The position numbers were made by a program, and so were the translations under genes. Positions 1 to 64,000 of a stretch of DNA of 64,000 nt are shown here, one piece after another. The stretch's first letter is position 1. Each line of letters begins with the position of its first letter. This DNA comes from Candidatus Krumholzibacteriota bacterium (GTDB lineage Bacteria > Krumholzibacteriota > Krumholzibacteriia > Krumholzibacteriales > Krumholzibacteriaceae). The stretch is taken from positions 124,001 through 188,000 of the forward strand of contig JAFGCX010000010.1 of the NCBI GenBank assembly GCA_016932415.1, written 5' to 3'. The notes under the pieces are model-generated. The model was not told where the DNA came from. It ran no database searches and was given only the letters and a program-made list of their open reading frames with translations.

Positions 1-1
1 A

Positions 2-1453
2 AAAAGGGAATACAACCAGGCCCTCGTCTTTACGAACAGGTTCCTCAATAATTTCGCTGATCACGAGATCCGTCACCAGGTGATCTTTCTTGCGGGAGAC
101 ATTAATCTCGAACTTGAGAATAATGAAGAAGCGCTGAAACTGTACTCCACCGTCTCCGGAGAGGATGCCAGTCGTGAGATCCTTGATGAAGCTCTGTTGA
201 AGTCGGCAAGACTGCATTACAGGTTCAAGGATTGGCAGAAGGCGGCGGAAAGCTATGAACAGCTTCTCAGGAAAGGGATTTCCTGGGAGTTGCGATATGA
301 TATCTCCCTGGCGCTTGGTGACTGTTACTCCCGGACCGGGCGGTGCGAGGAGGCAAGGAACATATTCGATGAACTTCTACCGGATGTCCCCAAGGTAAAA
401 GACCAGGGTCTTGTAATGCTTGGCCAGGCCCGTGCTTATGAGTGCATGGATTCGCTTTTGACGGCTATTGCCAAATACAGGGAGATAACGGGAAAATTCT
501 CCCACTCTACCTTCTCTGCCGAAGCATATTACAGGCTTGGAATGATCTATCATGAAAAACTCGATTCCCTGCAGAGTGCCGAGGAATCGTTTGCCAGCGT
601 AAGCAGGGAAGCGAGCAGTTCGGAGTTCGCCCCGCTGGCGATGCAAAAAAGCAGAAGCATCAAAAAACTGATCGAGCTTGAGAAATCATCAGGAAAAGGG
701 GCGAGTGAAGAGCAGATAGCGCAGGCGAGGTTTTCAGCAGCCGAGATAAAGTTGACAAGGCTTGACGAAGTCGAATCGGCAAAAAATAATTACATGGCCG
801 TGATAGACAGTTTTCCATCGACATCGTTCGCTCCCGCGGCTTCCTACGCGGTAGCGTGGATATACCAGAAAAAACTGGGTGACGCGCAAAAAGCCCTCGA
901 AGCGTATCGGGCAACGGTCCTGAGATATCCACGGTCTCAGCAGGCCAGAGGAGCTGTGGCGCAGATCGTCAGACTCGGTGATGAGGACAGCGCACTTATG
1001 ATGCAGGCGTATATAGATTCAGCGATGGCAGATACTGCCGCCGCCGCTGCCGAGGTGAGGATGCGGATGGAAAAAGCGCGCGCCGACAGTATCGAGGCGG
1101 CGCGAAAGATGATGAAGGACGGAATGACCGATTCGACATCGGTCCGGTCGGGCAAGCGCGGCATGGAGAGCGGGACTCCCGCAGATCCTGACAGCAAGGC
1201 GAAGTTGCCGGTTGATTCCCGAAAAAATCCTGTCCCCGGCCCCTTATCCCGTTCTGTGGCGGAAAGAGACAGCCTTGCCGGGGCTTCGGTATCGGCGGCT
1301 GATTCGGTGAGAAAGAATTTCAGCAGACCTCCGCCCGCCCTGATCGACTCGCTCAGGGCAGCGTCAGAGAGGAACCGACCGGTCGACGCCGATTCATTAT
1401 TGAAAAACGAAGCAGACAGCCTGATAACCGGTAAAAGGAAGGAGCAGGATTGA
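2..1453 (+). CDS. TPR-repeat protein (5' end outside window)
   Basis: The reading frame is open to the first base of the window, so this is the 3' part of a longer gene; the GTG at 80 is an internal codon. The first 300 or so residues are helical repeats of about 35 residues with the TPR pattern, for example AWIYQKKLGDAQKALEAY followed by RYP, resembling the BamD/YbgF/TPR_6 type. The last 150 residues are low complexity, rich in Ala, Ser, Asp and Arg, with recurring Ala-Asp-Ser triplets. TPR proteins act as scaffolds; no enzyme motif is visible. Any signal peptide would lie upstream of the window. The stop codon overlaps the TTG start of pyrK by four bases, so the two are probably co-translated. 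The partner and precise role cannot be told. Confidence 0.8.
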   Translation, partial: KREYNQALVFTNRFLNNFADHEIRHQVIFLAGDINLELENNEEALKLYSTVSGEDASREILDEALLKSARLHYRFKDWQKAAESYEQLLRKGISWELRYDISLALGDCYSRTGRCEEARNIFDELLPDVPKVKDQGLVMLGQARAYECMDSLLTAIAKYREITGKFSHSTFSAEAYYRLGMIYHEKLDSLQSAEESFASVSREASSSEFAPLAMQKSRSIKKLIELEKSSGKGASEEQIAQARFSAAEIKLTRLDEVESAKNNYMAVIDSFPSTSFAPAASYAVAWIYQKKLGDAQKALEAYRATVLRYPRSQQARGAVAQIVRLGDEDSALMMQAYIDSAMADTAAAAAEVRMRMEKARADSIEAARKMMKDGMTDSTSVRSGKRGMESGTPADPDSKAKLPVDSRKNPVPGPLSRSVAERDSLAGASVSAADSVRKNFSRPPPALIDSLRAASERNRPVDADSLLKNEADSLITGKRKEQD

Positions 1454-2262
1454 GCCTGGAGAAGAAACGGCCGTTTACTGTCAGGATCGTCGAAAACAGA
1501 AAGTTGTCACCATCGACATATCTGATCATCCTTGAAAGGCCGAATGATTTCCCTGATCCCTATCCCGGCCAGTTTATTTCTGTAAGGGTCAATGACCAGA
1601 CTGTTCCGCTGTTGCGCCGGCCTTTCGGAATAATGGATATCAACAGCGAAACGATGACGATTCTTGTAAAGGCGGTAGGGCCCGGTTCAACTATACTAGC
1701 TTCGAAAGCCGCCGGCGAGCAGGTGGAAATGGCGGGACCTCTGGGCGGCATGCCTTTCAGCCGCCCTGGCGGAAAAGATGTAGTCTTCGTAGGTGGAGGA
1801 ACGGGACTCGGGCCGATAATATTCTGCGCGAGAAGCTGGAAACGTGAAGCTACAGTCGGGAAGATGCATCTTTTTATAGGAGCTCAGACTAAAGAGGAAC
1901 TGCTTGAAGGATTGTACGAGAAAGATTTCGATCAGGTATATACCGCGACGATCGACGGTTCTTCAGGTCACAAGGGAAATATCGTGGAACTCCTCGAAGA
2001 AGAGATCGAAAAAGGCGGTATTCCCGCGGCGATCCTCTATTCGTGCGGTCCGAGACCGATGATTCGAGCGCTCATCGACAGGGTCGGCCCGAAATTTGAA
2101 AATCACTATACTTCACTCGAATCGGTCATGGCCTGCAGCCTGGGCGCGTGCAGGGGATGTACCGTTCCGGTAATCGAGGACGGGGAGAAGACACTCAGGT
2201 CTGTCTGCATGGAAGGGACTGTTTTCAGAGCGGAGGATATCGACTGGGAGGAGTGGGAGTGA
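1450..2262 (+). CDS. pyrK: Dihydroorotate dehydrogenase electron transfer subunit
   Basis: Iron-sulfur flavoprotein that passes electrons from the PyrD FMN to NAD+ in pyrimidine synthesis. About 270 residues, the usual family length. The FAD-binding motif RRPFGI lies near residue 57, a glycine-rich NAD-binding motif GGGTGLGP near residue 117, and the C-terminal [2Fe-2S] site has the PyrK spacing C-x4-C-x2-C (ACSLGACRGC), with a fourth Cys in SVCMEG. The TTG start overlaps the previous stop; the stop overlaps the GTG start of pyrD, so pyrK-pyrD are translationally coupled. The presence of PyrK shows that the partner PyrD is the class 1B, NAD-linked enzyme. Confidence 0.95.
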   Translation: MSLEKKRPFTVRIVENRKLSPSTYLIILERPNDFPDPYPGQFISVRVNDQTVPLLRRPFGIMDINSETMTILVKAVGPGSTILASKAAGEQVEMAGPLGGMPFSRPGGKDVVFVGGGTGLGPIIFCARSWKREATVGKMHLFIGAQTKEELLEGLYEKDFDQVYTATIDGSSGHKGNIVELLEEEIEKGGIPAAILYSCGPRPMIRALIDRVGPKFENHYTSLESVMACSLGACRGCTVPVIEDGEKTLRSVCMEGTVFRAEDIDWEEWE

Positions 2263-3212
2263 GCGATAATAACGATATTGGTTTGAAAATAGGTGATGCC
2301 TGTTTCGCAAACCCCGTTTTTCTTGCTTCCGGTCCTGCGGGGTATGGTATCGAATACGCGAATTACCTTGATATAACAAAAGTCGGAGGGATCGTCACGA
2401 AAACGATCTCATTCGAACCTCGAAAGGGAAATCCCGGGGTAAGACTTCAGGAAACGCCTTCCGGCCTCTTAAACAGTATTGGTCTTGAGAATGTCGGAGC
2501 GGAATATTTTTTCAGAGAGAAGATACCTGTCCTTGTGTCAGCCGGAGTCAAACCCGTGATCAGCGTAGCGGCGGAGGATTGGGGGGACTATCGGAAACTC
2601 ATCGATTTCATCGCCCGGCAGGAAAATATCGAGATCATAGAACTCAATCTTTCATGCCCGAATGTCGAACGCGGCGGGATGGCGGTGGGATCAAATCCCA
2701 GTCTTCTCGGCAGGTACGTCAGGCACGCGAAAGACCTGCTGCCGCGGATCGCGATCCTGGCCAAGCTTACGCCGAATGTCAGTGATATCGCCAGGCTTGC
2801 GCTGGCAGCAGAGGAAGCGGGAGCCGACGGGATAACGGCGATCAATACTGTCATCGGAATGGATATTGATATATCCAGGGCAAAGCCTGTATTCAAAAGG
2901 GTAAGGGCGGGGCTTTCCGGTCCGGCGATAAGGCCTGTCGCTCTGGACGCAGTATGGAGGATCGCGCGTACTGTCGATATACCGGTAATCGGAGTTGGTG
3001 GGATATCATCAGTCGATGACGCGTTGAAATTTTTCATGGCCGGAGCATCGGGAATCCAGGTCGGAACGGCGCTGTTTTATGATCCCGGCCTTCCGGCGAG
3101 GATCATCGAAAAGCTTGAGGCCGGTGGAATACCTCCAGCGATAAAATATTCTGTCGACAAGACCGAAAGGAAAGATGATGACGGAACAGCCCCGCATAAT
3201 AGTAGCACTTGA
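2259..3212 (+). CDS. pyrD: Dihydroorotate dehydrogenase, class 1B catalytic subunit
   Basis: Oxidises dihydroorotate to orotate, the fourth step of de novo pyrimidine synthesis, using FMN. 317 residues from a GTG start at 2259 that overlaps the pyrK stop; the frame is open further upstream, but the family begins at this point (GLKIGD.CFANPVFLASG). The catalytic Cys lies in NLSCPNV, as in class 1B enzymes, and the C-terminal FMN phosphate-binding segment GVGGISS...GASGIQVGTALF is intact. It works as a heterotetramer with PyrK, encoded immediately upstream. The 3' end overlaps pyrF by 38 bases, in a tight pyrK-pyrD-pyrF unit. Confidence 0.95.
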   Translation: MSDNNDIGLKIGDACFANPVFLASGPAGYGIEYANYLDITKVGGIVTKTISFEPRKGNPGVRLQETPSGLLNSIGLENVGAEYFFREKIPVLVSAGVKPVISVAAEDWGDYRKLIDFIARQENIEIIELNLSCPNVERGGMAVGSNPSLLGRYVRHAKDLLPRIAILAKLTPNVSDIARLALAAEEAGADGITAINTVIGMDIDISRAKPVFKRVRAGLSGPAIRPVALDAVWRIARTVDIPVIGVGGISSVDDALKFFMAGASGIQVGTALFYDPGLPARIIEKLEAGGIPPAIKYSVDKTERKDDDGTAPHNSST

Positions 3213-3915
3213 TGTTGAAGACCGCGAGGGTGCTCTGGCAATGGTGGAGTCTCTCAGGGGAGTGATCGGATATTTCAAGGTAGGAAGCAGGTTGTTCACG
3301 TCCGAAGGTCCGGGACTGATCGACGAAATTACTGAAATGGGCGCGTCAATATTTCTTGATCTGAAATTCCACGATATACCTGCCACCGTATCAGGATCGG
3401 TCAAAGCAGCCTGCGGCCATGGCATAAATATGATGACTCTGCATACATGCGGCGGAATCGATATGATGAAGGCGGCAGCCGAATCGGCGGTGGAAGCCTC
3501 GGCGCGGGCGGGAACTGCCAGGCCACTCCTTGTCGGGGTGACGGTGCTGACAAGTATGGCTTCGGAAGATCTCGCGGCGGTCTCCTGTTATGAAGGCGAT
3601 GTTGAAAGCCTCGTTCTCAGAAGGACTTCACTCGCCCTCGAAGCGGGTCTTGACGGAGTAGTCTCCTCGGTGAAAGAAGCGGCAGCTATAAGAAGGGAAT
3701 TCGGTGGACGCCCCGTCATCGTTACTCCGGGGATCCGCCCGGCGGGATCAGCTAGCCAGGATCAGAAAAGAATAGCGACGCCCCGGGCGGCCAAAGAAGC
3801 CGGTTCGGATTATCTCGTTATAGGAAGGCCTGTCTACGAAGCGCCTTCTCCGGCGGGAGCTGCCAGGGCGATAATTGACGAACTCGATGGAATACAGGGA
3901 AGATCAGATGCTTAA
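3175..3915 (+). CDS. pyrF: Orotidine 5'-phosphate decarboxylase
   Basis: Decarboxylates OMP to UMP, the last step of UMP synthesis. 246 residues, a normal length. It starts with an ATG pair at 3175 behind a GAAAGGAAAG ribosome site inside the end of pyrD. The signature DLKFHDIP holds the Asp-x-Lys-x-x-Asp catalytic array, and the C-terminal phosphate loop VTPGIRP...DYLVIGRPV is present. With pyrK and pyrD this gives the last reactions of the pathway; the carbamoyl-phosphate, aspartate transcarbamoylase and dihydroorotase genes are not in the window. The stop overlaps the start of the next gene, a membrane transporter, by eight bases. Confidence 0.95.
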   Translation: MMTEQPRIIVALDVEDREGALAMVESLRGVIGYFKVGSRLFTSEGPGLIDEITEMGASIFLDLKFHDIPATVSGSVKAACGHGINMMTLHTCGGIDMMKAAAESAVEASARAGTARPLLVGVTVLTSMASEDLAAVSCYEGDVESLVLRRTSLALEAGLDGVVSSVKEAAAIRREFGGRPVIVTPGIRPAGSASQDQKRIATPRAAKEAGSDYLVIGRPVYEAPSPAGAARAIIDELDGIQGRSDA

Positions 3916-5176
3916 GAGTGCTGTCGTATTCCTGATCGTCTATATAAGCCTGGTAATATTCAAAAGGAAAAGGTGGCTTATAGCCTGGAGCGGAGTCGTG
4001 GCGGCTCTTCTGATAAGGGCTCTGTATCCGGCAGAAGTGTTTTACGGGATACACTGGAATGTCATAGGCATTTTTGTCGGATCTCTTCTGCTCGCCGAGA
4101 CCTTCATATATTCACGGATGCCTGAGACGATATCGGATCACCTGATCAACAAGTCACCGAATCTTGGGATAGCCTTTATGGCGATCATAGTCTTTGCCTC
4201 TATCTTCTCGATATTCATGGATAATGTCGTTACAGTATTGATAATCGCGCCAATAGCTCTCCAGTTGACAAGGAAGGCTGGAGTCTCTCCCGTGCCTGTG
4301 ATAATAGGACTTGCCATCTCATCCAATCTACAGGGAATGGCGATTCTTATAGGGGATACTCCGAGCATGCTCCTGGCTGCTCGAATGAAGCTGAGTTTTC
4401 TCGATTTTTTCTGGCTCGACGGCATGCCGAGCATATTCTGGATAGTGCAGATCGGAGCTGTAGCCGGATTTATCGTCCTTTACTGGTTTTTTCGTGGAGA
4501 TAAGCAGAAGTTCCAAAGGATCAGTATAACTCCCGTTAGGAGCTGGGTCCCGATCTGGCTGATACTGGTCGCGATACTTCTTCTTTCATTTATGACATGG
4601 GTCGATCCGGGGTTCAGGTGGTTTGGAGGAGTCGCCTGCATGAGTGTGGGAGCGGCCGGTTTCATCTGGCAGAAAGCAAGGGTCGCGAGGGATCACGAGA
4701 AGTCCGGTCTAAAGCTGGACTATGAGACAGTCGCTTTCCTGATGGCGATTTTTGTGCTGGTCCATATGCTCGTCCAGAGGGGCGTTGTCGAGGGACTGGT
4801 CGATCAACTTGCCGGGTTGAAGGGTAAAAATGTATTTCTGATCTATTCCGTCGTCGTGTGGTTTTCAGTACTTATATCTTCTTTTATCGATAATATTCCT
4901 TATATAGCCGCGATGCTTCCTCTTGTTACGGGGCTCAGTACGACGCTGGGCGTCAACCCCGCCCTTATGGCTTTTGGATTATTGATAGGTTCGTGCCTCG
5001 GGGGAAATATAACGCCGATAGGAGCGACGACCAATCTCGTCTCCATAGGTATCCTCGAAAGGGAAGGAATTCCCGTCTCTTTCAGAGAGTTCACACGGAT
5101 CGGCCTGCCTTTTACTCTGGCAGCTACTGCTGTTTCCTGGATCTGCCTCTGGTTTATCTATGGGCCAAAAGGCTAA
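3908..5176 (+). CDS. ArsB/NhaD-type ion transporter (SLC13/IT superfamily)
   Basis: Polytopic inner-membrane protein of 422 residues with about eleven hydrophobic segments and two related halves. Each half has a hairpin with the pattern I-x-D-N (FMDNVVTVLIIAP near residue 100 and SFIDNIPYIAAMLP near residue 325), followed by a Gly-rich element (SNLQGMAILIGDTPSML; GSCLGGNITPIGATTNL). This is the signature of NhaD/ArsB/citrate-type transporters, which move Na+/H+, arsenite or dicarboxylates; the substrate cannot be fixed from sequence. The ATG at 3908 is chosen because it follows an AGGGA site and overlaps the pyrF stop, while the upstream extension lies inside pyrF. Confidence 0.85.
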   Translation: MLKSAVVFLIVYISLVIFKRKRWLIAWSGVVAALLIRALYPAEVFYGIHWNVIGIFVGSLLLAETFIYSRMPETISDHLINKSPNLGIAFMAIIVFASIFSIFMDNVVTVLIIAPIALQLTRKAGVSPVPVIIGLAISSNLQGMAILIGDTPSMLLAARMKLSFLDFFWLDGMPSIFWIVQIGAVAGFIVLYWFFRGDKQKFQRISITPVRSWVPIWLILVAILLLSFMTWVDPGFRWFGGVACMSVGAAGFIWQKARVARDHEKSGLKLDYETVAFLMAIFVLVHMLVQRGVVEGLVDQLAGLKGKNVFLIYSVVVWFSVLISSFIDNIPYIAAMLPLVTGLSTTLGVNPALMAFGLLIGSCLGGNITPIGATTNLVSIGILEREGIPVSFREFTRIGLPFTLAATAVSWICLWFIYGPKG

Positions 5177-5230
5177 AGAGGTGAGGACACCCGGTGTAAG
5201 CTGGTAAAGGTTTAATAGCGAAAAGATCAA

Positions 5231-7447
5231 ATGAATACAAGCGATACTAAAAAAGATAAAGCGGTCAAGTTCGGGACTTTTCTGGGAGTCTACACTCCCA
5301 GCACGTTGACGATCCTGGGACTGATCATGTACCTGAGATTCGGCTGGGTACTGGGTAACCTTGGCCTGCCACTGACCCTTCTGGTCGTTCTAATGGCAAG
5401 CGCGATCACCTTTATCACCGGGCTCAGCGCCTCGGCGATTTCGACGAACATGCACGTCGGAGTCGGAGGGGAATACTACATGATCTCTCACAGCCTCGGG
5501 CTTGAACTCGGAGGCGCGATCGGGATACCACTTTACCTCTGCCGGACGCTGAGTATCACTTTCTACAGTTTCGGTCTGGCCGAGTCTCTTGCCGTCCTGT
5601 GGCCATCTGCCTGGGGAATGATCCCTCCTTATTTTATCCAGCTGGCCACTGCCGTGATAATCATAGTGATCACGTACCTGTCGGGGAAAAGCGCCGAAAT
5701 CGCTCTCAAACTTCAGATTCCAATACTGATAACTGTGGGTCTTTCGATCCTTGCGCTTTTTGTCGGTGTGATAGTCAAGGGAACAGGCGCGCCAGAGTTG
5801 GTGGCGACATACAGATCCGCGCCCGAAGGATTCTGGTACGTATTCGCAGTATTCTTTCCCGCCGCGACTGGGTTTACCGCTGGAATCGGGATGAGCGGCG
5901 ATCTCAGGGATCCGAGCAGGAGCATTCCGAGAGGGACGCTTCTTGCCGTTCTGACGGGGACTCTCGTATATCTGGCCGTCCCGGTTCTTCTTTCGATATC
6001 GAAGGCGGTTTCTCCCGAGCAGCTTGCCTCATCTGGAAAAAATGTCTGGATCACAGTATCCCTGTTCGGTCCTCTCTTTGTCTTCGCGGGGATGTGGGGA
6101 GCGATACTTTCCTCGGCTTTCGGGAGTGTCCTCGCCGGCCCGAGGGTGCTGCAGGCGCTTTCGAATGACGGACTTGCTCCGAGATTTCTTTCGAGACTTT
6201 CCAGAGAGGGACAACCGACGATCTCCACGTGGATATCGGGGCTTCTTGCTCTTTCAGCGGTGATGATGGGGAATCTGAACACCGTGGCCCAGTACGTGAC
6301 GGTCCTCTTTCTAACTCTCTATGTCATCATCAATATAAGCGCTGCTATTGAAAAACTTGTCGGAGACCCTTCGTACAGGCCTACGATTAATGTCCCCTGG
6401 GCTGTGTCGCTGCTAGGCGCTGCCGGCGCCCTTTTCGTTATGTTCCTACTGAATCCCGCCGCTTGTATAGTCGCTTCCCTGCTCGAACTGGTCATTTTCC
6501 TGTTCCTGAGGAAAAAAGCGTTGAGTAAAAGATGGGGAGATGTAAGAGCGGGCATGTGGTTTTCAATAGCCCGATTCGCCTTGCTTAAACTGAAGGGGCA
6601 TGAAGTCGATCCGCGGAACTGGCGTCCCCATATCATATCATTCACGCGGGATATAACCAAGGATATCGATGTTGTATATCTTGCCAATTGTTTCAACGAA
6701 AAACACGGGATCGTCACCGCCTGCAAGGTGATAGAAGGGGAACTTGACGGGGAGGCGTATGAGACAGTCAGGGACAAGATAGAGATGGACGAGGTGCTTG
6801 AAGCCTATGGACTTGTCGGATTCTGCGAGGCGCATGTCGCATCCGATCTGGAGACCGGAGTGACAAATATCGTCCAGGCCAACGGGATAGCCGGACTGGA
6901 ATCGAATACAGTGATGTTCGGATGGCCTAACGAGAAGGAAAAACTCGTGACCCTCCTCGGGCTGATGCGGTCCGTAGCGAAGATCAGGAAAAATACGATT
7001 ATTTCAAAACTCGGTATGATAAACCGCAGAGCGATCAAAAAACGGATCGACCTGTGGTGGGGCGGTCTGGAATATAATGGTGACCTTATGCTTCTGCTTG
7101 CCCACCTGCTGATGATGAATCCCGAATGGGAGAAATCGGAGCTGGTCGTTCATACCATAGTGATCTCACCGGAGGAAAAAAAAGGTATGGAAGAGAGTAT
7201 TTCCAACCTTATTCAGTCGGTGAGGATACAGGCTTCGACGGAGGTCATCGTAAAGAATCCCGATCTGTCGATAAATGAGATCATCTGCGCGAGCAGCGAA
7301 GACTCCGATCTTGTATTCATAGGGTTGATGATTCCCGGGGCGGGTGAGGAAGAAGAATATGCTGACAGGCTGATCACTCTTGCTGATGGCCTGCCTTCGG
7401 TAGTCTTCATTAGGAACGCGAGCGAGTTTTCAGGAAGGCTTATCTAG
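5231..7447 (+). CDS. SLC12-type cation-chloride cotransporter-like permease
   Basis: 738 residues: an APC-fold membrane domain of about twelve helices (residues 15-430) and a hydrophilic C-terminal domain of about 300 residues. The first helix region (TFLGVYTPSTLTILGLIMYL, then RFGWVLGNLGL) closely follows the conserved start of the SLC12 (NKCC/KCC) family rather than ordinary amino-acid permeases. SLC12 members couple chloride to sodium or potassium; some bacterial relatives carry amino acids, so the substrate is open. The C-terminal domain resembles the cytosolic SLC12 tail, with USP-like alpha/beta patterns. The ATG at 5231 lies 54 bases after the NhaD-like gene and may be co-transcribed with it. 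Confidence 0.85.
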   Translation: MNTSDTKKDKAVKFGTFLGVYTPSTLTILGLIMYLRFGWVLGNLGLPLTLLVVLMASAITFITGLSASAISTNMHVGVGGEYYMISHSLGLELGGAIGIPLYLCRTLSITFYSFGLAESLAVLWPSAWGMIPPYFIQLATAVIIIVITYLSGKSAEIALKLQIPILITVGLSILALFVGVIVKGTGAPELVATYRSAPEGFWYVFAVFFPAATGFTAGIGMSGDLRDPSRSIPRGTLLAVLTGTLVYLAVPVLLSISKAVSPEQLASSGKNVWITVSLFGPLFVFAGMWGAILSSAFGSVLAGPRVLQALSNDGLAPRFLSRLSREGQPTISTWISGLLALSAVMMGNLNTVAQYVTVLFLTLYVIINISAAIEKLVGDPSYRPTINVPWAVSLLGAAGALFVMFLLNPAACIVASLLELVIFLFLRKKALSKRWGDVRAGMWFSIARFALLKLKGHEVDPRNWRPHIISFTRDITKDIDVVYLANCFNEKHGIVTACKVIEGELDGEAYETVRDKIEMDEVLEAYGLVGFCEAHVASDLETGVTNIVQANGIAGLESNTVMFGWPNEKEKLVTLLGLMRSVAKIRKNTIISKLGMINRRAIKKRIDLWWGGLEYNGDLMLLLAHLLMMNPEWEKSELVVHTIVISPEEKKGMEESISNLIQSVRIQASTEVIVKNPDLSINEIICASSEDSDLVFIGLMIPGAGEEEEYADRLITLADGLPSVVFIRNASEFSGRLI

Positions 7448-7507
7448 ACGGGAAGTTCCCTGGGGGATCGAGCAAAGGGGCATTTCCTCCGCCCCTCCAA
7501 ATTATCG

Positions 7508-7543
7508 GTAAAAGCCGGCCCGGAAGAGTCATCTTCCGGGCCG
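7508..7543 (-). terminator. Rho-independent terminator of the minus-strand gene 7573-8811
   Basis: A perfect 12-bp GC-rich stem (7516-7527 with 7532-7543) closes a four-base loop. Read on the minus strand it lies 30 bases after the stop of the triplicated-domain gene and is followed by GCTTTTACC, a short U run. It also sits after the convergent SLC12 gene and could stop plus-strand transcripts, though no T run follows on that side. Confidence 0.65.
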
Positions 7544-7572
7544 TGTGGTACAGCGCGGGGTGCCGCTCAGCT

Positions 7573-8811
7573 CTATCTCTTCTTGAACACCACTTTTTCA
7601 AATTCGTCCCAGTCGACCTCCACTTCCTCTCCCTGAGCGGTCTCGATGAAGATACCTTTGTTATCGTCATCGATGTCATTTGAGCCCCTGAGGCGGAAAG
7701 ACCTTCCATCGCGCAGGGTCACTACCGAAGAACGGGATCCTTTTCTGGTTATCTCGGCAATATTGGAGAATTCGATATCCATCTCTATATCATGGTAGTC
7801 GCCGTCTATATACTCCCACGTGAATTCCTCGTCGTTGTCCCAGCGTATCCTTCCAGTAAATTCTTCCCCGTCGCTGGTAAATACCGTACCCTCTATATAT
7901 CCACCGCCATCGAATGCGTCATATCTTACTTCGGCGGAAGGCGACTTCAGGTCGAGCCTGTCGAAATCATCCCAACCGATATTTATTTCTCCAAGCTCGA
8001 GGTCTGTCACTATTATTCCGCGGTTGCTGTCATCGACATCATTCGTGCCGCGAAGCCTGAATTCGTTTCCGCTCTTCAGGATGATAATGGCGCTGTCCGA
8101 TGAATGTCTCTCTATTGAGGCTATCTTGGAGAATTTGATCTTTCTGTTACGGTGATCCTGTTTTCCATCTATCACGTCCGATTCGAATGCTTCATCGATA
8201 TCCCAGGCTATCCACCCGGAGAACTCATCATCGCGTCTTGTCTTTACCGTGCCGTAAAGGCGTTCCCCGAATATCGATTTTAGTCCTGCGGGGGCCTGCA
8301 TGAAATCTATCCGCTCAAGGTCATCCCAGTCGAATCCGATCTCACCTTCATTCTCGTCCTCGATCACTATCTCGCGGTTGGCGGTGCCGATATCGGTCGA
8401 TCCCGAGTTGAGTTCAAGGGTATTTCCCGATTTAAGGGTCAGCATGACGACATCGTCATCTACTACCTCTATCGATTCGATATGTCCCATCCTGATCCCT
8501 GACTGGGCGCTGCTCGAATAATAATTGTCAGAATCGGTGTATCCGAGAAGGATGCCGAAAATAGTAATCCTTTTCTTTCTATCCTGATATCTTCCACGTG
8601 ATGATCTGTGTCGTTTCGACAATTCCTTGTTTCCGTTAAGAAAATCAATCCAGGCGCCCTCGTTCTTGTCCCAGCGGATCAATCCCTCGAAACGATCGCC
8701 ATCGACTGTCGTTATCTTTCCGTAGATCCTCCCTGTGCCGTCGGCGTTTGCCACTGCGACCGATGCCAGGACGAGGAGAAGGGCCAGAGCGGATATTTTT
8801 ACCGTTCTCAT
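7573..8811 (-). CDS. Secreted protein with three copies of a WD/GTNDI-type domain, unknown function
   Basis: 412 residues with a clear signal peptide (MRTVKISALALLLVLASVAVA, cut near ANA-DG). The ATG at 8811 follows GGAGG at an eight-base gap; an upstream ATG at 8826 is in frame but would lie before this ribosome site. The mature part consists of three repeats of about 115-150 residues. Each begins with G-x-(I/V)-x-(T)-x-D-G-x-x-F-x-G-x-I-x-W-D, continues with a stretch around I-x-F-x-x-I-x-S/E-I, then V-x-L-x-x-G-x-x-F-x-L-R-G-(T/S)-N-D-(V/I)-D-D, and ends with WD(D/E)(F/L)-(E/D)-(R/K)-(I/V/L)-x-F. The first copy is the most diverged and carries a basic insert. The protein is highly acidic. 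I do not recognise the domain; a beta-rich periplasmic or surface role is an inference. Confidence 0.75.
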   Translation of the reverse strand: MRTVKISALALLLVLASVAVANADGTGRIYGKITTVDGDRFEGLIRWDKNEGAWIDFLNGNKELSKRHRSSRGRYQDRKKRITIFGILLGYTDSDNYYSSSAQSGIRMGHIESIEVVDDDVVMLTLKSGNTLELNSGSTDIGTANREIVIEDENEGEIGFDWDDLERIDFMQAPAGLKSIFGERLYGTVKTRRDDEFSGWIAWDIDEAFESDVIDGKQDHRNRKIKFSKIASIERHSSDSAIIILKSGNEFRLRGTNDVDDSNRGIIVTDLELGEINIGWDDFDRLDLKSPSAEVRYDAFDGGGYIEGTVFTSDGEEFTGRIRWDNDEEFTWEYIDGDYHDIEMDIEFSNIAEITRKGSRSSVVTLRDGRSFRLRGSNDIDDDNKGIFIETAQGEEVEVDWDEFEKVVFKKR

Positions 8812-9165
8812 TGCTGATGCCTCCATTACCGGGTTTCGATATTCCTTCTGTTTAAGAATACGGATTCGCTGCTGTTTAGTTGCATCATATTACAGTTGCC
8901 CGGGAAAAAATGCGTTGGCAGTATCGATTTTCGATCAATCACTGTAACATCATGTATGATAAATAAATACGTAATATCGAGCATGGCCGCGGAAGATTGG
9001 CAATCAATTTGCACGATTATAATATAAGAGGGCATCAGAGCTCTTTTTGTCATGAAATTGGCCGTCTTTCGTGGCCGGGGGTGGCCGGTTTCCGTACACA
9101 GATCAATAAAACGACATACTGGTCCATCGGCCGGGAAAAGTGCGGGCAAGTATCCGGGGGTATTA
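8812..9165. other. 354-base intergenic region between divergent genes
   Basis: Separates the minus-strand secreted protein from the plus-strand DNA methylase. It is AT-rich in the middle. It holds a spaced inverted repeat: arms of 14 bases at 8883-8896 and 8941-8954 match at 12 of 14 positions, with the core TTACAGT/ACTGTAA perfect. A candidate plus-strand promoter lies at 8997-9023. A frame open from 9052 leads into the methylase, but has no ribosome site. No other gene is visible. Confidence 0.6.
8997..9023 (+). promoter_or_regulatory. Candidate sigma70-type promoter for the DNA methylase gene
   Basis: TTGGCA (8997-9002) and a perfect TATAAT (9018-9023), with a short 15-base spacer. The leader to the ATG at 9166 would be about 135 bases. 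The short spacer keeps confidence low. Confidence 0.3.
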
Positions 9166-9819
9166 ATGAGTTCCTATATGACGCTCAGCGCCAAGTCTTC
9201 AGAGCGACTTCCAGACGAGTTCAGGGATTTCGACGTAAGATTTCCGGAAAGATTCGTCGAACCTCTGATAAATGAGTTTTCCAGAGAAGGAGATACTGTT
9301 TTTGATCCTTTTGCCGGATTCGGCACCACTCTCATCGTCGCTGAGAACCTGGGGCGCAGGGGATTCGGTGTGGAAAGCGACAGGAGACGCTCTGAGTATA
9401 TCCGTTCGAGGATGCAAGAGCCTGATAACCTGATCTTCGGGGACTCAAGAAGGCTTTCATCGTTCGCCTTTCCGCCGGTCGATCTTACCCTCACCTCTCC
9501 TCCGTACCCTTTCAGGGAGGGAAAGAGGTTTTCTCCTGCGATCAGTGAGTGTCCCGCGATCGAGAACGGCTATGACTCCTACATCAACTGTCTCAGGTAT
9601 ATCTTCGCGCAGGTCCGCGGAATTATGAGACCGAGAGCAAGGCTGATCATCGAAGCGGGGAATATCAGGCTTGCCGGAAAGGTGATACCTCTTGCCTGGG
9701 ATATTGCCGAAGCGGTATCGAGAGAGTTCCGGTTCGAGGGAGAGCGTGTCGTAAAATGGGATAGACCGAACTTCGGGTTCGACCATACATACTGCCTTAT
9801 TTTTTCAGGAAAAAGGTGA
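9166..9819 (+). CDS. Small orphan DNA methylase (N4-cytosine/N6-adenine type)
   Basis: 217 residues from ATG 9166, preceded by a GGGGG site. The SAM-binding motif I (VFDPFAGFGTTLIVAE, near residue 44) precedes the catalytic motif IV (LTSPPYPF, near residue 107). The SPPY form is typical of N4-cytosine methylases. The order I then IV differs from the common beta-class order, in which IV comes first. The C-terminal segment (IIEAGNIRL...DHTYCLIFSG) fits the end of the methylase fold. No endonuclease, specificity subunit or other restriction gene is nearby, so this is a solitary methylase. RNA methylation is an alternative, since some RNA methylases share the same motif order. The frame is open back to 9052, but that extension lacks a ribosome site. 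Confidence 0.7.
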   Translation: MSSYMTLSAKSSERLPDEFRDFDVRFPERFVEPLINEFSREGDTVFDPFAGFGTTLIVAENLGRRGFGVESDRRRSEYIRSRMQEPDNLIFGDSRRLSSFAFPPVDLTLTSPPYPFREGKRFSPAISECPAIENGYDSYINCLRYIFAQVRGIMRPRARLIIEAGNIRLAGKVIPLAWDIAEAVSREFRFEGERVVKWDRPNFGFDHTYCLIFSGKR

Positions 9820-10056
9820 CCGCGGTCCTGCTTTTGACCGCAAGTCCTTCGATTACCGTCAGGTCGATTAGTGCCATCAATGCAGCTTATCTGCCAAAGC
9901 CCCTCCCAGCAAGTCCCGGACTGTTCCATTCTTATTTTCAGTTACGGATACGGCAGTCTTGACCACCACCCTCTTAACTGGTAGAGTGCGGGTCGATGAT
10001 GAATCCGTTATCTTTATTGCCTGGAAAATCAATCGAAACAGCCGGGAGGCATCTTT

Positions 10057-12300
10057 ATGAGACCTTTGTTGATGATCTATCGCATGTCAGCCGCAATCCT
10101 CTTGATCATCTTTTTTCTGCCTGTCGCCGCCGGGGGAGCCGCTGATACCACAGGCGCGACCGATGAGCCAGGCCGGCCAAAGATAGGCCTCGTGCTTGGA
10201 GGAGGCGGGGCCAGAGGTCCGGCTCATATCGCCGCGATAAGGCTCCTTGAAGAACTGAGGATACCAGTCGATTACATAGCCGGAACAAGCGCCGGATCGA
10301 TAGTAGCCGGGCTCTACGCGGTGGGATTATCTCCCGACGAGATGGAAAATGTAATGATCAGTATGAACTGGGCCGATCTTTTTTCGGACAGGAGAGACAG
10401 GAGGGAACGTTCTTTCAGGAGGAAAAAAGACGACAGGTGCGACTTTATACTTGCTGAATTCGGATTCAAGGATCTTGAACTTATAGCTCCGATAGCGGTT
10501 GTCGGGGGACAGAAGATGCAGCTCGCTTCAAAATCCCCATTTCTTCATACTACGACCGATCAGGATTTTGACGATCTCAAGATCCCGCTCAGGACTGTCG
10601 CGACAGATCTTCTTACCGGTGAAGAAATAATATGTTCATCTGGAAGCCTTATCCACGCGATCCGGTCGAGCATGTCAATACCGGGCGTATTTGCTCCGGT
10701 CCATATGGACGGCCGGTATCTTGTCGACGGAGGGCTTGTCAATATACTTCCGGTCGATGTCGTCAAAGACATGGGAGCGGATATAATAATCGCTGTCGAT
10801 CTTGGCGCCCCGATTGAAAAAGCTGATCATAGCTCCTTTCACTCTCTGCTTGAAGTCTCCGATCAGACAACGGGGATAATGATAAGGAAGACGTCGGAAA
10901 AGGTCAAAAAACTTGCCGACGTCTGCGTCAATATGGTCCTGGAAGGATATTCGTCATATGACTTTGAACTCGCTCCCGAGGTGATTCAGGCCGCGGCGCT
11001 CGAAGTCGAGGCTTACAGAGATGAACTGTCGCGGTTTTCAGTCTCCGAGGAGGAGTATGAACGGTATATCCGAAAGCAGAGACATGATGAACCGGTGACA
11101 AGATATATAAACAAGGTAAAGGTTGAGAACCATTCTCACGTACGCGACGGGGAGATACTACGGAGGATCTCGTTCATCCCCGGCGACGAATTTGACCTCG
11201 ACGTGCTCGAGAAGGATCTCGAATATATTCACGAGATGAATGTTTTCGAGACGGTCGATTACCGGCTTGTCGATGAGGGAGGCGAGACGGTACTTCTGAT
11301 TATCGCGTGGGAGAAGATTTATTCGCCTAATATTCTCAACGCGGGGTACAGTCACCTTGATGATCTTGAAGGGAATGTCGATTTCCAGATCATCAATCGA
11401 TACACCAGGATGGAGATAAATCGCCTCGGCGGTGAATTCAGGCTCGACACGAGACTTGGGATCTCAAGGTCGATAAAAGCGGAGTTTTACCAGCCGATCG
11501 AATTTTCGAGATCGATATTCCTTGCTCCATGGCTCGATGCAGCGACCATCACTCACAATTATTATTCTGGCGATCACAGGGAAGGCGATTACGAGACCAG
11601 CAGTCTCGGCGGAGGAGTAGACCTGGGATTTCAGCTCGGAAGGTTTCTTGAACTTCGATGCGGGTTCGAGAGAAGATTGATGAGGACCGACGTTAAAATC
11701 GGTAATATATCGGTTCCAGAGGGCGAAAGGACCAAGGTCGGCCTCAGAGCGAGTATCGAATATGATCTGCTCGATGAACTTGATTTCCCTACCTGTGGAT
11801 CGAGCGTGAGGATGACTTTCTTTTCAGGATCGGAATTATGGGGTGGAAGCAGCGAGTACGAAAAGATATCGTTAGATTTTGCCCAGTTCGCGACATTTAA
11901 CAGGAATACCTTTTTTATGACTTTTTCCGGCGGGGGAGATTTTGATTCGAAGATCCCGTTCGATGAGGAATTTCTTCTCGGAGGACCACATTCATTTTCG
12001 GGGTTGAAACCGGGACAGCTCAGGGGCGACGCTTTCGGTGTCGCAAGGCTTGGTTATTACCGGCCGGTCTATGGCGGAGGGGTAATGTTCAATCCCAGTC
12101 TATTCGTTGGATGTTATTTTGAAGCTGGAAATATCTGGCAGGAACAGGAAAGCATATCGGCGGATGGCCTTCTCTATGGGGGATCAGTCTTTATAGGATT
12201 GAGGACATTTCTCGCTCCGGCACAGATCAGTTACGGACGGACCGAAAACGGTTATGACAGTTTTTATCTGACCGTCGGGAGGCAGTTCGGTTGTCACTAG
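10057..12300 (+). CDS. Patatin-like phospholipase with POTRA-like and beta-barrel domains
   Basis: 747 residues: signal peptide (to about residue 30), patatin domain (43-310), a linker/POTRA-like segment (340-420) and a BamA/TpsB-type surface-antigen barrel to the C-terminus. The oxyanion loop GGGGARG (48-54), nucleophile Ser78 in GTSAG and catalytic Asp in VDGGLVNILP form the complete Ser-Asp dyad. This layout matches type Vd (PlpD-like) autotransporters and the RssA-like outer-membrane phospholipases: the barrel anchors or exports the lipase. ATG 10057 follows GGGAGG; ATGs at 10072 and 10084 are also possible. A single-gene unit, convergent with the aldehyde oxidoreductase gene (stops 10 bases apart). 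Confidence 0.9.
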   Translation: MRPLLMIYRMSAAILLIIFFLPVAAGGAADTTGATDEPGRPKIGLVLGGGGARGPAHIAAIRLLEELRIPVDYIAGTSAGSIVAGLYAVGLSPDEMENVMISMNWADLFSDRRDRRERSFRRKKDDRCDFILAEFGFKDLELIAPIAVVGGQKMQLASKSPFLHTTTDQDFDDLKIPLRTVATDLLTGEEIICSSGSLIHAIRSSMSIPGVFAPVHMDGRYLVDGGLVNILPVDVVKDMGADIIIAVDLGAPIEKADHSSFHSLLEVSDQTTGIMIRKTSEKVKKLADVCVNMVLEGYSSYDFELAPEVIQAAALEVEAYRDELSRFSVSEEEYERYIRKQRHDEPVTRYINKVKVENHSHVRDGEILRRISFIPGDEFDLDVLEKDLEYIHEMNVFETVDYRLVDEGGETVLLIIAWEKIYSPNILNAGYSHLDDLEGNVDFQIINRYTRMEINRLGGEFRLDTRLGISRSIKAEFYQPIEFSRSIFLAPWLDAATITHNYYSGDHREGDYETSSLGGGVDLGFQLGRFLELRCGFERRLMRTDVKIGNISVPEGERTKVGLRASIEYDLLDELDFPTCGSSVRMTFFSGSELWGGSSEYEKISLDFAQFATFNRNTFFMTFSGGGDFDSKIPFDEEFLLGGPHSFSGLKPGQLRGDAFGVARLGYYRPVYGGGVMFNPSLFVGCYFEAGNIWQEQESISADGLLYGGSVFIGLRTFLAPAQISYGRTENGYDSFYLTVGRQFGCH

Positions 12301-12309
12301 GACTACCGG

Positions 12310-14082
12310 TCAGCTTATCTCAAGCTGGCGCAGTTTAGCCTTCGAGGGGATGCCGTTTCCGTCCCATCCCCTCTGCTGGTAATATTTCTGCAGCAGGCCG
12401 GCAAAGAACTCCCTCGACATCTTTTTTCCCTTCAGAAGTCCAGCGGTCATCTCCTCGTCGAAGAACCTTCCCGGCAGCGTATCGTCACTGGCTGTCCTGC
12501 CGTTATTGAGGTTATACAATCTCGCCAGGTTGTGAATCCTCTCGCCGGTGAGCATCAGTCTTTCCGGCGTAAAATCGATCCCTGTCGCCGCGGTGAGAAG
12601 GGGGGCGAGGCGGTCCAGTCCGTACGGGAGGAAATCGCATATTACGAGCGAATTGCGGATATTGACGTCATCCTGGCCGTTGGCAACATATTTAGGCAGG
12701 ATCTCGATCGAAAGGTTCCCTTTCATTTCGTCTGTAGCAGTCCATAGCCTCGTGTGGCTGGCGAAATCCGACGTGGCAAGAGCAAGCCCCATAGACATGC
12801 ATCCCTTGATGTTGACTCCGGAAAGCTCCATGCCGAAAGTGTTGATCGCGAAATATTCCGATCCCTGGCCTATATTGCCGCTCGCGATGCGCGTGCCGTC
12901 GGCGAAAAGGTCTCCTATCCCTTCCCTTAGAGCCACCTTCCGGATCAACTCATGCTGGGCCTCTCCATTGCCGAAATTCAATTCTATCCCGCCGGTATCC
13001 TCAAGGAGTCCTTTTTCGAAACACTCCATCGCGAAGGAACAGGTCACACCCATCGATATCGTATCGAGCCCAAGATCATCGCAGAGGATATTCGATACAG
13101 CGACTGTTCTGGCATCGCTGATCCCGCACCCCGAACCGAGAAAGGCTGTCGTTTCATATTCAGGTCCTTCGAGTTCGAGATCATCCCATTTTCCCAGTTT
13201 TGAGCACCTGATCACGCAGTTGAAACATCCGACGCTTTTCCAGTTGAGTTCTTTCTTCATCGCCTCGGCGGAGATAGCCTCGTAGCCTTCGAACCGGCAT
13301 TCCTTGAAATTGCGGGTCGGCAGGAATTCTCCATCCTCATGTCCCATACGGATCCACATCATCGTGCCCAGATCGAACCTTTTCTTCGCGTTAGGATGTT
13401 CAATGACGTCGGAAGTAAGTTTTTTGGCAAGATCCCTGAATACACGGTCGTCCGAGTATGCGATCTTTTTGTTTCCCTCGACGACTATCGCCTTGAGGTT
13501 CTTTGATCCCATCACTGCTCCCGCGCCGCCCCGGCCGAACTGGCGGTAAAGGTCGCAGCCTATGCAGGCGAAGAGCACCATCTTCTCGCCTGCCGGTCCG
13601 ATAGAAGCGACCCTGCTTTTCGGATACCTTTCCCGCAAAGTCTTCTCCGTATCGAAGATCCCTTTTCCCCAGAGGTCAGCCGCGTCCAAAGCTGAAGATC
13701 CATCCGGGCAGAGATGGAGGTATACCGGCCTGTCGGACCTTCCGGTGATTATCAGGTAATCATATCCAGCTCTTTTGAGCATGGGGCCGAAATGTCCCCC
13801 GACATGGCTGTCGAGAAACCCGTTTGTAAGAGGAGATTTTGTCACTAGGGCCGATCTCGCCGATGTCTGGACAAGAGTACCGGTCAATGGTCCAGTCACA
13901 AAAATAAGCGGGTTATCGGGGGAAAGGGGATCGACAGAGGGAGCGATATCCTGCAGAAGTTTAAGGCCGAGGCCTTTTCCTCCTACATATTTTTCGGCAA
14001 GGCCCGGGTCGAGTTCGCCTTCCGACGATTTGCCTGTCGTGAGATCGAACGCGAGATACCTGTTCATGTAACCACCGTACAT
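12310..14082 (-). CDS. Tungsten-type aldehyde:ferredoxin oxidoreductase
   Basis: 590 residues, normal for the AOR family. It oxidises aldehydes to acids with ferredoxin, using a tungsten bis-pterin cofactor. Family features seen: an N-terminal segment with YVGGKGLGLKLL, the pterin-binding region FGRGGAGAVMGSKNLKAI, and the [4Fe-4S] ligands C-x2-C-x3-C in GCFNCVIRCSK with a fourth Cys near the C-terminus (SLVICDF). ATG 14082 follows AAGGAG. Cytoplasmic and oxygen sensitive in characterised members. No ferredoxin, pterin-synthesis or tungstate-transport gene is adjacent, so the substrate is unknown. Confidence 0.93.
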   Translation of the reverse strand: MYGGYMNRYLAFDLTTGKSSEGELDPGLAEKYVGGKGLGLKLLQDIAPSVDPLSPDNPLIFVTGPLTGTLVQTSARSALVTKSPLTNGFLDSHVGGHFGPMLKRAGYDYLIITGRSDRPVYLHLCPDGSSALDAADLWGKGIFDTEKTLRERYPKSRVASIGPAGEKMVLFACIGCDLYRQFGRGGAGAVMGSKNLKAIVVEGNKKIAYSDDRVFRDLAKKLTSDVIEHPNAKKRFDLGTMMWIRMGHEDGEFLPTRNFKECRFEGYEAISAEAMKKELNWKSVGCFNCVIRCSKLGKWDDLELEGPEYETTAFLGSGCGISDARTVAVSNILCDDLGLDTISMGVTCSFAMECFEKGLLEDTGGIELNFGNGEAQHELIRKVALREGIGDLFADGTRIASGNIGQGSEYFAINTFGMELSGVNIKGCMSMGLALATSDFASHTRLWTATDEMKGNLSIEILPKYVANGQDDVNIRNSLVICDFLPYGLDRLAPLLTAATGIDFTPERLMLTGERIHNLARLYNLNNGRTASDDTLPGRFFDEEMTAGLLKGKKMSREFFAGLLQKYYQQRGWDGNGIPSKAKLRQLEIS

Positions 14083-14124
14083 ATTGTTCTCCTTGTCTTT
14101 TATATTTAAAAACAGCCGGTTCAG

Positions 14125-14151
14125 ATTATATTAAATAATAACGAGTGTCAA
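14125..14151 (-). promoter_or_regulatory. Sigma70-type promoter for the aldehyde oxidoreductase gene
   Basis: On the minus strand a perfect TTGACA (14146-14151) and perfect TATAAT (14125-14130) are separated by 15 bases. The start of transcription would fall near 14118, about 35 bases before the ATG at 14082. Both hexamers are consensus; only the spacer is short. Confidence 0.5.
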
Positions 14152-14291
14152 GCGGAGCTGTTTTGTCATGGTGATTGATCTCTTGATGGGAAAAGAGATT
14201 TTGCGTTAGAATCGCCGGGAACCCGATCTGTCTTTCGGACACGGGGAGGATCTGGAGGGGATATCTTCATTTATCGACTGGAGATCTTATA

Positions 14292-15668
14292 TTGTCGGCA
14301 TTTTCGGATAAAGGTGACAGTTCCGGCCTAAGCCGTTTTTTTGGTTTCAGGGCGATACTTGTCATCGGCGCGGTTTTCGTTCTGGCTGTAATTGTTCTCA
14401 ACCGTGGCGCCAGGTATATTTTCAACGATGTCGCGTGGTTCGACTGCCCTCTGTACTGGCCCGCCAGTATCTCCCGGGTAATGATCCCCGGTCCGATGCG
14501 CGTGCTTGGCGGTCTTTCAGCGCTGCTTATATTTATTCTGGCGGTTATAATTCTCAGAAGAACGAGATACAGGTTGTCTCTTGTCATTCTTTCCGGGCTG
14601 ATCCTTGTTCTTGCGACGAATATGATGCAGGGTTGGCGTGATGGTTTTGTGACTCCGGTATCGGGAGGGGAGCCAGGGTACTATCAGTACTACGGTGACG
14701 CGGTCAAGATCTCACATCCTGCCGATTTCCTCCGCACTTTTAATTCCAGGCAGGCCGACCTCTATATCCATTCAAGATCCCATCCTCCCGGAGCAGTCCT
14801 GTCAATCTATTTTCTCGAAAGGCTCCTTGGGTCTCCCGCGTGGATCTCGATCGCGATAGCGTGCGTCGCAGTATCTCTGACGTCTTTTTTCATCTACGGG
14901 ATCGTCATCCTTCACAGGGAGGACAGGGCGTCAGCCGGTTATATAACTTTCCTGTTTCTATTGATCCCGGCGGTACAGATATACTTTGCTGCGAGTATCG
15001 ACGCTCTGGTGGCGGCGTTTCTGACGGGTAGCCTATATTTTTACATTAAACCGCGTTCGGTCGTCAATTCGGTCGCTTCTGTCGTCTTTCTCCTTCTTGC
15101 TTCATTTATGACTTTCGGAGCGGTTTTCGTCATACCCCTCTTTGTTCTTAACGATATCATTACAGGAAGGAACGGCGCGGGCCTTGCTTTTGTAGCCGCC
15201 GGTGTGGGCCTCTTCCATTTTATTCTCCATATGTTTTCAGGATTTAACTACCTGACCTCGTTCATAACCGCGTCAAAACTGGAAAATCCAGGCGGATTCT
15301 ATCTTCTCGCCGATCCGCTTTCGTATCTGATGACGAGGCTTGAATCTGTGCTGGAGATCGCCATCTTTTTTGGTCCGTTCCTTCTTATCGCCGCGTTTCA
15401 GGGATTCAGGGCCCAGTCAAGAGAAATGACCAGGCTTAATGTTCTGTCGATCGGCGCTCTCCTGGTCTTCATTCTGATGATTCTAGCTGGAACATACAGA
15501 ACGGGCGAAACAGCCCGAATATGTCTCTATCTGTATCCCTATCTGATTTTTCCAATGGCGGTCCTTCCTCCTGGATCAGGTCTTTCCGGGAAAACGGGGA
15601 TATTGCTTCTCTCTCTCGTATTTTTTCAATCGATGCTTATGCAGATGACAGGTAATTACTTCTGGTGA
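14292..15668 (+). CDS. Polytopic membrane protein, possibly GT-C glycosyltransferase-like
   Basis: 458 residues with about eleven hydrophobic segments. A large loop after the second or third helix contains YYGDAV...YIHSRSHPPGAVL. A conserved HPPG loop after the first helices is seen in GT39/ArnT-like (GT-C) enzymes that use polyprenyl-linked sugars, but the acidic motif expected in the first loop is not obvious, so the assignment is tentative. The start is TTG at 14292, with GGAG about ten bases upstream; no better start is seen. It stands alone, followed 70 bases later by a small membrane protein gene. It could be a lipid-linked sugar transferase or only share the fold. Confidence 0.6.
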   Translation: MSAFSDKGDSSGLSRFFGFRAILVIGAVFVLAVIVLNRGARYIFNDVAWFDCPLYWPASISRVMIPGPMRVLGGLSALLIFILAVIILRRTRYRLSLVILSGLILVLATNMMQGWRDGFVTPVSGGEPGYYQYYGDAVKISHPADFLRTFNSRQADLYIHSRSHPPGAVLSIYFLERLLGSPAWISIAIACVAVSLTSFFIYGIVILHREDRASAGYITFLFLLIPAVQIYFAASIDALVAAFLTGSLYFYIKPRSVVNSVASVVFLLLASFMTFGAVFVIPLFVLNDIITGRNGAGLAFVAAGVGLFHFILHMFSGFNYLTSFITASKLENPGGFYLLADPLSYLMTRLESVLEIAIFFGPFLLIAAFQGFRAQSREMTRLNVLSIGALLVFILMILAGTYRTGETARICLYLYPYLIFPMAVLPPGSGLSGKTGILLLSLVFFQSMLMQMTGNYFW

Positions 15669-15739
15669 TTATTCTGCTGGTAAAAGCCCTGCCTGCGTTA
15701 TACTATCCATCTCAACTTTAAGGAAAAGGAGGAAGAAAG

Positions 15740-15982
15740 ATGTCTATTGAACTGTTGACCATGTTTTTCCTATGGTCATCGATCCTCAACATCGGGATCA
15801 TGATCGTCAGTTTTCTGCTTTTCAGGATAGCCCACAGATACATATATACGGTGCATGGCGGGTGGTACAAGCTTTCCAATGAGCAGATCGATCTTGCCAT
15901 CTACAGGATGATGACGATCTACAAGATATTTCTCTTCATGTTCAATATAGTCCCCTATGTCGTGCTGAGGATAATCGCCTAA
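15740..15982 (+). CDS. Small two-helix membrane protein (DUF6868-like)
   Basis: 80 residues starting at ATG 15740 behind a strong AAGGAGGAAG site. Two hydrophobic segments (residues 5-28 and 58-78) flank a short polar loop containing RYIYTVHGGWYKLSNEQID. The size and the pattern LLTMFFLWSSILN...H..WY.LS recall a widespread family of roughly 80-residue membrane proteins (DUF6868 as I remember it). Function is unknown in that family. Probably expressed with, or just after, the membrane protein upstream. Confidence 0.7.
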   Translation: MSIELLTMFFLWSSILNIGIMIVSFLLFRIAHRYIYTVHGGWYKLSNEQIDLAIYRMMTIYKIFLFMFNIVPYVVLRIIA

Positions 15983-16025
15983 CGGGGTGATATTTTTTCC
16001 CGGAGACCGGCCGCGAAACGGGATA

Positions 16026-16601
16026 TTATTTCTTCCTGGTCAGCGCTTCTTTTCCCATGAGCGCGGTTTTCTGAAGAAACAGCCTGGGTCTCGCGAGGAG
16101 TCTTAAACCTTCTTCTTCGGCCAGCCTGATGGTTTTCTTCATTCCGGCTTCCGAGACATGGAATGGAGGTTCCACTATGAGGATCTTCCCTCCTGGCCTT
16201 AGAAACGAGAATATCTCCCGAAAGAAGCTTTTCTTGTCGGGGACTTCATGGATGATGTAGAAGGCGAGCACAAAATCAACGGGCAGATCGATGCCGATCC
16301 TGTTTTCTTCGCATTTGTGAAGGATGACAGTCTCCTCGAGTACTGTCCCTGAGATCTTGGCACGTACCTTGTCGAGCATCCCTTCCTGGAGGTCGGCTGC
16401 GATGACTTGCCCTGTTGGCCCTGCCAGAAACGCCAGGTCGATGGTAAAAAATCCAGGTCCGCAACCGAGGTCGACGACGGTCATATTCTGCCGGACGTAA
16501 GGCGACAGTATCCTGGCTGGATTCTGGAACCATCGCCTCAGCTTCGTATCGAGGCTACCCGCCTTTTCGACGGGGCAGACGCGGGTGCTTCTGCCGGAAA
16601 T
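16026..16601 (-). CDS. Class I SAM-dependent methyltransferase, possible AUU start
   Basis: A Rossmann-fold methyltransferase. Motif I is VVDLGCGPGFFTID, followed by VIAADLQEGML (acidic residue for the SAM ribose) and a GG-K-LIVEPP strand-5 region. Relatives as I recall them begin just before VCPVEKAGSLD, and the best ribosome site (GGAGGGAGG, rc of 16609-16617) is followed after seven bases by ATT at 16601, giving 191 residues. The only usual start codons in frame are three TTGs near the 16676 end, with no ribosome site and an N-terminal extension of poor quality. The start is therefore either a rare AUU or TTG 16676. The substrate is unknown; small molecules (arsenite- or ubiquinone-type) are typical. 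Confidence 0.8.
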   Translation of the reverse strand: MSGRSTRVCPVEKAGSLDTKLRRWFQNPARILSPYVRQNMTVVDLGCGPGFFTIDLAFLAGPTGQVIAADLQEGMLDKVRAKISGTVLEETVILHKCEENRIGIDLPVDFVLAFYIIHEVPDKKSFFREIFSFLRPGGKILIVEPPFHVSEAGMKKTIRLAEEEGLRLLARPRLFLQKTALMGKEALTRKK

Positions 16602-16730
16602 GTCGACACCTCCCTCCGATATATCTCCTGGAGACCGGCCGCTGGTTTTGAGAGACAAAGCAGCTTTCAACCTCAAAGTATATACTTATATAAACAAACT
16701 GTCTATAAATAATAAACTGGTATGAAATAT

Positions 16731-16767
16731 ATTTATTACACGTGTAAAGCATTTATTACACATGTTA
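16731..16767. repeat. Two tandem 15-base repeats with palindromic core, 20-base period
   Basis: ATTTATTACACGTGT (16731-16745) and ATTTATTACACATGT (16751-16765) differ at one base and start exactly 20 bases apart, about two helical turns. The first copy contains the perfect 12-base palindrome TTACACGTGTAA (16736-16747). They lie 60-100 bases upstream of the proposed -35 of the C25 peptidase gene, in an unusually AT-rich stretch. Likely paired protein-binding sites. Confidence 0.5.
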
Positions 16768-16826
16768 TTGTTTGTTTACGTGATGTTGATAATACAAAAT
16801 TAGATGTATAAATACTAAAATAATAA

Positions 16827-16853
16827 TTGTATTGATGCCACGGTTATTATACT
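16827..16853 (+). promoter_or_regulatory. Candidate promoter of the C25 peptidase gene
   Basis: TTGTAT (16827-16832) and TATACT (16848-16853), with a 15-base spacer, inside an AT-rich region. A transcript starting near 16860 would exclude the first in-frame ATG (16854) and fits the chosen start at 16905 behind AAGGAGG. Confidence 0.35.
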
Positions 16854-16904
16854 ATGAAATCCATTCAATCCTACAGGTTCCGGGGCATAGACAAGGAGGT
16901 CAAA

Positions 16905-19900
16905 ATGCGTCTTCGGCTGTTCCAAAGCGCTAACTATATTCTATTAATAGCAATTATGGTGGGTTTAGTGCTGATGATTCCCGGTATGCGAAGCTTTTCA
17001 GGATTGTCAGCAGCCGGCAACTGGCAATCGGGTCCACGATTGGCCGGAAAAGTCCCCGTTACGCGAGCCATGACATCTAATACAGATAAAATAAATATCA
17101 ATATCAGGACTGAAGGTTTCGATTACGAGATTATAGAAGCCGATGGTGAGAATTACGCGAGGATCAGAATAGACGGATGCGGTGTGCTGACTGAAGAGGG
17201 AAGTCCGGAACTTCCATTTATAAGAAAACTGGTTGCGATTCCTGAATGTGAAGAGCTTCTGATTAACGCTAGGGTGATCAAATCGGAAAAGATGGAACGA
17301 TTCATTATGTATCCGGCACCGAAGATTGAGAGAACACCCGAGGGAGGGATTAAAGAAGTATATACAAGGAAAAGGGAGGCATATTCAAAGAATGGAGTAA
17401 TCCCGGAAAATAGTGCTGAGCTCACAAGGACTTTTTATATTCGGAATCAGCATGTTGCCGAGATAAGAATTTATCCGATAAGGTGCAATCCTGTCACAAA
17501 GGAAGCAGAGTTCGCTCAGGAGATCGAACTGGATATCACCTTTAAAGGCGCTTTCGGACCTGTCTGCGTGGATAACGGACCTATGGGCAGGGTCTGTGAA
17601 AACTCACTGGTAAACTACGGTCCTGAATTCGGCATATTCAGCGAATCGACCGGGAGGACGATCCTTGGTTCAGGGCCGGGGACTGTTGAGATCTGCGCGA
17701 CATTGGCGCAGGCAACAGCAAATAATACGGATTATCTGATCGTTGTCGGTCACGAGCTATGGGATGATCCCGGTGCGCAAAATTCGATTCTGCAGCTTGC
17801 AGGCAAGAGATCCGTTTTTAACGGGTTCAACGTATCAGTGATCGATGTGACAAATATCGCTAATATCGACGACTATCAGGATCACCTCGAGATCAAGGAA
17901 TCTTTATATAATTTCTATCATTCGAATTCGGCGGCACATATGCCCGACGACAAGCTGGGATATATTCTGCTTGTCGGGGATGCTTTCACGTGTCTAACTC
18001 CTCAATGCGAACCTGGGGATAGGGTAGTGATCCTTCCTACGTATTCTTACAGCATATTCGACCCAAGAAGTGCAGCCAACGATATGCCCTACGCTTCCTT
18101 CGATGATCTTAATGATTGCACTCCAGATGTCTTCATAGGCAGACTCAGCGTTGATGATCCGGGTGAGGCGGCGGCGATAATAGACAAGATCGTAGCGTAT
18201 GAGCCTCACTCAGCAAGCGCCGGACCTGACCCATGGTACAGGAAATTTCTATATATCGGCGGCCATTACGATGATCTGCACGAGCTTGGCGATGAAGTCG
18301 AGGCTGAAGTCCCCCCATCATATATTTATGATGAACTTTACAAGGATTGTCTCGCTCCACCGACGATAAGCAGTTTAATAAATGAAAAAATCAATGACGG
18401 GGTATCAATAATTGTAGAGGCTGGTCATGGAATCGATTATTACTGGGGGTCTGATACATGGGTTTACCAGTCGGCCTGTCCCGATACAAATATGAAGGTC
18501 TGGTACCCTCCATATTACGAGGTGGTCGATAATGGTCCGGAATATCCGGTCATTTATGCTTTTTCATGCAGGACAGCGGCATTTGACTACCCGCTTCTTG
18601 ATCAATATGGTAATCCCGCGCAATATCCGGGATTGAATACTTACAGTCCAGCGTTCAACCGTGGGGAAGTCGATATATATGATTGTATGGCGGAACGGCT
18701 TACCGTCATGCCGAACAGGGGGGCGGTCGGGTATATTGGTTACACGAGAAGTGCCGGCGCAAACGACATGGAGAGCGTACCCGATTTCGTCAATGAGTTA
18801 TTTCGCACGCAGGGTATGGTAGGTGAGACAGTCACGAGTTTTTTCTACTCGCTTGTAAACCCTGCTAATGAACAGTTTCTCGTTTATCTAGGCGATCCCG
18901 CGCTGAATCCATTCTTTGTCGAGGATCAGGGTGACCCCTCCGATGATATCGATATCGCAGTGGTTCAGGGCAGCTCGGTTGTGACAGAAGGCACGGGGCA
19001 GAATGTCGATATCAATATGGATATTAAAAATGTCGGCGTCGGTGATGCCTCGGGTATATATCTCGAACTTAAAGAAGGAACAACACTGCTCTGGAGTGGT
19101 ACGATCCCGGCTCTGGCAGCGTATGATGTGACGACAGTGTCGATGACAGCTGCTGTAAGTGGACTTGGGCTGCATGAATATATCCTGACTGTAGATCCCG
19201 GGGCAGTGATAAATGAGTTGAACGAAGATAACAACACAGCGATCATCGAGTTCGATTACAATGTCGACTTTTCTGTAGTACAGGGAAGTTTCGTCAAAAG
19301 CAGCGAAATATTCGGAGTCGGGGGGGCAAACCTCCTTGAAGTGTCGGTCAGAAACGATGGGATCCTCAGTGCCGGGAATATCCCTGTCGAACTCACTGAA
19401 GGCGGGGATATTATCTGGAGCGGAGATATATCCGAGCTGGGACCGGGGAGCGAGACTGTCGTATCGATCACTGTCCCGGTATCAGAGATGGGGAATCACG
19501 ATTATATGTTCACCATCAATCCGGGTCAGGTGATCAGTGAGCTTCACACCGACGATAACAGTGGAAGTATAAGTATAGCGGCGATGTATAACAGAGACGG
19601 ATTTCCAGTAACGCTGTTTACCGGTCCCGGCGTTAGTCTGCCGTACGCCGTTCCCACCGTCTACCAGGCTACAGACGATGAGAATAAAAGATTCCTTTAC
19701 AAGTCGGGTATCATCAATTCGTCCGGGAGTACAGTTACGACTGGTGAGGTTGCCGGGTATTACTCGAAGTCTTACGATATACCTGTCGGTAACGTCAATT
19801 CTTTGGACTCAAGAAATGTCATTGGCATCTTTTCCCTGCTTCCATCGGAGGATCGATCTGTGAAGATATTCGATTCGGTAGATCTAGAGTTGGTAGCGGA

Positions 19901-22220
19901 GCTTCAATTTACAGGACTCTCTGATGGGACAAGCGGTTATAAGACCGAGGGAGAAGCTTTAGTGTATGACCTCGATCGTGACGGTCTGGACGAGATCATC
20001 TATATCGAACGGAATTACGGTTCGTTGGAAGCGTTTGACGGTATGATGAAGATATTCAGCTACAAAAATGGAGAGTTGACTGAGATCGTTTCCCACACCT
20101 TTGATGAGGGGGGAGGAGCCGGTACGTACAGACCACTGGAGGTCGCGGTTGAGGATATAGATTTCGACAATATCCCCGAGATATTCGTGATCGGGTACCG
20201 TGGAGATATTGAATATCCGGTATTCAGCTTCGACATGTTCATAGATATCTTCAGTTATGACGAATCGCTTGAACTTGTCAGGCATGAAAACCAGGGGCTC
20301 GATGGTTTGATTGCCGTGACCCCTAATGACGATATATCCGGTAATGTGATCCTGTCCGATATCAATGGTGACGATTATCTCGACATGGTAGCCACGGTCA
20401 ATGATGGGGTCGCGACGATCAGTGGGACCGATATTAGCAGCAATACAGTAAATATTCAGAAGATCGGAACGGATAATTCTTTCCGGACCGCCGTTTACAG
20501 TGTTGATGTCGACCACTCCGGTAACAGGGAGCTTGTTCTGGTATCATCAGAGAAGGTAAGAATACTCTCCGTGGACGGTTTGTGGAACCTGTCAGTTGTT
20601 TATTCATACGAAAACGCAGGCTCAAAGATAACAAGCGGGCCCTCTATCTCTGATATCGATGGAGATACCTATCCGGAAATAATAATCGGATCGGCAAACG
20701 ATCTGGAAGATTATTATCAGATAACGATACTCGATCACAATCTTGTCGAAGAGACCCTGTGGGAATCAGTGAGACTCTATGGTATCCTGAATGGAGATAT
20801 AGCGATCGATGATATCGACAGGGATAGCAGGCATGACCTTATCCTTATGGCTGAAACAGAGGAGAGTGGTTTCCTCTATCTCTTCGGGACTCCATGGCTT
20901 TCAGGTGGAGATATCTCGATGCCGGTGGAAAAGGGTAATAATCAGCATACGAACGCAGAAAAGCGATTCATCAGGGGAACTTTCGACGAGAATGTGACTC
21001 TCTGCAGGGAAGTGGAAGTGATCGGCGATCTGCAGATCAATTCGCCGGCGGTACTCCACGTCGCGCCTGGAGCCACGATCGGCATCCGGGACGATGATCC
21101 ATATGGTACTGGTGTCGATGCCGGCAGGATCGAGATGACCTGTTATGGCGGAGTATCGATCAAGGGGCTAAATAATCTCGAAGTATCTTTCTATTCAAAT
21201 GGTGATAACCCTCAACCAATGGACTGGTTCGGTCTGGTTCTCGAAGCAAATAATCTCGGTGGTGAGATTTCACGGTGTGAGATAAGCGACGCGGCGATCG
21301 GGATCTATGGCAAAAACAGTACTGCCCCGATCACCGTCCACATGTGCAAATTAAATGGAAATCAGAGCGGGGCTCAGTTTAATTTCTGCAACCCCGAGAT
21401 AACCTACACCCAGGCTTCCTACAACACCTCATCGGGAATTGTCATCTCTGGATACCCGGTCGCTGCTCCGGAAGCTTTTCTCGATCATTGCACGATGCGG
21501 AACAATACATATTACGGTATAATCTTTGCCTTTGCGACCGGCGGGATTCAGCATTCATTTCTTGAGAATAATGGTCTGGCCGGAATTCTGTGTCTCGGGG
21601 CGAATGCCTGTCCGGTGGTCAGTTACTGCAGTATCATCGACAACAGTTTTTATGCCGTAAATGTCCTTTATGATGCTTCCCCGGTGATCGGCAATGCTTC
21701 AACCGGGCAGGGAGGTAATAACTCGATTTATAATTCGCCCTATTACGTTTTTCAGGATTACTCTTCTCCCTCTACCGTGATTATGGCACAGAACTCTTAC
21801 TGGGGTACAGAACCCGGCCAGATGCCCGCTCCGCGATATTTCGCTCCGTATATGCAAGGAAATGTGATTTACGATCCGATCCTGTTTAATGATCCTTTGT
21901 CAGGCGCGCCAGTGACCAGGCCGAAGAGTGATCCAACCAGGATATTCATGTCGCAAAACTATCCCAATCCTTTCAATGGAGGCAGTACTTCCATAAATTA
22001 TTCTATTCCCGCAGGGGGAGCGAAAGTAAGCCTGAAGATATATGATGTGGCGGGTAGAAGGGTAAGGACGCTTGTCGAAGCGATTCAACCTTCCGGTTCG
22101 TATCAGGTAAACTGGGACGGACAAAATGAAAATGGTGCGAAAGTAGCTCAGGGGATATACTTCTACAGGCTTGTTGCCGGTGAAGAGACGATCTCTAAAA
22201 AGATGATCTATTTCCGGTAG
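16905..22220 (+). CDS. Secreted C25 (gingipain-family) peptidase, multidomain, with FlgD-like C-terminal domain
   Basis: 1771 residues. The ATG at 16905 follows AAGGAGG; the in-frame ATG at 16854 has no such site. Order: signal peptide (1-35), C25 propeptide-like region (60-220), peptidase domain (about 240-650) with the His-Cys dyad His508 (EAGHGID) and Cys555 (AFSCRTA), two CARDB-type Ig domains (about 690-890; DIAVVQGS and DFSVVQGS), FG-GAP/VCBS-like propeller with acidic DxDxDG-type loops (about 900-1340), right-handed beta-helix repeats (about 1400-1640), and a C-terminal FlgD/T9SS-type Ig domain (from NYPNPFNGGSTSINYSIP to the end, with IYDVAGRRVRTL and WDGQNENG). C25 enzymes are Cys endopeptidases, and in Porphyromonas they are type IX cargo. 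Probably exported and surface-bound. Its AT-rich upstream region is unlike the rest of the window. Confidence 0.92.
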   Translation: MRLRLFQSANYILLIAIMVGLVLMIPGMRSFSGLSAAGNWQSGPRLAGKVPVTRAMTSNTDKININIRTEGFDYEIIEADGENYARIRIDGCGVLTEEGSPELPFIRKLVAIPECEELLINARVIKSEKMERFIMYPAPKIERTPEGGIKEVYTRKREAYSKNGVIPENSAELTRTFYIRNQHVAEIRIYPIRCNPVTKEAEFAQEIELDITFKGAFGPVCVDNGPMGRVCENSLVNYGPEFGIFSESTGRTILGSGPGTVEICATLAQATANNTDYLIVVGHELWDDPGAQNSILQLAGKRSVFNGFNVSVIDVTNIANIDDYQDHLEIKESLYNFYHSNSAAHMPDDKLGYILLVGDAFTCLTPQCEPGDRVVILPTYSYSIFDPRSAANDMPYASFDDLNDCTPDVFIGRLSVDDPGEAAAIIDKIVAYEPHSASAGPDPWYRKFLYIGGHYDDLHELGDEVEAEVPPSYIYDELYKDCLAPPTISSLINEKINDGVSIIVEAGHGIDYYWGSDTWVYQSACPDTNMKVWYPPYYEVVDNGPEYPVIYAFSCRTAAFDYPLLDQYGNPAQYPGLNTYSPAFNRGEVDIYDCMAERLTVMPNRGAVGYIGYTRSAGANDMESVPDFVNELFRTQGMVGETVTSFFYSLVNPANEQFLVYLGDPALNPFFVEDQGDPSDDIDIAVVQGSSVVTEGTGQNVDINMDIKNVGVGDASGIYLELKEGTTLLWSGTIPALAAYDVTTVSMTAAVSGLGLHEYILTVDPGAVINELNEDNNTAIIEFDYNVDFSVVQGSFVKSSEIFGVGGANLLEVSVRNDGILSAGNIPVELTEGGDIIWSGDISELGPGSETVVSITVPVSEMGNHDYMFTINPGQVISELHTDDNSGSISIAAMYNRDGFPVTLFTGPGVSLPYAVPTVYQATDDENKRFLYKSGIINSSGSTVTTGEVAGYYSKSYDIPVGNVNSLDSRNVIGIFSLLPSEDRSVKIFDSVDLELVAELQFTGLSDGTSGYKTEGEALVYDLDRDGLDEIIYIERNYGSLEAFDGMMKIFSYKNGELTEIVSHTFDEGGGAGTYRPLEVAVEDIDFDNIPEIFVIGYRGDIEYPVFSFDMFIDIFSYDESLELVRHENQGLDGLIAVTPNDDISGNVILSDINGDDYLDMVATVNDGVATISGTDISSNTVNIQKIGTDNSFRTAVYSVDVDHSGNRELVLVSSEKVRILSVDGLWNLSVVYSYENAGSKITSGPSISDIDGDTYPEIIIGSANDLEDYYQITILDHNLVEETLWESVRLYGILNGDIAIDDIDRDSRHDLILMAETEESGFLYLFGTPWLSGGDISMPVEKGNNQHTNAEKRFIRGTFDENVTLCREVEVIGDLQINSPAVLHVAPGATIGIRDDDPYGTGVDAGRIEMTCYGGVSIKGLNNLEVSFYSNGDNPQPMDWFGLVLEANNLGGEISRCEISDAAIGIYGKNSTAPITVHMCKLNGNQSGAQFNFCNPEITYTQASYNTSSGIVISGYPVAAPEAFLDHCTMRNNTYYGIIFAFATGGIQHSFLENNGLAGILCLGANACPVVSYCSIIDNSFYAVNVLYDASPVIGNASTGQGGNNSIYNSPYYVFQDYSSPSTVIMAQNSYWGTEPGQMPAPRYFAPYMQGNVIYDPILFNDPLSGAPVTRPKSDPTRIFMSQNYPNPFNGGSTSINYSIPAGGAKVSLKIYDVAGRRVRTLVEAIQPSGSYQVNWDGQNENGAKVAQGIYFYRLVAGEETISKKMIYFR

Positions 22221-22277
22221 ATTTGAAGATCGAAGTATAACGCCTTGAGCAGATGAAGCTCTTCTCTGGTTTAGTCC

Positions 22278-22328
22278 GACAGGCCGGCTTAAGGGTGGGG
22301 AATGGACCTGCCGGGAGGCCGGCCTGTC
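22278..22328 (+). terminator. Stem-loop after the C25 peptidase gene
   Basis: A perfect 11-bp stem (GACAGGCCGGC at 22278-22288 with 22318-22328) around a 29-base loop, 58 bases after the stop. No T run follows, so it may be a factor-assisted terminator or a 3'-stabilising structure. Confidence 0.4.
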
Positions 22329-22487
22329 ATCCGGAATGACTGGGACCCGTTAGTATCGATATCCATCATATTCCACAAATTTAATAATTGAGTCAAACGG
22401 GGGATAATAGTAAAATACCAGCCCCGGCCTGTTACCGGATGTTGATAGGGAAAGAAGCCGATTGTTTTTTAAGGAAAGGAAGCTGCC

Positions 22488-25400
22488 GTGAGAAGATTCG
22501 CTGGTTTTATTCTGGTCCCATTAATGGTTTCATTCATTCCGGTCGCCTCGGGAGCTGCCGTCGGCGCGAAGATGATGAGATATCCGTCGATAGATCCGGC
22601 AGGGAAAAAGATCGCTTTTTCATACCAGGGGGATATCTGGACGGCTGATCTCGATGGGACAGGGGCGAGAAGGATCACCATACATGAAGCTTACGAAAGC
22701 AATCCATGCTGGAGCCCTGACGGGAAATATATCGCTTTTTCCAGCAACAGGTATGGAAATAACGATATCTACACTATTCCTGCTGAAGGTGGCGCGGTAA
22801 GAAGGCTTACCTGGTATTCGGCCGGTGATGAGGCATCTGACTGGAGCCTTTCATCGGGGATCCTTTTTTCGACCAGAAGGGATTTCAGGCAGGTCGAGTG
22901 GGACAGCGAGATATATTCAGTAAGCCCCGGTGGAGGGACGCCTGAAAGGTTTTTCGACGCCTTCGGCGAAGAGGCTGTCACATCTCCTGATGGCAGGTAT
23001 ACTGCTTTTGTGAGAGGCGCATGCAGGATAGAGCGGGAAGCGTATACAGGTTCTGCCAACAAGCAGATATGGATCTACGATTCGAAAAACAAAAGTTATA
23101 TAGAGGCCACTTCATCACCTGCTCAGGATTTTTGCCCAAGGTGGTATGACGATAAGACTCTGTATTATCTGAGCAGCGCTCCAGGCAGTTATAATATCCA
23201 TTCGGTAGTCATCGACGAAGAAGGAAACGCCTCGCGGCCGGTACAGGTAACGGGCTTCAAAGATGACGGGATCAGGCATTTTGATATAAGCGCCACGGGT
23301 AAAGTGATCATTGCGGAATACCAGACGGGTCTTTACACGATCGATACGAGTGGTACCGGTGCAAAGGCGATTGAACTTAATATCGGCACCGATTACAGGT
23401 TCGACCCCGTCATCCACGAAAGTTTCAGGGCTGATATCGATCAGTACTCGATCTCCCCGAACGGCAAGTACAGCGCTCTGGCGATACACGGAGAGATCTT
23501 TATAACCGAGAACCATAAGAAGAAAGAAAGGACAGTAAATATCAGCCGTTCGCCATGGAGGGATATCGATCCGGTCTGGACCAGCGATACGACTGTGGCC
23601 TTTATCAGCGACAGGGGCGGCAATTTCGATATCTATATGGTAAGATCGGACGACTCCGGTCAGACGGACATTTTCAAGAGTCTTAAGCATAAGACGACAA
23701 GATTGACCAATACCGATCTGGATGAATCAGAACTCACAGTCTCTCCGGACAGGAAGCTGATCTCCTTCATCCAGGGAAACGGGACTTTGATCACAGCTTC
23801 GATCGAAAATGATAGGATCATCAATAAAGTGACCCTGCTTGACGGCTGGGCGACTCCGGGGAATATCTCATGGAGCCCGGACAGCAGATATCTTGCCTAC
23901 TACCTCGAGGATCTCAATTTCAATCCGGAGATCTATATTCACCCGGCCGATAATTCAACAAGCGGAGTGAATGTCAGCATGCATCCAAGGGGGGATTTCA
24001 ATCCGGTATGGAGCCCCGATGGAAGTAAACTCGGATTCACTTCGGAGCGCAACAACCGTAACAGTGACATCTGGTTCGTATGGTTGAAAAAAAGCGACTG
24101 GGAAAAGACGACCAGCGATTGGGAAGAGGAAGAGGAAGACGGAGAAAGAGCGCTTGCGCCTGAGGCAAAAAAAGAGAAGAAGAATGATGGCGATGATGAG
24201 GATAAAAAGGATGTTGAACCTCTGCGGATAGATTTCGATCTTATCCATGAAAGGCTTGTCCAGGTGACCTCTCTTCCCGGGGACGAGGGAAATATTCAGA
24301 TTTCCAAAGATGGAAAGATGTTCTTTTTCACCGCTCCGGGAGGATCGGGTGAGGGAAATGATCTTTTTTCCGTAAAATGGGACGGTAAGGACCTGAAGCA
24401 GATAACGCAGGGAGCCCAGAAGCCGGTCTATCTCAGAATGGATGATAAAAAAGAATACCTGTATATGCTAAAGAGTGGAAAGCTAGCCAGGATTAAGGCA
24501 AAAAGCGATAAGGTCGAGAATGTGGCATTCACGGCGAATCTCCAGATCGATCATGACGCCGAGCGTGAACAGATATTTGAAGAAGTATGGAGGACTCTAG
24601 GAGCGTATTTTTACGATCCCCAGTTCCATGGCCGCAGTTGGAATGACCTGAAGAAAAAATACAGACCATGGGCTATGGAAGCATCTACGAAGCATGATTT
24701 CAGGGACGTGGTCAATATCATGCTCGGACAGTTGAACGCCAGCCATATGGGGCTGTATGGTGGCGATCGCGCCGAGACCCAGACGGAGCGTACCGGACTT
24801 CTCGGAGTTGAGATCAGACCGGAAAAAGAGGGAGTCAGGGTTGTAAGAGTAATACCTGACTCGCCGGCGGGAAAGACGGAAAGCACTCTGGCCGAGGGCG
24901 ACCTGATCACTTCTGTCGATGGAGCGGCAGTTACGAAAGATATCAATTTCTACTCTCTTTTCATCAACAAGGGGGATGAGAAGGTACTTCTTTCGGTAAG
25001 GGACAAAAAGAAGAAGGAAAGGGAAGTCGTAATCCGGCCAGTGAACTCTCTGAGAAACGAACTGTACAATGAATGGGTGAGGAAAAACAGGAAATTGACT
25101 GAGGAACTCTCCGGTGGCAGGCTTGGGTATCTGCACATCCAGGCAATGGGATGGGAAAGCTTTGAAAGGTTCGAAAGGGAATTCACCGCGGCTGGATCAG
25201 GTAAGGAAGCGATAGTGATCGATGTCAGGTACAACGGCGGCGGGTGGACGACAGACTACCTTATGGCTGTTCTTAACGTCGATCAGCATGCCTATACGAT
25301 TCCGAGAGGCGCGGCGGGAAGCCTGGAAAAAGACCATATCAGGTTCCGGGAATATTATCCGTACGCTGAAAGGCTTCCTTTCTATCCATGGATGAAACCA

Positions 25401-25721
25401 TCGATAGCACTTTGCAACGAATCGAGCTATTCGAACGCGGAGATTTTCTCTCACGCTTACAAGACTCTTCATCTCGGTACGTTAGTGGGGAAACCGACAT
25501 TTGGAGCTGTGATCTCAACGGGCGGCAAAAGATTGATCGATGGTTCGCTGATAAGGATCCCGTTCAGAGCCTGGTATGTAAAGGCGACCGACGAGAATAT
25601 GGAGATTATGCCCGCGGTCCCCGATATAATCGTGGAAAATCCGCCAGGCAATAAGGGGGAGGGAAAAGACCCGCAGCTGGAGAGAGCTGTAAAAGAACTA
25701 TTAAACCAGATCGATCGATAA
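22488..25721 (+). CDS. Tricorn protease homologue
   Basis: 1077 residues from GTG 22488 behind AAGGAAAGG. Hydrophobic N-terminus (likely signal peptide, to about residue 25), two WD40/TolB-like propellers (about 30-330 and 340-640; repeated P-x-W-S-P-D-G and DIY/IWF motifs), a charged linker of Glu/Asp/Lys (near 540-570), the helical C1 domain, a PDZ domain (about 775-855) and the S41-like serine peptidase core. Catalytic residues: His753 (NASHMG) and the nucleophile, most likely Ser982 in NESSYSNAEIF. Tricorn acts on peptides released by other proteases; exported bacterial homologues are common. It lies 267 bases after the C25 peptidase, with its own ribosome site. Confidence 0.93.
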   Translation: MRRFAGFILVPLMVSFIPVASGAAVGAKMMRYPSIDPAGKKIAFSYQGDIWTADLDGTGARRITIHEAYESNPCWSPDGKYIAFSSNRYGNNDIYTIPAEGGAVRRLTWYSAGDEASDWSLSSGILFSTRRDFRQVEWDSEIYSVSPGGGTPERFFDAFGEEAVTSPDGRYTAFVRGACRIEREAYTGSANKQIWIYDSKNKSYIEATSSPAQDFCPRWYDDKTLYYLSSAPGSYNIHSVVIDEEGNASRPVQVTGFKDDGIRHFDISATGKVIIAEYQTGLYTIDTSGTGAKAIELNIGTDYRFDPVIHESFRADIDQYSISPNGKYSALAIHGEIFITENHKKKERTVNISRSPWRDIDPVWTSDTTVAFISDRGGNFDIYMVRSDDSGQTDIFKSLKHKTTRLTNTDLDESELTVSPDRKLISFIQGNGTLITASIENDRIINKVTLLDGWATPGNISWSPDSRYLAYYLEDLNFNPEIYIHPADNSTSGVNVSMHPRGDFNPVWSPDGSKLGFTSERNNRNSDIWFVWLKKSDWEKTTSDWEEEEEDGERALAPEAKKEKKNDGDDEDKKDVEPLRIDFDLIHERLVQVTSLPGDEGNIQISKDGKMFFFTAPGGSGEGNDLFSVKWDGKDLKQITQGAQKPVYLRMDDKKEYLYMLKSGKLARIKAKSDKVENVAFTANLQIDHDAEREQIFEEVWRTLGAYFYDPQFHGRSWNDLKKKYRPWAMEASTKHDFRDVVNIMLGQLNASHMGLYGGDRAETQTERTGLLGVEIRPEKEGVRVVRVIPDSPAGKTESTLAEGDLITSVDGAAVTKDINFYSLFINKGDEKVLLSVRDKKKKEREVVIRPVNSLRNELYNEWVRKNRKLTEELSGGRLGYLHIQAMGWESFERFEREFTAAGSGKEAIVIDVRYNGGGWTTDYLMAVLNVDQHAYTIPRGAAGSLEKDHIRFREYYPYAERLPFYPWMKPSIALCNESSYSNAEIFSHAYKTLHLGTLVGKPTFGAVISTGGKRLIDGSLIRIPFRAWYVKATDENMEIMPAVPDIIVENPPGNKGEGKDPQLERAVKELLNQIDR

Positions 25722-25747
25722 GACCGGTCTTGACATGTAAATATTAA

Positions 25748-25777
25748 TTGACACGGAAGTGTCAGGAGTAATAGAAT
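25748..25777 (+). promoter_or_regulatory. Promoter with overlapping palindrome upstream of the GNAT-like gene
   Basis: TTGACA (25748-25753), 18-base spacer, TAGAAT (25772-25777). A second TTGACA stands at 25730. The inverted repeat GACAC-GGAA-GTGTC (25750-25763) overlaps the -35, a typical place for a repressor site. The gene starts at 25830. Confidence 0.45.
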
Positions 25778-25829
25778 CCGGAATCTCTTGAAAGATTGAT
25801 CTCTGACGCCATTTTGACCGGGGGGGAAA

Positions 25830-26282
25830 ATGGTAGACCATGATTTTCATCTTGTCGAGGATCTGTCCGCCGAACAGATCGACGTCATGCTCGGGCTCTT
25901 TAAAAAAGCCCGGTGTGAGACCGGGGGATGTTGCGATGACGGTGATTGCCGCGGCGCCTTTGACAAGATAATCGCCATGACGGATTTATTCGCGATCCTT
26001 ACCGGGAAAGAAGGAGAGATGATCCTTTTTGCCCGCATCGTCCGTGCTTTTGATGATTCCCTTCATATCGTAGATGTTGTTGACGGCGGCGAAGAGCCCT
26101 CAATCATTAGATTGCGGAGTCTTCTGCAGATGATAATCGATCATGAAAGGTTCAGGGAGATAGAACTGTTTAAATATTATTGTCCCCTTCGCCTTCTTCC
26201 CAGACTCAACTTTTCGGGGATCCGATTTACGATAGATGAGTCTTTTGAGAATATATCAGTGGTGAAGATCGCGAGGGATTGA
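25830..26282 (+). CDS. Diverged GNAT-like protein with a cysteine cluster
   Basis: 150 residues from ATG 25830 after a GGGGGGG run. The order of elements follows GNAT acetyltransferases: helix 1-2 (LSAEQIDVMLGLFKKA), a strand pair (DLFAILTGKEGEMILFARIVRA), then helix RLRSLLQMIIDHERFREI and a strand ELFKYYCP, ending in GIRFTIDES. The acetyl-CoA pyrophosphate loop (Q/R-x-x-G-x-G/A) is not present; the matching place reads DGGEEPSII. A short insert CETGGCCDDGDC (residues 28-39) places four Cys close together and might bind a metal. Acetyltransferase activity is doubtful. It lies downstream of tricorn, with its own promoter. Confidence 0.5.
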   Translation: MVDHDFHLVEDLSAEQIDVMLGLFKKARCETGGCCDDGDCRGAFDKIIAMTDLFAILTGKEGEMILFARIVRAFDDSLHIVDVVDGGEEPSIIRLRSLLQMIIDHERFREIELFKYYCPLRLLPRLNFSGIRFTIDESFENISVVKIARD

Positions 26283-26338
26283 GCGCCCGGCCTGTTGCCG
26301 GGGCGTCGGCGCGATGGCCGGGCCTGTTGAAGATCCTG

Positions 26339-26372
26339 AAAAAAAAGGGGCCTTTCCTCCAGGAAAGGCCCC
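26339..26372 (-). terminator. Rho-independent terminator of the transglutaminase lipoprotein gene
   Basis: A 12-bp perfect stem (26347-26358 with 26361-26372), followed on the minus strand by eight T (26346 down to 26339), 22 bases after the minus-strand stop. Textbook intrinsic terminator. Confidence 0.92.
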
Positions 26373-26394
26373 TGCCGACTGATCATCGATCTCA

Positions 26395-28485
26395 TTACTG
26401 CTTTTCGAACCTGTTTATCGCTTCGATTTCCATCCTCACGACTTTTCCATCGCCGTCTTTCTGGAATGAGATTTTGTTTTTACCGAATTCATCGATAAAT
26501 CTGCCAGGTTGATCAAGAGGTACGAGTCTTATGTTGTTATTGTCGATCGTGGAAAAAACCGTCAGCCCTTTGTCTTCCCCGATAGATACCGTAAAATCAG
26601 CCTTTGCCTGCGCCATGTGATATGTCCCGGGGTATCCTGCCAGTTCCTGAGGAATCTCGCCAGCCGTCGAATCGGGTTCTGACCGTTTTGGCAGTTGAAG
26701 CAGTTCATGCAGGATCATCGCGCTTATCTTTCCCTCCCCATCTTCGTCGAAGGTGATAAATAACCTGTTGGTCAGCTTGGCGTATCTCCTTCCATCTTCA
26801 TCAGGATCGTGAAGAAGAAGTACTATCTGGTTTGGAATATCGACGCCAAGCGTGCCGTTCTGCACGAGCACTTTGAAGACCATTCCCTCGGGCCCGGCAT
26901 AATCGCCCGTAAATGTATCGAATTTTCCATCCAGCTGCTGACCTGCCACTTTTTCTTCGCCTGTCCTGTGTTCAAGTATCTCAATAGATTTGGCGTTCAA
27001 GGCGATCGTCGCAGATCTGAATTCCCCTATCCTTATATGTCCCGAATCTACGAAATCCGCTTCGAATGCCGTCGCGTCGACCGGCACCCACCCCGCTTCC
27101 TTTCCCATATATATCTCTGTCCAGGCGTGCTGCCCGAAAGAGCCTCCGAAATTCGGGACGTACATGCACCCCCAGACGACTCTGGCCGGAATGCCGACTC
27201 CCCTGCAGAAGGAGGCAAGAAGAAGGGAATGAGCTCCGCATTCCCCGGCCCGGCTGTCATAAGCACGTCTGGCCGATCCGCCGCCGGGGATAGCGTAGCT
27301 GATATTGTCAGCTACCCACCTGCTGAGCCTTACCGCGGCTTCCCATGAATCTTTCGATCCAGCAGTCAGTTCACGGGCTTTTTCTACCAGCACCGGATCG
27401 TCCGACTCGGCTAAATCTGATCGTTCAAGGTAGATGGCGACTTTTTCGTTTTCTGAAAAATCGGGAGGGAAGGGGGGCGCTTCTTCGCCATTATATTTTA
27501 CATGTTCGATCTCGAAGATACCTTCTATCAGATTTTCATCTACTGTTCCTTCGAATCTCTGCCCCCGGACGTTAAGACCTTCGTCTGTCACCCAGAGCCC
27601 CATCGGTTCGATGACAGCTCGGACCTTCATGTACGAGATCGCCTGGATGTCTATTATCGAGACATTCGCCCTGGTCATTATAGATTCGTCGAGGTTGGCC
27701 AACTCGAGATTCCTGATCACAGATTCATCCGCCAGACAGACTTCCCTGTTACCCGGTACCTGGGTCTTGAGCAGAGCCGCCGTTTCGGAATCGAGCCACC
27801 ATTTTATCTTCAGCCCCGTTTTTTTGTTCAATTCGTCAAGGATGAAAGCGTCGTATTCTTTCCCTGCCAGTTCGATCTTTTCTCTGCCGGCCAGAGTATA
27901 AACTGTCTCCTGGACCTCGTTTTCCCTTACTTCATAGACATGATATGTCTTCTCAACAAGTCCGCTGTCGATGAAATCCTTTTTCAGGTGAGGGAAAAAG
28001 TAGGTGTTTTCCAGAATGACACCCGCTGGCAGATCGCAGAATTCCTCTCCGGTCGAATCGTCAGAGATGAATCTCGCCTTGTCGCCCTCGATAAAGATCT
28101 TTGAATACTTGTGAATTTCGCCCTGGTCGATGACGCTGTCGTGGTATATGAATCTCCCGGTGGTGGGATCGATATGGTAATTAAGAGTCACCTCGGTATT
28201 GAACTCAGCTCCGAGCGCCGAGATCATGGCGAAAAAATATTCATTGACGACGGTAAGTTGTTTGCCATCTATCATCTCGTTTTTTATGGAAAACTTTATA
28301 TAACCGCCGACTGTATCATTGATCCTGATCGCATAATAATAGATCCCGGCTTCTTTTTCGGAAGCATGATTTCCTGACTCGGCAAGAGTGGTATCTAACG
28401 TCCCCATCTCCGACCGGCACCCCGGCAGAAGTGTAAAGGCCAGTATTGAGATCAGAACCAGAATGGACACGGAAAATTTTCGCAT
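26395..28485 (-). CDS. Transglutaminase-like lipoprotein
   Basis: 696 residues. Lipoprotein signal with lipobox LLPGC (Cys23), so probably membrane anchored on the periplasmic side. A beta-rich N-terminal half (residues 40-330) precedes a transglutaminase-like core with the full triad: Cys near 415 (GECGAHS), His near 453 (GQHAWTEIY) and Asp near 470 (VPVDAT). The C-terminal 120 residues (YPGTYHM... and LVPLDQPGRFIDEFGKNKISF) resemble the DUF3471-type beta domain found after beta-lactamase-like enzymes. Bacterial members are mostly peptidases or amidases rather than cross-linking enzymes. The gene is monocistronic: divergent from the polysaccharide cluster, with its own terminator. Confidence 0.88.
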   Translation of the reverse strand: MRKFSVSILVLISILAFTLLPGCRSEMGTLDTTLAESGNHASEKEAGIYYYAIRINDTVGGYIKFSIKNEMIDGKQLTVVNEYFFAMISALGAEFNTEVTLNYHIDPTTGRFIYHDSVIDQGEIHKYSKIFIEGDKARFISDDSTGEEFCDLPAGVILENTYFFPHLKKDFIDSGLVEKTYHVYEVRENEVQETVYTLAGREKIELAGKEYDAFILDELNKKTGLKIKWWLDSETAALLKTQVPGNREVCLADESVIRNLELANLDESIMTRANVSIIDIQAISYMKVRAVIEPMGLWVTDEGLNVRGQRFEGTVDENLIEGIFEIEHVKYNGEEAPPFPPDFSENEKVAIYLERSDLAESDDPVLVEKARELTAGSKDSWEAAVRLSRWVADNISYAIPGGGSARRAYDSRAGECGAHSLLLASFCRGVGIPARVVWGCMYVPNFGGSFGQHAWTEIYMGKEAGWVPVDATAFEADFVDSGHIRIGEFRSATIALNAKSIEILEHRTGEEKVAGQQLDGKFDTFTGDYAGPEGMVFKVLVQNGTLGVDIPNQIVLLLHDPDEDGRRYAKLTNRLFITFDEDGEGKISAMILHELLQLPKRSEPDSTAGEIPQELAGYPGTYHMAQAKADFTVSIGEDKGLTVFSTIDNNNIRLVPLDQPGRFIDEFGKNKISFQKDGDGKVVRMEIEAINRFEKQ

Positions 28486-28628
28486 AACAATCTCCTTTGT
28501 CGATGGCAGATCCGATTTCAGGGTCTTCAGTATGTATGATATACAACTACAGGTCGAGAATTATTCAACTATCGGCGTGATCAGGCATGGTCACGCTTGC
28601 CCTGCAAGGCAATAACGGCATTACCAGC

Positions 28629-28656
28629 TTGACCGCGGGAAATATTCTGATATAAT
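28629..28656 (+). promoter_or_regulatory. Sigma70-type promoter of the polysaccharide precursor cluster
   Basis: TTGACC (28629-28634), 16-base spacer, TATAAT (28651-28656). Transcription would start near 28663, 75 bases before the first gene of the cluster. The best promoter match ahead of the block 28739-37094. Confidence 0.55.
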
Positions 28657-28738
28657 CGGAAATCCTGAAGTCGGTAATATCTTAACCCGGCATGGCATAA
28701 AGTCATGGTCTATGCGGTGAATTAAGAAGGGAACCCTT

Positions 28739-29707
28739 ATGAAAGTCCTTATTACGGGAATAACCGGATTTGCCGGAAGCCACCTGGCAGATTATTGTCT
28801 GGCCAACCAGGATGTTGATCTCTACGGTATTATCCGCTGGAGAAGCCGCACGGAAAATATCGAACATATATGGGATAAGCTGAAACTGCTCGAATGCGAT
28901 CTGCGCGACGCTTCTTCGACCAGGCAGGTCGTCGAGGATATAATGCCCGATTATATCTTTCATCTTGCCGCCCAGTCTTTTGTTCCGACCTCGTGGAGCG
29001 CTCCGAGCGAATCGCTGATCACTAATATTATCGGACAGCTTAATATCTTTGAAGCCGTGAAGAAACTCGATCTGAAATGCAGGATCCAGATCGCCTGTTC
29101 AAGCGAGGAATATGGGATGGTCTATCCCGATGAGGTGCCGATAAAGGAGACTTCCCCGCTCAGACCGCTCAGTCCGTATGGCGTAAGCAAGGTCGGACAG
29201 GATATGCTGGGATACCAGTATTTCATGAGTTACGGAATGAAAATAGTCAGGACGAGGGGGTTCAACCACACAGGTCCCAGGCGAGGTCCGGTATTCGTAT
29301 GCAGTGATTTCGCCAAACAGATCATCGATATCGAAAATGGAATCCGTAAGCCGGTGATGGAAGTCGGTAATCTCGACGCGAGGAGGGATTTTACCGATGT
29401 GCGGGATATGGTGAGGGCGTACTGGCTTTCCCTTGAGAAGGGAAAACCGGGAGAAGTGTACAACATCTGTAGCGGAAAAAGTTATAGTATAAGGGAGATA
29501 CTCGACAAACTCGTGGAAATCTCAGGGGTAGAGGTAGATATAAAGACTGACAAAGGGAGGTTGCGTCCCAGTGACGTGCCGCTGCTTGAAGGCGATTATG
29601 GAAAGTTCCATACCGATACTGGCTGGAAACCGGAAATACCTGTCGACAAGACGCTTTCTGATCTCCTTGATTTCTGGAGGAACGCGTCCGGTCGATCATC
29701 ACGGTAG
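28739..29707 (+). CDS. NAD-dependent epimerase/dehydratase, GDP-mannose 4,6-dehydratase-like
   Basis: 322 residues of the extended SDR family. Cofactor motif GITGFAGSHLAD at the N-terminus; catalytic Tyr and Lys in PYGVSK, Ser/Glu in SSEEYG. RTRGFNHTGPRRGPVFVCSDF is the GDP-sugar-specific segment shared by Gmd and Rmd. Gmd converts GDP-mannose to GDP-4-keto-6-deoxymannose; it is usually 340-370 residues, so this short form could also be the reductase Rmd. The ATG at 28739 follows AAGAAGGGA. First gene of the sugar cluster; the next gene is a paralogue. Confidence 0.85.
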   Translation: MKVLITGITGFAGSHLADYCLANQDVDLYGIIRWRSRTENIEHIWDKLKLLECDLRDASSTRQVVEDIMPDYIFHLAAQSFVPTSWSAPSESLITNIIGQLNIFEAVKKLDLKCRIQIACSSEEYGMVYPDEVPIKETSPLRPLSPYGVSKVGQDMLGYQYFMSYGMKIVRTRGFNHTGPRRGPVFVCSDFAKQIIDIENGIRKPVMEVGNLDARRDFTDVRDMVRAYWLSLEKGKPGEVYNICSGKSYSIREILDKLVEISGVEVDIKTDKGRLRPSDVPLLEGDYGKFHTDTGWKPEIPVDKTLSDLLDFWRNASGRSSR

Positions 29708-29719
29708 AAAGAGATCCAG

Positions 29720-30685
29720 ATGAGAGCGATGGTGACAGGAGCAAACGGATTTGTTGGAGAGTACCTTCTCAGGGAACTCTCTGAAGCGGGGTACGATCTC
29801 ATCGCGGTCGATCTCGAAGCACGGGGCGGGGCAGGCAAAGACCGGTTCCCTCGAGGGCTCAGTTATGAACAATGCGACCTTCGCCAGGCGGCCCAGGTGG
29901 AGAAGGTCATTGTGGAGTGGTCGCCGGATCTGATTTTTCACCTTGCAGCCCAGAGTTCAGCGGCAAGATCGTTCGGAGATCCTGCCGGCACTTTTCAGGT
30001 CAATCTCCTCGGCACCCTGAATCTTCTTGAAGCTGACAGGAAAAACGGCCTCGGGGCAAGGATCATGTTGACCGGTTCAAGCGAGGAGTATGGAGTCAGG
30101 GACCCTGACGAGATGCCTCTCTCCGAAGATTCACCCGTCGAACCTGTAAGTCCCTACGCGGCAAGCAAAGCGGCACAGAACCTGCTTGCGATGCAGTATT
30201 TCAGAGCTTTTGGAAGCAGGATCCTTATGACGCGCAGTTTCAGCCATACCGGTCCGGGTCAGACCCCGGTCTTTGTCCTTCCGTCATTTGCAAGGCAGTG
30301 CGCCAGGATAGCTGATGGAATCGACGAACCTGTCATCCTGACGGGGAATCTCGAAGTCGAACGGGATTTTCTCGATGTCAGGGATGTTGCAAGAGCATAC
30401 AGGATGCTGATTGAGAAGGGCGAAGACGGACAGATCTATAATGTATGCTCCGGATCGGGGCTTTTATTGGCGGACGCGCTTGAGAGTATGATTAAGAAAG
30501 CTGGAATAGATGTAGAAACAGGAACCGATCCAGGTCTTCTCCGGCCGGTCGATGTCCCCGTCCTTGTCGGGGATAATTTCAAGATAAGAAACGCTACCGG
30601 CTGGAAGCCGGAGATCGATGTGGATTCGATGCTGAGAGACCTGTTCGAGTGGTGGCGGGAGAAGGTCTCCATGGAAGAGCGGTAA
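29720..30685 (+). CDS. NAD-dependent epimerase/dehydratase, GDP-6-deoxy-mannose reductase-like
   Basis: 321 residues, clearly paralogous to the preceding gene: GANGFVGEYLL cofactor loop, SSEEYG, PYAASK catalytic Tyr/Lys, and RSFSHTGPGQTPVFVLPSF. The HTGPGQ form is typical of GDP-4-keto-6-deoxymannose reductase (Rmd). The pair would produce GDP-rhamnose or a related 6-deoxyhexose. ATG at 29720, 12 bases after the previous stop, so one transcript is likely. Which of the two is dehydratase and which reductase is inferred from these motifs only. Confidence 0.83.
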   Translation: MRAMVTGANGFVGEYLLRELSEAGYDLIAVDLEARGGAGKDRFPRGLSYEQCDLRQAAQVEKVIVEWSPDLIFHLAAQSSAARSFGDPAGTFQVNLLGTLNLLEADRKNGLGARIMLTGSSEEYGVRDPDEMPLSEDSPVEPVSPYAASKAAQNLLAMQYFRAFGSRILMTRSFSHTGPGQTPVFVLPSFARQCARIADGIDEPVILTGNLEVERDFLDVRDVARAYRMLIEKGEDGQIYNVCSGSGLLLADALESMIKKAGIDVETGTDPGLLRPVDVPVLVGDNFKIRNATGWKPEIDVDSMLRDLFEWWREKVSMEER

Positions 30686-30871
30686 TGGAAGAGCCGGATG
30701 TTCTTCCTCGGATGAGGGTTTTTAAGAGCCGGCGCCGGGGTCAAGTCCCTGGCCCGCGGGCTCTGAATATATTATTAATTCATTCCGGGATACTGGCAGG
30801 ATTTATCTTCAGGAAGGTATATCAGCAGGTATCGAAAAGGACTGTGTCGGTTAAGAGGATAGGAGTCGTTA

Positions 30872-32203
30872 ATGCCGAATATCTGTATGGTTGGTACTGG
30901 TTACGTGGGACTTGTCAGCGGAGCCTGTCTTGCTGATTTTGGAAATACTGTGATATGCGTCGATATAGACAGCGAACGTATTGAGAATATAAAAAAAGGG
31001 ATCATGCCGATCTATGAACCGGGGTTGAAGGAACTTGTCAAACGCAATTACGACGCGGGCAGGCTGCGATTTACTACAGACCTGTCCAGTTCGGTGAAGA
31101 AATCGCTCGTCGTCTTTTCCGCCGTCGGGACTCCAATGGATGATGATGGTTCAGCCGATCTAAGCGCGGTTTATTCCGTTTCAAGGGATGTGGCTCGGAA
31201 TATCGACGGGTACAGGATATTCGTTCAGAAAAGCACCGTTCCTGTCGGTACGTCGGAAGAGGTCGGAAGGATCATAAAAGAGAACCTGAATGGCGACATA
31301 CCGTTCGATCTCGTCTCGAACCCGGAATTTCTAAGAGAAGGATCCGCTATTGAGGATTTTATGAGGCCGAACAGGGTCGTCATAGGAGTAAACAGCGACA
31401 GGGCAAGAGAGATCATGAGGGATATATATCGCCCTTTATACCTTCTTGAGACACCGATCGTCTTTACATCTATCAGGACGGCCGAACTCGTCAAATACGC
31501 CAGCAACGCGTTTCTCGCGGTGAAGATCTCTTTTATCAACGAGATCTCGGATCTGTGCGAGAAAGTCGATGCCGATGTGAATGAAGTAGCCAGGGCTATC
31601 GGGCTTGACAAGAGGATCGGCCCGAAATTCCTTCATGCCGGTGCCGGGTATGGTGGATCCTGTCTTCCCAAAGACGTCTCCGCGATCCTTCATACGGCCG
31701 ATAATTCGGGCGTCGAACTTAAAGTGATAAGGGCGGCGAGCGATGTCAACGAGGAGAGGATCGATATGATCCTTGGAAAACTTGGCGCCGAGATCGACGA
31801 ATTAAAAGGAAAAAAAATAACGCTCCTCGGATTGTCATTCAAACCGAATACCGACGATCTTCGTCACGCCCCTTCTTTGAAGCTTGTAGACAGGTTGCGT
31901 GAACTCGGGGCGGTCATCAACGCGTATGACCCGATAGCGATGGATAATGCCCGTAAAGAATACAGCGGGAAGATCGAGTTCTTCAGCGATGAATATTCAG
32001 CGATGGACGGGGCTGACGCTCTCGTCCTGATGACCGAGTGGAACGAGTTCAGACAACTTGATTTTGACCGTGTCAAGGAACTTCTCGTCGAACCTGTGAT
32101 AGTAGACTGCCGTAACATATACAAACCGGCCGTGTTGAAGGCGATGGGTTTCCGTTACCAGTCGTTCGGAAGGCCTGAAGATACCGTAGAACAGGAGATG
32201 TAA
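30872..32203 (+). CDS. ugd: UDP-glucose 6-dehydrogenase
   Basis: 443 residues, normal length. Oxidises UDP-glucose to UDP-glucuronate in two NAD-linked steps. N-terminal Rossmann motif GTGYVGLVSGACLA, catalytic Cys in GAGYGGSCLPKD, and the C-terminal UDP-binding domain (LGLSFKPNTDDLRHAPS). A UDP-GlcNAc/ManNAc dehydrogenase is a less likely alternative. It starts with ATG 30872 after GAGGATAGGAG and a 186-base gap from the previous gene, in which no promoter is obvious. The stop is followed directly by rfbB. Confidence 0.93.
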   Translation: MPNICMVGTGYVGLVSGACLADFGNTVICVDIDSERIENIKKGIMPIYEPGLKELVKRNYDAGRLRFTTDLSSSVKKSLVVFSAVGTPMDDDGSADLSAVYSVSRDVARNIDGYRIFVQKSTVPVGTSEEVGRIIKENLNGDIPFDLVSNPEFLREGSAIEDFMRPNRVVIGVNSDRAREIMRDIYRPLYLLETPIVFTSIRTAELVKYASNAFLAVKISFINEISDLCEKVDADVNEVARAIGLDKRIGPKFLHAGAGYGGSCLPKDVSAILHTADNSGVELKVIRAASDVNEERIDMILGKLGAEIDELKGKKITLLGLSFKPNTDDLRHAPSLKLVDRLRELGAVINAYDPIAMDNARKEYSGKIEFFSDEYSAMDGADALVLMTEWNEFRQLDFDRVKELLVEPVIVDCRNIYKPAVLKAMGFRYQSFGRPEDTVEQEM

Positions 32204-33232
32204 ATGAAGAAAATCGTTGTTACCGGGGGTGCCGGTTTTATCGGGTCTAATTTTGTCAGGTTGCTTCTTAAAAAGAAATCAAACGCGAAAGTGATCGTGC
32301 TTGACAAGCTTACATACGCGGGAAATCTTGATAACCTGGCCGACTCCTTGAAAGACAGGCGATTTACATTTGTAAAAGGAGATATCTGTAATGCCAGGCT
32401 TCTTGGTGCTATTCTCCCCGGGGCCGATATAATATACAATTTTGCCGCTGAGACTCATGTCGACAGGTCGATCCTTGAGGCAGGATCTTTCGTGAAGACT
32501 GATGTCGTGGGAACTTACACTCTTCTGCAGAACGCCCTGAAACACGAGATACCCCGCTTCGTCCAGATCTCGACTGACGAAGTATATGGAAGCATCCTCA
32601 AGGGCAAGTTCAGGGAGACCGACCCGATGAGACCGAACAGTCCCTACTCGGCAAGCAAAGCTGGCGCCGACATGCTGGTGAGGTCTTTTCACAGGACGTA
32701 CGGGCTTCCCGCCATCATCACGCGCAGCTCCAACAATTACGGGCCTTACCAGCATCCGGAAAAGTTCATACCTCTTTTCTCTACCAATGCAATAGAAGGA
32801 AAACCTCTTCCTCTTTATGGCGACGGAAGGAATGTCAGAGACTGGATATATGTCGATGACAACTGCAGGGCGATCGAACTTGTCGGCAGGAAGGGGAAGA
32901 TCGGTGAGATCTATAATATTGGTGCGGGAGAGGAGAAGACTAATCTCCACATCGCCCGCAAGATCATAGAGATCTCTGGAGCGGACAGGGCGCTGCTGAC
33001 GCTGATCACCGACCGCCCAGGGCATGACCGGCGATATGCCGTACATACCGGAAAGATAACCAGCCTGGGGTGGAAAAAAAGAGTCGGATTCGATCAGGGG
33101 ATGAGAAAGACGGTCAATTGGTATGTCGAGAATGAGAACTGGTGGAGGAAAATAAAGGAAGGGTCATTTAAAAAATATTACAGCAGGATGTATCGAAAAC
33201 GTATCGACACTTCTCTAAAGAAGGATAAATGA
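32204..33232 (+). CDS. rfbB: dTDP-glucose 4,6-dehydratase
   Basis: 342 residues. Converts dTDP-glucose to dTDP-4-keto-6-deoxyglucose, the entry to dTDP-rhamnose and amino-deoxy sugars. GGAGFIGSNFVR cofactor motif; the dehydratase-specific STDEVYG with the Asp-Glu pair; PYSASKAGAD holding Tyr and Lys; and RSSNNYGPYQHPEKFIP. ATG at 32204 begins right after the ugd stop. RfbA, RfbC and RfbD, which normally complete dTDP-rhamnose, are absent from the window. The product may instead feed another dTDP-sugar route. Confidence 0.94.
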   Translation: MKKIVVTGGAGFIGSNFVRLLLKKKSNAKVIVLDKLTYAGNLDNLADSLKDRRFTFVKGDICNARLLGAILPGADIIYNFAAETHVDRSILEAGSFVKTDVVGTYTLLQNALKHEIPRFVQISTDEVYGSILKGKFRETDPMRPNSPYSASKAGADMLVRSFHRTYGLPAIITRSSNNYGPYQHPEKFIPLFSTNAIEGKPLPLYGDGRNVRDWIYVDDNCRAIELVGRKGKIGEIYNIGAGEEKTNLHIARKIIEISGADRALLTLITDRPGHDRRYAVHTGKITSLGWKKRVGFDQGMRKTVNWYVENENWWRKIKEGSFKKYYSRMYRKRIDTSLKKDK

Positions 33233-34317
33233 TGAAAGCAGCCCTGGTAGCAGGAGCAAGACCGAATTTTATGAAAATAGCTCCCTTGATGAGGGAATTC
33301 GCTGGCAGGGGTGTCGAGACGATACTGATACATACAGGCCAGCATTACGACAAGAATATGTCGAAGGTGTTTTTCGAGGATCTCGAACTTCCCGAACCGG
33401 ATATCTATCTCGGTGTCGGTTCCGGTTCGCATGCCGTACAGACGGCAAAAGTGATGATCGCCTTCGAAGAGATCATGATTGAGAAAAAACCGGACATCAT
33501 CATCGTGGTCGGCGATGTCAATTCGACAGTCGCCTGTTCTCTGGTTGGCGCCAAACTTCATATACCGGTGGCTCATGTCGAGGCCGGACTTCGTTCCTTC
33601 GATCTTGATATGCCGGAAGAGATAAACCGGATGGTGACGGATATCCTATCGAGATTCTGTTTTACGACGTCTCCGGAGGCGGAGACAAACCTCAGAAGGG
33701 AAGGTGTGGGAGGAGAGAGGATCTTTTTCGTCGGAAACATAATGATAGATTCGCTTCTCCATTACATGGAGAAGTCGGAAAGCATGACTATCCTTGAGGA
33801 TATAGGAGTCAAAAAAGGGCAGTATATCCTCGTTACTCTTCACAGACCGTCGAATGTCGACACCGTCGAGGATCTCAGATCTCTTTTTGAGATGCTGACC
33901 GGCCTCTCGCAAAGGATGCCTGTCATGTTCCCGGTCCATCCCCGGACAAAAAAGATGATCGATGCCGCAGATCCGCCGTTCAAAACAAGTGAGAATCTTA
34001 TGATGATCGACCCTGTCGGGTATCTCGGATTTCTCAAGGCGATGCGGTATGCCAGAATTGTGATAACCGATTCCGGTGGTATCCAGGAGGAGACTACGGT
34101 CCTGGGTGTGCCATGTATCACTGTCCGCAACAATACTGAACGGCCGATCACCATCGATGTGGGTACCAACGTGCTTGCCGGGACAGACCCGTTGCGTGTG
34201 AAAGAAGAAGCGCTCAGGATCCTTGAAAGCGGTCGGGATGAGTACGGGATCCCGCCGCTATGGGATGGAAAGACGGCCGGGCGGATAGCTGATGTCCTTC
34301 AAAAACATTTCGACTGA
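33229..34317 (+). CDS. wecB: UDP-N-acetylglucosamine 2-epimerase (non-hydrolysing)
   Basis: 362 residues, family length. Interconverts UDP-GlcNAc and UDP-ManNAc for surface polysaccharides. Seen: GARPNFMKIAPL at the N-terminus, HTGQHYDKNMS, HVEAGLRSFD, TLHRPSN and the substrate-binding DSGGIQEE with the following VRNNTERP. ATG 33229 overlaps the rfbB stop (ATGA-type), so it is coupled. With ugd it could supply an N-acetylmannosamine-containing polymer, although a UDP-ManNAc dehydrogenase is not evident. Confidence 0.95.
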   Translation: MMKAALVAGARPNFMKIAPLMREFAGRGVETILIHTGQHYDKNMSKVFFEDLELPEPDIYLGVGSGSHAVQTAKVMIAFEEIMIEKKPDIIIVVGDVNSTVACSLVGAKLHIPVAHVEAGLRSFDLDMPEEINRMVTDILSRFCFTTSPEAETNLRREGVGGERIFFVGNIMIDSLLHYMEKSESMTILEDIGVKKGQYILVTLHRPSNVDTVEDLRSLFEMLTGLSQRMPVMFPVHPRTKKMIDAADPPFKTSENLMMIDPVGYLGFLKAMRYARIVITDSGGIQEETTVLGVPCITVRNNTERPITIDVGTNVLAGTDPLRVKEEALRILESGRDEYGIPPLWDGKTAGRIADVLQKHFD

Positions 34318-34332
34318 TCTCTGGATTTTCAG

Positions 34333-35853
34333 ATGACGCAAAGATCTTCCAGAAACGATTCTTTAGCAGCCGGGTACTTCTGGACTTTCGGATCTACCGC
34401 GATGCCTCTCCTCGGGGCTTTTATTGTCTCGTTGATAGTGGCAAGGTGGATGGGTCCGCGGATAGTGGGGCTTATCAACTGGACGATGGCTGCCGCCACG
34501 ATTCTGCTTATTCCCGGAAAATTCGGGATCGATGGTGCGGCGTCGCGCCTTATCAGCGAATATAAGGTAAAAGCCCCGCAGAATATCGGTACTCTTCTTA
34601 CCGCAAGCATTCGGATGAGGATGCTTTTTACCATACCGGTAGCTTTTGCCACAGCGGTCTTCGCTCCCCAACTCGCCCGGTTTTTTCATGAAGAAGCCCT
34701 GGTACCGCTGTTCAGGATAAGCGCCCTGATGATCTTTACAGTCAGTTTCAATGAACTCTCAGTCCTTCTGATCATCGGCCTCGGGAAATTCCGTTTCCTC
34801 TTCGCGATGAGAGTGCTTATGTTCGCGATAAGGGTCGGGGTAGTCATCATGGCGATAAGGTTTGCGATGGGGGCGGAAGGAGTTCTGGCCGCTTATATAA
34901 TCGCCACACTGGCAGCCGCTCTGATAATATTCATATATCTTTTCAAAACTCCGGAGACCAACGGCCTTTCCGCCCGATCTCCGCAGAGCGAGTCGATAGG
35001 TGATATATGGAAAAGGCTTTTCAGGATAAGCGCTCCCCTGGCAATTAGCGGAGCTTCAGTGACTATCTATTCGCTTCTCGATAAATTGATGCTTGGTTAT
35101 TTCGAGGGAGCCTCCCAGGTAGGGATATATTCGATGGCGAGAAATCTTCTTGAGACAAGCCTGTTTCCGACTTTCGCGCTGGTCATGACATTGCGGCCGA
35201 TTCTTGCCGGCGCGTGGTCGGAAGGGGACAGGGAGCGCTGCAGGTCGGTAATAAACCGGTCTGTCATGAATTCCATCATTTATTCTTCCTGCGTGTTGGT
35301 TGTTTTCGCTTCTCTCGCAGGTCCTCTTATCACAGGGCTTTTCACTTCGGATTTCGCTGAATCGTCCAGGATACTTATTCTGTTTCTTCCGCTGGTATTG
35401 ATGAGAAGCATTGGGTCGGTAATTCTTCCAGGCCTGATCGCGGCTGACAGGGCGGATACCTACGCGAAACTGACACTTCTGGGAGCAGTTGCCAATTTTA
35501 TTCTCAATATCATCCTCATTCCACCTCTTGGAGCAAGCGGTGCTGTCATCTCCACTCTTATATCATATCTCCCGATCGAGATCCTCGGACTGAGATCCCT
35601 GGCCGCCGCCGTTCCGGGTTTCTGGAGTAGAAGGGACTGGACAAGAGCGGTAAAGGTTTTTGCCGCGGCTCTTGTTACGATAGCCCTTTACCGCGTGGTT
35701 ATTACCAGGCCGGAAAGCCTTTTCCCCACGATCATGCACGCGGCAGCGCTGAGCCTTGTCTATATTGTGCTTCTCTTTTTGAGCCGGGCACTTACTTCTG
35801 TCGATATCAGGGATCTTGCCGGCCCATTCGTGGGGGGCAGGCGGAAGGCATGA
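34333..35853 (+). CDS. Polysaccharide flippase (Wzx/MATE-like)
   Basis: 506 residues with about fourteen hydrophobic segments in the arrangement of the MVF/polysaccharide-transport superfamily. The first helix region (LAAGYFWTFGSTAMPLLGAF) and the LGASGAVISTLISY segment near residue 400 fit Wzx-type flippases, which move lipid-linked repeat units across the inner membrane. ATG at 34333, 15 bases after wecB, without a clear ribosome site. Its place among sugar-nucleotide genes supports the role. No Wzy polymerase or chain-length protein is visible here. Confidence 0.87.
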   Translation: MTQRSSRNDSLAAGYFWTFGSTAMPLLGAFIVSLIVARWMGPRIVGLINWTMAAATILLIPGKFGIDGAASRLISEYKVKAPQNIGTLLTASIRMRMLFTIPVAFATAVFAPQLARFFHEEALVPLFRISALMIFTVSFNELSVLLIIGLGKFRFLFAMRVLMFAIRVGVVIMAIRFAMGAEGVLAAYIIATLAAALIIFIYLFKTPETNGLSARSPQSESIGDIWKRLFRISAPLAISGASVTIYSLLDKLMLGYFEGASQVGIYSMARNLLETSLFPTFALVMTLRPILAGAWSEGDRERCRSVINRSVMNSIIYSSCVLVVFASLAGPLITGLFTSDFAESSRILILFLPLVLMRSIGSVILPGLIAADRADTYAKLTLLGAVANFILNIILIPPLGASGAVISTLISYLPIEILGLRSLAAAVPGFWSRRDWTRAVKVFAAALVTIALYRVVITRPESLFPTIMHAAALSLVYIVLLFLSRALTSVDIRDLAGPFVGGRRKA

Positions 35854-35957
35854 CGCCGGAGCATGATCTTCGTGAAGGGCGAAAATGGTATTGAGGGGAA
35901 ATCCCGTTACTTCTTGACATGACAGGCGTAATAAACGATTCTTACTGAGGCTGACTG

Positions 35958-37094
35958 ATGGATCTTTGCGGGGGAATAATGACTGCTGCCGGTCTGATAT
36001 TGCCATTGATACTTTCCTTCATTCTGGGGCTTGTCTTCACTCCTCTGGCTATAGCGATAGCTCTGCGCTGGAATATAGCCGAGAAGCCGAACGGCAGGAA
36101 TAACCGTGAGATAGCGCATATAGGAGGAGTGGCGATAATAGGAGGGATACTTTTCGCACTGATCCCCGCTTTCCTTTTCTTTCTTCCTCAGTACCCACTG
36201 AACAGGGTCTTTGTCCCGATTCTTATAGCGAGCGGATTCATTACGTTTCTGCTTGGTATAATAGACGATCTTCGCTCGCTTCACTATCTGTACAAGCTGT
36301 TTTTCCAGGTAGCCGTCTCTCTTCTCGTCTCGGCCTCAGGGATCGGACTTCTTAAACATTTCGGGATCGTTATTCTCCCGTTTCCGGCGGTAATATCGGC
36401 TTTTTTCCTTTCATCGGTCTGGATGTTGACGGTGACTACGTCGTTCAATCTGATAGACGGAATTGACGGGCTGGCTTCCGGGATAGCGGTCATTTCGGCG
36501 GCGGGATTTTTTGCGGCAGGATATCTTTTCGGTATTCCCCTGGTAATGGTGTTGTCGGTTGTCATCTTCGGCGTGGCTCTCGCGTTTCTGAAATTCAATT
36601 TTCCTCCCGCGAGGATCTTTATGGGTGATTCAGGAAGTCTTTTTCTCGGATTGATATTCGGGCTGATCGCGCTGCTGATGGTAGTATCGACCGAAGGTAT
36701 ATTCTACGTTGTGTCGGGATGCCTGTTGATCCTGAGCGTCCCCCTGATGGATTGCGCTCTTGCGTTTTTCAGGCGGATCATGACGGGTAGGCCTCCATTC
36801 GAAGCGGATCACATGCATCTCCATCATATCCTGCTGTACAGGCTTGGCTCGGTAAAGAAAGTCGATCTTCTGCTGTGGAGTTTTTCGGCCGTCTTCAGCG
36901 CGCTCGGAGTATTGACAATGAAGTTTCATTTCCCCGTCCTTCTGGTATCACTCGTCATGGAGCTTGTCGTTTTTGGTTTCGCTTTGCGGGACATGGTCAA
37001 TTTCGATATTTCAGTAGAAAAGATGGATGAGATCATCAGTGGATACGTCTCTTCCCAGACAACGGCGATTCCCAGACATGACAGATCCCATTGA
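35958..37094 (+). CDS. WecA/TagO-type undecaprenyl-phosphate sugar-1-phosphate transferase
   Basis: 378 residues, polytopic, MraY/WecA family. Starts polymer synthesis by moving a HexNAc-1-phosphate from a UDP-sugar to undecaprenyl phosphate. Motifs: the Asp pair in GIIDDLRSLHY, the conserved NLIDGIDGLASG, the metal/catalytic Asp in RIFMGDSGS, and the C-terminal His cluster ADHMHLHHILL. This His-rich loop and the lack of MurNAc-pentapeptide features favour WecA/TagO over MraY. ATG 35958 follows TGAGG; ATG 35979 is a possible second start. Last gene of the polysaccharide block. Confidence 0.92.
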   Translation: MDLCGGIMTAAGLILPLILSFILGLVFTPLAIAIALRWNIAEKPNGRNNREIAHIGGVAIIGGILFALIPAFLFFLPQYPLNRVFVPILIASGFITFLLGIIDDLRSLHYLYKLFFQVAVSLLVSASGIGLLKHFGIVILPFPAVISAFFLSSVWMLTVTTSFNLIDGIDGLASGIAVISAAGFFAAGYLFGIPLVMVLSVVIFGVALAFLKFNFPPARIFMGDSGSLFLGLIFGLIALLMVVSTEGIFYVVSGCLLILSVPLMDCALAFFRRIMTGRPPFEADHMHLHHILLYRLGSVKKVDLLLWSFSAVFSALGVLTMKFHFPVLLVSLVMELVVFGFALRDMVNFDISVEKMDEIISGYVSSQTTAIPRHDRSH

Positions 37095-37195
37095 CCATTT
37101 GCATCTCGACCTTTCCCGTTTACTTATTTTTCACTCTGTGCTACGTTTGCCTTGTCAGGTTGCGATGTTTGACGATTGATCGGAGGAATCATTCC

Positions 37196-38098
37196 TTGGC
37201 TAACGCAAAGATAATTGCCACCGCGTGCAGGCAGGACCCCGCCGCGTTCATAAAATCAAAACGGGTAGTCGATCTGTTGACTGAATCGAATCCGGGCAGG
37301 AGATTCATTGATTACAGGGAACTGACAAATAGCGTCAGTGCTCAGTCGGTAAAAGGATTATCAGGGCCTCTGAACCTTTTGGGCCAGAAGAAAATCGACA
37401 TAGTCATCGCGGATGCTTCGGAGATACCGCTCAGGCTTCAGCCTGAGTTCGAGATAGGAGCCGTGCCGAAAAGAGGGAATCCCTTCAACGTTCTGATATC
37501 ATCGGAAGACGTGATCCTTGAAGAACAGCCTGCCGGGGTGCCGATAGGAGTCTCCGATATAGCCAGCATGGGACAATTACGTTATTTCAGGGACGATCTT
37601 CTTCTTGTGCATGTTGAGGGCGGGTATCAGGTTTTAAGCGAGATGATGATTTCCGGCGAAATAGGTGGATTCGTCATAAATGCCGCCGAGGTAGAAGCTT
37701 TCGGGACGCAGGAAAATGTGGTCGAGGTCTTCACCTCCTCAATCTGCATGCCTTCGGCTGGAAAAGGGGCTATGGGATTGATCGTGAGAAAAGGAGACCG
37801 GCTGATCAAGGGGCTTGTTGAAGAGATAGATCATGGTCCGAGCCATGCCGAGATAGATATAGAAAGGATCTTTTTGACTGAGCTGGTAAAATATGGAAGG
37901 AAGAATGTCGGCGTTCTCGGAGAATCCGAAGGAGACGAATTCAAGATTAGCGTGGCGCTTATTACTTCCGATGGTTCGGAAAAGCTGAGTGCCACGATGC
38001 GCGGATCGACTGGCGAGGAAAAAACAGTCGCGCGGAAACTGGCCGCTCACCTGATCCAATCAGGAGGAAAAGGCCTGCTTGAAACAGTCTGTGACTAG
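37196..38098 (+). CDS. HemC-like (porphobilinogen deaminase fold) protein lacking catalytic residues
   Basis: 300 residues from TTG 37196, nine bases after GGAGG; the longer frame from 37091 has a poor N-terminus. It aligns end to end with hydroxymethylbilane synthase: IIATACRQDPA at the GTR-S-LAL position; DIVIADASEIP where HSMKDVP stands; VPIGVSDIASMGQLRYF for GTSSLRR; MPSAGKGAMGLIVRKGD for PAVGQGAVGIE; and IERIFLTEL for AERAF. The dipyrromethane-anchoring Cys (GGC) is replaced around KYGRKNVGV, the essential Asp (KD) reads Glu, and the RGN/TR arginines read EGG and V. It is therefore unlikely to make hydroxymethylbilane. Ligand binding or regulation is possible. No other haem gene is nearby. 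Confidence 0.6.
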   Translation: MANAKIIATACRQDPAAFIKSKRVVDLLTESNPGRRFIDYRELTNSVSAQSVKGLSGPLNLLGQKKIDIVIADASEIPLRLQPEFEIGAVPKRGNPFNVLISSEDVILEEQPAGVPIGVSDIASMGQLRYFRDDLLLVHVEGGYQVLSEMMISGEIGGFVINAAEVEAFGTQENVVEVFTSSICMPSAGKGAMGLIVRKGDRLIKGLVEEIDHGPSHAEIDIERIFLTELVKYGRKNVGVLGESEGDEFKISVALITSDGSEKLSATMRGSTGEEKTVARKLAAHLIQSGGKGLLETVCD

Positions 38099-38118
38099 AC
38101 AGGGGAGCTTTCAGAAAA

Positions 38119-39390
38119 ATGCTCGACCGAAAATTTATCAGGAAAGAACCTGAAACGGTAAAAAAGGGATTGAAAGCAAAGGGGGTCGAGTTCGATCTTG
38201 AAGATTATCTCGATCTCGACAGGAAGATGCGCGAAATAATCCAGGAAACGGAACTGCTGAAACACGAAAGAAATACCGTTTCCCTGGAAATATCCAGGCT
38301 TAAAAAGGAAAAGAAGGACGCCACAGAGATCATGGTCCGGATGAAGGAGACGGCGGGAAGGATCAGGGAAGCGGATTCCGAACTGAAAACCATTTCCGAC
38401 AGGCTCGATTCTCTTTCACTGGCGATTCCCAATCTTCCGCATGAATCAGTCCCCCATGGAACGAGCGAAAAGGATAATCCCGTCATCAAAACCTGGGGGG
38501 ATATTCCGGCTTATCCGCAGAGACCTTTGCCTCACTGGGAGATCGGAGAGAAGCTTTCGATCCTGGATATGCCGGCGGGTGTGACTTTGACAGGTCGTGG
38601 ATTTGTGGTCCTTCGCGGTGGCGGAGCCCGCCTGTCGAGGGCACTTGTCAATTTTTTCCTCGATATTCATCAGAAGCAGGGATACGAAGAGTTGATCATC
38701 CCTTACATGGCTAACAGGGATTCGATGACTGGTACGGGCCAGCTTCCCAAGATGGAAGATGATATGTATCACTGTGAGAAGGACGATCTTTTCCTGATTC
38801 CAACGGCTGAGGTCCCGATAACTAATATCTACAGAGACTCGGTCCTTGAGAGGCCGATCCTTCCCAAGAAATGTACCGCGTACAGTCCCTGTTTCAGAAG
38901 AGAGGCGGGGAGCTACGGTCAGGATACGCGGGGTCTTATCAGAGTGCACCAGTTCGACAAGGTCGAGATGGTAAAATTCGTCAGGCCAGAGGATTCTTAT
39001 GAAGAGCTGGAATCTCTTCTGACCGATGCCTGCGAGATACTTGAACTTCTTGAGATTTCCTACAGGGTGATCGAACTATGTACGGCCGATCTCAGTTTCG
39101 CGGCCGCCAAATGTTATGATATAGAGACCTTCGCACCCGGTATTGAAAAATGGCTTGAAGTCTCTTCATGCAGCAATTTTGAGGATTTTCAGGCAAGACG
39201 GGCAAGGATAAGGACCAGGGAGGAGAAAGGGGGAAAGGTCGAATTCGTGCATACGCTTAATGGTTCCGGTATGGCATTGCCCCGTATAATAGCGACGATC
39301 CTCGAACTGAACCAGACGCCTACCGGCAAGGTCCGGATTCCGAAAGCCCTTGTTCCTTACATGGGGGGCATGGAGTATCTTGAAGCATGA
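38119..39390 (+). CDS. serS: Seryl-tRNA synthetase
   Basis: 423 residues, normal length. N-terminal coiled-coil arm (about residues 30-105), then the class II core: motif 1, motif 2 (SPCFRREAGSYGQDTRGLIRVHQFDKVE) and motif 3 (LNGSGMALPRIIATILE). Charges tRNA-Ser and tRNA-Sec with serine. The second role matters here, because the window appears to encode a selenoprotein. ATG 38119 follows AGGGGAG. The 3' end overlaps the following histidine kinase gene by 11 bases. Confidence 0.97.
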   Translation: MLDRKFIRKEPETVKKGLKAKGVEFDLEDYLDLDRKMREIIQETELLKHERNTVSLEISRLKKEKKDATEIMVRMKETAGRIREADSELKTISDRLDSLSLAIPNLPHESVPHGTSEKDNPVIKTWGDIPAYPQRPLPHWEIGEKLSILDMPAGVTLTGRGFVVLRGGGARLSRALVNFFLDIHQKQGYEELIIPYMANRDSMTGTGQLPKMEDDMYHCEKDDLFLIPTAEVPITNIYRDSVLERPILPKKCTAYSPCFRREAGSYGQDTRGLIRVHQFDKVEMVKFVRPEDSYEELESLLTDACEILELLEISYRVIELCTADLSFAAAKCYDIETFAPGIEKWLEVSSCSNFEDFQARRARIRTREEKGGKVEFVHTLNGSGMALPRIIATILELNQTPTGKVRIPKALVPYMGGMEYLEA

Positions 39391-40636
39391 ATTGAATATC
39401 AGGACTTCGAGGAATCTTCCTTTTCTTCTTAAAGTCTACTTCATCGCTGGAACAGTCCTTCTGGTCTCGGCGGCCCTTCTTTATAACAACAGTCTGATGA
39501 AGAGGATGACGGCCCAGGCGGAAAGTACGGCAAGTCTGTTTTCCAGGTTCATCGGAATATCGCTTCTTCAGGCGGAAAACGAAGCTAACAGGAATTTCTT
39601 CCGCGAGATAAGGTCATCGATCTCACTGCCATATATATTGACCGATACAATGGGACGTCCTTTCATCTGGAACGACATAGGTATGGATGACATCGGGGAT
39701 ATCGAATGGCAGCGCTGCGTCGATTTCAATCCTCTCCAGCCGAATGATGAAATTCTACTCGATGTGTATAACAAGGCGATGGAATTCGACAGGATCAACG
39801 ATCCGATAATAGTCGAGGGGAAAGAATTCCGGCTCGTGGTCCACCATGGACCTTCGAAGCTCACAAGGGAGCTTCAATATGCCCCATATATCCAGTTCGT
39901 GGTGATCCTTATATTTATTCTTCTCGGATTCTTCGGATTCAGGACTGTAAAGACGGGAGAGCAGCGATCGATATGGGTCGGGATGGCGAAAGAGACGGCG
40001 CACCAGCTTGGGACGCCTCTCTCGTCAGTGATGGGATGGCTGGAGATCATCAAGGACCAGGCGGAGAAATCAGGTTGCGATGGAAGGATAAGCAGCGCCG
40101 CTCAGGAAGCGACTGCTGACGTGGACAGGCTCAGCAAGATATCATCCAGGTTCGGCAAGATCGGTTCCATGCCTGATCTTGAATACCAGAAACTGGCTCC
40201 GATAATTGAAGAGACAGTTGAATATTTCGAACGCCGAAGGCCGGCTTTAAAGATCGATTCGACTATCAGCGTCGAGATGGATGAATTACCGCTGATAAGA
40301 TGCAGCCATGATCTTGTGGGATGGGTATTCGAGAACCTTATCAAGAATTCCCTCGATGCGATGGTCGGTCAGGAAGGAAAGATCAATATAGCTGCCAGGA
40401 TGAACAAGGATGAAAACAGGGTCGAAGTGACATTCAGCGACAACGGGCGCGGAATGAGCTCAAGCCTGAAAAAAAGGATCTTTTCGCCGGGCATCACAAC
40501 CAAGAAAAGAGGCTGGGGCCTGGGGTTGGCGCTTGTAAAAAGAATCGTGGAGGATATCCACGATGGAACGATCAATGTCATATATACTCATCCCGGGAAA
40601 GGGACGGTTTTTATGATCACGTTCCCTGTAAGTTGA
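39380..40636 (+). CDS. Membrane sensor histidine kinase next to the PorX-like regulator
   Basis: About 418 residues. Start at TTG 39380 behind GGAG, inside the end of serS; the frame is also open from 39350. Two membrane helices (about residues 15-35 and 175-195) bound a periplasmic sensor of about 140 residues with no recognised domain. Then HisKA with the phospho-acceptor His208 in ETAHQLGTPLSSVMGW and a complete HATPase domain: N box (NLIKNSLDAM), DNGRGM, and RGWGLGLALVKRIV. No HAMP domain. The stop overlaps the following regulator frame, and the two are almost certainly a cognate pair. By analogy it may play the PorY role of type IX secretion control. Confidence 0.88.
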   Translation: MKHELNIRTSRNLPFLLKVYFIAGTVLLVSAALLYNNSLMKRMTAQAESTASLFSRFIGISLLQAENEANRNFFREIRSSISLPYILTDTMGRPFIWNDIGMDDIGDIEWQRCVDFNPLQPNDEILLDVYNKAMEFDRINDPIIVEGKEFRLVVHHGPSKLTRELQYAPYIQFVVILIFILLGFFGFRTVKTGEQRSIWVGMAKETAHQLGTPLSSVMGWLEIIKDQAEKSGCDGRISSAAQEATADVDRLSKISSRFGKIGSMPDLEYQKLAPIIEETVEYFERRRPALKIDSTISVEMDELPLIRCSHDLVGWVFENLIKNSLDAMVGQEGKINIAARMNKDENRVEVTFSDNGRGMSSSLKKRIFSPGITTKKRGWGLGLALVKRIVEDIHDGTINVIYTHPGKGTVFMITFPVS

Positions 40637-40662
40637 TATTGGATTGTAAAAGGGGATTTCTT

Positions 40663-42213
40663 GTGAAGGGTAAAAAGATACTTTGGGTCGATGACGAGAT
40701 AGACATGCTTCGTTCTCACCAGATATTTCTCGAGGAAAAGGGGTATGATCTGACCGGCGTCTCCAGCGGAGCTGAAGCTCTCAGGATGCTTGGAAAAGAG
40801 ATTTTTGACCTGGTCCTTCTCGATGAGACGATGCCCGGAAAATCGGGGCTGGAGACACTGCAGGAGATAAAGGAGATAGCGTCCAACATTCCGGTCATCA
40901 TGATAACGAAAAACGAAGAAGAGGGGCTGATGGAGCAGGCGATCGGCATGAAGATCGATGATTATATACTGAAGCCGATCAATCCTCTTCAGATCTATTC
41001 CGCGATCAAAAGACAGCTTGAATCCCATAAAATCCAGGAAGGTACGATCAGCAAGGATTATCTTGAAGTCTTCCGCAGAATTGATGAAGCGGTCAGTGCC
41101 GGTCCGGACTGGAAAGAATGGGTCAATATCCATCTCGAACTTTCCGGGTGGGATCTCGAATTCGACAGGTTCAGTTCGACAGGAATGGAACAGATACATG
41201 AAGAACTCAGGAAGAGATGTAATTTCGAATTCGGGAATTTCGTTGAGAATAACTATGGGAAGTGGATCGAATCGGAAAAAGAACCGCTCATGAGCGTGGA
41301 TGTCTTCAAAAAAGCCGTTTTCCCACATCTTAACGCCGGAAAAAAATTGTATTTTATCGTGATCGACTGCATGAGGTACGACCAGTGGTTGACTATCGAG
41401 GACATGCTCGCGCCTTTTTACAATATTCAAAGGGACACATACTGTTCAATCCTTCCAACGGCGACGCCGTACGCGAGAAACGCTGTTTTTTCAGGGCTGT
41501 ATCCCGGAGAAATTGCTTCCAGGTATCCCGAATACTGGCTGGAAAGATCGAAAGACGAATTCAGCAAGAACCGTTATGAGCAGGAATTGATGAACGAACA
41601 GCTTAAAAAAGCCAGGCTGGAGAGGCTATCCTCTAAATATATAAAGATCTACGACAGCGATGAGGCGAATGAGATACGCAAACAGGTCAACAGCTACCGC
41701 GCTATAGACCTTGTCGCCATGGTATTCAATTTTCTTGATATCCTGGCGCACGGAAGGAGCCAGAGCGAGATCCTCCAGGAGATAGCTCCGAATGAAGCTG
41801 CCTTCCGTTCCCTGATGCGGTCCTGGTTTACTCACTCGGCTCTGTTCGAGATACTTCAGAAGATCTCGTCTCATGACGCGACGGTGATCATAACGACGGA
41901 CCATGGATCAATTCTCGGGCAGAAGGCCACGCTTGTCCACGGGAACAGGGATACGTCGAGCAACCTCAGGTACAAATTCGGTGAGAATATTAATGGAGAC
42001 GAGAAACAGACGTTCTCGATGAGGAACCCGGCAGAATACAGGCTGCCCGCGGAATCGCCATCGAAAAATTATATTATTGCCAAGGAAAACTATTATTTCG
42101 TCTATCCGACAAGATTCCACGAATATGAGCGTCAGTATCAGGGGACTTTCCAGCATGGAGGTATATCGCTGGAGGAGATGATCATCCCCCTGATTACTTT
42201 GACTCCAAGGTAA
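40663..42213 (+). CDS. porX: PorX-like response regulator with PglZ (alkaline-phosphatase-fold) domain
   Basis: 516 residues from GTG 40663, seven bases after AGGGG. Receiver domain (1-122) with acidic pocket Asp10-Asp11, phospho-acceptor Asp54 (LVLLDETMPG) and Lys in YILKPINP. A helical linker follows, then a PglZ domain with metal-site residues of the phosphatase fold: VIDCMRYDQW, PTATPYARNAVF, TTDHGS, a His in TLVHGN, and a terminal His in FQHGGISLEEM. This order and length match PorX, which controls type IX secretion genes in Bacteroidota and has a zinc-dependent oligonucleotide phosphodiesterase activity. The histidine kinase immediately upstream is the likely phosphodonor. The C25 and zincin proteins of this window are possible targets. 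Confidence 0.85.
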   Translation: MKGKKILWVDDEIDMLRSHQIFLEEKGYDLTGVSSGAEALRMLGKEIFDLVLLDETMPGKSGLETLQEIKEIASNIPVIMITKNEEEGLMEQAIGMKIDDYILKPINPLQIYSAIKRQLESHKIQEGTISKDYLEVFRRIDEAVSAGPDWKEWVNIHLELSGWDLEFDRFSSTGMEQIHEELRKRCNFEFGNFVENNYGKWIESEKEPLMSVDVFKKAVFPHLNAGKKLYFIVIDCMRYDQWLTIEDMLAPFYNIQRDTYCSILPTATPYARNAVFSGLYPGEIASRYPEYWLERSKDEFSKNRYEQELMNEQLKKARLERLSSKYIKIYDSDEANEIRKQVNSYRAIDLVAMVFNFLDILAHGRSQSEILQEIAPNEAAFRSLMRSWFTHSALFEILQKISSHDATVIITTDHGSILGQKATLVHGNRDTSSNLRYKFGENINGDEKQTFSMRNPAEYRLPAESPSKNYIIAKENYYFVYPTRFHEYERQYQGTFQHGGISLEEMIIPLITLTPR

Positions 42214-42229
42214 AAAGGCGAACAGAGGT

Positions 42230-42712
42230 ATGGAACGGATCGAATATCCTGGCGGAAGCAGGAAAAAACGGATTATTCATATCGGTTCTCCGGATGAGAT
42301 GCTTGAACTTGGTGAAAGGTTCGGCACGATAGTGCCGGCCGGGATGGCTGTCTCCCTGGAGGGAGGGTTGGGAGCTGGGAAGACCTTTTTCGTCAAGGGG
42401 GTCGCCAGGGGGCTTCTGATCGAGGATGAAGTCCTGAGCCCCACTTTCATCCTCGTCGAGGAATACAGGGGGGAGCTTCCGCTCTTCCATTTTGATCTTT
42501 ACAGGCTTGAGGACCTTTCCGAAGTAGAGGGAACGGGACTTTTCGACGCGGTAGACGGGAAGAATCTCGTCGTCGTGGAATGGGGCGACAGGCTGCCCGA
42601 AGGCGCTCTTGATTTTGATATTTCTATCAATATTGCGGTGACCGGGGAAAAAACCAGAAAAGTGACTATAGAGGGACCGTCCGTCCTTGTGGATATGATG
42701 CTGGAGGAATAA
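42230..42712 (+). CDS. tsaE: tRNA t6A biosynthesis ATPase TsaE
   Basis: 160 residues. A P-loop ATPase that works with TsaB, TsaC and TsaD to put the threonylcarbamoyl group on A37 of ANN-decoding tRNAs. Walker A is GGLGAGKT, followed by the conserved SPTFILVEEY and HFDLYRLEDLSEVE segments and the VVVEWGDRLPE motif. It begins at ATG 42230, shortly after the regulator gene, and is followed two bases later by tsaB, the classic arrangement with rimI next. Confidence 0.95.
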   Translation: MERIEYPGGSRKKRIIHIGSPDEMLELGERFGTIVPAGMAVSLEGGLGAGKTFFVKGVARGLLIEDEVLSPTFILVEEYRGELPLFHFDLYRLEDLSEVEGTGLFDAVDGKNLVVVEWGDRLPEGALDFDISINIAVTGEKTRKVTIEGPSVLVDMMLEE

Positions 42713-42714
42713 CG

Positions 42715-43446
42715 ATGACGAGCGGCCTGATCCTTGCTCTTGACACATCACATCTGAAAGGCAGCGTCGCTCTCTCCGCGAATGGCGATCTTCTTTGCGA
42801 GATAATCTTTGACGCGAGCGATACGCATTCGGCTACATTGATGCCCGCGGTGGACACCTGTCTGAGGCAGGCGCAGTCACGGATAAGCGATATTGATCTT
42901 TTCGGGCTGGTCATCGGTCCCGGCAGTTTTACCGGACTTAGAATAGGACTGGCGACTGTCAAAGCGTTCGCGTCGATACGTCAGAAGCCGGTCTGCACCG
43001 TAAACAGCATGGAATTGCTGGCAGCCGCTTTTCCTTACTCAAGGTTGCCGGTCTTTCCCCTGATAGATGCCAGGCGCTCTGAAGTATATGCGGCGGCCTA
43101 TGACACCGGATCAGGGTTCCCCGTTGAACTCGCCTCGCCGCGGGCTGTTTCACCGGAAGCTGTCGTCGGGATGATTAAGGAAACCTGTAAGGGTGGACCG
43201 GTTCTTTTATGCGGGACGGGCGCGGAGAAATATTCAGAGTTGCTGTCTCGCGTCATACCGGCGGGAAGCCGTCTGGCCGGCAGCGAATGGTCTGTTCCCT
43301 CGGCGGCCAGGATGATCTCCCTGGTCAGGGCGAGAGAACCCATTCATTTCAGCGGAATCCCGCGGCTTGAACCGATGTATATAAGGCCTCCCGACGCGAA
43401 GCTTCCCTCACGGGTGAAGTTGAATGATGGAGGAGGAAAAGAGTGA
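42715..43446 (+). CDS. tsaB: tRNA t6A biosynthesis protein TsaB
   Basis: 243 residues, typical length. ASKHA-fold scaffold partner of TsaD; it has no catalytic role of its own. N-terminal LILALDTS, HSATLMPAVD, and GPGSFTGLRIGLATVKA near residue 70 are diagnostic. ATG at 42715 is two bases after the tsaE stop. The TsaC and TsaD genes are elsewhere. Confidence 0.95.
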   Translation: MTSGLILALDTSHLKGSVALSANGDLLCEIIFDASDTHSATLMPAVDTCLRQAQSRISDIDLFGLVIGPGSFTGLRIGLATVKAFASIRQKPVCTVNSMELLAAAFPYSRLPVFPLIDARRSEVYAAAYDTGSGFPVELASPRAVSPEAVVGMIKETCKGGPVLLCGTGAEKYSELLSRVIPAGSRLAGSEWSVPSAARMISLVRAREPIHFSGIPRLEPMYIRPPDAKLPSRVKLNDGGGKE

Positions 43447-43503
43447 ACAGATCTGTTCCTGAAGGGATAAGTTCATCTGGGAAAGAGCCAGGAGGAAAAA
43501 GAG

Positions 43504-43962
43504 TTGAGTGAAGGTCTGATAAGAGTGATGCTCGAGGCAGATATCCCGATGTTGATGAGACTCGAGAAGGAGTGTTTTCCTACTCCATGGACGGAGAATA
43601 TGTTCCTGTGCCAGATCAGGCTTGTAGATATATCGGCGAATCTCGTCTATACTGAAGAAGATGAGATCTGTGGGTATGTCGTAGGATGGTTTGGTTATGA
43701 GGAACTGCATATACTGAGCATAGGGGTGAACCCATTGCTCAGAGGGCGGGGCATAGCGGAGGCGCTTCTCAATGAAGCGATGAGACGCAGTCTGAAAGCA
43801 GGTTGTACAAGGGTGATACTTGAGGTGCGGAAAAGCAACTCAAGGGCACAGAGATTCTATCAAAAACTCGGTTTCAGGCAGGTAGGTATCCGGAAAGGAT
43901 ATTACAGCGAGACGGGTGAGGATGCTCTGGTCCTGGAGAGGGATATTGAGATCACGACTTGA
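43504..43962 (+). CDS. rimI: RimI-type N-acetyltransferase
   Basis: 152 residues, GNAT family. In E. coli RimI acetylates ribosomal protein S18; in many bacteria the tsaB-rimI link suggests a wider N-terminal acetylation role. Acetyl-CoA loop RGRGIAEALL, then EVRKSNSRAQRFYQKLGF with the usual Asn and Tyr. Starts at TTG 43504 after AGGAGG; the 57 bases between tsaB and this start hold no clear gene. The end overlaps the next gene. Confidence 0.92.
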   Translation: MSEGLIRVMLEADIPMLMRLEKECFPTPWTENMFLCQIRLVDISANLVYTEEDEICGYVVGWFGYEELHILSIGVNPLLRGRGIAEALLNEAMRRSLKAGCTRVILEVRKSNSRAQRFYQKLGFRQVGIRKGYYSETGEDALVLERDIEITT

Positions 43963-44797
43963 AGGGTTGCTTGCTCCTTTTTACGGAATGGCAGATACGG
44001 CTGTCATACTCGGGTCGGGATTGTCTGCGCTGCTTCAGTCGATAGATCCTGTTGAATCACTTTCCTTTGAAATGATAGAAGGCTGCAGCAGCCCATCTGT
44101 AGAGGGCCATCCGGGCAAGCTGCTCCTGGTCAGGGAAAGAGGGTCGTACACCCTTTTTTTTGCCGGCAGGGTGCATCTTTACGAAGGGAATAATGATATA
44201 TCCGGCCGGTCGGCTGAAAGAAGCATGGAAAACAGGGAGGATCATCCCTCTTCATTTGCCGTCAGGCTCGCATCACGTCTCGGTTGTGAGAATCTGCTTC
44301 TTACCCAGGCCGCAGGCAGCCTCAGGCCGGAGTTGGAAAGCGGTTCATGGATGCTGGCCGGAGATATTGTCTCCCTTCCATACAGGAACAATGGCCTCTT
44401 CCCATTTCAGGAAAAAGGACTCGCTGAAGGGCGCCATCGGCGGTTGATAGCGGCCGATTTCAGAGAAGCGCTCGCCGATGCCGCTCGCGACGCTCGTGTG
44501 CCTCTTTTTGACGGTACTCTGTACTGGACTACGGGACCGTGTTATGAGACTTCCGCTGAAGCTGCGATGGCGAGGCTTCTGGGAGCCGACGCGGCGACGA
44601 TGTCACCGATCCCTGAACTCGTTGCGGCCCTTGCGGCAGGACTCAAAGCTGCCTGCCTTAGCTGGATAACAAATCCCGCTCCGAATCTTGCCGGAGAAGC
44701 GGTCGATCACGCTGGTGTCGTGGAAATGGGGCAAAAAGGAGCGGCGACCCTGCTTCGGATCATAAGGGAATTGCCTCGGCGCCCTGGTCAATTATAG
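43946..44797 (+). CDS. Purine nucleoside phosphorylase (PNP family 2)
   Basis: About 283 residues from TTG 43946, which follows GGAGAGG within rimI. Splits purine nucleosides to base and ribose-1-phosphate in salvage. Phosphate-site motif ILGSGLSALL, catalytic His in GRVHLYEG, GPCYETSAEAAMARLLGAD, the TMSPIPE stretch (GMSTVPE in relatives) and ITNPAPNL holding the base-binding Asn. All key positions are kept, though several are slightly changed compared with the trimeric PNPs. Followed by an intrinsic terminator, so it closes the serS-to-PNP gene string. Confidence 0.88.
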   Translation: MRSRLEGLLAPFYGMADTAVILGSGLSALLQSIDPVESLSFEMIEGCSSPSVEGHPGKLLLVRERGSYTLFFAGRVHLYEGNNDISGRSAERSMENREDHPSSFAVRLASRLGCENLLLTQAAGSLRPELESGSWMLAGDIVSLPYRNNGLFPFQEKGLAEGRHRRLIAADFREALADAARDARVPLFDGTLYWTTGPCYETSAEAAMARLLGADAATMSPIPELVAALAAGLKAACLSWITNPAPNLAGEAVDHAGVVEMGQKGAATLLRIIRELPRRPGQL

Positions 44798-44823
44798 GGG
44801 ATTTGCTGAAAAAATCCCTTTTT
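44798..44823 (+). terminator. Rho-independent terminator after purine nucleoside phosphorylase
   Basis: Seven-bp stem GGGATTT/AAATCCC (44798-44804 with 44812-44818) with a seven-base loop and a run of five T. It begins directly after the stop codon. Confidence 0.88.
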
Positions 44824-44945
44824 GCATTTTCCGGGTGGTGTTACATTGATCAGGTAGCGGTTTTTTCAAGGAGCCGGGCCCTGGATGATCGATCAGCCTT
44901 GTGATGGACGAACTCCCAGGTTCTGACTGCGGAAAGAAGACAGAT

Positions 44946-45851
44946 ATGAATTGGCTTACAAGGGCAAGGAAAGGGATAAAGACCTGGGGGAAAAAAGATG
45001 TTCCCGACGGATTATGGGAAAAGTGCCCCTCATGCGGTGAAATCCTCTATCGCAAGGAAGTGGGACGGCACCATTCGATCTGTCCCAAGTGCAGATTTCA
45101 TTTCAGGATAAACGCTTCAGACTATATTGGTATCCTTGCCGACAACAGTTCTTTCAGTGAGTTTGACAGCGGTGTCACTTCATGCGATCCTCTCGATTTC
45201 CGGGACAGCAAGAAATACAGGGACAGGATCAAAGAATCGAGGAAAAAGACCGGAAGGAATTCCGCCATCCTGAGCGGGACAGCGGTAGTTAACGGGCATA
45301 GAGCAGTCCTTGCGATAATGGATTTCAATTTCATGGGTGGCAGCATGGGTTCGGCGGTGGGAGAAAAGATAGTACGGGCTGTAAAAAAGGCCATCGAGGA
45401 AAGGCTTCCCTTCATAATGGTCACTGCCTCGGGGGGAGCGAGGATGCAGGAATCGATCCTTTCTCTTATGCAGATGGCAAAGAGTTCAGCTGCGTTTGCG
45501 ATGCTTTCGAGAGCTGAGCTTCCCTATATCACGATCCTTACCAATCCGACTACCGGAGGCGTCGCGGCCTCATTCGCTTTTCAAGGCGACATAATCATTG
45601 CTGAACCAAGAGCATTGATCGGTTTTGCCGGACCGAGAGTGATTCGCGAGACAGTAGGAGAGGAGCTTCCGGAGGGTTTTCAGCGTTCGGAGTTTCTGCT
45701 TGAGCACGGGATGATTGACATGATCGCCAGCCGCGATGAACTCAAAGGTAAACTTGGATTTTTACTCGATAGTATCATGAGCGGTGTTTCCGCCATTGCG
45801 GAGGATAAGAATCTGGAGAATGACGGTAAAACCATCTCACTCATCTGGTAG
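44946..45851 (+). CDS. accD: Acetyl-CoA carboxylase carboxyltransferase beta subunit
   Basis: 301 residues from ATG 44946 (an in-frame upstream start at 44901 is possible). Transfers carboxyl from biotin to acetyl-CoA in fatty-acid synthesis. N-terminal zinc ribbon C-x2-C...C-x2-C (CPSCG and CPKC), then the crotonase-fold core with MGGSMGSAVGEKIV, VTASGGARMQES and NPTTGGVAASFA. The alpha subunit is not in the window. AccD followed by folC is a common bacterial pair, and here the two overlap by 32 bases. Confidence 0.95.
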   Translation: MNWLTRARKGIKTWGKKDVPDGLWEKCPSCGEILYRKEVGRHHSICPKCRFHFRINASDYIGILADNSSFSEFDSGVTSCDPLDFRDSKKYRDRIKESRKKTGRNSAILSGTAVVNGHRAVLAIMDFNFMGGSMGSAVGEKIVRAVKKAIEERLPFIMVTASGGARMQESILSLMQMAKSSAAFAMLSRAELPYITILTNPTTGGVAASFAFQGDIIIAEPRALIGFAGPRVIRETVGEELPEGFQRSEFLLEHGMIDMIASRDELKGKLGFLLDSIMSGVSAIAEDKNLENDGKTISLIW

Positions 45852-47223
45852 GGCCGGACCCTTTCCCAATATAGATTTTCTGTTTTCTTTGAGGCCGTCG
45901 AGTATGAAACTGGGGCTGGAGAATATTACAGCTCTTCTCGACTCTTTCGGAAATCCGCAGGAAAAGTTTCCTTCGATCCTGATCGCGGGAACGAATGGAA
46001 AAGGGTCGGTCACGACATACGTTACTTCGATCCTGCGCCGCGCGGGTTACAGGACAGGGACTTTTTACTCTCCCCATCTTTTCAGGGTCAATGAAAGGAT
46101 CAGGATCAATGGAGAGGAGATAGCAAGCCGCGCTCTTGACGATATTGTCGGGTCGCTCAGGGAAAGGTATCAACGCTACCCTTTTACTTTTTTTGAAGGG
46201 ATCACCGCCGCGGCGATCCTGTATTTTCTCAGGGAGAAAGTGGATATTGCCGTTTTTGAAGTCGGGCTCGGCGGAAGGCTTGACGCGACACGCCTGGTAA
46301 ATGCCTTAGTGACGGTGATTACTGGGATATCTCGCGATCACGAGGAACATCTGGGAAGAACGAATTCGGCGATACTGGAAGAAAAACTGGGAATAACGCG
46401 TCAGGGTTCTCCCCTCGTCGCCAATCTGGGAGATAAGAGTCTCATAAGAATGGCAGGGAAGTTCTGCCTCAGCAGGGGAATAGAATTTATTGACGCGGGA
46501 AAAGGCATATCCAGGAGAATGACGCGGATAAGGGCTGATTCGGTGGACTTCAACCTTGTTACTCCCGTACGCGATTATGGTATAATCAGATCCCGGATGA
46601 CGGGAAGAGTCCAGATGGAAAATGTCGTGACAGCGATCAGGACTGCTGAGGTGCTGAGCGGAAAGATGAAGGGGATCGGGAAAAAGGCGATCATCTCCGG
46701 AACAGGCGAGGCCTTTTTCTCCGCGCGTTTTCAGGTCCTTTCAGGCAATCCACGTGTCGTCCTCGATGTATCGCATAATGAAGAGGCGCTTGATTCGACT
46801 TTGGAAACGCTGGCCAGGATATCGCCTCCCGAAAAAAATGTTCTTATCTTCGGAGTCATGGCGAGAAAGCAGCTGGGAGATTTCCCGATCAGGGCCCTTG
46901 TTTCGGCGCGTGAGATAATACTCGTCCCTTTAAAGGGGACAGGATCGGCCACGGGGGAAGATCTTCTTCGGAGGTTTACCGGCGCGGTCGAAATAAATGA
47001 TTCCACATCCTCCATGAAAGGGAGGTGCGTCGCGGGGCGGGAAGGAGGTTCCTCCGAAAAAAAGACCGGTAAGGACCGGGCAGAGGTCACGCTGGCCCGC
47101 GGCATGACTGATGCTGTTCGCAGAGCTGGGAAAATACTCAGCCACGATGATACTCTTCTTATTTGCGGATCCCATCTCTGCGTTGAGGAAGCTGTTGGTC
47201 CGGTGGGCAGGTTCATTCTGTAA
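45820..47223 (+). CDS. folC: Folylpolyglutamate synthase / dihydrofolate synthase
   Basis: About 467 residues. Adds glutamate to folates and may also join dihydropteroate and glutamate. N-terminal FLFSL.PSSMKLGLENI, P-loop AGTNGKGSVTTY, YSPHLFRVNERI, and the C-terminal domain DVSHNEEAL. A basic insert (about residues 395-425) lies before the last strand. ATG 45820 is preceded by GGAG and overlaps the end of accD; the exact start is uncertain by a few codons. The next gene starts 10 bases later. Confidence 0.93.
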   Translation: MTVKPSHSSGRAGPFPNIDFLFSLRPSSMKLGLENITALLDSFGNPQEKFPSILIAGTNGKGSVTTYVTSILRRAGYRTGTFYSPHLFRVNERIRINGEEIASRALDDIVGSLRERYQRYPFTFFEGITAAAILYFLREKVDIAVFEVGLGGRLDATRLVNALVTVITGISRDHEEHLGRTNSAILEEKLGITRQGSPLVANLGDKSLIRMAGKFCLSRGIEFIDAGKGISRRMTRIRADSVDFNLVTPVRDYGIIRSRMTGRVQMENVVTAIRTAEVLSGKMKGIGKKAIISGTGEAFFSARFQVLSGNPRVVLDVSHNEEALDSTLETLARISPPEKNVLIFGVMARKQLGDFPIRALVSAREIILVPLKGTGSATGEDLLRRFTGAVEINDSTSSMKGRCVAGREGGSSEKKTGKDRAEVTLARGMTDAVRRAGKILSHDDTLLICGSHLCVEEAVGPVGRFIL

Positions 47224-47233
47224 AGGATATACG

Positions 47234-48178
47234 ATGGCCGAGAGGATAATCGGAATAGATATCGGCGGTACTAATATAAAGCTGGGTATAGTCACGCCGG
47301 ACGGTAATGTAGTTGAAGATATTATGATCGACACCGAACCCCATCGGGGTCCCGTTGACGCCGCTGACCGCGTGAACAGGTGGTACAGGTCGCGGCTGGA
47401 GGATAACCCCGGGATCAAGGCCGCGGGAATAGCCTGCGCGGGACTGGTCGAAGAGGGAGGGTACCTTCATAATTCTCCAAATCTGCGAAAGTGGGAAGGT
47501 ACCGATCTGGCAAGGATATTCTCGGAAAGGCTTGGACTTTCCGTCACGGTAAACAATGACGTCAACTGCGCGGCCTGGGGTGAATACCGGGCCGGCGCCG
47601 GCGCCGGTTCTCTTCATTTCGTTTGCATCACTCTCGGGACCGGAGTAGGAGGTGGAATCGTCCTCGGCGGCCATCTCTACAGGGGAGCCAGGGGATTTGC
47701 CGGCGAGATCGGGCATCAGGTGATTATGGCGGGTGGACCGGAGTGTTCCTGCGGCAACCGGGGTTGCCTCGAGGCTCTTGTCGGCGCGGGCGCTATCGTC
47801 GCACGCTACCAACGTATAAATGGTGATGCCGGCGGTGCGGATAGCGATTCGGGGAAAATCACCGTCAGGGATATTTCCGCCGCTGCCGCTGCCGGTGAAA
47901 AGAGTGCCCTGGCCGCGCTTGAAGAGACGGGAAGATTTCTCGGGATAGGCCTTGCCAATGTAGCGCATATACTGAATCCTGAAATAATAGCCATCGGAGG
48001 GGGAGTCTCCGGCGCTGGAGAGATGATACTCGGTGCGGCAAGGATATCGATGAGGGAGTGCCTGATCGGTGATATCCTTTCTTCAGTCAGGGTCGTTGCC
48101 GCTGAACTTGGCAATAAAGCCTCTTTTATTGGCGCCGCGTTGCTGGCGCAGGAAGAACGTATTAATGAACAAGCCTGA
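47234..48178 (+). CDS. ROK-family sugar kinase (glucokinase-like)
   Basis: 314 residues from ATG 47234. ROK domain: ATP-binding GIDIGGTNIKLGIV, NDVNCAAWGEY with the catalytic Asp, GEIGHQV, and the zinc motif C-x-C-G-x-x-G-C-LE (CSCGNRGCLE). ROK enzymes phosphorylate glucose, fructose or N-acylhexosamines; the glucokinase type is most likely from the ending (EIIAIGGGVSGAGEM). No helix-turn-helix domain, so it is a kinase and not a repressor. Stands directly after folC. Confidence 0.9.
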   Translation: MAERIIGIDIGGTNIKLGIVTPDGNVVEDIMIDTEPHRGPVDAADRVNRWYRSRLEDNPGIKAAGIACAGLVEEGGYLHNSPNLRKWEGTDLARIFSERLGLSVTVNNDVNCAAWGEYRAGAGAGSLHFVCITLGTGVGGGIVLGGHLYRGARGFAGEIGHQVIMAGGPECSCGNRGCLEALVGAGAIVARYQRINGDAGGADSDSGKITVRDISAAAAAGEKSALAALEETGRFLGIGLANVAHILNPEIIAIGGGVSGAGEMILGAARISMRECLIGDILSSVRVVAAELGNKASFIGAALLAQEERINEQA

Positions 48179-48370
48179 CTGACGGGCCTTTTTACTATCA
48201 TCCGGGAGTAGTGCGTGTCCCTTGCCGCCGGCAGAAAAGATCCAGATCCAAAATTCGGCTTATCCGTTCCATCAGATCAGCGCTGCGATACGGTAAACCG
48301 GGGCGCCGGTGAATATTTTTGTCCAGGCGGAACGTGGATCTGTCGCTACGGAGGGCCAGCGGGAAGAGCT

Positions 48371-51300
48371 ATGCCGCTTACATTCAAATCCCTGTTCCTG
48401 GTAGCCGCTTTTTTGATCTCCTTTTCATCCAGCCCGCGCGGCGCGGCAGATCGAAGGAATGATCAGGCGCTTTCCGACTCGACTCTCTACAAAGTAGTAG
48501 CCAACAGCATGCAGCTGAGGGAAGTCGATGGAGCGGAAGTGACCTATCTCAGGGGCGATGTCCGTATCGATCATCAGTCAGCCTGGATAACAGGTGAAAA
48601 CGGAGAACATTACAGGGAAAGAAAATATACAAACCTCAGAGGTAATATACATGGCCAGGATGGGACGATGGATATGTACGGGGACCTCGGTGAATATTTT
48701 GGATTCGATAATCTGCTCATACTCATAGATAACGTACATATCACGGATGAAGGAATGGATATAGTCTGCGACAGGGCCTCGTACGATAGAAAAAACGGAT
48801 GGGTGATCCTCATAGGCCGTGTAAGGTTGTCCGACGAGACGAGAGTCATGTACGCCGACAGCATATTCTATGACCGCGGTGTCGAGATCGCCGATGCAAC
48901 CGGGCACGTTGTGATCATCGACCAGATCGAGGAATATTCGATATCCGGGAATCATGGCAGATTTTTCCGGGAGTCAAGGGAAGCGGTCATCGATAGTAAC
49001 CCCGTCCTGGTTTTCGATGACAGATCGGATGAAAAGGGTAGGATCGTCGGCAAGATCATGCATTTCGACATGGATCAATCGATAGGTAGCGCGACAGGTG
49101 ACGTCCAGATGGTCAAGGGGGATACGAGGGCGAATTGCGATTCGGCCGCGATATTCAACGATCTCCAGTTTGTTGAACTTTTCGGAGATCCGGTCGCCAC
49201 AAGCGGTTCGTCTGGAATGTCAGGAGAGAAAGTCATCCTTCATTACAACGATCGGGGGGTCGAAAGGATAATCCTTCCCCATTCGGGGAGATTGACTGAC
49301 GCGCCGGCGCAGGGATCGCCCTGGCGCGAAGATTCCTGGCTCGAAGGAGATTCTTTGATCATATACATGTCAGAAGACGCTGTCGATTCAGTCAAGATAT
49401 TCGGAAACGCGAGGGCTATGTACTACCCGTATGAAGGGGATGAATCGAAGGTCTCGAACAATTACAGCAAGGGCGACAGTATGTATTTCAGATTCAGGGA
49501 GGAAGACCTCAGTTATGTCAGGATCTCCGGACATGCAGAGGGGTTGTATAATTACCTGAATCTTGGACCCAGGCAGACGATCGACAGTCTTGCCGCGGCG
49601 ATAGACACGACAATTCAATTCCATCATTTCGGGAAAAACGCCGAAAGGGTCGTTTACAAAGCGAAAAAAATAGAATATTTCGCTGAGGTAGAAGATATCG
49701 TCCTCGACGCCGACGCGGTACTCGATTATCAGAACAGGTCGTTGAGGGCGGGACATATAGTCTTCAACTCAAGGCTTAATATCCTCGAGGCTGAGGATGG
49801 TCCCGTACTCGTCGAGAACGAACAGGAGATGTTCGGTCTGAACATGGGGTATGATCTCGATTCGGCGGGTGGTCTGGTAAAGGGAGGTTCCACTCATTAC
49901 GATTCGGGATATTTCAGGGGAGATCATATATTCAAGGACCGCGACAAGGTCCTCAAGGTCTACCATTCAATATATACGACATGTGACCTCAAGATGCCCC
50001 ACTATTCGATGAGGGCGAACAAGATGAAAATATATATCGGCGATAAGATCGTTTCGGGACCGATCAGGCTGTATATAGGGGAGATCCCTGTCTTTTATCT
50101 TCCGTTCATGGCAAATTCCCTGAATCGCGACAGGCACTCGGGGATCTTGAGGCCCAATTTCGATATCGGAATAAACAGCAGAGACGGGCGATTCATAAGG
50201 GGTCTTGGTTATTACTGGGCTACGAACGACTACACCGATTTTATCCTGACTACCGATTTCAACGAAAACAGTAACTTCAGGTTCCGCCTGGATAATCGTT
50301 ACAAGATCAGATACCTGCTTGATGGGAATGTCAATTTCAACTATTTCAGGAATTTCGTCAGCAATTCGAACGAGTGGACGATAAAGGGAAAACACAGTCA
50401 GAAATTCGGCAGGACTGCCTCCCTCAACGCGGACCTGAGTTTTGTCAGCAGCGACAAGGCACAGTCATCCGTTTTCAGCGCCGATGACGTTCAGCGGGTC
50501 ATCGATCGCAGGATCTATTCCACGGCAAGTTTCAGAAAGAGCTGGGGCGGTACAAGCCTCAGTCTATCGGCAAGACGGGACCAGAAACTCAATGTCAGCG
50601 ATGACAATCCCTACGAGAACAGGGTTTCCATGACAGTGCCGTCTTTCAGTCTCAATCTGCCGAGGACCTCGCTCTGGCAGGGGGATAACCATCCGGAATC
50701 ACAGCGTGGAAGCTGGGAAAAGATCCTGCGCAGCATAAGTTTCGCGCCAAATATAAAGGGAGATATCAAGACGGATGAAAGTCTTGCCAGGAAAAGGGGA
50801 AAGATATCGGCGTCTTCAGGGATGTCGTTGAGTCAGCAGCACAAATTGAGTTTTATCAATTTTTCACCGAGCGTAAGCGTCAGGTGGAATTATCTCGATG
50901 TCCTTTATGATAATATCAATGAGGACCTCGTCGTGGACGCGACACGTGCTCTCATTTCGGGCGATACCATCTCGGTCCCCGTAAATATAGATGCCCTTTC
51001 GAACCAGTTCCGTTTCCTGGTCGACGGTATCGAGGGGTCGTTGCTCAGTGTCACGCCCCGGATTTGCAATACTGCCGGAGACCTGCAGGTCCTCGCGTCC
51101 GATATCGAGGCTGTGCTTTTCTCCGACGGCGCGGCAATCGAAGTCGGATTCACCGACACCGGGGGTGGGACCGGATACTTCACCTTCAGATCGGAAGGTT
51201 ATGGGACATCTTCTTCCCTCGAGGTGGCCGACGCGGGTGTCAATCCGATATATCCACTCATAGGTATTCTGGTGGGCGATTACGATGCCGGCAGCAACAG

Positions 51301-52279
51301 GACTGGACCGGTTACGGATACTTCGTACAATAACGAGGTCTCGATGTCATTTTCAAGCAGGATTGGAACGAGTATTTACGGCACGTTCTATCCAAAGATA
51401 GGAAGATTGCGCGGAATCAGGCACACCTTCAATCCTACTGTCAGTTATTCCTTCACTCCAAGCCTTACAGATAAACAGGTCGAAAGCCAGTCTGTCTCGT
51501 ACACGGTGAGGAATATCCTCGATTTCAAATATCTCAGGGGCGAGGAAGAAGTGAAGAAGAACAACGCGCTCAGCTGGGAGATGAGGGGGACCTATAATCC
51601 AAAGCTTCAGGATGGGAAAAAGTTCTCGACGATCAACAGCAATATCAGGACAGCGATCGGCAGGCTGGCATCGGTAAGGCTCGATCATACGATCGATCCC
51701 TATGAATGGGATATTTTATCGACAAATATTTCAGTAAGCATGAACCAGAGTTTTAGCGGAAATTTCTCGTATGGGTCGGGCTGGAAAAGAGAAGAAAAAG
51801 AAAGGATCGCCGCCGCGATCGGATCTGATAAAGAGGGGTCGGCCGGGGACACCGGTTCGGATGATCTGGCTGACGAGTTTCCAGAGATGCGCGATCACGA
51901 CGGTGAAGATCCGGGGCGCGACAATCTCAATGGCTCGGGCAACTATCCTTCGTGGAATGTCAGTCTCGGATACAGTTATTCGACGAACTATGGAAAATTC
52001 CTGACCCGTACGATGAGCAGCAAGGTTAACCTTAATGGAACTCTAAATTTGACAAAGGGATGGACGATCAAATATACGGCCTATTACGATCCTGAAGCAA
52101 GGAGATTCACCAGTCAGATGTACAGTATCAACAGGGATCTTCATTGTTGGGAAGCAAATTTCGTTCACAGAAGATTTGGTTATGACTGGGGATATTATTT
52201 TCAGATCAGGATAAAAGAACTTCCCGACATCTTCTATGAAAGTGGCAAGAGAGGGCTCAGGGGGATGAGCGCGTTCTGA
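48371..52279 (+). CDS. lptD: LPS-assembly protein LptD-like outer-membrane protein
   Basis: 1302 residues from ATG 48371 after GGGAAGAG; signal peptide about 1-27. The N-terminal half (about 40-560) holds repeated OstA/LptA-like jellyroll segments (for example the TYLRGDVRID...AWITGENGEHYRE stretch), unusually long for LptD. The C-terminal half is a beta-barrel beginning near VYHSIYTTCDLKMPHYSMRA and IGEIPVFYLPFM, the family hallmark, where CDLKMPHY and the Cys mark the plug/barrel border. Delivers LPS to the outer leaflet with LptE. A gap with an acidic linker (about 1140-1195) is seen near the end. The size (LptD is usually 750-950) is notable but common in FCB-type phyla. Confidence 0.9.
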   Translation: MPLTFKSLFLVAAFLISFSSSPRGAADRRNDQALSDSTLYKVVANSMQLREVDGAEVTYLRGDVRIDHQSAWITGENGEHYRERKYTNLRGNIHGQDGTMDMYGDLGEYFGFDNLLILIDNVHITDEGMDIVCDRASYDRKNGWVILIGRVRLSDETRVMYADSIFYDRGVEIADATGHVVIIDQIEEYSISGNHGRFFRESREAVIDSNPVLVFDDRSDEKGRIVGKIMHFDMDQSIGSATGDVQMVKGDTRANCDSAAIFNDLQFVELFGDPVATSGSSGMSGEKVILHYNDRGVERIILPHSGRLTDAPAQGSPWREDSWLEGDSLIIYMSEDAVDSVKIFGNARAMYYPYEGDESKVSNNYSKGDSMYFRFREEDLSYVRISGHAEGLYNYLNLGPRQTIDSLAAAIDTTIQFHHFGKNAERVVYKAKKIEYFAEVEDIVLDADAVLDYQNRSLRAGHIVFNSRLNILEAEDGPVLVENEQEMFGLNMGYDLDSAGGLVKGGSTHYDSGYFRGDHIFKDRDKVLKVYHSIYTTCDLKMPHYSMRANKMKIYIGDKIVSGPIRLYIGEIPVFYLPFMANSLNRDRHSGILRPNFDIGINSRDGRFIRGLGYYWATNDYTDFILTTDFNENSNFRFRLDNRYKIRYLLDGNVNFNYFRNFVSNSNEWTIKGKHSQKFGRTASLNADLSFVSSDKAQSSVFSADDVQRVIDRRIYSTASFRKSWGGTSLSLSARRDQKLNVSDDNPYENRVSMTVPSFSLNLPRTSLWQGDNHPESQRGSWEKILRSISFAPNIKGDIKTDESLARKRGKISASSGMSLSQQHKLSFINFSPSVSVRWNYLDVLYDNINEDLVVDATRALISGDTISVPVNIDALSNQFRFLVDGIEGSLLSVTPRICNTAGDLQVLASDIEAVLFSDGAAIEVGFTDTGGGTGYFTFRSEGYGTSSSLEVADAGVNPIYPLIGILVGDYDAGSNRTGPVTDTSYNNEVSMSFSSRIGTSIYGTFYPKIGRLRGIRHTFNPTVSYSFTPSLTDKQVESQSVSYTVRNILDFKYLRGEEEVKKNNALSWEMRGTYNPKLQDGKKFSTINSNIRTAIGRLASVRLDHTIDPYEWDILSTNISVSMNQSFSGNFSYGSGWKREEKERIAAAIGSDKEGSAGDTGSDDLADEFPEMRDHDGEDPGRDNLNGSGNYPSWNVSLGYSYSTNYGKFLTRTMSSKVNLNGTLNLTKGWTIKYTAYYDPEARRFTSQMYSINRDLHCWEANFVHRRFGYDWGYYFQIRIKELPDIFYESGKRGLRGMSAF

Positions 52280-52416
52280 CAGGGGAAGAAAATCTTCGGA
52301 CTTTTCTAAATCTACCATCGTTATTTTTCCCGAAAACCGACAGGTCAGATTATGATCTCGACATTCCGAAAGTACAGAAAAAGTTGTAAGGACGGGGAAA
52401 AACCCGCATAAAAGTG

Positions 52417-52445
52417 TTGACAGGTTTTTGGATCGCCGTTAAAGT
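52417..52445 (+). promoter_or_regulatory. Promoter of the HU gene
   Basis: TTGACA (52417-52422), 17-base spacer, TAAAGT (52440-52445). Transcription would start near 52452, 30 bases before the AAAGGAGGTG site of HU. Confidence 0.5.
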
Positions 52446-52483
52446 CCTGTCAGAAAAATCATTCATGAAAGGAGGTGTGACGA

Positions 52484-52777
52484 ATGAATAAAACGGAGAT
52501 GATCGATAAGGTCGCGAAGAAAACCGGACTGACGATCAAGGATTCCCGCGCTGCAGTAGACGCAATTTTCAGCACCGCGCCGAAAGAAGGTATTATCGCT
52601 TCGGAGATCGCAGCTGGTAGAAGGGTTCAGGTTACCGGATTCGGTACATTCGTTCAGCGTAAGCGTAAAAAACGTAAAGGACGCAACCCTCAGACGGGTG
52701 CAGAGATCACAATTGCTGCTTCAAAGTTCCCTGCTTTCATAGCTGGAAAATCTTTGAAGGGCCGCGTAAACAAGTAA
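52484..52777 (+). CDS. HU-family DNA-binding protein
   Basis: 97 residues, starting at ATG 52484 behind a near-perfect AAAGGAGGTG site. Dimeric nucleoid protein: helical N-terminal half ([20 protein letters not shown]) and the beta-arm region ([16 protein letters not shown] and [20 protein letters not shown]). Slightly basic arm with the usual intercalating Pro (RNPQTG). Own promoter upstream and intrinsic terminator downstream, so a single-gene unit, expected to be strongly expressed. Confidence 0.96.
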
Positions 52778-52792
52778 GCGGTATTTTTATAG

Positions 52793-52829
52793 AAGGGACA
52801 AAGTGACTGGATTCGCTCTGTCCCTTTTT
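52793..52829 (+). terminator. Rho-independent terminator of the HU gene
   Basis: Stem AAGGGACA (52793-52800) pairs with TGTCCCTT (52819-52826), followed by T through 52829. Lies 16 bases after the HU stop. Confidence 0.88.
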
Positions 52830-52876
52830 CTATATTCACTGCGAGAGACTTTTCCATCTGGCAAAGGGCTGGTCAC

Positions 52877-54253
52877 ATGAAGATCTTCAAGAGATTGATC
52901 ATATCTGTTTTCATACTTGGTCTTTTTTCCGGTTGTTCAGGCAAGGAACCTTTTACTATCCTCTTTACGAGCGACGATCAGGGTAAACTTGTCCCGGCCG
53001 GGTGAGGCGATAATAAAATGGGTGGAGTGGCCCGGCGGGCTACTGTGATCAATGAACAGAGAAGACTTGATACCGATCTGATACTCCTTTCCGCGGGTGA
53101 TTTCTATGCCAGATCGGGGATAGCCGAGATGTACAGAAGTCGTTTCCTCGCCGGGTTGATGATAGATCTTGACTACACGGCCGTGGGGTTGGGCGAAAAA
53201 GAGCTGAGCTACGGGCTGAGGGCTATAAAAGAGGATTCGGAAGCGGGACTCCCGGTGATATGCGCCAATCTCTATGAAGGCGGCAGCAGGGTATTTCCAC
53301 CCTATATTATCAAAAAGACATCCGGTGCCACGATAGGGATATTTTCACTTCTCGATGAAAGACCAAAAAGAGATTTTGCTCTGGAGATCAGAGATCCCGT
53401 ATCTGAAGCTGGAGTAATCATCGATCAACTCAGGGACCGGTGTGATTATCTCATTCTCCTTGCTCATATGAAGACGCAAAGGCTGGCAGAACTCCTGTCG
53501 CTTACAGATGGCATCGATCTTGTGATCAGAGGTCATGCGAAAACAGGAGCAGATGTCTCGGACGATTGTGCCGAAACGTTGCCGGGTAGTTTCGAGACAT
53601 CCGGGATCCCCGTCCTTTTTGCCGGCGAGTTCGGAAAAGCTGTCGGGATGGCCAGGGTCTTTCCCGGCGCTGGTGGTGTCTATGCTCTTTCCGACACAAC
53701 GCTGATAAGGTTGACCGATGAAGTGACCCCTGATCGCCCTGTCGCGGAAAAGGTGATGAGTTTCGGAGAAAGCGAAGGAGCGAGGATTCGGGAGATGAAT
53801 CTGAGCGATTTCCTCTCCAGGGATACCGTGACTGGAAAGATAAGAGAGAGTTATCTTGGAATAGATATATGCAGAAGATGCCATACCGACATAATGTCGG
53901 GGTTCATGCTTACGAAGCATTTCCGGGCTTTCAACGACCTGGCGTTGTCGGGGAGGGATACCGACAAAGCCTGCCTTCCCTGCCATACCACCGGGTATGG
54001 CCTGTTCAGCGGGTATGATATTGAAACAGAACAGGCGGGCGGTATAAACCTGCAGGGCGTCCAGTGCGAGGCCTGTCACGGACCCGGGACAAAGCATTCG
54101 CGTGATGGGAAATATAAAAAAGAAGCAGTCTCTTCCTGCAGGGTATGTCATACTCCGGAGAGGAGTCCCGGATTCGATTTCGATCAATATATGAAAAGTT
54201 TCGATCATTGCGCTCATTTTTCGCCTGGAGAAGACGATGATAAAAATAAATAG
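52877..54253 (+). CDS. Probable selenoprotein: nucleotidase-like domain fused to tetrahaem cytochrome c, in-frame TGA at codon 43
   Basis: 458 residues if the TGA at 53003-53005 is read as selenocysteine (U43). ATG 52877 opens a lipoprotein signal (MKIFKRLIISVFILGLFSGC, lipobox FSGC at Cys20). Residues 26-300 resemble the metallophosphatase/5'-nucleotidase fold, with FTSDDQGKLVPAG-U-GDNKMGG-ARRAT, then LILLAHMK and DLVIRGH; relatives have PCGC at PAGU, so U43 takes the second Cys. The first-strand metal motif D-x-H is D-x-Q, so enzyme activity is doubtful. The C-terminal 130 residues have four CXXCH haem sites (CRRCH, CLPCH, CEACH, CRVCH; residues about 331-425), cytochrome c554-like. The part after the TGA alone (from ATG 53018) would lack any export signal, which c-type haem attachment needs. 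A nonsense mutation is the main alternative. Confidence 0.72.
53026..53044 (+). promoter_or_regulatory. Candidate bacterial SECIS stem-loop
   Basis: Eight-bp stem (53026-53033 with 53037-53044, one G-U pair) around the loop GGC (53034-53036). The loop starts 28 bases after the TGA, and its first two bases are G. Known bacterial SECIS elements have a short apical loop with a G in its first two positions, 16-37 bases after UGA, on a stem of at least four pairs; this meets all of these. Confidence 0.55.
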
Positions 54254-55019
54254 ACTGACTCTGTGGAAAACGGCAGTATCATCAGCTCTCTTCCTTCTAT
54301 GTTCTTTTTCTTTCGTGAAGGGTTCGGGGATCGATCTGCTGATTCCGGGAGTATCACTTGAATCTGTCTCTTTTGACTCTGACGCTTCGGTTGAATATAT
54401 GATCATTTCTGAAGCTTATGGGGTCAATGATACTTCAAAGGTCAAGTTGTCGGTCCTTGGAACGGACAGCTGTCAGATACTTCTCGAGATCGTCTCTTCC
54501 GATTTTCCCGAAGTCGCCGAAGAAAATCTGACGATCAGGCTATATCTCGACAGCGGTATAGTAAATGCCCGTACTGCGGAAGAGGCGGGAAAGTGTATCG
54601 GCACGGTCCTGCTCAAAAAGGGAACCGGAGCTTTTGAAAAGCCTGATGACAGCGAAATAGACGAATTCGATCTTGAAAAACTGTTTTTGAAAGATGGAGG
54701 GGAGATGGAGGAAAAAGAGTTGGGAAATGAAGAGGTCGAAACTCCCGCCGGACGCTTCGAATGTTCAGTGAGGGAGTTCGCCAGAAGCGAGGAACACGAC
54801 ATAAGGCTCGGTGGGGTCGACGCGGTGAGATTCGAGGAAGAAACGAGCAGGCTGGCGGTTTCCGGCAGGGTCCCTTTCTGGGGAGTAGTGAGCAGCAGGG
54901 TCGAAAGAAGGAGTTTTACAAGGGTCAGGAGCGCCGATGGCAGGGGACGACCTCCAAGACCCAAGATAACTGTGACCGAATCGAGGCTGATCGGGTTTTC
55001 AATCCCGGACGCGAAGTGA
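54237..55019 (+). CDS. Secreted protein of unknown function, coupled to the haem selenoprotein
   Basis: 260 residues from ATG 54237, which overlaps the cytochrome gene by 17 bases, so translation is probably coupled. N-terminal signal peptide (about 1-30, AVSSALFLLCSFSFVKG). The mature part has beta-strand character at both ends and an acidic middle (residues 140-165: DEFDLEKLFLKDGGEMEEKE). A segment VETPAGRFECSVREFAR and later VPFWGVVSSRVE recalls DUF3108-like periplasmic proteins, in which a similar TPAG-F-C motif is seen; the match is weak. Possibly a periplasmic partner of the cytochrome. Confidence 0.65.
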   Translation: MIKINRLTLWKTAVSSALFLLCSFSFVKGSGIDLLIPGVSLESVSFDSDASVEYMIISEAYGVNDTSKVKLSVLGTDSCQILLEIVSSDFPEVAEENLTIRLYLDSGIVNARTAEEAGKCIGTVLLKKGTGAFEKPDDSEIDEFDLEKLFLKDGGEMEEKELGNEEVETPAGRFECSVREFARSEEHDIRLGGVDAVRFEEETSRLAVSGRVPFWGVVSSRVERRSFTRVRSADGRGRPPRPKITVTESRLIGFSIPDAK

Positions 55020-55099
55020 CTTCGGCCCGCCCGTAACTGATATATTTTCATGCCTCGAACGGGCATCGGTCCTCATGATCGGAACTTCCCTGTTTTTAT

Positions 55100-55128
55100 T
55101 TGCCATATCCTTATTTTGTAATTATCTT
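55100..55128 (+). promoter_or_regulatory. Candidate promoter of the secreted zincin gene
   Basis: TTGCCA (55100-55105) and TATCTT (55123-55128), with a 17-base spacer, in an AT-rich tract. Transcription would begin near 55135, just before the ATG at 55151, giving a very short leader without a visible ribosome site. Confidence 0.35.
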
Positions 55129-55150
55129 TTTATATATATTGTACCGATAT

Positions 55151-57535
55151 ATGAAAGTGAGGTTGATAGTGCGGAAGACTTATGCTGGCCTGCTGTATTT
55201 CATTCTCCTGTCTTTTCTTTTAACTGCCTCCCTTTTTGCTGATTCGTTTGAGATCTATGGATTAAAACCGGCTGTAATCATTATCAAGGATGATGAATTA
55301 GCTACATACAGGACGGTGTTTGATATCGTTAAGGATGCCGGAGCCAGGGGGATGATATGCCATCCCCCCGGACTGATCTATGGCAGGTTCTCACCAGCCA
55401 CTACCGGTTCTGATCTTGAGGGTCTGATGGTCGAGATTATATGGGAGGGAGATGATTTCAGCAGGGGAAGCATCGATGATGGAGCCTGGACGATAGCAGA
55501 TCGCCTCCTTAACGGGGAAAAATATCAGGATCTCGCGGCACCGGCGGAAAATGCGGAACCTTTCAAGGGGATCGTCCTTCGCGTAAGCGACGATATGAGG
55601 GAAAAATTCAGTGGCGCGCCGGGGCCAAGGACCGGCTCTCCCGCCGAGATCCTCGACAGGGGAATTGACCAGAACAGCGAATTCATGATGGGTAATGTAC
55701 TCATCAACGTCGTGATCCCGGAGAGCAATGGAAGTATTGAGGACTGGACGGAGACGGAAATCCATAATCTATGGGCCGATATTGACCTGGGGCTTTCTCA
55801 ATATATCAATCAGACTCATTGGGTCGAACTTAATTATATTATTAATACCGATATTGCCTACCCTGTTCCCATTGCTTCCGAACCGATAATGAACAACATG
55901 GAGACCGATTATATATGGATAAACGAGTCACTCGAATATCTTTACAACCAGGGGCATTTTGACGGTTTCGGCGTCAACGAGGAAGGAAATGCGCACCTTC
56001 TTAATAACGCGACAAGAGAGAAATGGATAGATGACGGATTCCGGATCGACTGGGTCTTCACGGTATTCATGGCTGACGCCAGTTATAACGGATGCTGGCT
56101 CACTGATGAGGGGTACACGGCATATGCAATGCTTGGAGGGCCATATATGGTAGTCCCCTATCCAGCCTGCCGGTTCGGAACGGGGATCCATTTCGCCCAC
56201 GTATTCATTCACGAGATGAGTCATGTGTTCTGGGCTCTCGATGAATATGTGACGATAAATCCTCTGACTGGACGGGAAACGGGTACGCCATGCACCGCGA
56301 CCTCGGGCTATCTCAAGGTGGCCAACGGCAACTCATACCTGAGCCGATGCGGAGAGGGACTTTCGTGCATAATGAATAACGCCACTCTCTCCAACCCTCT
56401 GCCGATTTGCTATCATACGATGGGACAGGTCGGGTTGAGGGATATCAATGATAATAATGCTCCCGATCTATATGAGATCGCTCCCGTTCTGGAAGTGATT
56501 TCCAGGCCGGATGTCCTTAGCGATACTACGTACAGCGGAAATCATGTGGTAAGCATGAAAGCGACCAACGAAGCGATCCCGAATCAGAATCCATTCCAGA
56601 GCGCCCTTACGAGGATCAATTATGCCCCGTATATCAAGGAAGGCTGGATGCAGATAAATAACAGTATTATTCTCCCGATCCACCCGAGTGATGGAAGATG
56701 GGACCAGTCGACTGAATTTATCACGCATTTTATTGATAGTGGACTCGAACCGGGGGATAACTGGATATATTTCAGAGTGGCAAATGTGGCGGGCATCACC
56801 GCCATCGACAGTGTCTTCGTGACTTATATCGGATTGAAATACTATACGAGGAGCCTGAGGCCACGGCCTGATCATGTCGAGATAAGATGGAGTACAGCGG
56901 ATGAGATCTTTGGTTCGGATTTCGAGATCTATCGGGAAGATGTCAACACCGGTATTTCCGACAGGTTGTTGATTGTTGTCGATGGAGAAGGATACGACAG
57001 CCAGGAAGGCGGATATAATCAGTACTCGTATATAGATGAGGAGATTGATCCGGGAAACTGTTACCGGTATCATATTCTGGGCAGGACGTACCAGTATGTC
57101 GCCGGTTCAGAACCGATCGAATATCAGCATGATACCGGCATATTGACGACGGTGACTCCGATAGCGGTTACGGAAGGTATCATATCACCGATAGTACCGA
57201 ACCCTATGGTCGGAAGCTCGGGAAAGATATTTTTTACAATAAAGATCCCCGGTGACTTCGACAGCGATCTGACATCGCGCGGGGGATCGGGAGGAAGAGA
57301 TAATCTCGATTCAGGTTCATCCGCCGACATGACCTTCCTGGATATAAAGATCTACAACGTCAAGGGCCAGAGGGTAAGGCACCTCTTTTCTCTCCCCCTT
57401 CCAGCGGGGCAGTATAAGAATATCGAATGGGACGGACTTGATGACAGGGGCGCGCCGGTCTCCAGCGGCGTTTACTTCATGAAGGTCAAGGTGGCGGGGA
57501 AGGATCAGACGAAGAAGATAGTCGTTCTGAGATAA
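55151..57535 (+). CDS. Secreted zinc-metallopeptidase-like protein with FlgD-like C-terminal domain
   Basis: 794 residues. ATG 55151 starts a signal peptide (MKVRLIVRKTYAGLLYFILL, cut near LFA-DS). The zinc motif is HEMSH (His354, Glu355, His358), followed by WALDEY, similar to the HExxH...ADEY pattern of M64-like peptidases, but one residue shorter. Cys pairs near GTPCTATS and RCGEGLSCIMNN may be disulfides. The C-terminal 100 residues (SPIVPNPMVGSSGKIFFTI, IYNVKGQRVRHL, WDGLDDRGAPVSSGVYFMKV) form the FlgD-like Ig domain used as a sorting or anchor tail in FCB-related phyla. Same tail type as the C25 peptidase, so the same export route is likely. Stands alone. Confidence 0.85.
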   Translation: MKVRLIVRKTYAGLLYFILLSFLLTASLFADSFEIYGLKPAVIIIKDDELATYRTVFDIVKDAGARGMICHPPGLIYGRFSPATTGSDLEGLMVEIIWEGDDFSRGSIDDGAWTIADRLLNGEKYQDLAAPAENAEPFKGIVLRVSDDMREKFSGAPGPRTGSPAEILDRGIDQNSEFMMGNVLINVVIPESNGSIEDWTETEIHNLWADIDLGLSQYINQTHWVELNYIINTDIAYPVPIASEPIMNNMETDYIWINESLEYLYNQGHFDGFGVNEEGNAHLLNNATREKWIDDGFRIDWVFTVFMADASYNGCWLTDEGYTAYAMLGGPYMVVPYPACRFGTGIHFAHVFIHEMSHVFWALDEYVTINPLTGRETGTPCTATSGYLKVANGNSYLSRCGEGLSCIMNNATLSNPLPICYHTMGQVGLRDINDNNAPDLYEIAPVLEVISRPDVLSDTTYSGNHVVSMKATNEAIPNQNPFQSALTRINYAPYIKEGWMQINNSIILPIHPSDGRWDQSTEFITHFIDSGLEPGDNWIYFRVANVAGITAIDSVFVTYIGLKYYTRSLRPRPDHVEIRWSTADEIFGSDFEIYREDVNTGISDRLLIVVDGEGYDSQEGGYNQYSYIDEEIDPGNCYRYHILGRTYQYVAGSEPIEYQHDTGILTTVTPIAVTEGIISPIVPNPMVGSSGKIFFTIKIPGDFDSDLTSRGGSGGRDNLDSGSSADMTFLDIKIYNVKGQRVRHLFSLPLPAGQYKNIEWDGLDDRGAPVSSGVYFMKVKVAGKDQTKKIVVLR

Positions 57536-57655
57536 TGCTGTACGGAAAATGTGCACAGTCTGGAATCAATCAGGCCGACAGGCTTGCAAAAAAAAGCATT
57601 CCATGATATATTGTCCCATGTAGCCGCATGCCGGAAGAGGGGAAAAAGATTCATA

Positions 57656-57684
57656 TTGACGGCTATTTCCATTAATGGTATAAA
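57656..57684 (+). promoter_or_regulatory. Strong sigma70-type promoter ahead of the small zinc-ribbon genes
   Basis: TTGACG (57656-57661), exactly 17 bases, TATAAA (57679-57684). Transcription would start near 57691, about 78 bases before the ATG at 57769. The leader holds a small hairpin, GTTG-TGCCG-CAAC. Confidence 0.6.
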
Positions 57685-57768
57685 CTACCATATGTTGTGC
57701 CGCAACAAGAAAAAGCTACAGTATGGTGTGGTGGTGTACGCTTCTATTCCAGGGATGGGAGGAGTTGA

Positions 57769-57954
57769 ATGAAGCGAGAGGCTAACGAAGGGAATGTCTT
57801 AAAAAAGGGAAAGAATTACGTAAAATTCCACAGATTGCTTGCCAAGGCCGAGGCAGATGGCAGGCTTGATGGAAAGTACAGGTGCCCTGTGTGTGGAATG
57901 AGATTCCACTATGAAAAAGAGGCAGATGATTGCTGCAGGATTATATCCGACTAG
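57769..57954 (+). CDS. Small zinc-ribbon-like protein
   Basis: 61 residues from ATG 57769, after a strong GGGAGGAG site. A basic helical first half (KKGKNYVKFHRLLAKAEADG), then C-P-V-C-G-M-R-F-H and a DCC tail (C-x2-C, then two Cys 13-15 residues later): a likely single zinc-binding knuckle. Function unknown; such small proteins are often regulators or nucleic-acid binders. Followed 43 bases later by another small Cys-rich protein, probably on the same transcript. Confidence 0.75.
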   Translation: MKREANEGNVLKKGKNYVKFHRLLAKAEADGRLDGKYRCPVCGMRFHYEKEADDCCRIISD

Positions 57955-57997
57955 GAAGATCTTTTACTTTCCCTGATCAAGATGGTGTGAGGTAAAG

Positions 57998-58417
57998 GTG
58001 TCACAGAGCAGGAAAACGATGAAGGAAAAAACAAGGACAATCAAACAAAAATGTTCTGTCTGCGATGATTATTTTGATATGGAAGTCATTGAGGAAGCAG
58101 CTGGCAGCGGTGTTCCCTGGCTGAAATGCCCGGGTTGTAAAGGGGTGCTTCCGTATATGGGCGATGAGGAAGGTGAGGATGACGAAGAAATACCGGCCGA
58201 GGATATAGCTCCCGAGGATTTCAGTCCCGAGGAAAAAGAGAACGCTCTTGAGTACGACAACAAGAATGAATACGAGATAGGAAATATCCTTTATCATAGA
58301 TCATGGAACGACTATGGGAATGTCATTGCCAAAGAGGTCCTTCCAGGGCACAGAAAGACGATCATCGTTAACTTTGGCCATCAGGGAAAAATCCGGCTCC
58401 TGGAGGGAGAAAGTTAA
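57998..58417 (+). CDS. Small zinc-ribbon protein with acidic linker and tudor-like C-terminus
   Basis: 139 residues from GTG 57998 (ATG at 58019 also possible). An N-terminal ribbon has C-x2-C twice (CSVCDDYFDMEV and CPGCKG), then an acidic segment (DEEGEDDEEIPAEDIAPED), then the segment YEIGNILYHRSWNDYGNVIA...TIIVNFGHQGKIRLLEG. The latter resembles the small tudor/KOW-like end domain seen in UvrD/PcrA helicases and CarD-type proteins, which bind RNA polymerase. A transcription- or repair-linked role is possible but not shown. Stop 12 bases before the next gene. Confidence 0.75.
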   Translation: MSQSRKTMKEKTRTIKQKCSVCDDYFDMEVIEEAAGSGVPWLKCPGCKGVLPYMGDEEGEDDEEIPAEDIAPEDFSPEEKENALEYDNKNEYEIGNILYHRSWNDYGNVIAKEVLPGHRKTIIVNFGHQGKIRLLEGES

Positions 58418-58428
58418 AGGAATAACAA

Positions 58429-59292
58429 TTGAGCAGGTTCTTTTTCCCTCTTTTCCTCTCGATCTCTCTTCATCTTCTCTTCGCTGCGGTTCCGACGCGT
58501 GCAGATGGGCTGTATAATGACTACCCCTCCTGGTTTTCCCCGGTTGACAGTGGCTCGGTGGTGTTTGGTCTGGGCCATGTGGAAATGCAGGGGGAATATC
58601 AGGACGCGTCGGCAGTCGCCGCGAGAATCAGTGGAATGATCAACGATAGAAGCTCGCTTCGGTTAAGCATGCTGTATCCGGTAATAAGACGCCCCGACAG
58701 ATATGTCCACGGTTTTGCCGATCTTCTTGGAAGTTCATCTGTAAGGATCTTCGGCGATACCCTGAATGTAAACGGTCTCTTTCTCAGGGCTGATTTCAGG
58801 ATACCGATCGGATCGAACGTTCTGAGACCTTTTTCTTTCAGATCCTCTACCGGGGGGATATATCCGGATGCAGGCGGAGGTATAGAGGTAAGGAAAGAGA
58901 CAGTTCTTTTCAGGATCAGGGGATCGATCACTCATACGCTGGTCGGGCAGAAGGAAGTCGAAGGCGCTCTGACCAATACCGACTATTCGATGCTTGCCCT
59001 TCTTTTCGAATTTGATCTCAATAGCAGGATCTCGCTGCAGACATCGGTTTTTGCCAGAAAATCGATTCATGGCAGGTACAGGGAGACTTATCTCTTCGGT
59101 CTCAGCAGGAGATTTTCACAAAAGGTCAGAATCGTTTTGACGGGGGGGCTCGATTCAGGAGATGAGGATGAAAGACTTTATGATTCTATAGTCTCAATTT
59201 TCTTTTCATATGCTTTCCCGGCGGGAAAAAAGGACAGGAATGAAGAAGCTCCTCTGGTTCAGGTTCCTCCAGGTCCCTCTCCAAATCGATGA
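58429..59292 (+). CDS. Outer-membrane-like protein of unknown function
   Basis: 287 residues from TTG 58429 behind AAAGGAAT. Signal peptide about 1-25 (LFLSISLHLLFAAVPTRADG). The rest is a series of amphipathic strands (SLRLSMLYPVIRR, LFLRADFRIPIG, VLFRIRGSITHTL and others) with a terminal aromatic strand (IVSIFFSYAFPAG), typical of a beta-barrel of about 12 strands. DUF3187-like proteins look similar. No exact family assigned. The Pro-rich tail VPPGPSPNR is unusual after the last strand. Confidence 0.7.
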   Translation: MSRFFFPLFLSISLHLLFAAVPTRADGLYNDYPSWFSPVDSGSVVFGLGHVEMQGEYQDASAVAARISGMINDRSSLRLSMLYPVIRRPDRYVHGFADLLGSSSVRIFGDTLNVNGLFLRADFRIPIGSNVLRPFSFRSSTGGIYPDAGGGIEVRKETVLFRIRGSITHTLVGQKEVEGALTNTDYSMLALLFEFDLNSRISLQTSVFARKSIHGRYRETYLFGLSRRFSQKVRIVLTGGLDSGDEDERLYDSIVSIFFSYAFPAGKKDRNEEAPLVQVPPGPSPNR

Positions 59293-59328
59293 CTGTCTTC
59301 TGGTCAGGCATCCGTAAACAGATCGCAT

Positions 59329-59354
59329 AGGCCGGAATGAAAATCGGCCGGCCT
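59329..59354. terminator. GC-rich stem-loop between 58429-59292 and the next gene
   Basis: Seven-bp stem AGGCCGG/CCGGCCT (59329-59335 with 59348-59354) and a 12-base loop. No T run follows. Possible terminator of the barrel protein gene. Confidence 0.3.
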
Positions 59355-59560
59355 CACAATCTGCCTGTCATGCTGTTTTATTTTCAGGGTACTCCGCTCA
59401 AAAATCAATTCCGATTGTGCAATATGCGAAAAAGGCCGGTTACGGTTGTTCCTTATTGTGGAAGGTAGTCATCGTAATTGCCCGGCAGCTTCTTGATATT
59501 CGGGGCACATCCTTTGCGTTTCTCCATGCAGGTGAAATTATCTCTGAGGAGTCTTCGAGG

Positions 59561-61384
59561 ATGACCGAGAAAAGTACTTTCAAAAAAAAGATGTCAATCG
59601 CTTCCCCAGACCCCTCAGCGAAAAGCGTATTGATATCGGTCAGCGACAAGCTTGTCCAGTCTGCCCTGGTGGACCAGCTGCAGAGGTGTTATGTTGAAAA
59701 AATACATCTCTGCGACCCGGATAGCCTGCCTGACTATATAACAGCGACTTCTCCCGAGGCGATATTCGCCGGAGTCGATGAATCGGCAGTTGAAATGATC
59801 GCCGCGGCGAGAAGAGTCAGGTTCGATGGAGCGATCGTTGCGGTGGTTTCCGAAAAGAACAGGGAAGCCGCGAAAGCTGTCGCAAGGGCGGGAGCAGACG
59901 ACATCATAATCATGCCCGCGCGCGAGATCAAATACGATATCATAGTAGAAAAATTATCGATCGCGAAAAAACCTCGGCAGGGGGCTGTCGATCTTTTGGA
60001 AAAATTCCTCGGACCGATAAGCCAGGGAGCTATCCTTCTTGACCGGAACAGGGAGATGATATTCCTGAATAAAAGCGCGAGGGATATCCTGAACGCTTCG
60101 TCGAAAAAAGAAGCTTTTGAATTCATAAGAAAGAGATGCCCCGAAGGATTCTTTGAAAGGATCAGAACGAAGCAATCGGCGATCGTCTATATGGATGTGA
60201 AATTACCCGATTCCAGCGGGCACAAGCTGCTCGGACTGGAGGGCAACTATCTTGAAGCAGATGAAGGATCCAATACATATCTAATACTTCTTCATGATTT
60301 TTCTGAATGGAAAAGGCTCGATCAGCTTCGATCGAGTTTTATCACATCCCTCTCGCACAGGATGAGGACTCCTCTCACGTCGATACGGAACGTGGTAAAG
60401 ATCCTTACCGGCAGCGATGATCCAGCGCAGAACGACCGGAAGGAAAAACTGCTTGGCATAGGGTGGCGTAATATAGAGAAGCTGATATCGAATCTCGACG
60501 AATTGCAGAAAATATTCATGATAGAATCGGAAGAGATGAATGTCTGCAGGACAGTCTACGCGGTAAGGGATGAGATGGATAAATTGCTTGAGAACCTGCA
60601 GGACAATAACAAAGTCAAGGGGTATAAAATAAGTATTTCCGATTCGATGATATTTACCGAAGGGGGAAGGCTTGCCGATTTTGTGACCTCCGTCTCGGCT
60701 GCTTATGGAGTATGGCTGGATGAGCCCCCATTCATCGAGATAAGCTCATCGATCCATGAAGAGACTGATCTGCTTGGAAATTCCGGAAAAAAACTGAATA
60801 TATATCTCAGGCCCAGGACAAACGGACGAAGCAGGTATTCAAGGGAAAGTTTCCGGGATTTTCTATCCTTCGATGAAGCGCACAGGGGACTTGTAATGGA
60901 AAGGATCGTCACCGCGCTCAATGGAAAACTCAAGATAAGCAGGGGAAACACAATTACTCTCTCGATCCCCCTCGATCCGCCGTTCGAGCGTAAAAAAGAC
61001 CTGATCCATCCTCTTCACATGATGATCGAGCGAGCCGATATCTCAAACGCTCATTTCTGCCTCGTCGACATATCTCTCTCCTGCGTTGCCGCGGAGAGGC
61101 AGTATTATTCGGATCTTCTCCTGAGATGCCTTATGGCGAAGACGGGCTCGGACGGAGTGATCTCTAGAAGCGAGAAAGATTCCAATTATTCGCTCTTTCT
61201 TTCCGGTTGGGAGATAGATAAGGTAGTCTCGACGATGAGAGAGATCCGTAGCCTGATGATCGAAGTCTCCAGGGGAAGGGGCGATGAAGACTCTGTCGAC
61301 CTGCATTGGGAGATTAAATTCGAAAGGAAGCCTGGAGTATCCTCGCCTGTGTTGGATGATATCGTTTTTACGACCCTCTGTTGA
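59561..61384 (+). CDS. Degenerate sensor histidine kinase (receiver-PAS-HisKA, non-canonical ATPase)
   Basis: 607 residues from ATG 59561, nine bases after GAGGAG; frames open farther up have no site. N-terminal receiver-like domain (about 20-135) without a typical phospho-Asp, a PAS domain (about 150-255; GAILLDRNREMIFLNKSARD), HisKA with His266 in SLSHRMRTPLTSI, and an ATPase-like domain with no N box, no D-x-G-x-G and only a trace of the last box (RGLVMERIVTALNGKLKISR). The last 110 residues (FCLVDISLSCVA...) look like a strongly diverged GGDEF fold. ATP binding seems lost, so it is probably a signal-relay scaffold or phosphatase. No response regulator is adjacent; the complete kinase at 39380 is 20 kb away. 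Confidence 0.75.
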   Translation: MTEKSTFKKKMSIASPDPSAKSVLISVSDKLVQSALVDQLQRCYVEKIHLCDPDSLPDYITATSPEAIFAGVDESAVEMIAAARRVRFDGAIVAVVSEKNREAAKAVARAGADDIIIMPAREIKYDIIVEKLSIAKKPRQGAVDLLEKFLGPISQGAILLDRNREMIFLNKSARDILNASSKKEAFEFIRKRCPEGFFERIRTKQSAIVYMDVKLPDSSGHKLLGLEGNYLEADEGSNTYLILLHDFSEWKRLDQLRSSFITSLSHRMRTPLTSIRNVVKILTGSDDPAQNDRKEKLLGIGWRNIEKLISNLDELQKIFMIESEEMNVCRTVYAVRDEMDKLLENLQDNNKVKGYKISISDSMIFTEGGRLADFVTSVSAAYGVWLDEPPFIEISSSIHEETDLLGNSGKKLNIYLRPRTNGRSRYSRESFRDFLSFDEAHRGLVMERIVTALNGKLKISRGNTITLSIPLDPPFERKKDLIHPLHMMIERADISNAHFCLVDISLSCVAAERQYYSDLLLRCLMAKTGSDGVISRSEKDSNYSLFLSGWEIDKVVSTMREIRSLMIEVSRGRGDEDSVDLHWEIKFERKPGVSSPVLDDIVFTTLC

Positions 61385-61416
61385 GCTGATTCACACAGGA
61401 TAGCCATATCTGCAGC

Positions 61417-61452
61417 GGCGGAAGACAGCTGTTTCGTCCGGGTCTTTCCGCC
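61417..61452. terminator. Stem-loop between convergent genes
   Basis: GGCGGAAGAC (61417-61426) pairs with GTCTTTCCGCC (61442-61452) with one bulged base and a 15-base loop. Lies between the convergent kinase and TPR genes. Likely a two-way terminator, though no long T run is seen. Confidence 0.4.
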
Positions 61453-61502
61453 GGTCATTCATAACGTATCAATGTCATTGCCGGGATAATCAGTACTGCC
61501 AT

Positions 61503-62786
61503 CTAGACTGGAGAAAGTGTCCTCTCCTTCTTTCTTGCTGTTGATTCCTCATCGATCGATTTCATGGACAGCAGAAGAAGGCTCAGCGGTTCGGTGATCG
61601 TATGTCTTACGTTGGGAAGGTGGTTATAAAAAATAAACGATCCTGAGTTGATATCCATAAGCCTGTGAAAGGCATTCTTGCCGTCGTAGCTTTTATAACG
61701 CGAGTGCACGATCTCTCCCTTTTCAAAAAATATCTCACCTCTGAGCTTGCCGGAGGAAATCGCCAGACGTCCTGATTTAAGATTGGAATTGAGAAGTGAG
61801 ACGATATCGAGCACCGGTATCAGGCTGAGGCTTCCCTGGAGGGGATAGCTTCTGATCCTTGATCTGCGCCTGATGTTGAACGACAGGAGGACGATTATGA
61901 CGGCAAGCAGGGCAATGGTGATCCTGCTCCTGAGCGGGGAGAGAAATTTCCCTGGTTGTGGAAGACTGATCGATTTGATTTTATCCACTCCCTTTTCGAT
62001 CGCCTCGATCGGCTCGCTGGTTTTTTCGTCTTTCCTGGAAAGGAGTGTAAGTTCTTTCAGTTTTTCGGCCGCCCAGCTGTTACCGGGGTCTTTTTCAAGA
62101 AGGTCACGTAATGCATTTTCCGCTTTTTCCCTGTTCTCGGGAGTGTAGTTTGCAAGGATCGTTCTTGCGCGCGCGAGCGCTGTCTCAGCCGAGGAAAGCG
62201 ATATACGCTGATCTACCTCATCGAGTAGATTCGCTGTACTTCGGCTTGTCGGATCGCGCTGGATAGCCTGGACGAGATATTCTCTCGCTGTTTTGAGGTT
62301 GCCGAGGGCAAGATGGCATCGTCCAAGGAGAATAAGGGGGTCCGGGTCATGGGGCCTGATTCCGACATAAAGGGACAGCTTCGGCAGCGCCTTGTCGTAG
62401 TGCCCCGAATCCATGAACGCTTCAGACTCGATTTTCAGCCTGTTGACGAGAAGTTTTTCGACCTGGCTGAGTTTATCCCTTGCCCAGGCGGCATTCGGGT
62501 CCTGTTGAAGTCCGCGCAGGATCAATTCCCTGGCATATTCAAGCTGTCCCCTTTTCTCATATATCTGCGAGAGTTGCCATATCGCTGAAGTGAAACTCGG
62601 GTCATGCTGAAGAGATTGCATCAACTGCTGTTCGGCAGTCGCGTCATCTCCCCGGGCGAGGGCTTTCTGTGCTTCGACGAAGATCTTCTCCGCTTCGATC
62701 CGGCCGGGATTCTGACCATACGCGCCGGGATAATAGAATATTATCAGCAAGAGCATCAGAGCGAATATTTTCCTCGATCGATTCAT
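61503..62786 (-). CDS. TPR protein with C-terminal DUF4388/PATAN-type domain
   Basis: 427 residues. N-terminal signal or anchor helix (MNRSRKIFALMLLLIIFYYP), TPR repeats (about 30-230; AIWQLSQIYEKRGQLEYARELILRGLQQDPN and others), a helix-rich linker, one membrane helix (about 290-310; ITIALLAVIIVLLSFNIRRR), and a C-terminal domain of about 100 residues (LQGSLSLIPVLDIVSLLNSNLKSGRL...GEIFFEKGEIVHSRY) matching DUF4388. In signalling proteins DUF4388 often links to receivers or kinases. Order and helices place the TPRs in the periplasm and the DUF4388 in the cytoplasm. Adjacent to the degenerate kinase gene, convergently arranged; a shared pathway is conceivable. Confidence 0.82.
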   Translation of the reverse strand: MNRSRKIFALMLLLIIFYYPGAYGQNPGRIEAEKIFVEAQKALARGDDATAEQQLMQSLQHDPSFTSAIWQLSQIYEKRGQLEYARELILRGLQQDPNAAWARDKLSQVEKLLVNRLKIESEAFMDSGHYDKALPKLSLYVGIRPHDPDPLILLGRCHLALGNLKTAREYLVQAIQRDPTSRSTANLLDEVDQRISLSSAETALARARTILANYTPENREKAENALRDLLEKDPGNSWAAEKLKELTLLSRKDEKTSEPIEAIEKGVDKIKSISLPQPGKFLSPLRSRITIALLAVIIVLLSFNIRRRSRIRSYPLQGSLSLIPVLDIVSLLNSNLKSGRLAISSGKLRGEIFFEKGEIVHSRYKSYDGKNAFHRLMDINSGSFIFYNHLPNVRHTITEPLSLLLLSMKSIDEESTARKKERTLSPV

Positions 62787-62977
62787 CTGTTAGCCTCCCG
62801 CCGGATTATCCGCAATAAACGTTCCAAATAAGGACAAAAACCAAGTATCTATTGATTTTATAGTGACTGTTCTGATAGAATCGGCGAAAATCGCCAGGTG
62901 GTGTTCCTGGTGCGATATGGTAAATATTTTACAAAGCAGAGTTAATAGCCTGATTTAAAAGGGCTTGGGAGGTAGTA

Positions 62978-64000
62978 ATGGATTTCGAACTGACAACGCA
63001 GCAGAAAGATATGCAGGAAGCTGCGAGAAAATTCGCCAAGGGGGAATTCACAAGGGAAATAGCCCTTAAACATGAAGAGGAACATTCGTTTCCGAGGGAG
63101 CTCTGGAAGAAGGCTGCTGAACTCGGTTTCATCGGGTTGCATTTTCCGGAGGAATGCGGAGGTCTCGGGCTTGGAGTGATCGAGAACGTCATCGTCGTCG
63201 AAGAGTTCTGCAGGAGAGATTCCGGGATCGGGACGGCAATCGCCCTTTCTGACTTTGCGTCAGAGATAATAATGCGGCATGGCTCGGAGAAACAGAAAGA
63301 GCAATATCTGCCGGCTGTGGCAGCCGGAGAGATGATATCGGCCGGAGCATTTACCGAGCCGAACCATGGAAGCGATATCACCCGCATGGATACGACGGCA
63401 GTAAAGGATGGGGACAGCTGGGTGATCAATGGCACCAAGACATTCATTACCAACGGACAGATAGCAGATTTCTATCTGACTCTCTGCCAGATAGACCAGG
63501 ATATCACTCCCTCATACAAGGGGATGGCGATCATTCTTGTCCCTAAAGACACTGGCGGACTCACGACCGAGGATGTCGGTTCAAAAATGGGTATAAAGAT
63601 GACTTCTACGGCCGAAGTCTCGTATGACGATGTGAAGGTTCCCCTGGAGAACATCATCGGTGTCGAAGGAAAAGGTTTTTATCAGGTCCTGGAATTCTTC
63701 GACGAGAGCCGCGTCGAGATCGCGGCGACCGCTCTCGGTATAGCCGCCGGGGCTTTCGACAGGGCCCTTGCTTATACTATGGAAAGGGAACAGTTCGGAA
63801 AGCCGATCGCCAGATTTCAGGTAAATCAGCATAAACTGGCTGATATGGCCACAGCCGTGGAATATGCCAGGCTGTTGACTTACAAAGCGGCATGGAACTT
63901 CGATCAGGGTAGAATTGATCCGAAACTGACTTCAATGGCCAAATATGTCGCGGCAAAGACGGCCGTATATGTCTCTGACGAGGCGATACAGCTTCTCGGA
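62978..64000 (+). CDS. Acyl-CoA dehydrogenase (3' end outside window)
   Basis: ATG 62978 after GGGAGG; open to the last base of the window (341 codons). Removes two hydrogens from acyl-CoA, FAD dependent, with electrons going to ETF. N-terminal helical domain, the FAD/substrate-contact segment SAGAFTEPNHGSDI, VINGTKTFITNG, and MEREQFGKPIARFQVNQHKLADMA, all family signatures. The catalytic Glu (about residue 370) would lie beyond the window. Cytoplasmic. The 191 bases upstream hold no other gene. Confidence 0.96.
   Translation, partial: MDFELTTQQKDMQEAARKFAKGEFTREIALKHEEEHSFPRELWKKAAELGFIGLHFPEECGGLGLGVIENVIVVEEFCRRDSGIGTAIALSDFASEIIMRHGSEKQKEQYLPAVAAGEMISAGAFTEPNHGSDITRMDTTAVKDGDSWVINGTKTFITNGQIADFYLTLCQIDQDITPSYKGMAIILVPKDTGGLTTEDVGSKMGIKMTSTAEVSYDDVKVPLENIIGVEGKGFYQVLEFFDESRVEIAATALGIAAGAFDRALAYTMEREQFGKPIARFQVNQHKLADMATAVEYARLLTYKAAWNFDQGRIDPKLTSMAKYVAAKTAVYVSDEAIQLLG

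Follow-up and report, generated by a model that had tools for sequence, protein, structure and literature searches.

The window, the 64,000-nucleotide stretch of contig JAFGCX010000010.1 analysed here, carries a plus-strand gene whose frame runs from an ATG at 52877 to a TAG at 54251 to 54253 and is uninterrupted except for one TGA at codon 43. A preliminary description of this DNA had read the frame in the same way, as a lipoprotein with four CXXCH haem sites. It had also predicted that an ORF call would start at 53018 and miss the 5' end. Calling with translation table 11 gave just that, a single truncated ORF of 411 aa. Orthologues do not share the ATG at 53018, and most of them also have the lipobox. 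The features of the locus are given below in window positions.

52877 to 54253, plus strand: predicted selenoprotein gene encoding an UshA-like and tetrahaem cytochrome lipoprotein (458 residues, Sec43)
52863 to 52868, plus strand: AAAGGG, Shine-Dalgarno-like by sequence, 8 nt 5' of the ATG
52877 to 52936, plus strand: signal peptide and lipobox LFSGC, ending at C20, predicted from the sequence
52949 to 53776, plus strand: UshA/CD73-like metallophosphoesterase-fold domain (residues ~25 to 300), from profile and structure matches
53003 to 53005, plus strand: in-frame TGA, predicted selenocysteine U43 in the motif P-A-G-U
53027 to 53043, plus strand: predicted SECIS hairpin GTGGCCC-GGC-GGGCTAC, 7 bp with a GGC triloop
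53567 to 53569, plus strand: Cys231 codon, invariant in the xGU clade (see below), candidate Sec partner
53852 to 54196, plus strand: cytochrome c554-like tetrahaem domain (residues ~326 to 440), from matches to PF13435, 1bvb and NF041198
53870 to 53884, plus strand: CXXCH 1, C332RRCH, by sequence
53972 to 53986, plus strand: CXXCH 2, C366LPCH, by sequence
54065 to 54079, plus strand: CXXCH 3, C397EACH, by sequence
54137 to 54151, plus strand: CXXCH 4, C421RVCH, by sequence
54237 to 55019, plus strand: downstream gene of 260 aa, its first 17 nt shared with the selenoprotein gene

The downstream gene, for which we found no Pfam match, adjoins the selenoprotein gene in most of the order-level relatives examined and is probably co-transcribed with it. 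The gene order LptD-HU-selenoprotein is kept in the order-level relatives and in several class-level relatives examined, which points to vertical inheritance. Taken alone, this neighbourhood does not establish that the protein is connected with lipopolysaccharide transport.

To characterize the in-frame TGA, we compared the gene with its orthologues. A search of 25 genomes of the order recovered 24 of them, and each contains exactly one in-frame TGA, always in the same alignment column and with conserved protein sequence on both sides (24/24). The sole order genome without a match is 82% complete. The source genome (3.11 Mb, 95% complete) carries the selenocysteine machinery that the preliminary description had suggested looking for, namely selA (490 bits), selB (350 bits), two copies of selD (scoring 378 and 337 bits; the latter copy itself contains an in-frame TGA) and the tRNA-Sec gene selC (52 bits against an Rfam gathering threshold of 47), which is interrupted by a contig end, with its TCA anticodon visible. 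Across the order, selB was found in 22 of the 25 genomes and in all 14 of good quality. The source genome also contains a cytochrome maturation gene. SelD belongs to the selenoprotein families verified by experiment (PMC13188914). At locus L048 (1396-2451, minus strand), SelD is itself a predicted selenoprotein, with the in-frame TGA in LTGFSSCLGU; at locus L047 (289-2556, plus strand), SelD follows a cysteine-desulfurase-like domain, judged by eye, within one 755-aa ORF.

A wider scan of genome contigs recovered homologues in Krumholzibacteriota, Eisenbacteria, Latescibacterota, Acidobacteriota, Myxococcota, Thermodesulfobacteriota, Nitrospirota, and others. Among 77 loci from other genomes in which the Sec column is present, 58 have only TGA there and 17 have only Cys; one further locus combines two genes, one of each type, and the last has the Arg codon CGA. 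This distribution is what would be expected of a position alternating between Sec and Cys, and Cys does occupy the column in homologues, as had been anticipated. The CGA locus, L122, has the motif SGR, with the first Cys changed to Ser, and its neighbour on the tree is a CGU relative; it is likely a one-base loss of Sec.

The conserved TGA column, the complete machinery, and the SECIS hairpin described below all bear out the selenoprotein assignment of the preliminary description, and judging from this comparative evidence the gene is almost certainly a true selenoprotein in which TGA43 would be read as Sec. None of the outcomes that the preliminary description had named as refuting this reading was encountered. 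If the TGA were instead an ordinary stop, the locus would make either a short peptide that is exported or a protein truncated to start at 53018, and the remainder would be a pseudogene or a sequencing error. Standard calling does yield the corresponding ORF, and TGA terminates 5 of the 12 neighbourhood ORFs examined. However, a product started at the unconserved ATG would lack the export that its four haem sites require, and we rejected this explanation as highly improbable in light of the shared TGA column, flanked by conserved protein, and the Sec machinery. More improbable still is that a variant code or a suppressor causes UGA to be read as Trp or Arg: a long frame with a single TGA would look identical, but this idea was rejected because neighbouring genes end in TGA, and thus the code is not altered, because the TGA is limited to one column with Cys in homologues, and because a SECIS-like hairpin and selA, selB, selC, and selD are present.

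Bacterial SECIS elements are described as having an apical loop of 3 to 9 nt, a stem of 4 to 16 bp, a G in the first two loop positions, and a location 16 to 37 nt after the UGA (PMC13188914). The hairpin in the selenoprotein gene lies 22 to 38 nt 3' of the TGA, and its GGC loop, 7-bp stem, and TGA-to-loop distance of 28 nt fall within these ranges. In 21 order-level orthologues (~41 to 68% identity to the window protein), A52 is encoded by GCC and R53 by CGG without exception (21/21 each); among 52 conserved degenerate sites, no others vary so little. R54 is encoded by CGG or AGG. Outside the hairpin, the codons of other conserved Arg and Ala residues vary freely (1.5 to 2.4 bits). Across 43 sequences from several phyla, whose members share ancestry, 94% of stem cells are paired and 20 cells have changed on both sides, giving a covariation score of 0.291, compared to 0.154 for shuffled and at most 0.08 for slid alignments. 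A hairpin score of at least 10 was obtained for 80/81 TGA genes but for only 3/20 other genes. These patterns show, to the extent that sequence evidence can, that the hairpin is under selection at the RNA level.

Single genes gave a fainter signal. Against synonymous shuffles, the window gene has an only mildly unusual hairpin (p ~0.06), and the same per-gene stem test gave p ~0.04 to 0.27 for most genes; thus, the SECIS argument rests on the whole set. Whole-region fold energies, compared with synonymous shuffles, gave a weak to modest separation of TGA genes from Cys genes. A longer stem spanning the TGA, which appeared in the single-sequence fold (z = -1.8), was rejected because the smaller downstream hairpin is the conserved one, and an Rfam scan of the window returned no match. 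Many deltaproteobacterial and acidobacterial members have a different hairpin at approximately +19, for example CTTGGC-GGTCTT-GCCAGG.

The preliminary description had presented the gene as a new selenoprotein family, and this part did not hold. UshA-like selenoproteins (COG0737) with a CxU motif were listed in a 2008 ocean survey (PMC2398784) and again in reviews from 2022 (PMC9312934) and 2026 (PMC13188914), and the gene belongs to this known group (COG0737, NF041198). The NCBIfam model NF041198, "UshA-like (seleno)protein," aligns with the N-terminal and the C-terminal half of the window protein (E = 3e-64), with model positions 403 to 518 matching the C-terminal cytochrome fragment, and it matches all 26 aligned proteins. 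At 217.5 bits the window protein is below the model cut-off of 275, as are some CGU relatives (207.9, 210.5, and 262.9), and its AGU departs from the CxU motif. It has the two-domain architecture of the family, and its clade falls beside CGU members on the midpoint-rooted tree, consistent with common descent. Selenoprotein identity and placement in the UshA-like family can together be regarded as very probable on this evidence. Among three papers naming the family, we found no functional study of UshA-like selenoproteins, and a literature search for Krumholzibacteriota together with selenocysteine found no paper.

Paralogues were seen alongside the family. At L003 (1249-2301, minus strand; genome region C10:35710-36354), an UshA-like paralogue has a TGA in PCGU and no haem motifs, and it retains a SECIS-like GGCCC-GGT-GGGCC stem despite a residue change from Arg to Trp. 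Similar TGA-bearing paralogues had matches in many relatives. A third paralogue, at L002 (1258-2241, minus strand), has Cys in place of Sec (SCGC) and lacks a SECIS-like hairpin in the corresponding register. Loci L104 and L107 each contain two nearby UshA-like TGA genes, the second of which has the motif CAU.

Comparison within the family revealed a change at the usual partner residue of Sec. The preliminary description had placed Sec at the second Cys of a PCGC pattern, which is correct, but the first Cys of that pattern is Ala in the window protein (AGU rather than CGU). The first Cys of CxU is missing from all 24 order-level members (Ala in 15, Phe in 4, Ser in 2, Tyr in 2, and Gly in 1) and kept in all 58 other Sec members; despite its loss, Sec is retained in 24/24. 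On a tree built by a quick method and rooted at the midpoint, this xGU subclade corresponds to one change, on a branch with an SH-aLRT value of 100. We did not find this variant, the order-wide loss of the CxU partner Cys, described elsewhere, and the preliminary description had not mentioned it. Two other cysteines, C129 and C231, are invariant in the 24 clade members. C231 sits in the loop that follows the GH metal-ligand motif, and outside the clade no Cys occupies its column; C129 is found also in a few CGU and Cys relatives.

The CxU partner Cys may be dispensable in this clade, or it may have been replaced by Cys231 or Cys129. In the latter case, a relocated resolving Cys, Cys231 or else Cys129, would take over from the lost Cys41 and form a selenenyl-sulfide with Sec. 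The invariance of both residues and the confinement of C231 to the clade, in the loop after the metal-ligand motif, speak for such a move. However, the changes occurred on the same branch, so that their correlation amounts to one event, C129 is present in relatives that have CGU or Cys, and the structure model has low confidence at residues 221 to 240. A move of the partner to C231 therefore seems rather unlikely, and since the partner loss and C231/C129 map to one branch, we put forward a functional link between them only as a hypothesis.

The N-terminal part most closely resembles CD73/UshA-type phosphoesterases, which were the top PDB matches both by profile (E down to 4e-37) and by predicted structure. 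The structure model has a mean pLDDT of 73.6, good for the N-terminal domain and poor for the cytochrome part. When the ligands that we take CD73 to use were mapped onto the alignment, D33, D75, H197, and H220 corresponded to retained metal ligands, whereas the presumed equivalents of CD73 His38, Asn117, and the catalytic His118 were Q35, E107, and K108. The two-metal site with a catalytic His that marks UshA and CD73 is thus not intact. With the catalytic His gone and one metal site incomplete, the term "nucleotidase" used in the preliminary description fits the fold and is probably wrong as a function.

A hydrolytic role could still be envisaged, in which the protein would be a Sec-containing, metal-dependent hydrolase resembling the thiosulfohydrolase SoxB, with Sec43 serving as metal ligand or nucleophile and the haems handling only the electrons of the product. 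D33, D75, H197, and H220 are conserved in nearly all order-level sequences, Glu107 stands in place of the Asn ligand, Sec lies close behind the first ligand strand, and the SoxB profile matches the family. Nevertheless, we consider this role improbable, because neither the catalytic His (replaced by K108 and others) nor the second site 1 ligand (replaced by Q35 and others) has been kept and because D75, H197, or H220 is also lost in many Sec members outside the order.

The C-terminal part, which the preliminary description had rightly recognized as a tetrahaem cytochrome, contains the four CXXCH motifs and matches Pfam PF13435 (E = 9.9e-11; 42.9 bits against a cut-off of 20.8) and the cytochrome c554 structure 1bvb (E = 1.5e-12). 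We propose that SelB and tRNA-Sec read UGA43 as Sec, the hairpin serving as the SECIS element, and that the protein would then be exported, lipidated, and loaded with haem; it is probably anchored in the outer membrane. The selenol of Sec43, which would lie in a loop just past the first metal-ligand strand, may act on a small molecule close to where the metal site used to be; the analogy with SoxB suggests a compound of sulfur or selenium, or an oxyanion, as one possibility. Sec43 would exchange electrons with the haems, which would carry them onward. We give such a haem-coupled redox role, with Sec and the tetrahaem domain forming one redox enzyme, an even chance. The fuller picture is more tentative: an order-wide UshA-like subfamily that dropped the CxU Cys and uses Sec, either alone beside the tetrahaem chain or together with C231, as a haem-coupled selenoenzyme on a dead phosphoesterase scaffold.

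These results extend an apparently uncharacterised family of predicted selenoproteins to an order of Krumholzibacteriota, in which standard gene calling drops both the signal peptide and the Sec of the UshA-like protein. They also provide a natural experiment, in that all members found retain Sec, whereas the CxU partner was lost once and replaced by varied residues, making the role of the partner Cys and the electron path from Sec to haem directly testable.

Among known systems, the window protein is most like the UshA_like_PCGU family (NF041198), with which it shares Sec at the second Cys of PCGC followed by a GG-ARR motif, and a cytochrome part placed C-terminal to a nucleotidase-like domain. 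It differs in that its clade has A/S/F/Y/G-G-U rather than C-G-U and has invariant C129 and C231, the latter specific to the clade. The second UshA-like family (NF049981, CxxU, annotated in GenBank; PMC13188914) has a related N-terminal region, but the window protein scores only 33.8 bits against its cut-off of 140, and the Sec motif differs. CD73 and Escherichia coli UshA share the fold and the four metal ligands noted above; in the window protein, however, the catalytic His, the Asn ligand, and part of metal site 1 are substituted, and a haem domain stands where the nucleotidase has its C-terminal domain. SoxB (TIGR04486) belongs to the same superfamily, with a score of 33.8 bits that is far under the cut-off of 550, and is not known to have Sec or a haem domain. 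Finally, cytochrome c554 of Nitrosomonas (1bvb, PF13435) has a tetrahaem domain like the one at the C terminus of the window protein, where it is instead fused to a Sec domain.
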